From positions 1 to 36,607 of the IMG/VR virus record IMGVR_UViG_3300027849_000025: a DNA stretch of 36,607 nucleotides, one strand, 5' to 3'. Origin of the DNA: a virus. The notes under the pieces are model-generated. The model was not told the origin of the DNA and did no database searches. It saw only the letters and a list, made by a program, of their open reading frames with translations. Below, one piece after another: positions 1 through 36,607 of this stretch. Made by a program: the position numbers and the translations under genes. How positions within the stretch are numbered: position 1 is the stretch's first letter; each line of letters starts with the position of its first letter.

Positions 1-2
1 AA

Positions 3-431
3 TTCGTAGCATCGATTGATTCTAAATTAGTTGATCCAGTTGATACTTTCGAATCAAAGGAAACTGAAGAAGAAATTGAAGAAGCTGAAGAAGTTGAAGA
101 AGAAGCTGAAGAAGTTGAAGAAGAAGCTGAAGAAGAAGCTGAAGAAGCTAAACAAGTTAGTGAAATGTTACAAGAAGTTTACGAAGCTTGTAAAAATGAA
201 GCTAAGGTTTATGAAGATGACGCACACGATGATCATACTGTAGAATCATATATGATTGAAAATGCTGCATTAATAGCTGCACTTGCTGCGAAATCATTAA
301 CTGAAATGAAAGAAGAATATTCAACAGAGGCTTATGAAGCTGCATGTAACGGAATGATAGAATCTTATACTAAGAAAATGAATGAGATGAAAGAAACTGA
401 ATCTGCTGAAGACGCAGATGCTGTTGAATAA
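3..431 (+). CDS. C-terminal part of an acidic Glu/Ala-rich protein (5' truncated)
   Basis: The reading frame is open from the window edge to a TAA at 429-431, giving 142 visible residues; the true start lies upstream. The first half is extremely acidic, with repeated AEEVEEE-type units (about residues 22-48 of the visible part), followed by a helical, Met/Glu/Ala-rich tail with no membrane segment. No catalytic motif is visible. In T4-type phages, highly charged helical proteins of this kind are found among prohead core and scaffold components (gp67, gp22), and the neighbourhood is structural, so a head-assembly role is plausible but is inference only. The ATG at 165 is an internal methionine of the same frame, not a needed start. 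A terminator follows at 454-478. Confidence 0.75.
   Translation, partial: FVASIDSKLVDPVDTFESKETEEEIEEAEEVEEEAEEVEEEAEEEAEEAKQVSEMLQEVYEACKNEAKVYEDDAHDDHTVESYMIENAALIAALAAKSLTEMKEEYSTEAYEAACNGMIESYTKKMNEMKETESAEDADAVE
66..147 (+). repeat. Short tandem repeat encoding Glu/Ala/Val-rich units
   Basis: Two perfect 21-bp units lie at 84-104 and 105-125, each encoding AEEVEEE, flanked by degenerate GAAGAAGCT units. It is in-frame coding repeat within the acidic protein. The repeat could expand or contract by slippage without a frameshift, because units are multiples of three. Confidence 0.75.
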
Positions 432-453
432 TTAACAACATAATTTAAATGGA

Positions 454-478
454 AGCTCGGTAATTACCGGGCTTTTTT
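454..478 (+). terminator. Rho-independent terminator after the acidic protein gene
   Basis: An inverted repeat (454-461 pairing with 466-473, with one T-G wobble) has a four-base AATT loop and runs into a six-T tract at 473-478. It begins 22 bases past the TAA at 429-431 and separates the acidic protein gene from the dCMP deaminase gene, so the latter probably has its own promoter in the AT-rich stretch 480-529. Confidence 0.8.
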
Positions 479-529
479 ACTTTAGAAACAATATTAATCT
501 AACTTATATAATTACTATAAAATATAATT

Positions 530-1030
530 ATGCCTAGAATAAGAATAGAATCGGTTTATATGCAAAATGCATATCAATTTGCAGAATTAAGTTACGCAGA
601 AAGACGTAAAGTCGGATGTGTTATTGTAAAGGATCACCAGGTAATATCATTCGGTTATAATGGAACTCCACATGGTTTCGATAATGAATGCGAAGAAACA
701 GATACCATGTATTACGAAAATCCAGACATCGCTGTCGATTTAATGGAACAGGGATATGAATGTAACAATGGTGTTTGCCACAAACACGGTGCAACAACAA
801 AACCTGAAGTTCTACATGCAGAATCAAATGCAATTATGAAAGTTGCAAAATCAACAATGAGTTGTAATGGTGCAGAATTATATACAACAACATGTCCTTG
901 TTTTGGATGTGCTAAATTAATCATACAAGCCGGAATTTCAAAAGTATATTATACAGAAACATATAGAGATATGGGTGGTGTAGAGTTATTGGGAAAGGCT
1001 GGAATCATCGTAGAACAAATAACACTATAG
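530..1030 (+). CDS. Deoxycytidylate (dCMP) deaminase
   Basis: This 166-aa protein should deaminate dCMP to dUMP, supplying the thymidylate pathway for phage DNA synthesis. The zinc site of the cytidine/deoxycytidylate deaminase family is complete: HAE at residues 96-98 (zinc His and catalytic Glu) and PCFGC at 123-127 (two zinc Cys). The substrate-loop motif GYNGTPHG is at 42-49. An insert rich in Cys/His (about 52-88, including C78, C83, H84 and H86) resembles the extra zinc-binding segment of T4-type dCMP deaminases. Length fits the family. It is a cytosolic enzyme lying alone between structural genes, preceded by a terminator and followed 8 bases later by a 55-aa ORF. No SD sequence precedes the ATG; the leader is A/T only. 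Confidence 0.95.
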   Translation: MPRIRIESVYMQNAYQFAELSYAERRKVGCVIVKDHQVISFGYNGTPHGFDNECEETDTMYYENPDIAVDLMEQGYECNNGVCHKHGATTKPEVLHAESNAIMKVAKSTMSCNGAELYTTTCPCFGCAKLIIQAGISKVYYTETYRDMGGVELLGKAGIIVEQITL

Positions 1031-1038
1031 GCATAATC

Positions 1039-1206
1039 ATGAGTATAAATAAAAGATATGTACCTGAATTACACAAGTTGAAAAAGATTCTGATAGAACA
1101 AGGATCAGATTCCTTTGCTAGAACTTATATAAAACCTGATATTTTAATAGGTCCTTCTGATTCTTTAGAATTCATTGATTTATTTGCAAAAGAATATTTA
1201 GATTAA
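1039..1206 (+). CDS. Small hypothetical protein (55 aa)
   Basis: A 55-codon ORF starts at ATG 1039, 8 bases after the dCMP deaminase stop, and ends at TAA 1204-1206. The product begins MSINKRYVPELHKLKKIL, with a basic N-terminal helix and a more acidic C-terminus (EFIDLFAKEYLD). No known motif is visible and I do not recognise it. Its tight spacing behind the deaminase suggests co-transcription. It fills what would otherwise be a 219-base gap, with coding-like amino-acid composition, but its shortness keeps confidence moderate. Confidence 0.55.
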   Translation: MSINKRYVPELHKLKKILIEQGSDSFARTYIKPDILIGPSDSLEFIDLFAKEYLD

Positions 1207-1249
1207 ACAAAAAGTACTTTAGCAGTATAATTATTAAATAATATAAAAA

Positions 1250-1762
1250 ATGGCAACAGTGCAAGAAGAGATTAAACAATACCAGTGGATTAAAGGAGAT
1301 AACTTTGGAGTCATAGTGGATGTACTTAGTGAAGATTCTGATTTTATTAATTTCACAGACGGTAGTAAAATATTTAAAACAATAAGATCTGAATTTTTAG
1401 AGGAAGTAATTGATGGTAGAATACCTTTACCAGGTGCTTTAAACGCAAGTGCGCTGGTTTCAGGTAATCCTCTACCAACACAGCCTATAGTGCCTCCAGC
1501 TATTACAGTTGTACAGAATGAACCTTCAGTACTCGGTAAAATGATATTGAAGATGAGTAAGAAAAACGTAGTGAACGTTCCTATTCAAATTAATCTTAAT
1601 ATTCCAACACCACAGCTATATTCAATGTTAGGTGAAGGAATGGAATCAGATGATCTTAATGAAGAAATCATGGAGGTTGCACTTTCCCAAATAGAAATGG
1701 ATAAATTACAAGACTATATTAAGTCTAATATTACAACATTTCTATCGGAATACTACTCATAA
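1250..1762 (+). CDS. Hypothetical protein, possible virion or assembly protein (170 aa)
   Basis: I do not recognise this 170-aa protein. The N-terminal half contains mixed strand/helix sequence (for example FGVIVDVL and FINFTDGSKIF), then a Pro-rich linker (about residues 75-90, PLPTQPIVPPAITVV), then a region with alternating Val/Ile/Pro and a helical acidic C-terminus ending SEYYS. The Pro-rich hinge suggests two small domains. There is no signal peptide or membrane segment. It sits first in a run of small genes ahead of the tail block, so an assembly or minor virion role is a reasonable guess from context only. The start is preceded by ATATAAAAA, an SD-free leader. Confidence 0.75.
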   Translation: MATVQEEIKQYQWIKGDNFGVIVDVLSEDSDFINFTDGSKIFKTIRSEFLEEVIDGRIPLPGALNASALVSGNPLPTQPIVPPAITVVQNEPSVLGKMILKMSKKNVVNVPIQINLNIPTPQLYSMLGEGMESDDLNEEIMEVALSQIEMDKLQDYIKSNITTFLSEYYS

Positions 1763-1771
1763 TAAAAAACT

Positions 1772-1780
1772 GATAAATAT
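1772..1780 (+). promoter_or_regulatory. Candidate late-promoter-like motif GATAAATAT
   Basis: GATAAATAT lies 25 bases upstream of the ATG at 1806. The same nine bases occur at 7295-7303, in front of another gene. It resembles the T4 late promoter core TATAAATA with one mismatch. In DNA this AT-rich such matches occur by chance, so this is weak. Confidence 0.25.
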
Positions 1781-1805
1781 TAATATTAACTAATACAACT
1801 ATAAA

Positions 1806-2180
1806 ATGGCATCAATCGCAAGAAAACAAAGAAGAATGAATTATAGAGACGCTGGATTCTTAAAAGTTAAGAACATGTTCAGTAGGTTCTCGCCACAGGG
1901 AATTGCATGGTATGCTAAAATGGCAGAAGACGGAGCAGCGGCTAATGAAGCTTATCAGAAATTTGTAAATGATTCTATTGCAGATCAATTACAAAACAAA
2001 TTAAACAGATTAAAAGAAACTTGGACAGGTATTGGTTATAATGCATCTGAAATTAAGAAATTAGAAGAAGCATTTTCAATTACAGTAATTACTGACAAGG
2101 ACACTTATAGAGCTGATAGAAAATTAGCAAGAAAGTTACAGAAAGAAGCGCAAGCATCTTTATTATCTAGAGCAGCATAA
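1806..2180 (+). CDS. Hypothetical basic helical protein (124 aa)
   Basis: The 124-aa product opens with a strongly basic segment (ARKQRRMNYRDAGFLKVKN, residues 5-23) and is predominantly helical with many Lys/Arg/Ala residues. The C-terminus (TYRADRKLARKLQKEAQASLL) is again basic. It has no membrane segment and no enzymatic motif I recognise. The composition would suit a nucleic-acid-binding or capsid/tail assembly protein, but that is inference. It is followed after a single base by the next ATG, implying coupled translation. Confidence 0.75.
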   Translation: MASIARKQRRMNYRDAGFLKVKNMFSRFSPQGIAWYAKMAEDGAAANEAYQKFVNDSIADQLQNKLNRLKETWTGIGYNASEIKKLEEAFSITVITDKDTYRADRKLARKLQKEAQASLLSRAA

Positions 2181-2181
2181 T

Positions 2182-2496
2182 ATGCAACATGTTAAACTGC
2201 AGCTAGCAGATAATGGTGTTATAAAAAATGTCCTAGACGACAATATAAACGGCGGTGGAGAATCTTATGAATCTACCACCGTTTATGAATTCGATACGGT
2301 TTCTAATAAAATTAAATTTATTGAGGAATTATGTATTGATCTTGGATTAGAGTTTGGTAATTCAAAGTCAAATACACAGATACAAATCAAATCTGGATGG
2401 GGAGATTCTTATAATCCTACTAAAAAAGAAATTGATTTTAAAATAAAAAAGATGGAAGCTCAATTGAGTATTCTTCGTAATATAAAGAATGGATAG
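2182..2496 (+). CDS. Hypothetical protein (104 aa)
   Basis: I do not recognise this 104-aa protein. It starts two bases after the end of the upstream TAA and overlaps the downstream gene by 8 bases. The sequence has a Gly-rich turn (NINGGGESYES, about residues 22-32), a central segment (NKIKFIEELCIDLGLEFG) and a Lys-rich C-terminal helix (KKEIDFKIKKMEAQL). No signal peptide or membrane helix is visible. Its position in a chain of overlapping genes suggests it is produced in step with the 135-aa and 196-aa proteins downstream. Confidence 0.7.
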   Translation: MQHVKLQLADNGVIKNVLDDNINGGGESYESTTVYEFDTVSNKIKFIEELCIDLGLEFGNSKSNTQIQIKSGWGDSYNPTKKEIDFKIKKMEAQLSILRNIKNG

Positions 2497-2896
2497 TATT
2501 ATAGTAGAATGTGTATGGTATCAATCGAAGCGGGATTTCAATAGATTTATTAGATCTATTGAAGATCCACAGCTCAGCGTTATTGACTATTCTATTATTA
2601 CTAATAAGCTAATCAAGGCAGATCCATACGGGGTTGAACCTACTCCTTCGATAGTAGGTTTAAATATAATGTCTTCTATTAGAACAGCAGTTAGTCTTGA
2701 AAAGAAGATTATAACTACTATTGTATATTCATTTAAAAACTTAAACGAAGATACTGTTGTTAACTTCATAGGGTTAACCAAATCAAAAACTGATAGGAAC
2801 TTAAAATTTGTTTTAAATATCCTTAATATGAACAAGGTTCCTTCTAAGGAGATACTAAATAAATTTGATTTTGTTAAATTTGTAGATAATGATTAG
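2489..2896 (+). CDS. Hypothetical alpha/beta protein (135 aa)
   Basis: This unrecognised 135-aa protein overlaps its upstream neighbour by 8 bases (ATGGATAG) and its downstream neighbour by 8 bases (ATGATTAG). Alternating hydrophobic strands (SIIVECVWY at residues 3-11 and KIITTIVYSF at about 73-82) and amphipathic helices suggest a compact alpha/beta fold. There is no Walker A motif, so it is not an ordinary P-loop ATPase. Its role is unknown; the gene arrangement suggests it works with, or in fixed stoichiometry to, its overlapping neighbours. Confidence 0.7.
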   Translation: MDSIIVECVWYQSKRDFNRFIRSIEDPQLSVIDYSIITNKLIKADPYGVEPTPSIVGLNIMSSIRTAVSLEKKIITTIVYSFKNLNEDTVVNFIGLTKSKTDRNLKFVLNILNMNKVPSKEILNKFDFVKFVDND

Positions 2897-3479
2897 ACAC
2901 CGTCTATTTAGCAAGGGAGAATACATTCACGCATTAATTTCTAACTCACGATACTCAAATATCGTGTTTCCTGTTAGGGCTATAATCTATGATGTTAAGT
3001 TTGATGAAACAATGCCAAAATATCAAATAAGAATTGTAAAGTTTTATGATGATATTAATTTTCTAAAAAGGTATTTCTTCGATATGAATTTTGATAAAGA
3101 TTTTAAAGGAGGTTCTACTAAATTCAGATTTAACAGGGATAACTTTAAAAGCAAAGCAGAACTAGCAAAACATCTAGATGCAAACTCAGAAACATATAAA
3201 ATCGTAGTAGACTCTGTCATGTGTACTAAATCATACCCTCAAATTCAGGAGTTATATATAAACATACAGGATTTCTTAATTGAAAAGGAATTTAGAGAGC
3301 TATATGAAAAGGCTACTAGATCTTCATATTCTAAAGGACAATATTATTATGAGTCTAAGGGAGTATTTGAAGCACATCTTAAAAAATTCTTAGGGAATAG
3401 AGAACCTAAATCCAAGGAATTCTACAATAAACTATTATTTAGACCAATCGGATCTGACTATGATAACTTGAAATCATAG
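2889..3479 (+). CDS. Hypothetical protein, possibly tail/baseplate assembly (196 aa)
   Basis: The 196-aa product is rich in Lys, Phe and Tyr with no membrane segment. The N-terminal part is beta-like (VFPVRAIIYDVKFDE, about residues 26-40), the middle is helical, and the C-terminus is basic and aromatic (RSSYSKGQYYYESKG, about 143-157). I do not recognise the family. It closes the coupled 2182-3479 trio and directly precedes the baseplate/tail block, a position where T4-like phages can carry small baseplate-hub assembly genes, but no sequence motif supports that assignment. A 52-base AT-only gap follows. Confidence 0.7.
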   Translation: MIRHRLFSKGEYIHALISNSRYSNIVFPVRAIIYDVKFDETMPKYQIRIVKFYDDINFLKRYFFDMNFDKDFKGGSTKFRFNRDNFKSKAELAKHLDANSETYKIVVDSVMCTKSYPQIQELYINIQDFLIEKEFRELYEKATRSSYSKGQYYYESKGVFEAHLKKFLGNREPKSKEFYNKLLFRPIGSDYDNLKS

Positions 3480-3531
3480 ATAATTAATAGTAATATATAT
3501 ATAGTATTAGTTCAAAACAATATTATATAAT

Positions 3532-5286
3532 ATGCCAAACATGAATATAGATGCAGCAGCGAACACTGGTGCTAAGAATCTACTTAAAGCGGGGGAGACC
3601 GGCTTCGGAAAAGTTAAATCAGCTTTCAATGATTTCTTCGATATAGAGGATCCCGTTGGAGTACAAGCACAGATTGTAAAAAAACAAAACGCAAATACCT
3701 TAAAATCTAATAAAGAAATAGATAGTAGTTTATCATTAACTGGTAAATCTTCTAATAAATTAAATACAGACAATAAAATATCAAATAACGCGGGTTTCTA
3801 TACAGATAGTGTTAAATCGGTAATACATAAAGATCCTGATGGAAAGGAATTATCAGCCGGTGAAAGACCATATTCGCTATTTAATAAATATTCTTTAGTA
3901 AATTTTAGAGGTACTCCATTAGAGGCAGTGGGACCTAAAATTGCAAGTCCCCATCATAATATAATAGATCCAAAGACTTTAATTAATCCAAGTGCTACTA
4001 GAATTGTAGAATTAACATCAGGTAGTGTAGGGTATCAATATTCATATTCGGACTTTGCTTTGGCAAAATATTTTGGTAAAATACCAAACAATATGATGAT
4101 AACATTACGTAGGTTTGCATTCCCATGCCCTGATGATGTTATTAGTCCTAAAATTGCTGGAAAGGATGCGCCTCAACCCGATATTGCCCGAGCAGTGACA
4201 TGGTTAGGTGAAGATACTGGAAATGCACTGAGCGATATTCTAAATTTCTCACACGGATATACTTGGAAAGAAGCAGAAGCAGATACACAAACATTACAAT
4301 CAACAAAGGGAGCAGGTTCTGGAAAGGTAGGTGCTTTTATTAATGGTAACAAATTATTATCTGCTGCAGGTAATGCTGCCCAAGGTAGGGACGGTTACGA
4401 TACTGCTGTTAGAAATGCAAACGCAGGATATGACGCATTTAGCGAAACATATCCTAATCACGTGTTTGGACCTCTTAATGTTATAAAGAAAGTTTCACAA
4501 AGAGAACAAGGTCTTAATTTTACACAAGAATTTACACTTAAGTTTGAATATGAATTAAGAGATCTGGGAGGAGCAAATCCAAAGGTCATTATGTTAGATC
4601 AATTATCTAATATATTAGCATTAACTTATAGTAACGCGCCTTTTTGGGGTGGGGATGTAAGATATGTTGGTGATGGTAGTGTTGCAAAACCTTTAGGTAA
4701 TTTAACTAAATTACAAAATGGAGATTATAAAGGATTTTTAACTTCGGTTGTTTCAAGCGTTACTGGTAAAAAGAATGAAGATGGTAGTGCAATGGGAGCA
4801 CTTGGTAACTTGGTAGATGGTTTTAAAGAATTTGTTGGTGAAGGTAATATTGGAAAAACTTTAAATAACATGTTAGGTGGTAGTTTAATGAAAATGTTTA
4901 ACTCACCACAGGGTGCAGCTGCAGTTAACGCACTTTTAACAGGGGATCCTACTGGACAATGGCACGTAACTCTAGGTAATCCGCTAAACCCTATAGCAGT
5001 TATTGGAAACTTAGCATGTACTAATACTAGTGTTAATTTTGAAGGAGCAATGGGAGTTCAGGATTTTCCAGAAAAAATGGTTGTTACAGTGACTTTAAAA
5101 CCAGGAAGGCCTAGGGATAAAGCAGAAATTGAATCTATGTTTAATTCAGGTAGAGGTAGATTTTACATACAGCCGAATGATGGTACAGCAGATGTAAATA
5201 GTACATTAAATGTAGATCCATACGGTAAAACTAAAGGAAAGGCTCATAAGCTGGATCCAGAAGTAAGAAAAATAGCAAACGGTTAA
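3532..5286 (+). CDS. Large tail/baseplate structural protein (584 aa)
   Basis: A 584-aa protein with an Ala/Gly/Asn-rich, low-charge composition typical of virion proteins. Notable stretches are ALAKYFGKIPNNMMITLRRF (about residues 178-197) and, near the C-terminus, NPLNPIAVIGNLACTNTSV (about 482-500) followed by a VTVTL strand and GRPRDKAEIESMF (about 524-536), which read like a beta-rich tube or baseplate core domain. No enzymatic motif or membrane segment is present. It leads a block encoding LysM-like, hub, tube-initiator-like and spike proteins, so a role in the baseplate centre or baseplate-tube junction is likely. A tape measure is unlikely because long helices are absent. The exact T4 equivalent is not clear to me. 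Confidence 0.75.
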   Translation: MPNMNIDAAANTGAKNLLKAGETGFGKVKSAFNDFFDIEDPVGVQAQIVKKQNANTLKSNKEIDSSLSLTGKSSNKLNTDNKISNNAGFYTDSVKSVIHKDPDGKELSAGERPYSLFNKYSLVNFRGTPLEAVGPKIASPHHNIIDPKTLINPSATRIVELTSGSVGYQYSYSDFALAKYFGKIPNNMMITLRRFAFPCPDDVISPKIAGKDAPQPDIARAVTWLGEDTGNALSDILNFSHGYTWKEAEADTQTLQSTKGAGSGKVGAFINGNKLLSAAGNAAQGRDGYDTAVRNANAGYDAFSETYPNHVFGPLNVIKKVSQREQGLNFTQEFTLKFEYELRDLGGANPKVIMLDQLSNILALTYSNAPFWGGDVRYVGDGSVAKPLGNLTKLQNGDYKGFLTSVVSSVTGKKNEDGSAMGALGNLVDGFKEFVGEGNIGKTLNNMLGGSLMKMFNSPQGAAAVNALLTGDPTGQWHVTLGNPLNPIAVIGNLACTNTSVNFEGAMGVQDFPEKMVVTVTLKPGRPRDKAEIESMFNSGRGRFYIQPNDGTADVNSTLNVDPYGKTKGKAHKLDPEVRKIANG

Positions 5287-5287
5287 C

Positions 5288-5788
5288 ATGAACTTTAAAT
5301 CAATAAACGATAAGAAAATTAAAGATGGTAAATTAATACTTGCACATCCAACATTAGTGTTCGCCCCGGGTACTAGTACAATATCAGTATATGAGGTAAG
5401 CGCTGATGAAGTATGTCGTATTGATCTTATTTCTGAAAAGTTTTTTAATTCTCCAGATTATTCTGAGCATATTTTAAAATATAACAATATATCAAATCCT
5501 TTTTCAATTAATGAAGGTGATATATTAAATATACCAGATGTTAAATCTGCTTTAAAGAATTTCCAACCAGTTAAATTAATAGGGGATGGTACTGTAGAAA
5601 AGGAACCATCAATCCGAGATCAATTCGTAGATTCTAAAAGATTAACAACTAAAGATAAAAAGAGAATAGAATACTTACAGAAGAAGGCAAATCAAAAGAC
5701 AAATGGATCAAAACAAATACTTCCTCCTAATTTATTAAAAGACGGAGATAAGAATATAGACATAACAGGAGACACAATCATAATATAA
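5288..5788 (+). CDS. LysM-like baseplate wedge protein (gp53-type)
   Basis: This 166-aa protein starts one base after the preceding stop. Residues about 33-83 resemble a LysM-like module: VYEVSADEVCRIDLISEKFF, then ILKYNNISNPFSINEGDILN and IPD, matching the usual pattern of a helix, an N-x-I-x-N/D-P turn and a G-x-x-L-x-I-P ending. T4 gp53, a baseplate wedge protein that joins wedges in the baseplate inner ring, carries a LysM-like domain, as do small tail proteins of other contractile systems. The C-terminal half is charged and Lys-rich. Flanking genes are structural, and the next encodes the hub. The LysM call is moderately firm; the gp53 equivalence is inference. Confidence 0.65.
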   Translation: MNFKSINDKKIKDGKLILAHPTLVFAPGTSTISVYEVSADEVCRIDLISEKFFNSPDYSEHILKYNNISNPFSINEGDILNIPDVKSALKNFQPVKLIGDGTVEKEPSIRDQFVDSKRLTTKDKKRIEYLQKKANQKTNGSKQILPPNLLKDGDKNIDITGDTIII

Positions 5789-5789
5789 G

Positions 5790-7286
5790 ATGGCATTAGA
5801 CAGTAAAATTTTAACAAGATTAGAGCCTACATTAGAATTAGACAAATTACAGTTTAAATCATATGGCGAACAGGACGGTGATAACCCAGGTGATAGTCAT
5901 GGTTCTAGAGCACTTGGTGTTGAATTTCCACTTATTATGATTAACAATTATAGATTTAATCAAGAGGATATATCTAATTTTGAAATATCACTGGAGGGAA
6001 TAATCCCAACAATATCCTTGACACTTATAGATAATCAATCATATTTTACGGCTGATCAATTTCCAAGGGATGGAGATGTTATTAATGTTAGAATAGCTTC
6101 AAAAGCTAAAAATGATTATAAGGATATTAGAATTGATTTCGATATTGACGATGTTGATTCTCCACCTAGGAGTAATTTTGCACAAGGAACTGGTAGAGGA
6201 AAATACTCATTCACAGGCAGGATGAAAATTCCTGGATTATATGCAGAAGATTGTAAAGAATATGGATTAGGAACTTCAGTAGAACATTTAGAAACAATGG
6301 TTACTGATTTAAAAATAGGATTAGCAAGCAATATAGATGCATCTGATGATGCTATGAAAGTAATGACATCATTTGAACCTATGTTAGATACTATTACAGA
6401 TTTAGTATCACACTCATACGTTAGCGAAGATTCATTCCAAACCTTTTCAATAGACCCTTGGTATTATTTAAACTATGTCGATATGAATTTACTTTTAAAT
6501 GCTGAAGAAAGCTTTGAAGATGGATTAGCCTCAATGGATATTGATTACAACGATATACTAGGACCCGACGCAACAGAAGCTACAAACGAACAAAAAACTT
6601 CTTTAGTGTTATCTTCACACGAGAGACTTGCTGGTACTAATTTACATATCAATAGGTATTCACTTAAGAACAACACGGGTAGTTCAGTTAAAAAGAATGG
6701 ATATAAAAGAGTATTGCAATTCTTTGATAACGACTCTGATGAGGGTTTAGTTAGTTTTGATATTGAACCATTAACATCAACCAAGTTAAAGGATATTGCT
6801 GAACCCCTGAAAGGACGTAGGGATGAGGAGAGGTATAAAAGCGAAATAAAATATAAATATATGGGTAGAAGGCACAGTGATCCTGAGACCTCGAATACTC
6901 ATTTAAATTATACATTCGCAGAATTACACAATAAACAAAATCTAGATGAACTAGATAAAATGTATTTGGAAGTTGAACTTTCAAGTTATAATCCAGCTAT
7001 ACGAAAATATCAAAAAATACCTATTGCAATATTTGGACAAACACAGGATCAAATAGGGGCGGATATTGCTGTTAAAGGAGCTAAAGAAAAAATGGGATTT
7101 GATGCAAAACCTACCGCAGATTTAGAAGATGAATTATCTGATAAAACAGCTATCGATGAATTCCTAAGTGGATTCTATGTAGTAGGTTCTATTAGATATA
7201 CATATAAGAAGTCGGAAGGTATTGTAAAACAACACATGAAACTCCTTAGAAGAGAATGGAATAGCCGTATCAATAATATCGCCTAG
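5790..7286 (+). CDS. Baseplate hub protein (gp27/gpD-like)
   Basis: A 498-aa protein with the signature of contractile-tail hub proteins. An early beta segment (FEISLEGIIPTISLTLID, residues 64-81) is followed by PRDGDVINVRI (about 92-102), as in the first tube-like domain of gp27, phage P2 gpD and VgrG. The C-terminal segment (GFYVVGSIRYTYKKSEG, about 459-475, then MKLLRREWN) matches the final strand pair of the last hub domain. In the family, hub trimers sit at the end of the tail tube and hold the spike, whose gene is two positions downstream (8515-9243). The middle is acidic and variable. The gene ends 36 bases before the next, with an AT-rich gap between them. Confidence 0.75.
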   Translation: MALDSKILTRLEPTLELDKLQFKSYGEQDGDNPGDSHGSRALGVEFPLIMINNYRFNQEDISNFEISLEGIIPTISLTLIDNQSYFTADQFPRDGDVINVRIASKAKNDYKDIRIDFDIDDVDSPPRSNFAQGTGRGKYSFTGRMKIPGLYAEDCKEYGLGTSVEHLETMVTDLKIGLASNIDASDDAMKVMTSFEPMLDTITDLVSHSYVSEDSFQTFSIDPWYYLNYVDMNLLLNAEESFEDGLASMDIDYNDILGPDATEATNEQKTSLVLSSHERLAGTNLHINRYSLKNNTGSSVKKNGYKRVLQFFDNDSDEGLVSFDIEPLTSTKLKDIAEPLKGRRDEERYKSEIKYKYMGRRHSDPETSNTHLNYTFAELHNKQNLDELDKMYLEVELSSYNPAIRKYQKIPIAIFGQTQDQIGADIAVKGAKEKMGFDAKPTADLEDELSDKTAIDEFLSGFYVVGSIRYTYKKSEGIVKQHMKLLRREWNSRINNIA

Positions 7287-7294
7287 TAATATAC

Positions 7295-7303
7295 GATAAA
7301 TAT
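7295..7303 (+). promoter_or_regulatory. Candidate late-promoter-like motif GATAAATAT
   Basis: The same nine bases as at 1772-1780 lie 19 bases upstream of the ATG at 7323, in the 36-base gap behind the hub gene. It resembles the T4 late TATAAATA core with one mismatch. Weak on its own because of base composition. Confidence 0.25.
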
Positions 7304-7322
7304 AAAAAGAATAAATAGTTAT

Positions 7323-8522
7323 ATGTCAGATTTTAAAAATACACAAGACTTTAGAAAGAGTAAGTTGTCGAAGCATGCTTATCAAGACCCAACGTACCTA
7401 TCTTTCACGTTGATGTTTGATTTTGCAGATGCTGCCAATTCACCTTTTTTATCTAAACCAGCAGAAGACTTTTTATTTAAGTTAACTGAAGGAGAGGGAA
7501 ATGAATCGTCTGAATTCTATAAAGAAAGATTAGAAGCATTGATGAACTTTAAGAAAGCTCTTAAGACTATTAATCAAGATATGCCATGGTACTGGCAAGG
7601 ACTTAGTGGATTAGAAAAACTTCAACAATATGATCCTCAAAAACCGTATAAAGGTGGACCTGACGCTGTATTAACAATTGAAACTTTAGAATCTTTAAAT
7701 CTTCCAATTGCAGGTTTAATGCATTTATATCGTAAAGCGGTATTTGACGAAAGAAAATGGACATATATCTTACCTGCAAACTTACGTAAATTTAGAATGT
7801 ATGTATATGTTACTGAAGTTAGAACTATTAAAAACATGAGTAGTCCAAAAATTAATGGACTTAATAAGGGTGCTCTTAAGGGATTCCCAGATAATTTTAA
7901 ACCTTCAATAGATATTCAAAATAGTAATGAAGGTATATCAGGAACATCCGGCAGACCTTATTTTATGTTTGGTTTAAAGTATTGTGAATTTGATATGGCT
8001 AGTGGAACCGGATCTTTTGCTGATTTAAAGAAATCTCCGGAAGGAGCAGCTGCTGGCGAAATAGCAATAAAATATGAAAAACTATATTCATTAGAAGCAA
8101 GAGCCCTTAACGGTATAGTATCAAGTGAATTCGGTAATGATAATCTATCACCAGCTCCTGATTCAGAATCAGGTGGACCCAATACTCTAACGGATTGGGC
8201 TAAAGCAAAGGCATTAGAAGCAGGAAAGCAATTTGCAGATAAAGCAATTACTGATCTTAAAACTATGGCTAATAATAAAGTTGGAGAACTTAAACAACAA
8301 GCAAAGGATGCTACTATAGGTAGATTAAATGCTGCAGTTCAAAATGCTTATAAGGATTTCGTTAGCGGAGTTGATGACGTAGCATCGTTGCCAAATCAAG
8401 CAAGAAACATAAGTGCTGCCATAACTGAAAACATACATGGTGGACTTATACAACCAGGAAATACATTAGGAGATACATTAAATAGCGCAACTATAAGATC
8501 TTTAGGTAACGTACATGAGTAA
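7323..8522 (+). CDS. Tail tube-cap/initiator-like baseplate protein (399 aa)
   Basis: The N-terminal region reads TYLSFTLMFDF (residues 24-34), then a helix and MPWYWQGLSGLEKL (87-100). It continues with a strand-rich core, KWTYILPANLRKFRMYVYVT (145-164) and RPYFMFGLKYCEFDM (211-225). This strand layout recalls the tube-like folds of baseplate proteins that start the tail tube (T4 gp54 and gp48). The C-terminal quarter is a long Ala/Lys-rich helical region (about residues 290-360) that could contact the tape measure or sheath. It overlaps the spike gene by 8 bases (ATGAGTAA), so hub-side and spike proteins are probably made together. The specific T4 equivalence is inference. Confidence 0.6.
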   Translation: MSDFKNTQDFRKSKLSKHAYQDPTYLSFTLMFDFADAANSPFLSKPAEDFLFKLTEGEGNESSEFYKERLEALMNFKKALKTINQDMPWYWQGLSGLEKLQQYDPQKPYKGGPDAVLTIETLESLNLPIAGLMHLYRKAVFDERKWTYILPANLRKFRMYVYVTEVRTIKNMSSPKINGLNKGALKGFPDNFKPSIDIQNSNEGISGTSGRPYFMFGLKYCEFDMASGTGSFADLKKSPEGAAAGEIAIKYEKLYSLEARALNGIVSSEFGNDNLSPAPDSESGGPNTLTDWAKAKALEAGKQFADKAITDLKTMANNKVGELKQQAKDATIGRLNAAVQNAYKDFVSGVDDVASLPNQARNISAAITENIHGGLIQPGNTLGDTLNSATIRSLGNVHE

Positions 8523-9243
8523 CAAAAATAAAAATAAAGAACTAGAATCTGACAACCTTAGGGAAACCCATTGGTTGGGAGAGGTTGTATCTAATGAAGA
8601 TCCTACTAAATTAGGAAGATGTAAGGTTAAAGTATTTGGTAAGTTTGATAAATTAACGGAAGATGCTATTCCATGGGCAACCCCAATGAATCGTGACCAT
8701 GCTGGAGCTCATTCAATACCAAGGGTCGGAGACATAGTAGCAATTCGTTTTGATAATGGTAACATATATCACCCTGAATACTGGTTTCAAATCAATCAAA
8801 ATAAAGAACTTAAAGAAGATATCTTAGATCCTTCAGCTGAAGCACATAACGTTGTTAGTTTAATATATGACGCAGAAAGAAACATAAGGATATACTCATC
8901 ACCAGAAGATGGATTAGTAATCTCAAGAGGTTCAGGTGCTAAGGAAAGACCAATTATTCAAATTGACGAAGAAGGACATATAAAAATATCAACAGATTCA
9001 AAAATCTTTTTAGATTCTGGAAACATATTTCTATCAAATGAGGGAGAAGAAGGTGCAGATGAATCTGAACCAGCTGTTAGGGGAGTTAGTTTAGAAAAAT
9101 GGTTAAATGAATTACTAGATGATTATAAAAGTCACTTTCATCCAACTGGGGTAGGTCCATCCGGACCACCTGCTGCACCAACACCGATATTAATAGGCCA
9201 GTTGAAAGGGAAACACATTGATTATCAACAGAAAGATAAATAA
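8515..9243 (+). CDS. Baseplate central spike protein with OB fold (gp5/gpV-like, no lysozyme)
   Basis: In this 242-aa protein, residues about 17-92 form the OB-fold domain of gp5, phage P2 gpV and VgrG spikes: HWLGEVVSNEDPTKLGRCKV (19-38), IPWATPM (52-58), IPRVGDIVAIRFDNG (68-82) and a YW at 89-90. A beta-prism-like segment with short alternating strands follows (HIKISTDSKIFLDSGNIFLS, 155-174), then an acidic linker, a helix (LEKWLNELLDDY) and a HFHPTG tip-like motif at 207-212 with Pro/Gly-rich sequence. T4 gp5 carries a lysozyme domain between OB fold and beta-helix; none is present here, as in P2-type spikes. The protein should trimerise on the hub and pierce the outer membrane on contraction. 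Confidence 0.85.
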   Translation: MSNKNKNKELESDNLRETHWLGEVVSNEDPTKLGRCKVKVFGKFDKLTEDAIPWATPMNRDHAGAHSIPRVGDIVAIRFDNGNIYHPEYWFQINQNKELKEDILDPSAEAHNVVSLIYDAERNIRIYSSPEDGLVISRGSGAKERPIIQIDEEGHIKISTDSKIFLDSGNIFLSNEGEEGADESEPAVRGVSLEKWLNELLDDYKSHFHPTGVGPSGPPAAPTPILIGQLKGKHIDYQQKDK

Positions 9244-9272
9244 GATATATAATTCTATAAAACCAATCTAAC

Positions 9273-11003
9273 ATGCCAGCAAAGTGGCCTTTATTTATAA
9301 ATAACGTATCTACTAAACTAGATAGTAGGAGCTCTGAATCAATGGGCATCGCTACAGAAACCGATCCTCCTAAGATAGGGGATTTTGCTGAGTTTCTTGC
9401 AAACGAATATACGTCAGCAGTGTCAACTGCTCAAACCCCATTTGGAAATACCCATAATAATACTGGTCAAAAACTAATACTTGTAGAGGGTTTTGATAAG
9501 GCTTTCAAAAAACTATATGAAGATTATGATACTTCCTTAGAAGATAGGAAAACAATCGAGAAGTATAGAGATATGATGGAAGGCTTGCCAAACGCAGATC
9601 TTAGTTTTGATGCAAATTGTGAAATTGAAAAATGGGCACTAGAAAATACAGATACTCTAGAAAAATTTAGATTTTATCCTCTATATAATTCAACATGTCC
9701 TGTTCCGTATCCAATCGAAGATACAGAGCAAGGAGATTCTTTAGATTTTAATATAATAACAAAGGCGTCTTCTGATATTAATTCAGTCTCACATAACTAT
9801 ATAGTTAAATTCACACTATCAAAATACGATGATGAACAATCTTATAAGGTAAGATATTCATTAAACGAGGTTGAGCAAGGACTAGTGACAATCGGGAATG
9901 ACGGATTCACAACCCTTAAAATACCGCAAGTTGCTGGTACATACGCTTATAATTTTATTGAAATACTAAACAGTACTGGTGAGGATCTTATTAGAACTGT
10001 TAATAAATCAAAATCTATAACAATAGGTGATGGTGGTGTTCTTGAGAAATTAAGTGACATTGATGACTTATTACAAGGAGAGAATTCAGAATATCCTGAG
10101 GTTATTGAAAAAGAACCTAGGAATCCAATTCCAACAATGACTGATGAAGAACAGATAGATGCATTAGCAATGAGAGTTCTTGCACAAAACGACGGAACTA
10201 TATACTTTAGAACATGGGTTTATCGCTTGGGAAATTATGGTCTTTTTTCTACACTTGGATTAAAAGTTGAAAACAGCATTAAAAGATTAGAGTCGACATG
10301 GCGAGCAGACGAGAAATCTAGATTAAGGATAGGTCGAAAAAGGTTCCCATTGGATATAATGCCTCCTATTGAAGTTGAAGATACTATAAATCAATATGTT
10401 TTTCAAGAGGAACATGAAGATAGAGTAGACGCAATACCTGAGGATATTACAGCTGATTTTATATGTAAATTTATATATGTAAAAGCATATGATACGTCTA
10501 TTAATTCAGGAGTTGCTTCTAGATCACATGCTAGAAAGGTAAAACTATATAAGGAAGAAAAGAAAAGGTGGTGGGAACTTCAAATAAAATGGGCAAGATC
10601 TAAAGAAGAAGAGCTTAAACAAGATCAGGAAGAAGACGGAGTAGATCCTTATGAGATAATGTCGTCAGCTGTTATTACATATTGGATGTCATCAACAGTA
10701 CAGCCCTTCACATCATCACCTCCGGTCCCACCTTGTAATGTACCTGTACCTTTGGGTGGTATATATGCACCAATATATTATGGAAGTAAATCAATGCTAG
10801 CAAACGATTTAAGAAGGGCATGGAACACTGGTAAGATTTTTGAAGTCCAGCCGGCCAATCCAATAGCATCAAAATTAGTTGCAACCGCAGTTGCAGTATC
10901 ATTCGCTAAGCATTTAGCATTATTAAAGTTTTTATATCTAGGAGGTATTACAACCCCAGCTGGTCCTGTACCAATGGTTGGATTCGTACCTGTTGTATTT
11001 TAA
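9273..11003 (+). CDS. Unrecognised baseplate-associated protein with Ig-like middle and hydrophobic C-terminus
   Basis: I do not recognise this 576-aa protein by family. The N-terminal part (MPAKWPLFINNVSTKL, then GDFAEFLANEYTSAVSTA at 36-53) is helical. Residues about 175-243 form alternating strands with a GTYAYNF motif typical of Ig/PKD-like domains. Residues about 420-460 are a charged helix. The last 100 residues are Pro-rich (SSPPVPPCNVPVPLGG) and then strongly hydrophobic (ATAVAVSFAKHLALLKFLYL, about 536-555), ending in PAGPVPMVGFVPVVF. Coming directly after the spike gene, it may be a spike-tip, hub-cap or membrane-contacting virion protein. The hydrophobic tail may insert in a membrane or pack in an oligomer. 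Function unknown. Confidence 0.7.
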   Translation: MPAKWPLFINNVSTKLDSRSSESMGIATETDPPKIGDFAEFLANEYTSAVSTAQTPFGNTHNNTGQKLILVEGFDKAFKKLYEDYDTSLEDRKTIEKYRDMMEGLPNADLSFDANCEIEKWALENTDTLEKFRFYPLYNSTCPVPYPIEDTEQGDSLDFNIITKASSDINSVSHNYIVKFTLSKYDDEQSYKVRYSLNEVEQGLVTIGNDGFTTLKIPQVAGTYAYNFIEILNSTGEDLIRTVNKSKSITIGDGGVLEKLSDIDDLLQGENSEYPEVIEKEPRNPIPTMTDEEQIDALAMRVLAQNDGTIYFRTWVYRLGNYGLFSTLGLKVENSIKRLESTWRADEKSRLRIGRKRFPLDIMPPIEVEDTINQYVFQEEHEDRVDAIPEDITADFICKFIYVKAYDTSINSGVASRSHARKVKLYKEEKKRWWELQIKWARSKEEELKQDQEEDGVDPYEIMSSAVITYWMSSTVQPFTSSPPVPPCNVPVPLGGIYAPIYYGSKSMLANDLRRAWNTGKIFEVQPANPIASKLVATAVAVSFAKHLALLKFLYLGGITTPAGPVPMVGFVPVVF

Positions 11004-11006
11004 AAC

Positions 11007-11016
11007 GTATATATAC
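11007..11016. promoter_or_regulatory. 10-bp palindrome GTATATATAC in the S1-like gene leader
   Basis: A perfect palindrome lies 47 bases upstream of the S1-like start, inside a 60-base AT-rich gap, and recurs at 14589-14598 just before the gp25-like gene. It could be a promoter element or operator; chance is a serious alternative in this base composition. Confidence 0.2.
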
Positions 11017-11063
11017 ATTATAATTATTTACACACAATTACTAACAATTTAAATTAAAAAAAG

Positions 11064-12329
11064 ATGTCACAAGACGTTAAGAGAAAAAGACTTCCGGTAA
11101 CTAATCCAGAGGTTGAAACTAAAAAAAGAGTAGAGATTGACTTTACTGAATATGCAAATGTTCCTATCGAAGAATTTGATTGGGATGCGCATCAAGAAGG
11201 TTGTCCGAGCCAATCAAGAGTTCAAAATACTAAATTAAAAACACCAAGCGGATGGACTGTATATTCAACAGCACCTTACGCACAGGATTTCTTAAACCTA
11301 TTAACAGGTTACGAAGAATCAGTAGAACACATTCAACAGTTAAAAATTGAAAATGGTGGAATATATGATGGTGTTATTGAAACAGTTAACGAAACATGGG
11401 TATCCGTTGATATTGGATATCGTGAATCGGTTTATGTTTCCGTTGTTAAAGAAGAAGCAAGCATCAGAGATCAATTTGTAGTAGGAAATGAAGTTAAGAT
11501 TCAGGTTCTAGAATACGGTGGATCTAAAGGATACGTATTAGGTTCTATTTCAGCTGGAGTTAAGACTGCAGTTGTTGCTGAAATTATGGCTTCTATTGAG
11601 GGTGGATCAACCGGATATATGGGTACAGTTACTGAAATGATTCCGGGTGGTGGTTACATCGTTCGTATTCAAGGAATTGATTGTTTTATGCCAGGTTCAT
11701 TAGCTGGAATTAATAAATTAGTAGACTTTGAATCTATCATCGGAACAGATATGTATGTAGTGCCTGTAAGCTTCTCAGAAAAGAGAGGAACTATCGTGGT
11801 ATCACATAGAGAATATCTTAAAGCTATGATTCCATCTAGAATTGAATCATTAAAAGAAAACATTGGAGAGGAAATTACAGGAAACGTTACAGGATCTGCA
11901 AAATACGGAGTATTTGTTGAATTCAACGAATGTTTAACTGGAATGATTCACGTTAACGACTTAACACCAGAAATGTTAAAAGCTCATAAAGCTAGAGAAA
12001 TTAATCCAGGTGCTGAAATAACTTTTAAAATTAAGGAAGTTGTTAGCGAAACTAAGATTATCTTAACTCAATTAGATCAAGCACCTAGTGTTGACCTATG
12101 GGACGGTATTGAAGATCGTATTAAAACACCAAGTGAGGTTGTAGGAACGGTTAGAGCTGTTAAAGATTATGGAATCTTTATCGATATTGAAAAAGGAGTT
12201 GCAGGTTTATTACATATTTCTGAAATTGAAGATGTTTTAGAAACAACTGATATTAAACCAGGAGATAGCATCACAGTTCAAGTTACACGAATTGACGCAG
12301 CTACTCGTAAGATCTTTTTAAAGATTTAA
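11064..12329 (+). CDS. Ribosomal protein S1-like RNA-binding protein (four S1 domains)
   Basis: This 421-aa protein has four S1 (OB-fold, RNA-binding) domains at about residues 97-163, 180-250, 267-337 and 356-421. Domains 3 and 4 carry the clearest signatures: GNVTGSAKYGVFVEFNECLT then GMIHVNDL (273-300), and GTVRAVKDYGIFIDIEKGVA then GLLHISEIED (361-390). The first 96 residues are a charged, non-S1 extension. Cellular S1 binds the 30S subunit and recruits mRNA, and bacterial S1 commonly has four to six such domains. A phage copy could bias ribosomes toward phage mRNAs, act in RNA metabolism or bind RNA in another role. It has its own A-rich leader and a strong terminator, so it is probably an independent transcript end. 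It is unrelated to its baseplate neighbours. Confidence 0.9.
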   Translation: MSQDVKRKRLPVTNPEVETKKRVEIDFTEYANVPIEEFDWDAHQEGCPSQSRVQNTKLKTPSGWTVYSTAPYAQDFLNLLTGYEESVEHIQQLKIENGGIYDGVIETVNETWVSVDIGYRESVYVSVVKEEASIRDQFVVGNEVKIQVLEYGGSKGYVLGSISAGVKTAVVAEIMASIEGGSTGYMGTVTEMIPGGGYIVRIQGIDCFMPGSLAGINKLVDFESIIGTDMYVVPVSFSEKRGTIVVSHREYLKAMIPSRIESLKENIGEEITGNVTGSAKYGVFVEFNECLTGMIHVNDLTPEMLKAHKAREINPGAEITFKIKEVVSETKIILTQLDQAPSVDLWDGIEDRIKTPSEVVGTVRAVKDYGIFIDIEKGVAGLLHISEIEDVLETTDIKPGDSITVQVTRIDAATRKIFLKI

Positions 12330-12351
12330 TAAGTATATTTTTTAAGTAAAC

Positions 12352-12381
12352 AACCCGAGATTTAATAGTCTCGGGTTTTTT
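12352..12381 (+). terminator. Strong rho-independent terminator after the S1-like gene
   Basis: A perfect 9-bp stem (AACCCGAGA at 12352-12360 pairing with TCTCGGGTT at 12369-12377) with an 8-base loop runs into six T residues. It begins 22 bases after the S1-like stop and should end the upstream transcript, implying a promoter before the amidoligase-like gene. Confidence 0.92.
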
Positions 12382-12405
12382 ATTGAGATTATCTTAATAT
12401 AATTA

Positions 12406-12420
12406 GAATATATAAACTAA
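12406..12420 (+). promoter_or_regulatory. Candidate promoter element GAATATATAAACTAA (copy 1)
   Basis: This 15-base sequence lies between the terminator and the ATG at 12444, where a promoter is needed. An identical 15-mer occurs at 33469-33483 ahead of the second fibre gene, at a similar distance (23 and 19 bases from the ATG). The ATATAAA core resembles the T4 late element TATAAATA. Confidence 0.4.
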
Positions 12421-12443
12421 CTTAAGTTTAATAGATATCTAAT

Positions 12444-13739
12444 ATGAACACATTTAACGATTCAAAAATATTAAAAAATGCCTTAGTTGGTGTCGAATTC
12501 GAATTTTATTCAAATCTTCCTATTGAAGAAACTGCCAAAAAACTTGGAAGTCTTTTAGATAAAAAGATTCAGGTAGAGACCAAAGCACATAGTGACTTTG
12601 AGCCAACTGCTGATCATTTTAAACTAGAGCCTGATATGAGTGGTGGTGTTAAATTAATGGAATTGGTAACAGGCCCTATGCCATATTACAATGCTCGTTT
12701 AATGATTATAAATGTTTGTAAATGGATAGAAGAAAACGGATATACTACCGATCGTTCGTCAATTCACTTAAACTTATCATTTGATAAAAATAAAATAGAA
12801 AATAAGAATAGAATATCTAAGATGAATGTTCTTAAGTTTATTTTAGATTTTAAAGAAGATCAAGTATTTAAATTCTTTCCAGAAAGAAAAGGATCTGCAT
12901 ATGCTAAATCAGTTAAATTTATATTACCAAATAAAGATACTTATTTCTTTGATGGTAAGACTATTAATCAACAAAATTTTACATATCCGGATTCTAAATA
13001 TTATGGAATTAACTTTGATAAAAGACATAAAAATTATCTAGAGTTTAGATATATAGGAGGTGAAGATTGGGAAAAGAAAACTTCAACCGTGCTACATATG
13101 CTAGATCAATTTCTAGTACAGCTTTGGAATTCTACTGAATCTACTCAATTTAATAGTCTTAATGCATTAGAGCTAAAGAGAATACTTGCAGAGAATCAAA
13201 GAATTATAAGTGCTAGGAAAGATTGGAGATCAATTGAAAAGAACTGGAAGGATATTCAATTCACTGTTGATTTACAAAAACACCCTCAAATATTAGATCT
13301 ACATTGGTCAAATATAAAAGAACAAGTCATGAGGCTATTCACACATGGTTCTATAACTAAAGGTCATATCAATTATGATACTGATACTAGTAAGGTACAG
13401 GTTGATGGTGGTGAATTGTCATACTGTGTTGAGATTGCAGGTTATGATTTTGTAAATAGTAAAATAAAAGGAGAATTAAAACATTGTGATTTATTTAGAT
13501 GCGAATTAGATGGATCTGATATAAATGAATGTAACTTTTATGACAGCTGTACAATAATTAGTTCTAAGGTAAAGAATTCATATGTACATCAATCATGTGA
13601 ATTAGAAGATGCATATATTTATGGAACTACCGGTATTATGAAAGGTAAAATGACTGGTGGTATATTTAGAGAGGGAAAATACGATAAGAAAACAGCCAAA
13701 TTCGATGGCACTGAAAAAATACTTTATACAGAAGTATAA
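12444..13739 (+). CDS. Amidoligase-like protein with pentapeptide-like C-terminal domain
   Basis: In this 431-aa protein, residues 1-230 fit the amidoligase (GS-like COOH-NH2 ligase) family. GVEFEF at 16-21 would supply the first-strand metal-binding acidic residues. KLEPDMS at 60-66 is followed by ELVTGPM at 73-79. RSSIHLNLSF at 104-113 supplies the conserved Arg and His, and YLEFRYIGG at 198-206 a later strand. The family uses ATP to make amide or isopeptide bonds on peptides or small molecules. Residues about 328-410 run as short strand repeats (IKGELKHCDLFRCELDGSDI, NECNFYDS, VKNSYVHQ, CELEDAYIYG), like a small pentapeptide-type right-handed beta-helix. The substrate is unknown; a virion protein, the cell wall or an anti-defence target are possibilities. 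It lies between the S1-like and wedge genes. Confidence 0.75.
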   Translation: MNTFNDSKILKNALVGVEFEFYSNLPIEETAKKLGSLLDKKIQVETKAHSDFEPTADHFKLEPDMSGGVKLMELVTGPMPYYNARLMIINVCKWIEENGYTTDRSSIHLNLSFDKNKIENKNRISKMNVLKFILDFKEDQVFKFFPERKGSAYAKSVKFILPNKDTYFFDGKTINQQNFTYPDSKYYGINFDKRHKNYLEFRYIGGEDWEKKTSTVLHMLDQFLVQLWNSTESTQFNSLNALELKRILAENQRIISARKDWRSIEKNWKDIQFTVDLQKHPQILDLHWSNIKEQVMRLFTHGSITKGHINYDTDTSKVQVDGGELSYCVEIAGYDFVNSKIKGELKHCDLFRCELDGSDINECNFYDSCTIISSKVKNSYVHQSCELEDAYIYGTTGIMKGKMTGGIFREGKYDKKTAKFDGTEKILYTEV

Positions 13740-13755
13740 AAAATAAATAAGGAAA

Positions 13756-14586
13756 ATGAGTAATATATTTTTAGGAGATGAAAGTTGGTTAGCAAATCCA
13801 CAATTTGGAAGTGAGTGTTTTAATGCATTCGTAACCGAATTAGCTGAGGAAGTTACAGGATCTTGTATGATTCCAATGAATTTACCAAAAAAGGAAGTTC
13901 AAAATATTGTAAAAAGATCAAAGAAATGGTTTTACAAGAATTATGAATATTCCGTTAAAGAAAGTTTCGTGGTATTACCAGTATCTTTATTTGATAGTGA
14001 GTACTTTAAAGCAAACAGAAGCATCACATTACCTGGTCCTGATGCAACAACTGGTGGAAATGAGATATTCTCAGTATATGGAGTATTTGAAACTGGAAGC
14101 AGATGGGGAGGTTCTTCAGATATTAATTTCTCACAAGGAGATTTCTCAACAGAAAGAATGATGATGCAGGGAATGTACGGTGGAGCCTCAACGGCAGCAG
14201 GTGCTGAAAACCTACAATCATTTGTAATTAACGAAAGTTTTTATGATCTAGCTCGTCAGATTATTGAAAATCCTATCTCATTTAATTATAGTCAATCGAC
14301 ACATGAATTAAAATTTACAGGTGGAACACCACAAAGAGATGTTATTTTAGAGGTATATGAAACTATTCCAGAATGTGCATTGTTTGAAGATGAGGCATTC
14401 TTTAGATATTGTGCTGCTAAAATTAAAGTATCATTAGGTCAAAAATTAGGAATCTTTGGATTCACGTTACCTGGAAATATTCAAGTAAACGCTGATTTAA
14501 TACAAGGTCTTGGCGAATCGGAATTAGAAGCAGTAATAGAAGAAATAAAGAATGACGAAGGCACGGATTGGATGATGCATTCTTAA
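13756..14586 (+). CDS. Unrecognised virion-type protein (276 aa)
   Basis: The 276-aa product begins MSNIFLGDESWLANP and contains a helical N-terminal domain (VQNIVKRSKKWFYKNYEYSV, about residues 48-67), a central Gly/Ser/Met-rich loop region (about 90-150) and a C-terminal domain with LGQKLGIFGFTLPGNIQVN (about 227-245) followed by an acidic helix. The loop-rich centre and lack of catalytic motifs suit a neck, connector or baseplate protein, and it directly precedes the gp25-like and gp6-like wedge genes. Its leader ATAAGGAAA just before the ATG is one of few purine-rich leaders here. I do not recognise the family, so the structural role rests on context. Confidence 0.65.
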   Translation: MSNIFLGDESWLANPQFGSECFNAFVTELAEEVTGSCMIPMNLPKKEVQNIVKRSKKWFYKNYEYSVKESFVVLPVSLFDSEYFKANRSITLPGPDATTGGNEIFSVYGVFETGSRWGGSSDINFSQGDFSTERMMMQGMYGGASTAAGAENLQSFVINESFYDLARQIIENPISFNYSQSTHELKFTGGTPQRDVILEVYETIPECALFEDEAFFRYCAAKIKVSLGQKLGIFGFTLPGNIQVNADLIQGLGESELEAVIEEIKNDEGTDWMMHS

Positions 14587-14588
14587 AG

Positions 14589-14598
14589 GTATATATAC
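14589..14598. promoter_or_regulatory. 10-bp palindrome GTATATATAC before the gp25-like gene
   Basis: A second copy of the palindrome found at 11007-11016, here ending 3 bases before the gp25-like ATG in the 15-base gap. It may be an operator or promoter part, or coincidence. Confidence 0.15.
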
Positions 14599-14601
14599 TA
14601 T

Positions 14602-14955
14602 ATGGAATTTTACGTAAAAAATGTTGGAGAACCAAACTTTAGCCCTGATAAACTACAGCAAGATGCTGAAATATCAATGCTATTAACTCAAATAGAAACA
14701 ATTCTTTTCACTAGAAAGGGAGAGGTTTTAAATGATATTAATTTTGGTGCAAATTTAGAAGATTATGTATATGAATTAAGATATAATGATTATATGTTAA
14801 AAAAATCAATACAAGATCAATTGGTTGCATACGCTCCATTATCTAATAAATATAGTGTTGATATAGAAATAGACTACGCAGATGAAACGGACAGACATGC
14901 TGTCTTTTTAGATATTATAGTTGATGGTAGAATCCAAATGGGTGTTTACGTATAA
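14602..14955 (+). CDS. gp25: gp25-like baseplate wedge / sheath initiator
   Basis: This 117-aa protein matches the GPW/gp25 family. QIETILFTRKGEVLNDINFG at residues 30-49 holds the conserved R-x-GE and FG motifs, followed by the helix NLEDYVYELR (51-60). T4 gp25 is 132 aa, so the length fits. In contractile systems this protein, built like the sheath end domain, nucleates sheath polymerisation on the inner baseplate next to the gp6/gp7 wedge core. The gene order gp25-like then gp6-like (14973-16793) is the usual synteny of contractile tails, strengthening the call. A Lys replaces some of the usual small residues but the RxGE core is intact. Confidence 0.9.
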   Translation: MEFYVKNVGEPNFSPDKLQQDAEISMLLTQIETILFTRKGEVLNDINFGANLEDYVYELRYNDYMLKKSIQDQLVAYAPLSNKYSVDIEIDYADETDRHAVFLDIIVDGRIQMGVYV

Positions 14956-14972
14956 AATAGAATAAAAATAAA

Positions 14973-16793
14973 ATGGCTGAATTTAAATTTTTAAATACTT
15001 CAAGAATTAAAGCAAATGAAATGATCTCAGATACGAGAACATACATTTCGCGATTATACGGAAGAACTAGTGAATTATTCACAACGGCTTCTCCGTTTTC
15101 TCAAATCTTGGATGTATTAACTGAACTAACAAAACTGATATTCTTCTACATTGAAGATTCAACAGTTGAGCAGAATATATTAACTGCACAAAATCCTGAA
15201 TCTATTTATGGACTTGCTAGATTAGCAGGGCATGATTCTTTTAGAGGAGCTAGTGCTTATGGTGAAATTAAACTGCGTTTAAATATATCAGCTAGTGAAA
15301 CTTTAGCAGGTGATGCTCTTAATATTATAAAGAATTCTACTATTAAATGTACTGAAAACGGATTAACATATATTTTAAAGACAAACAACGATAAATTTAG
15401 AATTGAAAAAAGCAATTCAGAATATATTTACATTCCAGTTGTTCAAGGAGAGATTGAAACACAAACAGTAACTGCTACCGGTGAAAAATTACAATCATTT
15501 AATGTTATAGTTAAAGGTTTAACGGATCATCACTCGACTAGAGTAAGTATTAATAGTGAATTATGGACTAAGTACGATTCATTATATGATATGAAAGTCG
15601 GTACTAAAGGATATTTAGTTAAGACTGGTATTTCAGGTGGATTAGATATTTATTTTGGAAATGGTTCATTTGGCGCAATACCAAATGAAGGTGCTTCAAT
15701 AGATATAGAGTACTTATTAACTAATGGTTCGAGAGGAAATTTAACAGGTTCTAAAGATCTTACATTTAAATTTATTAGCGAAGGTTTTGATTCACTTGGA
15801 GAAACATATGATTTAAACGAACTTTTAGAAGCTTCATTTACGGCTTCCCCTAAAATGGGAGCAGATCAAGAATCAACAGAATTAACTAAACTTATAGCTC
15901 CTCTACAATCACATTCGTTTGTATTGGCAAATCCAAATGCATACGAACACTTTTTATCTAGGTATGGAATGTTCTCTTATTTAGATGCATATAACACGAC
16001 TGATGATGGATATTTAGATGATGATAATGTTATCTATTTATTTATGTTGCCGGATACTGCTAGAAAATTAACTAAGAATAAAGATTATTTCAATTTAGGA
16101 TTAGATGAATTCTTTTTCTCTAGTGATGAAAAGAACGGTCTATTGGAATTATTAGAAAACAGTGGACAACAAATGGTTACTACTGAAGTTAAAATAGTAG
16201 AGCCTAGTGTTCAAAACTTTAGAATGGATGTTAAAGTAAGATATTTTGAAGGATATAATAAAGCAACAATGTATTCTGAAATTCGTGCAAAGATTTCAGA
16301 CTATTTAATTAATATAACAAGAAGAGATCGTTTACCAAAATCAGATATCATTGCATTATTGGAAACAGTAGAGGGTATAGATTCTGTAAATGTTAAATTT
16401 ACTTCTAAAACAGAAGAAGACGCAAGAAGATTAGGTTATTACATTCTTGAAAAAGTAACAGTAACTCCATCAACTCCAGTATTAGAAGATATTGGAAACG
16501 GTAAATCTAAATATGTTTTCTTTAAAAGAACGGTTACAAAACAAAAAATTAACTTTGAACCTAATGCTGCATTACCAGAAGAGGTAATAAACTTAGATTC
16601 TTTTGGAGATATTATTTTAGAAAAAGAAGAAGTTGCTCTTTTTAGAGGAGGTTGGTTAGATAGAGATAACGTGGCTGTTTTAGACGATGCTAAAATGGGA
16701 GAAATGGCGGCACTATCAATTTACTTCGATGAGCCTGCTGTACCAAATACAGTGTTCTCTAAAATACAAGCTAAAAATAGAAAAGCATTATAA
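14973..16793 (+). CDS. gp6: gp6/baseplate-J-like wedge protein (606 aa)
   Basis: This 606-aa protein fits the baseplate J family (T4 gp6, P2 gpJ), the main wedge subunit that clamps the baseplate ring. Typical features are the N-terminal helical region with FSQILDVLTELTKLIFFYIE (about residues 42-61), then SIYGLARLAGHDSFRGASAYG (about 76-95, the segment before the beta domain), a beta domain of short strands (SASETLAGDALNIIKNSTIK, then IDIEYLLTNGSRGN at about 244-257), and a C-terminal helical/beta part with RRDRLPKSDIIALLETVEGI (about 450-469). Length is close to T4 gp6 (660 aa). It follows the gp25-like gene by 17 bases and overlaps the next start by one base (TAATG). Confidence 0.88.
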   Translation: MAEFKFLNTSRIKANEMISDTRTYISRLYGRTSELFTTASPFSQILDVLTELTKLIFFYIEDSTVEQNILTAQNPESIYGLARLAGHDSFRGASAYGEIKLRLNISASETLAGDALNIIKNSTIKCTENGLTYILKTNNDKFRIEKSNSEYIYIPVVQGEIETQTVTATGEKLQSFNVIVKGLTDHHSTRVSINSELWTKYDSLYDMKVGTKGYLVKTGISGGLDIYFGNGSFGAIPNEGASIDIEYLLTNGSRGNLTGSKDLTFKFISEGFDSLGETYDLNELLEASFTASPKMGADQESTELTKLIAPLQSHSFVLANPNAYEHFLSRYGMFSYLDAYNTTDDGYLDDDNVIYLFMLPDTARKLTKNKDYFNLGLDEFFFSSDEKNGLLELLENSGQQMVTTEVKIVEPSVQNFRMDVKVRYFEGYNKATMYSEIRAKISDYLINITRRDRLPKSDIIALLETVEGIDSVNVKFTSKTEEDARRLGYYILEKVTVTPSTPVLEDIGNGKSKYVFFKRTVTKQKINFEPNAALPEEVINLDSFGDIILEKEEVALFRGGWLDRDNVAVLDDAKMGEMAALSIYFDEPAVPNTVFSKIQAKNRKAL

Positions 16794-17065
16794 TGGCTTC
16801 ACTTATTCAAAATTTATTTAAGAGTAGACAAAGGAGAGATTCGGACGTACGTAAGACTGCAGTCGATAATCGCAAAAACCTAGGTAATGATTATAGTCAG
16901 AATGTTTTAAGAAAATCTATGTCAGCGTATATTTTTAGAAATAATACAATGAATGATTTTGTAATATTAATCCAAAAGACATTTTCTGACTTAATTAATG
17001 CAGTCGCTTATTTAAAAGGATTCAAGTCATATACAACTAAAAAAGAAGATAAAAGATTCAGATAA
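16793..17065 (+). CDS. Small basic protein between wedge genes (90 aa)
   Basis: This 90-aa Lys/Arg-rich protein overlaps both neighbours by one base (TAATG junctions). It begins MASLIQNLFKSRQRRDSDVR, has a central AYIFRNNTMNDFVILIQKTF segment (about residues 46-65) and ends KKEDKRFR. The middle is amphipathic rather than transmembrane. I do not recognise it. The tight coupling between the gp6-like and gp7/gpI-like genes suggests a small baseplate or assembly component produced in fixed proportion. No catalytic motif is present. Confidence 0.75.
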   Translation: MASLIQNLFKSRQRRDSDVRKTAVDNRKNLGNDYSQNVLRKSMSAYIFRNNTMNDFVILIQKTFSDLINAVAYLKGFKSYTTKKEDKRFR

Positions 17066-19929
17066 TGGCATATAATAATCTAAGATTTTTTGATAGTGAT
17101 TCCAACGATTTAAATCTAGTCTTTAATACAGACTTAGACTTATGGCAAGGGGTTGCATATCTTCCACTAGTTTCAACAGGATTATACGAGACATTAACTC
17201 TCCATATTTTAGAGAATGTTGAAGGACAGTTGTTCGAAGACTTACATGTTACTCCAATTGCAGAAGCAGTTGGTACTGTTTCTTTTAAGTTTAGATTCTC
17301 AAATGACTATAATACAAGTGAAGATATATTTTTATATAGTGCTAAATCAAATGCTGGTGAAATAATAGTACAAAAAGATTTAGAACAGACTGCTGCATTA
17401 TTAGATAATAGTATTGAAGTAGACTATAATACAGTTACTGATAAAAAAATAGTAACTGCAAATTTAAAAGCCAATCCTATAATGGTACGCGCTGCTTTAA
17501 ATTCTGAAGTTGAAGGATTTCACGTTAGACCTCTTTCAATTATAGAGGTTGTTAATGGCGTAGAGACTAGAGAGATTGCAAGAATTAAAGTATATGGTGA
17601 AGTTGAAGGAGAAGATGAAAGATTAAGAACCTTACTAACGAATATTGGTATGAATCTTGACGATTTAGACTATTTCATATTTAAGGATTCAAACATCAAC
17701 GAGCAATCACCTGATCACATCCTACTTAATCAAAAGAGAAAAGAGCTATTATTACAGGCTTCACAGATAAAGCCCTTTATAGGGACTTATAAAGCCTTGT
17801 TAAATGCCGTTGATTTCTTCGGATACGATAAGGTAACATTAAAAGAATATTGGTTAAACATAAATGAACAAAGTGAAAACTTTGGTAAATTAAAAGCTGT
17901 TGCAGTTCCTAATCAAGATGTTATTGGTTTCTTAGCTGATAAAAATAAAACAACAGATCTACCAAATTCAAATCAAAAGAAAACTTCAAGGTTTTCTTTA
18001 GTATACAGATTAAATACGCCAACTGGTAAACAAGACGAATGGGATATGCCTATTGTTGAAGAAACTTTAGATTATTCGCCAGATGAGGTATTAATCAAAT
18101 TATATGGATTAAAAAATAAATTACAAAAAGAATACCTACCACTACAGGCTAAAATTGTAGATATTACAGGGGAAGGAGATTACTTCTCGCAGTTTAATCA
18201 AAATGTTTGGAATAACCAACATAATATTAAAGCACAGGAAGCTGGTAGAGAATATACAGTAGAAAAGGTTCCAGCACTTAGAGATGTGTTTATGGAAGAT
18301 CTTCGTTTAGTTGATTATAGACTTACAGGTTTTAATCAAGACTTTGAAGCAATACCGGCAATTGATAAATTAGAAATTTGTGATTCAATTGAAACATTCT
18401 ACACAGAATACTACGATAGTAAATTAGATACTTTTAATACAATTGATGGAATTCCAATAGGGGCTCCCATCTCATTACATATCGAAGAAGGATTAGAAGA
18501 CTCATGGGATTTTGCAGATTTTACATGGGAAGATGCTGGTGATGAATATTCCGGTAAGGGAGTTTATAACTTCTCAACCGATTTCACAACAGATCCTACA
18601 GCTACATTTGCATATTTTAAAACCTTAGAAGATAACGGTAACAAATTATTAAACTGGGAAGATTGGTGGCACAGGGGTATTTATGAAATAGAATGGAAAT
18701 TAATAGGACCTAATGGTTACAACAGATCTTTCAGAGGTCCTGTTTACGAATACAACCATTTCCCATTAACATTACCATACGTTGGATCATATACTGTTGA
18801 AGCACACGCTCATGATTTATATAATGTAACAAGTACGCGAATTCAAAAAGATTGGATTGAAGTTAAAAATAAAAATGTTGAACTTTACGGACTTACACAA
18901 TTAGCACCAAAGAAATTAGATTGGCAAGAATATGTTTATTCATGGGATAAGTCAGGATCTAGCTGGGATTGGTCTAGAGAGAATACATTACCAGTATCAG
19001 ATACTATTAGTACTTACTATTTAACAATGGATCGTGCTAACTATGTACAAGACCCTGAAGAAAATGGATTAGAATTCTCAACAGTTAGAAGATATCAAGA
19101 TAATATACCAGGTGGTAGTGGGTTTAATGAAACATCAGGTCCTTATCAATGGTCAGCTTTAGATAATCACGTATGGAACGATGGTCCTGAGGTAACTTGG
19201 AAAATGACTAGAATTGGTTCAGATATTAATTCATCATTTCAAATATGGGCAGTACCTAATAATCAATGGATTAATATTACACAAAAAGATCCAGGAACTG
19301 GTGTAATATCAAGGGATAGTTATCAAATAGTAACTACAATTCCTAACAATACAATAGGGTTTGCATCACAATGGCAGTTAATTGCAGATGAACTTAATAG
19401 TTTAGATTCTAACGAACATCCTATTTTAAGTAAATTTAATTTTAATCCAATATTTGAAGATATAACCCCTTTTGATATCGATGGAGATTCAACACCTTTC
19501 CCGAATACTGAAGATCAGTTACTATATATACTATCAGTAGCTAAAGAGCCTGCAAGGACATACGATTTTAAATCTGCTTGGATGAGTCAAATAGAAAATA
19601 GCTCACCATATACAGCAGCGATTCGTGGACAATTAAACTTTGTAAGTTACAATCCAGGTTTCGATGATACATATATTATTAACGGATTAGTGGACTTACA
19701 TAAATTAAATCACGTGACATTTTCATATGATTTAACTAATATGCCGGGAATAGTTTCACAAAACTGGAAGGTGACAAATAATACGTTAAATATCGATGAT
19801 ATATATTATAGTAATCAAGTATTAACTCATCTGTTTAAAGACAAAGGATATTACACAGTAGAGTTAGAAATACAGGATTCAAACGGAAATAAGAATACAA
19901 TAACAAAAAACATATTAAACATTATTTAA
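17065..19929 (+). CDS. gp7/gpI-like wedge protein with Ig/PKD-type additions (954 aa)
   Basis: A 954-aa protein positioned where the second wedge-core protein (T4 gp7, P2 gpI) is expected after a gp6-like gene. Residues about 195-266 match tail protein I: a helix (LLTNIGMNLDDLDYFIFKD), then QIKPFIGTYKALLNAVDFFG (234-253) and VTLKEYWLN (257-265). The rest is modular: a beta-rich stretch around residues 540-620 (IEWKLIGPNGYNRSFRGPVY, then GSYTVEAHAHDL) and a final PKD-like domain (about 880-954) with FKDKGYYTVELEIQDSNG. PKD/Ig domains in baseplates usually mediate carbohydrate or protein contacts at the periphery. It is close to T4 gp7 in size (1032 aa) but the C-terminal half is probably unrelated. 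Confidence 0.7.
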   Translation: MAYNNLRFFDSDSNDLNLVFNTDLDLWQGVAYLPLVSTGLYETLTLHILENVEGQLFEDLHVTPIAEAVGTVSFKFRFSNDYNTSEDIFLYSAKSNAGEIIVQKDLEQTAALLDNSIEVDYNTVTDKKIVTANLKANPIMVRAALNSEVEGFHVRPLSIIEVVNGVETREIARIKVYGEVEGEDERLRTLLTNIGMNLDDLDYFIFKDSNINEQSPDHILLNQKRKELLLQASQIKPFIGTYKALLNAVDFFGYDKVTLKEYWLNINEQSENFGKLKAVAVPNQDVIGFLADKNKTTDLPNSNQKKTSRFSLVYRLNTPTGKQDEWDMPIVEETLDYSPDEVLIKLYGLKNKLQKEYLPLQAKIVDITGEGDYFSQFNQNVWNNQHNIKAQEAGREYTVEKVPALRDVFMEDLRLVDYRLTGFNQDFEAIPAIDKLEICDSIETFYTEYYDSKLDTFNTIDGIPIGAPISLHIEEGLEDSWDFADFTWEDAGDEYSGKGVYNFSTDFTTDPTATFAYFKTLEDNGNKLLNWEDWWHRGIYEIEWKLIGPNGYNRSFRGPVYEYNHFPLTLPYVGSYTVEAHAHDLYNVTSTRIQKDWIEVKNKNVELYGLTQLAPKKLDWQEYVYSWDKSGSSWDWSRENTLPVSDTISTYYLTMDRANYVQDPEENGLEFSTVRRYQDNIPGGSGFNETSGPYQWSALDNHVWNDGPEVTWKMTRIGSDINSSFQIWAVPNNQWINITQKDPGTGVISRDSYQIVTTIPNNTIGFASQWQLIADELNSLDSNEHPILSKFNFNPIFEDITPFDIDGDSTPFPNTEDQLLYILSVAKEPARTYDFKSAWMSQIENSSPYTAAIRGQLNFVSYNPGFDDTYIINGLVDLHKLNHVTFSYDLTNMPGIVSQNWKVTNNTLNIDDIYYSNQVLTHLFKDKGYYTVELEIQDSNGNKNTITKNILNII

Positions 19930-19930
19930 A

Positions 19931-20485
19931 ATGGCAAGTATTACAACACTTTTAGGAACGGACAGCTTAGCATCATCAAGAATAGTCTTAAACGACAATT
20001 TTGCATCTATCAACGATGACTTAATTGAAGTTAGAGATTTATTAGATGTTGGCTCGCAAACATTAACCTTAACAGGGGATGTTAATGCAAAACAATTAAA
20101 CTTAAAAAATGGAGGAGCTAACTTATTTATAGTTAACACTTCAGTTATTACAGCATCTTTACCATTCACAATGGAAGATTCTTTAATATTAGAAGCAGGT
20201 TTAGAAAAATCAGTTGCAGCAGTATCAGCAATGCCTACTGCAGGTGCATACGCTAAATCAGCATATATATTAGATGCTGGTATTTTAACAGGAACTAACG
20301 TAGTAGCTGCTGGAAATGCAGGACAAGAAGTAACATTCATCGCGAGTGCGGGAGTTATTACAATTGACCCTTCTAATATTGCAGGAGTAACTGCAGTATC
20401 TATTGCTGATAACGGAACATTAACTCTTAGATTTTACGGTGCTTTATGGTACATCATTTCGTACTTTAACTCTACTATAGTATAA
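19931..20485 (+). CDS. Fibre-like or fibre-adaptor protein (184 aa)
   Basis: The 184-aa product begins with a segment common at the N-terminus of phage fibre and fibre-adaptor proteins (SSRIVLNDNFASINDDL, about residues 15-31, the S-R-x-x-x-N-x-N-F pattern). The remainder is beta-rich, low in charge and Gly/Ala/Thr/Val-rich, ending in a strand pair with aromatic residues (FYGALWYIISYFNSTIV, 168-184). It starts one base after the wedge gene stop. A trimeric short fibre, whisker or adaptor is plausible. The two collagen-like fibres downstream share a similar NFDQL/NFNQL N-terminal phrase, which supports the fibre-type reading. Confidence 0.6.
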   Translation: MASITTLLGTDSLASSRIVLNDNFASINDDLIEVRDLLDVGSQTLTLTGDVNAKQLNLKNGGANLFIVNTSVITASLPFTMEDSLILEAGLEKSVAAVSAMPTAGAYAKSAYILDAGILTGTNVVAAGNAGQEVTFIASAGVITIDPSNIAGVTAVSIADNGTLTLRFYGALWYIISYFNSTIV

Positions 20486-20509
20486 TCTAAAAAAATATTT
20501 AACAAATAA

Positions 20510-22468
20510 ATGGCTACACCATTAATTAGAATTCCACAGGAACAAGGGGGAACGATGTATGCATTTTCTAGCGCAGCTAGAGATCTCACACGTGCTTATT
20601 ATAATCCGGATGTCGTATTTGAGTATTCAAAATTCGCTCTATTAGATATACCAGTGGTTGCAGAACCTACTACCGGAAGTACAAATAATTACATTCAATT
20701 TAGTAATTTATACGAAGGTGGTCCAGTATCTGGAGGTGGTGTTGCACCGAACTATAGTGATATATTGCCTGACGATAATGCCAATCGTCACTTTGCACAA
20801 ACTTTTCAAAATTACGCTCTAAATTTAGAGAACTTTATATTATCGGATGATGACTTTGATGAATCTATATATGCATCAGATTCTGAAAAAATCTTTTTTA
20901 AATGGTTAAACCATATCGGTGCATTTAGAACAAAACCAGCTACTTCACAAGAAGTTATTAATGGAATTTCTGCTGTTGTTGAGGAAGATGATTCAGTTCA
21001 AACAGGTTCTGAATATAGTAAAGTAGTAAAATACTTAGGAAATGTTGACGTGTCAAACGATAAAAACTACGCTGGAGATACATACAATGAAGTGTTTGTG
21101 AATGTACCTTCTTACGTAGGTTATACACCAACTGTATTATTTAAATCTTCGGATTACAATACAACAGATACTTTATATCAGCCAACCTCAGAAATTAACG
21201 GTAGAGCTGGACAAACACACCCAGATGCTAATATTGATTTAGAATCATTAGCAGATAATAATGACGGTACTATTAATATAGATCCTAACAATACATATAA
21301 TTATGGAATTGATTGGGAAGAATCACATTATGCTAAAATAGCGTCAGATAAGAAATTAAATAATTTATTAGATTATTCAAAAAGAGGTGGAGATTTTAGA
21401 TTTAATGCAATTGCAGTTTACTACGATGTATATTCTAAGTCAAATCCGTTTAATAGATCAACAAATTTATATGGTGTAATACTTTTAGATAATTGGAAGC
21501 AAGATCCAGGAAGTACTGGATGGTATATGCCAGAACTATCTAAGTACAAGCCGAACGAAGTTACTGGATTAAATGGTAATGCATTCGCTTTAAAATTAAA
21601 TGTTAAATTTAATTCATCACTTGATAACGTTGGAATTGAAAAGAACATCAACGATTACTCTACGTTCTCGATGGATATATTCTTTGATTCAACATCAGCA
21701 TTAGAAAATGCTGCTAAAGTATTAGCAGATGCAACACACAGTCATAATAAATTAAATACAAGATTAGACGATTTAGAAAATTTATTTTTAACTTCAGTAA
21801 ATACTGATAATTTAACTTCTAAAGTATCTGCGTTAGAGGCTTCTATAGAAGATGCTTCTTTAAATTATAAAAATGCTGGCTCTGTTTTAGACATGATTTC
21901 TTCAACTAATAAAAGATTAAATCAAATAATCAATGGTGAAATACCAACTGAAGTTCAATATAACACTGATGTTATTGGAGCTGGTCAAGGAATTTCTGTT
22001 GATAAGACAAATAATAAAAAAATCAAATTACATAATTCAAATTATGGTTATGTATTAAATGAAGTACATGAATACGATTATACTTCTAATATAGTACTAG
22101 ATAAAATAGACTCTTCAAATCAATTAAATCCGGATAATTTCGCATATCGTGGAATTTGGACAAGAATTAAAGGATATGAAAACCTAGTAAGAATTTATTT
22201 AGAACAAAATACATTCTCTAGTAATTTGAATATATACTTAGACGATAGTGGCACATCATTCAAGCTGGGTCAAACCATTAAGCTTGTTTTTAGAACCTCT
22301 ATCGAAAATTTAGACAACAAAGCTATTAACATATACACCGACAAAAAGAATGGATGGATTCTTAAAGGAACGATCAGTACTACCGATCTACTAAGTAACA
22401 AACCATACGTTGAATTAATCTGTGTAGACGAAATAAACAAGACATTCGAACTTGACATTATAAGATAA
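20510..22468 (+). CDS. Large virion protein with coiled-coil segment (652 aa)
   Basis: I do not recognise this 652-aa protein as a family. The N-terminal 400 residues are globular, acidic and aromatic (ALLDIPVVAEPTTGS early; FFKWLNHIGAF around 129-139). Residues about 412-470 hold heptad-like sequence (HSHNKLNTRLDDLENLF, then VSALEASIEDASL), which predicts a short coiled coil, as in trimeric fibre stalks. The C-terminal 180 residues are beta-rich and end with VELICVDEINKTFELDI. It starts 25 bases after the fibre-like gene and is followed after one base by the 1224-aa gene. Likely a baseplate-peripheral or tail-fibre component. Confidence 0.65.
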   Translation: MATPLIRIPQEQGGTMYAFSSAARDLTRAYYNPDVVFEYSKFALLDIPVVAEPTTGSTNNYIQFSNLYEGGPVSGGGVAPNYSDILPDDNANRHFAQTFQNYALNLENFILSDDDFDESIYASDSEKIFFKWLNHIGAFRTKPATSQEVINGISAVVEEDDSVQTGSEYSKVVKYLGNVDVSNDKNYAGDTYNEVFVNVPSYVGYTPTVLFKSSDYNTTDTLYQPTSEINGRAGQTHPDANIDLESLADNNDGTINIDPNNTYNYGIDWEESHYAKIASDKKLNNLLDYSKRGGDFRFNAIAVYYDVYSKSNPFNRSTNLYGVILLDNWKQDPGSTGWYMPELSKYKPNEVTGLNGNAFALKLNVKFNSSLDNVGIEKNINDYSTFSMDIFFDSTSALENAAKVLADATHSHNKLNTRLDDLENLFLTSVNTDNLTSKVSALEASIEDASLNYKNAGSVLDMISSTNKRLNQIINGEIPTEVQYNTDVIGAGQGISVDKTNNKKIKLHNSNYGYVLNEVHEYDYTSNIVLDKIDSSNQLNPDNFAYRGIWTRIKGYENLVRIYLEQNTFSSNLNIYLDDSGTSFKLGQTIKLVFRTSIENLDNKAINIYTDKKNGWILKGTISTTDLLSNKPYVELICVDEINKTFELDIIR

Positions 22469-22469
22469 T

Positions 22470-25400
22470 ATGAGTGCTAAAAATTCAATATCCCAATTAC
22501 TCGAACAGTTTCTAGAATTAAACACTAATTCATTAGAAATTTTCAACCGTATCAATGAAGCAATTTCAACTGATAAGAAGACGGTAACTATTGATCTATA
22601 CGATCCAACTAATGATGGCGTAAAATCGGTACAGATTCCTGCGTTCGGTTATTTAAAAAGAGAGATTGAAAGATTAGATACTAATTTATCATCTATATCT
22701 GATGTCGAAACTACAGGATCAACTGTTAGATTAAAAGACGGTACTTATAGAAAATTATTTACATCAAAACTTAAAGGACCTTCTAAATCAATTACATCTT
22801 TAGCAGCCCCTACTGAATTCAATACAAAGTTAAATGAATTCTTTGAGGATTTCTTAAATCCTTTATTAACTATCAAATTAGATGTTAGTGGACAAATCCC
22901 AGTAGAAACTGAAAGAGTTTATATTGAAAGATATATCTTTGATTCACAGGATCCTGTTGCGACTGATCAATTTGATGAAGTATATAAAGGCTCTAACGAA
23001 TTAACTAAGGAAGGTTTAGAATCTGATATTGCAGAGAATGGTTTAAAATATCATTTAGATGCTGAGGTAATTGAAATGCCAATAAGAACTATACAATACA
23101 GCGGAAAGTTCGATGTTACTAAAATAACTAATGAGCAGAGGTCGCAGGTAGTTGACGGTGTCACTCAAACAAAAACTATTAAATTATTCACTCTTGACAA
23201 ATTAAGTTACTCAGATGCTTCTAAAACACTTAAAGAAACTGAGGTACTTAAGATTAGCGATTCATTAATCGTAAACTCTGGTGAATACAGAACAAGATAC
23301 ATTATTAAATCAATTGATAGTTCAACATCACAGGTTGAATTAGAACTAATTGAAGGATATGAGGCTATTAAAATTGGCTCACAAACATTAACAGTATATA
23401 GAGATGTTGATACGGATTTAAATGTTGAGATAAACGTTGGATTTGATGAAAGACAAATAATCTTTATTAAGCCTGTTGATCCAATTTCTAATATAACAGC
23501 AGAAGAATATTCTCCTGGTATTGCATTCTATTCAAATGAATTAAAAATAGACGGAAGTGGTGGAACAAAACAGACTCTTTCTGAATATTATAAAACTGAA
23601 GTTTCTGATTTTGGTCAATTTATCAAAGCATTAAGCGTTGATTATATCCCGCCATCAAGTGTTGGTATTACACCAATAGCACCGGTATTAGATCCAGCTG
23701 ATTTAAAGGTAATTCAGATTAATAAACATTTAACAGACAATACAACTACTAAAAAGATTAAACAATTAAAATCTGATAAATTAGCTTCTGATCAAAGTTT
23801 AAAGAATTTAGATGAAGCAATCAAACAGAAAAAGACTTTATTAAATACTAAGAAGTTTAATTCTAAAGTAGAAAGAGATAACCAAAGAAATGAATATTCA
23901 GCATTAGTAAACGACAGAGAGTCGGAATCTAAATTATATGCTTCTGTTGTTTCTGAAATAAAAGCTTCTGCAGAATCTTCTGATTTAGCAACAGTATCTC
24001 CTAAGTTTAGAGTGAGAGGTTTTTACCCAATCCCTGAGCCTAGAAGAATTGGTGATGAAATTTCACAAGAAGTTGTTCAATTTAAAATTAGATACAGATA
24101 TGTTTCAACTAGTGGAAAGACTAGTCAAGTAGATCAAATCGAATTTAACGATACAACTAATAGTTCTAGCAAAACGGCTGCATTTTCAAACTGGGTCGAA
24201 ATAGATGGACCTGTTAGAAAAAGAGAAAAGCAAGTAGCTACTAATAAATATGCATGGATTACGGAAAGTGAAGAAGATGCTCAAGCAGTAAACTTTAATT
24301 CATTAGATCTTCCAATAAGCTCAGGAGAAATCATTGAGATTATGGTTAAGTCTATTTCTGAAGCAGGATATCCTGCAAACCCATTAACAAGTGATTGGTC
24401 TTCTATCGTAAAGGTAGAGTTTCCTGAAGGAGAACTCTCAACAGATTCTTTATCAGGTTTAGTTAAGTCAAACGAACTAGATGCCTTAAAAGTATCTATT
24501 AATTCTGATCTAGAAACAGCTGGGGTATTTCAACATGTTGAAGATTCTTTTTTAGTAAATGAAAAATACTTCGCACATAACGCAAATAAAGTTGCTTCTG
24601 GGTTTTTAACGCAGGAACAATCACCTATATCTGTTTATGATAAGTTATTGGAATTAACAAGTGAAATTGAAAGATTAAGAGCTCAAATAGACGGAACAAT
24701 CGGAGAGCTATTAGTACAAATAATCGATGAAGAAGGAAATGTAACACCTGTAGCTAACAATCAAACTATAAAGTTATTCGCAGGGTATTATGTTAATGAA
24801 TTACCTGAAACCGATTCTAAAGGACATATAGTAACTAAGAACTTTAAAATAAATTTAACTAACTCTAAATCAAGTGAATTAGAATTAATAGCTAGAATTA
24901 TTGGAGATACTAAATTACCAGCTTATATCTCTTCACAATCGACATTATTCGGTTTAGGAACAGGTACAATTGATCCGTTATATGCTAACAATGATTATTA
25001 CACTGATGAGGCTAAATATGATTTGGTACCAGTCGTTTATCAAAATTTAAGAAATGCAGATACTTCAGATTCAATAGATCATTTACAAAGTAGTCCTGAT
25101 CAATCTTCACAATTGAGAGGTCAGTTCGCATATTCAAGATTTAAAAATATAGCAAATGATAAAGGATTATACCTATCTGAAGATGATGGAAATGCCCCAA
25201 CAGCTAACGGTGATATTGACCAAGCGGATCAATCGGGATATGATAGATATGAGTATGGTATATCAACAGCATATGGCATAACGGGAGTTGTGGAAGCATC
25301 AGACGGTTCTAGAAACTTTAGTGCTGCACTGTTTACTGCCACATCAGCAACAAACGCAGCAACTGATTTTATATGGAACGGAGATGTAGGTGCTGCATCT

Positions 25401-26144
25401 GGTAATCTTGGAATTTCAGCATATAACAGTATATATGATAATTCAATATTAATACACGGAGATCACCCTCTAGTTAGTAGCGGGATGGATGCATTAAAGA
25501 TTGCATCAAACGGATTCGTTGGATTACCAAAAACAACACCATTAAGATCTACTGATTTATATGGTAAAATGCAAACACCTTTAAGATTAACATCTAATAC
25601 TAATTCTGATAATGTTGTTGGAATGAGAAATTCTATTAGAAATTCATTTGATCCAAATGATAAATACCTATTAGGTGGACATTCATGTGGATCATTTTTA
25701 TTCTTATCACCTTTAGATACTGAGTCTTTAGCAGTAGATGCTAATAATAAGAGAGGTAAAAAATCTATTCCTGGAAGCAGTGCAGCTTCTATTACACTAG
25801 ATTTAGTATTTCAATATAGAATGACAGATTACTATGGAGTAACTAGTGAATCTTCTATTGATAATAGTATTGGTAGAATCGGTGGGGTAATTGGTAACAT
25901 ATTTAGTAACTTAACGTATTCTAAGAAAATCGGTGTAGATATTTTAGATTCTAATAATCAAGATTTTAAATTCGATATCGAAGTTTATGCTAAATACAGA
26001 ACGACAGGTAAGAATATAAACTCTATTACTTCATCAATGCTTACAAATTATAATGCAAATGGTGGAAGCTTACGTGATAAGACTGATTATTTCTCTGGAG
26101 GGGGACTAGATTTTTCTAGACCAACTCTTATAAGTGAAGAATAG
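22470..26144 (+). CDS. Giant virion protein with coiled coil and fibronectin-like domain (1224 aa)
   Basis: A 1224-aa protein with no enzymatic motif and no membrane segment. Its start ATG lies two bases after the upstream stop. Residues about 425-500 form a Lys/Glu/Asp-rich coiled coil (SDKLASDQSLKNLDEAIKQK and following). A strand-rich region after it (about 515-645, with FKIRYRYVSTSGKTSQV and EIIEIMVKSISEAGYPANPL) has the look of a fibronectin-III-like domain. The C-terminal third is Gly/Ala/Ser-rich beta sequence (ALKIASNGFVGLPKTT, about 1006-1021). This multi-domain layout suits a long fibre, tail spike or baseplate rim protein. It precedes the 1516-aa gene by 76 bases. I do not recognise a named family. 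Confidence 0.65.
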   Translation: MSAKNSISQLLEQFLELNTNSLEIFNRINEAISTDKKTVTIDLYDPTNDGVKSVQIPAFGYLKREIERLDTNLSSISDVETTGSTVRLKDGTYRKLFTSKLKGPSKSITSLAAPTEFNTKLNEFFEDFLNPLLTIKLDVSGQIPVETERVYIERYIFDSQDPVATDQFDEVYKGSNELTKEGLESDIAENGLKYHLDAEVIEMPIRTIQYSGKFDVTKITNEQRSQVVDGVTQTKTIKLFTLDKLSYSDASKTLKETEVLKISDSLIVNSGEYRTRYIIKSIDSSTSQVELELIEGYEAIKIGSQTLTVYRDVDTDLNVEINVGFDERQIIFIKPVDPISNITAEEYSPGIAFYSNELKIDGSGGTKQTLSEYYKTEVSDFGQFIKALSVDYIPPSSVGITPIAPVLDPADLKVIQINKHLTDNTTTKKIKQLKSDKLASDQSLKNLDEAIKQKKTLLNTKKFNSKVERDNQRNEYSALVNDRESESKLYASVVSEIKASAESSDLATVSPKFRVRGFYPIPEPRRIGDEISQEVVQFKIRYRYVSTSGKTSQVDQIEFNDTTNSSSKTAAFSNWVEIDGPVRKREKQVATNKYAWITESEEDAQAVNFNSLDLPISSGEIIEIMVKSISEAGYPANPLTSDWSSIVKVEFPEGELSTDSLSGLVKSNELDALKVSINSDLETAGVFQHVEDSFLVNEKYFAHNANKVASGFLTQEQSPISVYDKLLELTSEIERLRAQIDGTIGELLVQIIDEEGNVTPVANNQTIKLFAGYYVNELPETDSKGHIVTKNFKINLTNSKSSELELIARIIGDTKLPAYISSQSTLFGLGTGTIDPLYANNDYYTDEAKYDLVPVVYQNLRNADTSDSIDHLQSSPDQSSQLRGQFAYSRFKNIANDKGLYLSEDDGNAPTANGDIDQADQSGYDRYEYGISTAYGITGVVEASDGSRNFSAALFTATSATNAATDFIWNGDVGAASGNLGISAYNSIYDNSILIHGDHPLVSSGMDALKIASNGFVGLPKTTPLRSTDLYGKMQTPLRLTSNTNSDNVVGMRNSIRNSFDPNDKYLLGGHSCGSFLFLSPLDTESLAVDANNKRGKKSIPGSSAASITLDLVFQYRMTDYYGVTSESSIDNSIGRIGGVIGNIFSNLTYSKKIGVDILDSNNQDFKFDIEVYAKYRTTGKNINSITSSMLTNYNANGGSLRDKTDYFSGGGLDFSRPTLISEE

Positions 26145-26220
26145 CATCTTATAGTACATAACTCCCTAGAGGTCTCTAAATAATATAGATATATAATATA
26201 AATAAAAAGAGGTCCGATAG
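26145..26220 (+). promoter_or_regulatory. 76-base gap with TATAAATA motif before the 1516-aa gene
   Basis: This is among the longest gaps of the fibre region. It contains a perfect T4-late-type TATAAATA at 26197-26204 (16 bases from the ATG at 26221) and an SD-like purine stretch AAGAGG at 26207-26212. A short direct repeat, AGAGGTC, occurs at 26168-26174 and again at 26208-26214. A promoter is plausible; there is no terminator hairpin with a T-run. Confidence 0.35.
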
Positions 26221-29200
26221 ATGGCAATAAACTATAACATTGAAAACAATAATTTAGAGAAGAAGTCCTTCGCATTATTAAGAACCAATCCTAAATTGAG
26301 TAGCAACATCAAATTGATAGTTGACTCAATAGGTGACATGTTTTTAGGAGCGTTTAAGGCAAATAAGTCTTTATCTAAAGTAGAATATCAAAAATTCGAA
26401 ATTAATCAAGATGGATCCTATTCGAATGACGTATCGCGCTTTTTCAAGGGAATTCCAGTAAATGAAAGATTTCAAATACTTAGAAAGAATTCAGATCTAA
26501 CTCCATATTCTGATTATGCATTTCAGTACGAACAACAGTATAATTCAGGTGCTAGGTTTAATTCAACAAAACTTTACGATGAACAATATAAGGTGTTTGC
26601 ACCTATATGGATAGATAGACAGATACCAAAGAAATTTGTAGTATATAGGGTTCTTGATGTAGAATATAAAGAACAATATAGTGAAGATACTTTAGGTCAA
26701 AACTCTAGAATTTTAGAGCTATTAAAAAACGCAACAATAATTAAAACGTTTGATCTTACAAAAGAATCAAAATTAGGTAAATACTTACATAATCACGTAT
26801 ATGATAAGGGAGTTCCTAAATCTTGTATTAATTTTAACTTTGGAGGAGAAGCATCCGCTGAATTTAAAGGAATTGATACAACAAAGGGTGGGTTTGCAAG
26901 TAAAAAAGAATTCCTAGGAGGAGACTACATTAGAAAGGATAATCCTGAAATATATGCAAACGGACTATTGAGCAGTGGATTCGAAAGACATGGTTTAATA
27001 TCTGCTAATTTAATCAACATGGAATTCATGTTCGATGACACGACGGCTACTGATTATGAAATATACAGATACTTTGGATTATATGTTGATGATATTGAGG
27101 AAGGATCATTTAATGTAGATGCAATATCTAAATCCGGTATTATAAGCATAAAGCCAGGCACATGTGCTACAAATTATGATTTATCAAATACAGCGCTATA
27201 TGCTGAAGATATGATACCTAATGAAAGTGACTTGTCAATTCCAATGTTATCATACGTTAAATTGGGTAAAAATAAATATACTAATATAATAAACAACACA
27301 TCATTCGTAGGTTTAAAATTACCAATTGCAGTTGATGTTGATAGAATAGTTCCCGATAAGTTTGTAATAATTTATAATAAATTACAAGTATCGCAGGTGA
27401 AGGCATCTAATAAAGCTTTTATTAAATTTGAAATAACCGAAACGCCTAACTTAAATGATAGGTTTTATATTGGAGATAAGACAGAAATTGAAATATTAGG
27501 GAATAGTTTATTTGATTTTACATGTATTGCAGATTCTACGTTGTCAAAAGGTACATTTAGTGGTAATAAATTCTCTACACAGGGTGGTTTAAATCAAATT
27601 GCAATTGCTATTAGTAGATTAATTACAAAAATAACAAATTATACATGTACTTTTGACGGTAGCAGTATAATTATTGAAGACTATGCGCCTGGTGATAATA
27701 GAAAAAGAATGTCATTTGGTATATTACAACAGAACTTAACTGATTTTATTAAAGTAATTTCAGGTTCAGTTAATACGATAGGACTCACGGATCCTCAATT
27801 TAATGATTGGGATCTATATACTGCGGATGGTGGTTCTAAAGTAGGAGCATCATTTTTAGTTGAATCCTCGGATTTGGCAAACGTACATATTGGTCTTTAT
27901 GTTAAAGAAAAGAATTTAAATAAGTTTAATAAAATAACTAATATAATTAAAGATCCTAGGGATCAATTATCATATAGAATAATATTACAAAATTCATTTA
28001 AAATACCAAACGATAACATAATACAGTTATATGAAAAGTTCAGACCAAGTTTTGGTAAGTTTAGCGCGTATGATATAAAGGATTTTGATTTTGATTTTTA
28101 CAGTACTTCAAATTCTGATGTAGGTGAATTAAAGATTGAGTTAGAAACTGAAACAGGTAAAGCCATTGCAAATGCTGAATTTTTGGCAGGCAATCCAGGT
28201 ACCTCCGTTGAGGGTCTACCGCACTATCCAACATACCTCACTAACTTTGATAAATTAACCCCTGTTTTAAAGGCAGAGGATATAGATACTGATACAAATC
28301 AAGAACAAGTATTTTCAGAATACGACAGATTATCTGAAAACGCATTACAAGATACTGCTCTAAAAAGTAGAATGGTTCCATCTATTATGAAGTTCTCATT
28401 AAAAAATGGAACAAATGCTAGAAATTTACCATACGTTTTGAATTCTAACGAAGCGTTCGGTCCTGATAACTTATCACCTAATATCCTGCTAGATGCAGGT
28501 AGGAACAGTGATAATTTAAACATGGAACATTTTCATTTTAATAAAATAACTAACTATATATACGAGCATGCATACTCAGAGAGCCTTAGATCATATACTG
28601 ACTTTAATGCCACTGGTGGAATAACAATAGACGCTCTTAAATCAACTGATGTTGATTATTTTAAAATTTATTTTAAGTGGAGTGGTTTATTTATTACAGG
28701 ATCGAGTGGTTATGCATGGGTTGATGATGCAGCTAGGGATTTATTTACTAAATTTGGAAATGGAATCGGAAACTTAGACACAAGCACAATATTTAGAGGT
28801 CTTAGATACGTATATAAAAAGAGAAAGGAAGATACTAAGACTAATCCTACTGAATTTATATCAGGTGTTGACGTTAATGATTATAAATTCGGTGTGACAT
28901 TAAATTATAATAATGATGAAGAAAAGAATAGCGTAGATTATACGGTTATAAAAAACGACACCTTTAAATTTATATGTGTTGTTTTAGATTTAAATGTGGT
29001 TAATAATGATATTGAAACTTTATCTAGATCGATGACATATACTGCTAAAGATATTCGCCTAGATGATACTATAGTTAGTTCTAGAATACCTTTTTTAATT
29101 GATTTAGGGCATCCTAACACGGATTGGAATGATAGTGAACCTTCAGTGTTTGCAATAGATGCAGCTCCTCCAAATGGAGCCACATTTATATCAACTCTAA

Positions 29201-30771
29201 ATCCAATGGGAGATGGTAGTTTTTCTTGGATTTATTTTACTGATTCAGGTGGGAATATATGGGGAATTAAGGTAACTAGAGTCGTAAGTAATAATGAAAT
29301 TAAAGTACTAGGAAGACCAGAAGCATTCGATCCTGCAGGGGCTACACCAGGCCCTCTAAGCAATGGAATTTATTACGATATGACTAATATTGGTGCTATT
29401 CCATTTAATCAAGAATACTTTTATTGGAATTCAGGTGATAGCGGTTTTAAAAATCTATTTGAAGAAATAGTATCTTATAACTATGCTAATAGATTTAATA
29501 AATTTGGAAAAATAAATTATATAACTGTAGGTGATACAGGGGAAACATTGAACGATTTCGTACTTCAAATTGAAGATGGTATTGAGTTTGCTAAACCATC
29601 AATATTAGATACAACTGCGGATGGTGATAAGCCAAAGGCATATCAACTAGTTTCAGGTGAAATTGGGAAAGTAATTAAGGCAAGGGATGATGGCGGATAT
29701 TATACACTATTAAGAAGATTTAATGGGGATTATAATCCTATTTTTAAAGAATGTGTTGGTTTTACAGACGTATATAACAGTCAAAGTCTATTTATTCCAG
29801 ATCCCGAGATTGGGGGTGTCACAGTACCGGCCCTTGTTGGAACTGAAGGAACATATGGTATAGGATCAGGTACAGGGTCTGGTGCGGCATACGGTGCTTC
29901 GTTTCTAGATGTTAGAAAATATTTAATATATTCTAAATTTAAAAATACTGGAATTGCGTTCGGATCATTTAAGAATACTAATGATGGATATGGATTTATT
30001 AAAAACATGTATTACCATAAAGCGAATGATGAAAATTCTAAAAACCTATTAAAGTTATCTGAAACATCAGATAAATTACCACTATATCCTTTAATTGGGG
30101 AGATAGCTATTGATAAATCAGATTTTAATGTATTTAAATCTAAATACGCTAGTGATTATTACATTAAATCGTTACAGGGTGGTATGTTTGAAAGAACACC
30201 CGGAACTTTAAATCCGATTGAAGACTCATCTTTTATGGTTTCAACAATAATGAAAGTTAAAGATCAATACGATTTAACTAGTTTTTCACAAACAACAGAA
30301 GTATCTCTTGATTCTTTAGATTCTATTAGATTTAATAAATTAAATAAATCAGCGATACATTGGTTAGAAAACGATTCTGAAATTATTGCAGACTTTTATT
30401 TACCAAAAGCAATATACAACGAATTGTTAGAAGATGGAATACTAAATAAGTTTAGTAAGTATGTTAAAGCAGAAAAATCATATGGTGATAAATCATCTAT
30501 TAAGGACGATTTAGAAATATACGTTTATGAAAATATTATTAATAGATTTATAATTGATAATATAGAAGTTTATGGAATTCAAGGAAAGAACTTAGAAACA
30601 TCGTTTGTATCTGTTAATTCTCCAGAAGAACTAACAACCGGAGGATATACAGCTCAAACAAATTTAGACATACAGGGTTATCAAAATGATGGCCTTAGTT
30701 TTAGACTAATATATAATAAAAAACCAGGCTATAAATATAATTTAAAGCTGCATATCAAAATACAAGCATAA
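26221..30771 (+). CDS. Giant virion structural protein (1516 aa)
   Basis: The largest gene in the window encodes a 1516-aa protein. The N-terminus contains ALLRTNPKLSSN (18-29), followed by a long series of beta-rich, acidic-to-neutral domains with aromatic clusters (for example KVFAPIWIDRQIPKKFVVYR, about 121-140). No signal peptide, membrane helix or catalytic motif is evident. Near the C-terminus is a beta-sandwich-like segment (LSFRLIYNKKPGYKYNLKLH, about 1492-1511). Its size, position after a candidate late promoter and location just before the collagen-like fibres make a long fibre or baseplate-rim component likely. I cannot match it to a T4 protein. It ends 4 bases before the first collagen-like gene. 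Confidence 0.65.
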   Translation: MAINYNIENNNLEKKSFALLRTNPKLSSNIKLIVDSIGDMFLGAFKANKSLSKVEYQKFEINQDGSYSNDVSRFFKGIPVNERFQILRKNSDLTPYSDYAFQYEQQYNSGARFNSTKLYDEQYKVFAPIWIDRQIPKKFVVYRVLDVEYKEQYSEDTLGQNSRILELLKNATIIKTFDLTKESKLGKYLHNHVYDKGVPKSCINFNFGGEASAEFKGIDTTKGGFASKKEFLGGDYIRKDNPEIYANGLLSSGFERHGLISANLINMEFMFDDTTATDYEIYRYFGLYVDDIEEGSFNVDAISKSGIISIKPGTCATNYDLSNTALYAEDMIPNESDLSIPMLSYVKLGKNKYTNIINNTSFVGLKLPIAVDVDRIVPDKFVIIYNKLQVSQVKASNKAFIKFEITETPNLNDRFYIGDKTEIEILGNSLFDFTCIADSTLSKGTFSGNKFSTQGGLNQIAIAISRLITKITNYTCTFDGSSIIIEDYAPGDNRKRMSFGILQQNLTDFIKVISGSVNTIGLTDPQFNDWDLYTADGGSKVGASFLVESSDLANVHIGLYVKEKNLNKFNKITNIIKDPRDQLSYRIILQNSFKIPNDNIIQLYEKFRPSFGKFSAYDIKDFDFDFYSTSNSDVGELKIELETETGKAIANAEFLAGNPGTSVEGLPHYPTYLTNFDKLTPVLKAEDIDTDTNQEQVFSEYDRLSENALQDTALKSRMVPSIMKFSLKNGTNARNLPYVLNSNEAFGPDNLSPNILLDAGRNSDNLNMEHFHFNKITNYIYEHAYSESLRSYTDFNATGGITIDALKSTDVDYFKIYFKWSGLFITGSSGYAWVDDAARDLFTKFGNGIGNLDTSTIFRGLRYVYKKRKEDTKTNPTEFISGVDVNDYKFGVTLNYNNDEEKNSVDYTVIKNDTFKFICVVLDLNVVNNDIETLSRSMTYTAKDIRLDDTIVSSRIPFLIDLGHPNTDWNDSEPSVFAIDAAPPNGATFISTLNPMGDGSFSWIYFTDSGGNIWGIKVTRVVSNNEIKVLGRPEAFDPAGATPGPLSNGIYYDMTNIGAIPFNQEYFYWNSGDSGFKNLFEEIVSYNYANRFNKFGKINYITVGDTGETLNDFVLQIEDGIEFAKPSILDTTADGDKPKAYQLVSGEIGKVIKARDDGGYYTLLRRFNGDYNPIFKECVGFTDVYNSQSLFIPDPEIGGVTVPALVGTEGTYGIGSGTGSGAAYGASFLDVRKYLIYSKFKNTGIAFGSFKNTNDGYGFIKNMYYHKANDENSKNLLKLSETSDKLPLYPLIGEIAIDKSDFNVFKSKYASDYYIKSLQGGMFERTPGTLNPIEDSSFMVSTIMKVKDQYDLTSFSQTTEVSLDSLDSIRFNKLNKSAIHWLENDSEIIADFYLPKAIYNELLEDGILNKFSKYVKAEKSYGDKSSIKDDLEIYVYENIINRFIIDNIEVYGIQGKNLETSFVSVNSPEELTTGGYTAQTNLDIQGYQNDGLSFRLIYNKKPGYKYNLKLHIKIQA

Positions 30772-30775
30772 ATTA

Positions 30776-33445
30776 ATGTTAAATATTAAAGAGATATTCA
30801 AAAGTGATCTAGATCCAAACAGCTCTAATTGGTGGGCTAAGGATAAAATTGATAAGATTAATTTTAACTTTAATCAATTAGAGAAAGGTGGGCCAACTGG
30901 TCCATTAGGAACTGATGGTTCAGATGGAGCCACTGGTGTAATAGGTGTAAAAGGTAATCCAGGTGAGCAAGGTTCCCAAGGACCTATTGGGATTGAAGGC
31001 AAGAGTGGTAAATTTACATGGAATAGAAATAGATCAAACACTGCTACTAATGACACGATATTTCCAAACTACCAAGGTACGCCAGAATACTCGCCAATTG
31101 CAATTGCATTCGGAGCAGTCATACCTGGTACGGGAACTAACGAATACAATGAGGCAATTTCAGTTCAGAAAACACCAGCCATATTACTTACAGATCCAGC
31201 AACCAGCGATAAAAATAACTTATCACTTGCTAATAATTTAAAAAGAGGATCATACAAAACAACAAAATCTGGAGACAAACTTATTGTTAGTATCGGTGAG
31301 CTATTAGGCACACAGGCTGGATCATTAGAAATCAGAGAAACGGTATCGCCAGACGGTATTCGATATAAGGACCAAGCAAAACTATCATTAAATGAACCTG
31401 ATGATTTACTAGAGCTTAAGGAAATAGCTGGAAATCAAATTCTTATATCTCATGTTAATTCTGAATTTAACTTTGTACCATCTTCACCCGGTGCTGCAAA
31501 TGCAGGGGTTGATGTTGAAGGTGACTTTCTTTATACAAATAATCCATTAGAAAATAAAGTTTTAGTTTCAACAGACGTAGCAGGTAATGTTGAATGGAAA
31601 AATAGATACGAAGTCTTTAGTGCACTACCAAGAGGATCTTTTATTGCAATTAGAGAATCCGATTTTAATAATGTTAATTTTAATATATTAGATGGATCTG
31701 TAATAGGATCTGATAATTACCTACATGTAGGATACGGTAGAGGTAGAGTAGGTGGAGATTTTGAAGGATGGTATTTAGCTAATGGTCAAAAATGGGGAGA
31801 TGGTGTTCTTGAATTTGAAGTTCCTAACTTAAATTCATATGATACTACTGTATCAAACACAGACCCGTCTAACGCACTATATATGGGTCCTGAGGTTGAC
31901 GCAACTGGTGTAAACCCAGCCCCAATTATAATTGGAGGTAGTAATACAGCAACTGACGCAGTTTATAACCAATTTACAGGAGAATATGATGTAGCGCAAA
32001 CAACAACAACAGTTGATGAATATATGACCCTGCCAGCTGCCTCAGGATCCTCTGATATAGCTATTAAAAGAAATGTAAATATAATTAAGTTAGGAGAAAG
32101 TTCCTTATACTGTTTAACAGATCCCGGAGTAACATCAGGAATTACAACAGTAGAAATAGAGTTAACTGTTGTTGCAAGTACATCTCTTTTAGCATGTGAT
32201 GCAGCTCTAGAAACATATTTGTGGGTAGCTAGCACACCTAACGGTACATCTACCCCTACACCTAATAATTGGGCGTCTGGTCCACTAGGGCTTTTATATA
32301 CAAGGAATGTTGATTTAAGCGCCGGCCCATCCCCTGTTGCAGGTTGGTATCAGAGGGACGGTATTTCTAGATACTGGGACGGATCCACATGGCCACCAGC
32401 ACCGGCCTTTACTTGTCCAGTAGTATATAATATAGACTTAGTGGTTAGAACCACAGTAATGCATACTGATATAAACGGTGCAGCAATACCTGCCGGTGTA
32501 AGTACTCAGCCATTTGTAATTGACACTCCATTATTTAAAGATGCAACAACCCTTGCACATGCAACGCTACAACAGAGTATAGTCGGCTGGGTAAGAGAGT
32601 TTGGAACTGGAAATGACACATATAGGAGATATTGGAATGGAGTGAGTTTTACAGGAGATTCAATTGATAAATTATATGTAACTCAAATAGATACGTATAA
32701 TGGTATAATTATAGAAGCATCTGCTTTAAATAATTCAAATATATGTACTAGTACAAATACATCTCTTATTACATCATATTATGCGATGGATACGGATCCT
32801 AGCAATATTTTATCATATACTTTTAATATAGACCGTATTTATAACACACCATCTGACAGGGGTATTATATATGTAAACACAAACTGGACAACTTTACAGG
32901 GTAGCACTCCAGTTATAAAGATCTATGATCAAAATAAACCAGGATCTAGTGCTCCATATTATTCATTGGTTGAGAATAGAGGACTCGCTGGTACAAAATA
33001 CGCGTTATTCACATCGACATCGGTGGTTTATCTTCCTTCAACATGTACACCTGTAATCCCTGTGATACCTGCGCTATCATTCAGTCTGAATACTTCAGGT
33101 GGAAGTAGCTATAATACTGGTCGATACTATAACTGGAATTTATCAGGAACTCCACAGGCTGGTCATGTTATTAGAATGAGTATCTATTCAACTACTCTTA
33201 ATTATACAATACCAGTATCAACTGATCCATATGATTTTACATATGATGGCGCCGTGAGTGCATATGCAACTTTCTTAAATAATCTTACAATATCACAGTG
33301 GCTAGCTGCCGGTGTATATTCGTTTACACAAGGTAATCCACCTGGTTTTAAACCAGTTGCAACTTATGATTATATAAATAATAGATTAACGTTTGCAATG
33401 AACTGGCAAAATACAATAGGCCCACCTACTGTAATACCCAACTAG
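30776..33445 (+). CDS. Collagen-like tail fibre with collar-like domain (fibre A, 889 aa)
   Basis: This 889-aa protein starts with LNIKEIFKSDLD and NFNFNQLEKGG, then has an uninterrupted Gly-X-Y tract with 14 glycines at positions 39 to 78. Collagen-like tracts form trimeric shafts in phage fibres. A tail-collar-like region follows at about residues 285-350 (GSFIAIRESDF, then GWYLANGQKWGDG at about 330-342 and VPNLNSYD). The C-terminal half contains Cys/aromatic-rich modules with RYWDGSTW and RYWNGVSF. It is paralogous with the gene at 33503 over the N-terminal ~450 residues. The likely role is adhesion to the host surface by the C-terminal tip. The start is 4 bases after the upstream stop. 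Confidence 0.8.
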   Translation: MLNIKEIFKSDLDPNSSNWWAKDKIDKINFNFNQLEKGGPTGPLGTDGSDGATGVIGVKGNPGEQGSQGPIGIEGKSGKFTWNRNRSNTATNDTIFPNYQGTPEYSPIAIAFGAVIPGTGTNEYNEAISVQKTPAILLTDPATSDKNNLSLANNLKRGSYKTTKSGDKLIVSIGELLGTQAGSLEIRETVSPDGIRYKDQAKLSLNEPDDLLELKEIAGNQILISHVNSEFNFVPSSPGAANAGVDVEGDFLYTNNPLENKVLVSTDVAGNVEWKNRYEVFSALPRGSFIAIRESDFNNVNFNILDGSVIGSDNYLHVGYGRGRVGGDFEGWYLANGQKWGDGVLEFEVPNLNSYDTTVSNTDPSNALYMGPEVDATGVNPAPIIIGGSNTATDAVYNQFTGEYDVAQTTTTVDEYMTLPAASGSSDIAIKRNVNIIKLGESSLYCLTDPGVTSGITTVEIELTVVASTSLLACDAALETYLWVASTPNGTSTPTPNNWASGPLGLLYTRNVDLSAGPSPVAGWYQRDGISRYWDGSTWPPAPAFTCPVVYNIDLVVRTTVMHTDINGAAIPAGVSTQPFVIDTPLFKDATTLAHATLQQSIVGWVREFGTGNDTYRRYWNGVSFTGDSIDKLYVTQIDTYNGIIIEASALNNSNICTSTNTSLITSYYAMDTDPSNILSYTFNIDRIYNTPSDRGIIYVNTNWTTLQGSTPVIKIYDQNKPGSSAPYYSLVENRGLAGTKYALFTSTSVVYLPSTCTPVIPVIPALSFSLNTSGGSSYNTGRYYNWNLSGTPQAGHVIRMSIYSTTLNYTIPVSTDPYDFTYDGAVSAYATFLNNLTISQWLAAGVYSFTQGNPPGFKPVATYDYINNRLTFAMNWQNTIGPPTVIPN
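30890..31012 (+). repeat. Collagen-like Gly-X-Y tract in fibre A
   Basis: Thirteen consecutive Gly-X-Y triplets plus a final Gly are encoded within fibre A, with X and Y rich in Pro, Asp, Thr, Glu and Lys. This predicts a short trimeric collagen-like shaft. Confidence 0.85.
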
Positions 33446-33468
33446 ATTTAAAACTGACAATAAAAAAT

Positions 33469-33483
33469 GAATATATAAACTAA
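33469..33483 (+). promoter_or_regulatory. Candidate promoter element GAATATATAAACTAA (copy 2)
   Basis: Identical to the 15-mer at 12406-12420. It lies in the 57-base gap before the second fibre gene, 19 bases upstream of the ATG at 33503. The shared sequence at comparable distances from two starts suggests a phage promoter, perhaps a late one. Confidence 0.4.
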
Positions 33484-33502
33484 ATATTTAGTAACAACAG
33501 GC

Positions 33503-36283
33503 ATGGCAATTAACTTAAAGGAAATATTAGTATCTGACATAGATAACATTAAGCTGGACAAAGTAAATTATAACTTTGATCAACTTGTTGCAAATGGAGG
33601 TGGTCCTCGGGGTGTTCAGGGAAACCCTGGAGATACTGGATATCAGGGCGTAACAGGCTATCAAGGAAACCAAGGTATCGAAGGTAATCAAGGGGTTCAG
33701 GGTGATCAAGGAAGCAATGGGCAAGACATATGGTTTATTAATCCTTATGGACAAAACCAGGCAGATACTATTTTACCTGTAATGGATCCTTTAAGTAACG
33801 GTGCACCATCGGTACTACTAGGTTATAAAACAACAGATGACGAATATACAACGACAGACCCTACACAAGTTGAAGAAAATTCACAGGTTGTAATAAACAG
33901 ACATTCCACTTTTTATAATAACTTAGAATTAAAAACAGTTGGATTTAATACAACATTCGCTTTTAAATTAGATGCTGATATATCTACAGGTAATGCATTA
34001 ATGCAAACATATTTTGTTGGCGGAAACGGTTCACAACATCAGTATGCTAATGAATTTTCATGGAGAATACCTGGAACAACATCGAATTTAATTAAATTAG
34101 ATGCAGATACACTTGAGGTTGGAGTTCATACAATATTTAAACAAAACGTCGTAGTACAAGGAGATTTAAAGATAGCTACTGGAAACCCAGGGCTAAATAA
34201 AATCGCAACTTCTGCAGATATTGAAGGAAAGATTGTATTTAAAAATATTGAAGATATTGGAGGTACGGTACCGGTTGGTACTATAATTTCAATGTTGCCG
34301 GCATATTTTGATGATAATAGTAAATTTATAAACACACATACTGTTACACCAATAGATGCAGAGCCTATTAATATATATGTTGGTAGAGGAGTAGGGGAAT
34401 ATGCCGGTTGGTATATTTGTAATGGAAAAACATGGGGAAACGATAGTGCTATCACTTTTATCACTCCTGATTTAAATTCATTTTCATATTCAATTGAAGA
34501 TAATCCTAATAGTACACTTTCTAGTGGGCAAGGATTAGCTAGTGTAACAAATGATGAAATACCTATTATTGGAGGTGCAGATACGTCGTTAACAGCTACT
34601 TATAATAACGGAACTTCTGTATTTGATGTAACTGGAACAGTACAAACTTCACCTGATTTAATAAAGGGAACATCTGGAGCAACATTTACTATTAAAAGAT
34701 TACCGCAAATCATATACTTAGGAAAAGAAGATCTAACATGGACCGATATAGGAACTGACCACGCACCAGTTGCGGCCGCAATGTTCATGTTTATCGATGA
34801 TGGTATAATTGCACCAGCAGCTGTTGTAGCAATGGACCCCTTACAAAGAGGAATAGGTAGTAGTGGTACTTTTAATATAACTATATCTGCACCTCTAGAT
34901 CAATATTGGGATAATGATAAAAAACCAGTAATAAGTACACCAGATGATAATAATTACACTATCATTAACCGTACTGTAAATGCAGAAGAACAAAACAAAA
35001 AATTACATATACAAGTATCATATAACTACCATACAAAATCACCAGAACAAGTAGGTAATACACTAGATCATTATACAAAATTTAGATACAATTCAGATTC
35101 ACTTAGTTCTATAGTTGTAATACCAGTTGAGGAAACGATTGTTTTTACATTCACAGATACAAACGGTTTCATTCCTATGAAAACAAGGAATCAGCTTGAC
35201 ACTAATGGTACAGATGGTAGTTTTGATGTTTCAATAGCGACACCTGCTGGATATTATTGGACAGAAGCCCCTGGAATCACTCTACCTGGATATACTATTG
35301 CTAATTCACAAATCCCTACCCTAACTAGTTCAAATAATGATGGATATACTAACGTTTGGAACTTTACAGTTACTTATAGTTCGTTCCCTTATAGTGGACC
35401 AGTAAACTTTAATTATAGCGGTACAGAGAGAACTGCTGCAATACCTGAGGTAGAGATGCATTATATCATATCTGGAGGTAATGAAAAAGGTAGCTCAAAC
35501 AGAGAGCAGGCAATTACGGCAGAATTAGGTAGTACTGTAGCATTAAGTGAAATAACTTTAAAGGCTGCAATCGATAATTACTGGCGTATGGGAGTAACAC
35601 CTACAATCAATAGCGCACAATTCTTTGATGGAAGTGTATCAATAAATAGAGCAGGGGATTTTAGTATAACTTCATTTGAACTTGACCATGTGGCTGGAGA
35701 CGCCATCGAACAACCATCTCTTTTAAAATTAACAATACAGGATAGTGATTTTGGGAATGAAACTGAAACACCTGGAGGTTTAAACAATACTGTAGGTTAC
35801 AGTAGCCACGCAACAACTATTAGCATAAACCACCCATACGATCAAATTTCTAGTAACACACTATATATTGAAAATAATATTTCTAAAGGTTTATGGGATT
35901 ATACAAACTCAAGTACCTGGAATACTGGATTAAATGAACAATGGCGTGTGGTAAATGAAACTGAAGTCACACAATATATAAAAATAAAAGGAAGTTACGC
36001 ATCTAGTACTTCTATAACTGCATCACTAGACTGGTACACACAATCAGAAACAGGTGATTTAAGTATATTAAATGATTATACATCAGATACTATAGTACTT
36101 AGTTCACAATTCATCACAATAAATGCTGGTGATACTGCGGAGATAACATGGACTAATGTTGAATATACTTCAACTCCTGGGAATGGTGCCTCTTGGGGAA
36201 TTTATTTAGTAGCAACGGATGTACGTGATGATAGATTCTCTGATGATCCAATTTACTGGAGAACAATAATGTATGAACTATAA
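33503..36283 (+). CDS. Collagen-like tail fibre with collar-like domain (fibre B, 926 aa)
   Basis: A 926-aa paralogue of the preceding fibre. The N-terminus NLKEILVSDIDNIKLDKVNY then NFDQL aligns with fibre A's start, and a Gly-X-Y tract with 14 glycines occupies residues 34 to 73, the same count as in fibre A. The collar-like segment is at about residues 255-325 (GTIISMLPAYF, then GWYICNGKTWGND at about 302-314 and TPDLNSF). Up to about residue 420 the two proteins stay alignable (PIIGGADT, then IKRLPQIIYLGKEDL). Beyond that fibre B switches to a different C-terminus made of repeated beta-sandwich modules (GTFNITISAPLDQYW, GSFDVSIATPAGYYW and a third more diverged copy). It is probably a receptor-binding fibre; a candidate promoter precedes it. 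Confidence 0.8.
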   Translation: MAINLKEILVSDIDNIKLDKVNYNFDQLVANGGGPRGVQGNPGDTGYQGVTGYQGNQGIEGNQGVQGDQGSNGQDIWFINPYGQNQADTILPVMDPLSNGAPSVLLGYKTTDDEYTTTDPTQVEENSQVVINRHSTFYNNLELKTVGFNTTFAFKLDADISTGNALMQTYFVGGNGSQHQYANEFSWRIPGTTSNLIKLDADTLEVGVHTIFKQNVVVQGDLKIATGNPGLNKIATSADIEGKIVFKNIEDIGGTVPVGTIISMLPAYFDDNSKFINTHTVTPIDAEPINIYVGRGVGEYAGWYICNGKTWGNDSAITFITPDLNSFSYSIEDNPNSTLSSGQGLASVTNDEIPIIGGADTSLTATYNNGTSVFDVTGTVQTSPDLIKGTSGATFTIKRLPQIIYLGKEDLTWTDIGTDHAPVAAAMFMFIDDGIIAPAAVVAMDPLQRGIGSSGTFNITISAPLDQYWDNDKKPVISTPDDNNYTIINRTVNAEEQNKKLHIQVSYNYHTKSPEQVGNTLDHYTKFRYNSDSLSSIVVIPVEETIVFTFTDTNGFIPMKTRNQLDTNGTDGSFDVSIATPAGYYWTEAPGITLPGYTIANSQIPTLTSSNNDGYTNVWNFTVTYSSFPYSGPVNFNYSGTERTAAIPEVEMHYIISGGNEKGSSNREQAITAELGSTVALSEITLKAAIDNYWRMGVTPTINSAQFFDGSVSINRAGDFSITSFELDHVAGDAIEQPSLLKLTIQDSDFGNETETPGGLNNTVGYSSHATTISINHPYDQISSNTLYIENNISKGLWDYTNSSTWNTGLNEQWRVVNETEVTQYIKIKGSYASSTSITASLDWYTQSETGDLSILNDYTSDTIVLSSQFITINAGDTAEITWTNVEYTSTPGNGASWGIYLVATDVRDDRFSDDPIYWRTIMYEL
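33602..33724 (+). repeat. Collagen-like Gly-X-Y tract in fibre B
   Basis: Consecutive Gly-X-Y triplets with Gln, Asn and Asp in Y positions (G-Y-Q, G-N-Q, G-V-Q, G-D-Q), rather than the Pro/Lys-rich triplets of fibre A. Same number of glycines as fibre A (14). Confidence 0.85.
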
Positions 36284-36296
36284 TAATGTATGACGC

Positions 36297-36607
36297 ATGA
36301 TAAACACTATATTAAATAACAAGACATTACTGCGATTCATAGGAATCGCTATTGTCGTTTTCTTAGTTTTGAAACAATGTAATCAAATTTCAAATCTAAA
36401 GCAAGACTTAGAAAATACTGAAAGGGTTGCAGACCGAAACTTTAATAACTATAAGACTGCTCAAGATTCTATTAAGATTGAGTTAAATAAGAATGGCGAA
36501 TTAGTTTCTAAAATAGGAACATTTGAATATGATGTTGAAGTATTAAAGTCAGATAAATCTAAATTGTTAAATAGATACGATAAGGTTCTTAAAGAAAAAA
36601 CCAAACT
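36297..36607 (+). CDS. Membrane-anchored coiled-coil protein, possible inner spanin (3' truncated)
   Basis: A frame opens at ATG 36297, 13 bases after the fibre B stop, and stays open through the window edge for 103 codons. The product begins MINTILNNKT followed by a transmembrane helix (LLRFIGIAIVVFLVLK, 11-26) and then a charged, Lys/Glu/Asp/Asn-rich helical region predicted as coiled coil (SNLKQDLENTERVADRNF, 32-49, onward). One N-terminal TM helix plus a periplasmic coiled coil is the layout of inner spanins (Rz) that fuse inner and outer membranes at lysis, but it also fits other membrane-tethered phage proteins. No signal-peptidase motif is visible. A cysteine sits right after the TM helix (C28). 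Confidence 0.6.
   Translation, partial: MINTILNNKTLLRFIGIAIVVFLVLKQCNQISNLKQDLENTERVADRNFNNYKTAQDSIKIELNKNGELVSKIGTFEYDVEVLKSDKSKLLNRYDKVLKEKTK

Follow-up and report, generated by a model that had tools for sequence, protein, structure and literature searches.

The 36.6-kb fragment of a virus record analysed here (the window) comes from a large virus of Bacteroidia-type bacteria that encodes its own shortened ribosomal protein S1 (bS1). Because this protein keeps the proposed ribosome-docking tag of Bacteroidia S1, it is probably a means by which the virus directs the ribosomes of its host in the course of infection, which would involve binding to the 30S subunit and a preference for phage mRNAs. 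The gene (11064..12329, + strand) is real, as first annotated: it is an intact open reading frame with an ATG start, encodes a protein of 421 aa (P0001) and is conserved in the 76 loci obtained from one scan of IMG/VR.

Affinity of the Viral Protein With Bacterial bS1

The first-pass annotation had recognised S1 domains and raised the question of whether the nearest relatives of the protein were bacterial S1 or other S1-domain proteins. In the NCBIfam, PDB and Foldseek comparisons, bacterial bS1 was favoured throughout. All of the 11 top-ranking NCBIfam families were bS1 models, the best being NF004952 (1.7e-44 over residues 82-419), with single-domain S1 families and RNases far behind. bS1 also headed the PDB sequence search (E. 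coli 6bu8_Z, 1.6e-38 over residues 88-419), and the top Foldseek match was the bS1 of 9gut, an mRNA delivery complex of the 30S subunit (E=3.3e-27). The hhalign comparison with Bacteroidia bS1 gave a probability of 99.9 (E=1.8e-36) over residues 30-421, N-terminal motif included. The bS1 models aligned colinearly over residues 82-420, corresponding to domains D1-D4. Since bS1 led all four comparisons, the protein is, as judged from these alignments, a divergent four-domain bS1 homologue colinear with bS1 D1-D4. It is not an rpsA equivalog by the NCBIfam rule, the curated rpsA equivalog cut-off not being reached (152.1 bits vs 524). Its closest structural relatives in the viral library, from marine or uncultured phages, are already labelled "S1 motif" or "30S ribosomal protein S1".

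We rejected an identity with RNases, PNPase or other RNA-decay proteins, the models of RNase R, PNPase and GSP13 being far weaker and matching one or two domains only. Only S1/OB parts were matched in Pfam and NCBIfam, with no adjoining catalytic domain. The protein is neither an RNase nor another kind of S1-domain protein.

The N-Terminus Carries a Bacteroidia-Type Motif

The 96 residues preceding the first domain had been described as an extension unique to this protein, a description that our comparisons contradict. The N-terminus of Bacteroidia bS1 has a homologous counterpart in residues 32-46, and the helix that precedes OB1 in bS1 corresponds to residues 73-90. We thus rejected the interpretation of this region as a novel phage domain, the Bacteroidia bS1 motif being found there by both HMM and hhalign. 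The segment 32-46 (NVPIEEFDWDAHQEG; 11157..11201, + strand) contains the F[DN]W motif, here F38-D39-W40, which we propose to be a 30S docking peptide. It was aligned by hhalign with the Bacteroides sequence VAPIEDFNWDAYENG; the bS1 of Bacteroides clarus (L080) starts with MENLKNVAPIEDFNWDAYENGE. Judged by sequence, PDB entry 9zcd also includes a Bacteroidia bS1, with F-N-W in its N-terminal part; the bS21 sequences of 9zcd and 7jil are the same.

Every one of the 112 Bacteroidia-type bS1 genes in our sample (L168-L197, L215, L216, L079-L158) has the motif; this label was inferred from their identity to Bacteroides and from the titles of the records. The motif is missing from all 18 S1 genes of the same phylum that are more distant and of lower identity, one of which (L217) was called from an internal start and may have an incomplete N-terminus. 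It thus seems restricted to Bacteroidia-type sequences. With a 20-position HMM built on the bacterial motif alone, the window protein ranked second among 373 N-termini (E=5.7e-6). With the N-terminal HMM, 24 phage S1 N-termini outscored the best of 321 controls, none of which was better than 0.34. We found no description of a bS1 F[DN]W motif in the literature searched.

The motif is followed by a linker, residues 47-72 (11202..11279, + strand), with the pattern CPSxxR..N..K..G..VYS, which is conserved among phage relatives and missing from bacterial bS1 in the alignment.

The huge-phage members of the family are devoid of F[DN]W. These other S1 proteins (L058-L076, L239, L240) often display a different conserved motif, GN(P/E)EL..LF(E/D), before OB1, which could possibly be a docking peptide for the ribosome of another host.

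Domain Organization and Contact Residues

The four S1 domains initially proposed were recovered both in the colinear alignment with bS1 D1-D4 and as four OB units in an AlphaFold2 model; Pfam S1 alone passed for two stretches only. The model has a mean pLDDT of 76 and a pTM of 0.47, so that the arrangement of the domains relative to each other is not reliable. All parts lie on the + strand. Residues 73-90 (11280..11333) form the helix before OB1, which aligns with the F5-F9 helix of E. coli bS1 and is the equivalent of its uS2-docking helix. It is followed by OB1 (residues ~97-161, 11352..11546), OB2 (~182-247, 11607..11804), OB3 (~268-336, 11865..12071) and OB4 (~355-421, 12126..12326).

In the docking of E. 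coli bS1 on uS2, the first helix contributes F5 and F9, and OB1 contributes K43, which enters the zinc pocket of uS2 (PMC10123108). The phage protein has F76 and L80 at the positions of F5 and F9, and R120 at that of K43. The residue at the latter position is basic in 34/37 phage S1s and K in 17/17 Bacteroidia. In OB2, F208 corresponds to E. coli F130, kept in all 37 phage S1s, and Y198 to F120. The E. coli contact residues Q7, E10, G78, F79 and K117 are not kept in the phage protein, and several of them vary in Bacteroidia too. In the last two domains, the RNA-contact aromatics and histidine are kept (Y281, F284 and H296 in OB3; Y369, F372 and H384 in OB4); OB4 also retains D411 and R415, and OB3 is without this D..R part of the RNA-binding signature. 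We assume here the residue scheme of the PNPase S1 domain and of the general S1 fold.

The phage protein ends after D4. In E. coli, D1-D3 are enough for 30S binding, mRNA docking and unfolding or melting, and the loss of D5-D6 is tolerated, the additional loss of D4 leading to very slow growth (PMC3858243). The D1-D4 truncation should therefore retain the working part of bS1. D4, the last domain retained, is positioned near mRNA nucleotides -12 to -15 in E. coli (PMC6847099).

This truncation could be read in another way. Retaining the docking parts and missing the two C-terminal domains of the host protein, the phage S1 might displace host bS1 on the 30S subunit and, without D5-D6, mainly weaken the translation of host mRNAs (shut-off). 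We consider such a dominant-negative role unlikely: a pure blocker would not need the RNA-contact residues that are strongly conserved in OB3-OB4, the missing domains are precisely those that E. coli can dispense with, and a location among late genes would be late for a shut-off factor. Slightly less probable still is an action away from the ribosome, the protein protecting or maturing phage mRNAs or aiding a nuclease. Many RNA decay proteins have S1 domains, and the T4 nuclease RegB is activated by host S1 (PMC9409239), but the phage protein has no nuclease domain, its similarity to RNase R, PNPase and GSP13 is partial and weak, and both the ribosome-facing OB1-OB2 and the Bacteroidia N-terminal motif have been kept.

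Phage S1 Proteins Form a Single Clade

In our phylogenetic tree, the 37 phage sequences, including those of Lak and LR7565xx huge phages, formed one clade with maximal support (100/100), separate from Bacteroidia rpsA. The bait sequence served only for retrieving real Bacteroidia rpsA genes. The stem of the phage clade corresponds to 4.6 changes per site, which is too long to place the origin of the phage S1 inside Bacteroidia, and a profile search of genome contigs with the phage alignment detected no bacterial relative. Considering this stem together with the 152 vs 524 bits obtained for the rpsA equivalog, the function of the phage S1 may have drifted. A match to an "rpsA" of Acinetobacter phage MD-2021a was set aside as host DNA, the gene lying in the ordinary bacterial order cmk-rpsA-himD.

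A Fixed Location Among Tail Genes

The location amid baseplate genes given by the first-pass annotation was recovered. The S1 gene is flanked by the gene of a tail-module protein (9273-11003) on its 5' side and by an Amidoligase_2 gene (PF12224, Pfam 4.9e-07; 12444..13739, + strand) on its 3' side. Other tail and baseplate genes lie around them (gpV/gp5-OB at 8515, gp25 at 14602, gpJ at 14973), with tail fibres further to the right. A dCMP deaminase gene is present at 530-1030 (phrog_174, 8.6e-53).

The order tail protein - S1 - amidoligase - gp25 - gpJ is fixed in the lineage of the window, with S1 identities going from 96% down to 35-39%. The amidoligase is the next homologue of a window gene 3' of S1 in these relatives, and also in the 462-kb huge phage LR756500 (L236). 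An additional segment of about 0.5-1 kb separates S1 from the amidoligase in L005, L008, L014, L016, L018, L019, L022 and L045, and not in the window. Amidoligase_2 proteins are glutamine-synthetase-like COOH-NH2 ligases, for which a role in modifying peptides or proteins has been proposed. A tie of this enzyme to S1, or to ribosome modification, is conceivable. The fixed place of S1 among tail genes could also suggest that the protein is packaged, injected or part of the tail, but this seems very improbable, as in other huge-phage lineages S1 is located elsewhere with none of these neighbours, and its best fold matches are ribosomal rather than tail OB proteins.

Transcription and Translation Signals

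The separate leader and the terminator noted at first were both recovered. They are conserved in the nearest relatives, and more distant ones lack the terminator. The leader is A/T-rich, 60 nt long (11004..11063, + strand) and without a Shine-Dalgarno (SD) sequence; it is near-identical in L002 and L003 and similar in L004, L015, L005 and L014. It includes a candidate promoter, ATATATA, at 11009-11015. This element is present in nine copies at seven intergenic sites of the window (3493, 9245, 11009, 12408, 14591, 26189 and 33471, + strand), that is in 880 intergenic bases, vs 1.4 expected from shuffling. All sites are located 5' of structural genes, S1 included, 11-55 nt ahead of the starts. 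The enrichment is limited to intergenic sites of the + strand, RRTATATA being without enrichment across the whole window on both strands. These elements look like the T4-late-like class of phage promoters. Their presence ahead of S1 among other starts suggests a promoter type common to S1 and the tail genes.

Directly 3' of the S1 gene, we read an intrinsic terminator (12352..12381, + strand) with the stem CCCGAGA/TCTCGGG followed by a T-run. It is retained in L002, L003, L004, L015, L018, L019 and L022, and with a different stem in L005, L014, L016 and L017, but not in the more distant relatives compared (L029, L032, L035, L043, L053 and L055).

The scarcity of SD sequences was confirmed. Only 3 of the 27 starts of the window have an SD match of at least 4 nt in the interval -20..-5, vs 20% of random 16-mers from the window, so that there is no excess over chance. 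The window is thus SD-poor, as judged on this 36.6-kb fragment. A predominates at positions -2, -3, -11, -13 and -17 of these starts (at -13 in 19/27 and at -3 in 18/27), similar to the A-rich, Kozak-like starts of Bacteroidetes (PMC6847099). The first-pass annotation had based a role in translation on this lack of SD sequences. Bacteroidia hosts themselves are devoid of SD (PMC9976891, PMC6847099), so that the argument by itself brings little added support. Nevertheless, the bS1 proteins that lead the NCBIfam, PDB and Foldseek matches give a role in translation much stronger support than it would have for an S1-domain protein of no particular family.

Co-occurrence With Genes of Ribosomal Protein bS21

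Of the 19 S1-phage records longer than 90 kb, 15 gave a match for bS21 in a search with PF01165. Eleven records of the window lineage encode bS21 on the same strand as S1 and 16.7-19.3 kb upstream of it, as calculated by hand from the coordinates of the loci. The reverse search recovered S1 in 13 of 26 bS21 records, indicating that bS21 also occurs in phages without such an S1. The DNA of the window is colinear with that of three bS21-bearing relatives, in which its left end maps 7.3-7.5 kb downstream of bS21. The phage studied here thus probably also encodes bS21, about 7 kb to the left of the window. One 10-kb bS21 contig, L250 (IMGVR_UViG_3300027714_002943), shares its metagenome of origin with L002, the nearest S1 relative (96%), and may be the missing upstream part of the phage of L002.

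The phage bS21 proteins keep an aromatic residue near the C-terminus (Y, W in a few). In Bacteroidia, this residue of bS21 stacks on the anti-SD, and expression of phage bS21 late in infection, together with structural genes, has been observed (PMC9723584). We detected bS18 in none of the 19 long S1-phage records. IF3 was present in five of them (L340-L343, G182), all from other huge-phage lineages and none from that of the window.

Discussion

We consider it likely that the phage bS1 docks on the platform of the Bacteroidia 30S subunit late in infection and feeds A-rich, SD-less phage mRNAs into it. Its expression would probably be late, at the same time as that of the tail genes. To dock on the platform in the place of host bS1, the protein would use F[DN]W, the helix 73-90 and OB1, and OB2-OB4 would capture the unstructured A-rich stretch 5' of the start codons. 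In this phage lineage, S1 would act beside the phage bS21, so that two exchangeable proteins lying side by side on the mRNA platform would come from the phage. More tentatively, two touching parts of the Bacteroidia platform might be replaced together, producing phage-specific ribosomes tuned to A-rich SD-less messages; F[DN]W would then be an unrecognised docking tag of Bacteroidia bS1, belonging to the platform that sequesters the anti-SD, and the phage linker that follows the motif would give an edge over host bS1. We view this extended version as possible rather than probable.

Several consequences can be drawn. The combination of the motif with the colinear D1-D4 turns the true ribosomal identity of phage S1-domain proteins, left open in 2020, into a testable claim, and the bS1-bS21 pair suggests a coordinated rebuild of the mRNA platform of the ribosome. 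F[DN]W is an apparently uncharacterised bS1 motif specific to Bacteroidia, a lineage whose ribosomes hide the anti-SD, so that the phage may shed light on SD-independent initiation of translation in these bacteria.

Comparison With Known Systems

The bS1 of Bacteroidia (rpsA, e.g., that of Bacteroides clarus) resembles the phage protein by the F[DN]W motif, the helix before OB1, the order D1-D4 and the RNA-contact residues. It differs in having six OB domains and a C-terminal tail, whereas the phage protein, with about 28% identity, ends after OB4 and has its own linker.

Phage bS21 proteins have been described in Bacteroidetes phages, encoded among late structural genes, and are thought to favour phage mRNAs (Mizuno 2019, PMC6375957; Chen 2022, PMC9723584). 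Like the phage S1, they are exchangeable proteins of the 30S platform encoded by phages, but they correspond to a different ribosomal protein; the two occur together in the S1 lineage, 17-19 kb apart. Mizuno 2019 (PMC6375957) set S1 aside as ambiguous and Chen 2022 (PMC9723584) made no mention of bS1. Another phage-encoded bS1, that of cyanophage PhiMa05, is set apart from the window protein by its description: it groups with Vampirovibrio-like bacteria and belongs to a set of six ribosomal proteins (PMC13157829).

Putative rpS1 proteins are also known from huge phages (Al-Shayeb et al., 2020, PMC7162821). These authors noticed that huge phages with rpS1 rarely have SD, proposed a redirection of initiation, and considered it difficult to confirm that the proteins were true rpS1. 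Both the occurrence of S1 genes in SD-poor huge phages and the proposal of redirected initiation were thus already published. The huge-phage rpS1 forms one monophyletic family with the window S1 and is likewise found in SD-poor carriers, but the two differ at the N-terminus, with F[DN]W in the window lineage and GN-P/E-EL..LF in the huge-phage group L058-L076. What our analysis adds to this earlier work is evidence for true, colinear bS1 D1-D4 descent, a motif common to the Bacteroidia host and phage proteins, a fixed place among the tail genes and the pairing of bS1 with bS21.
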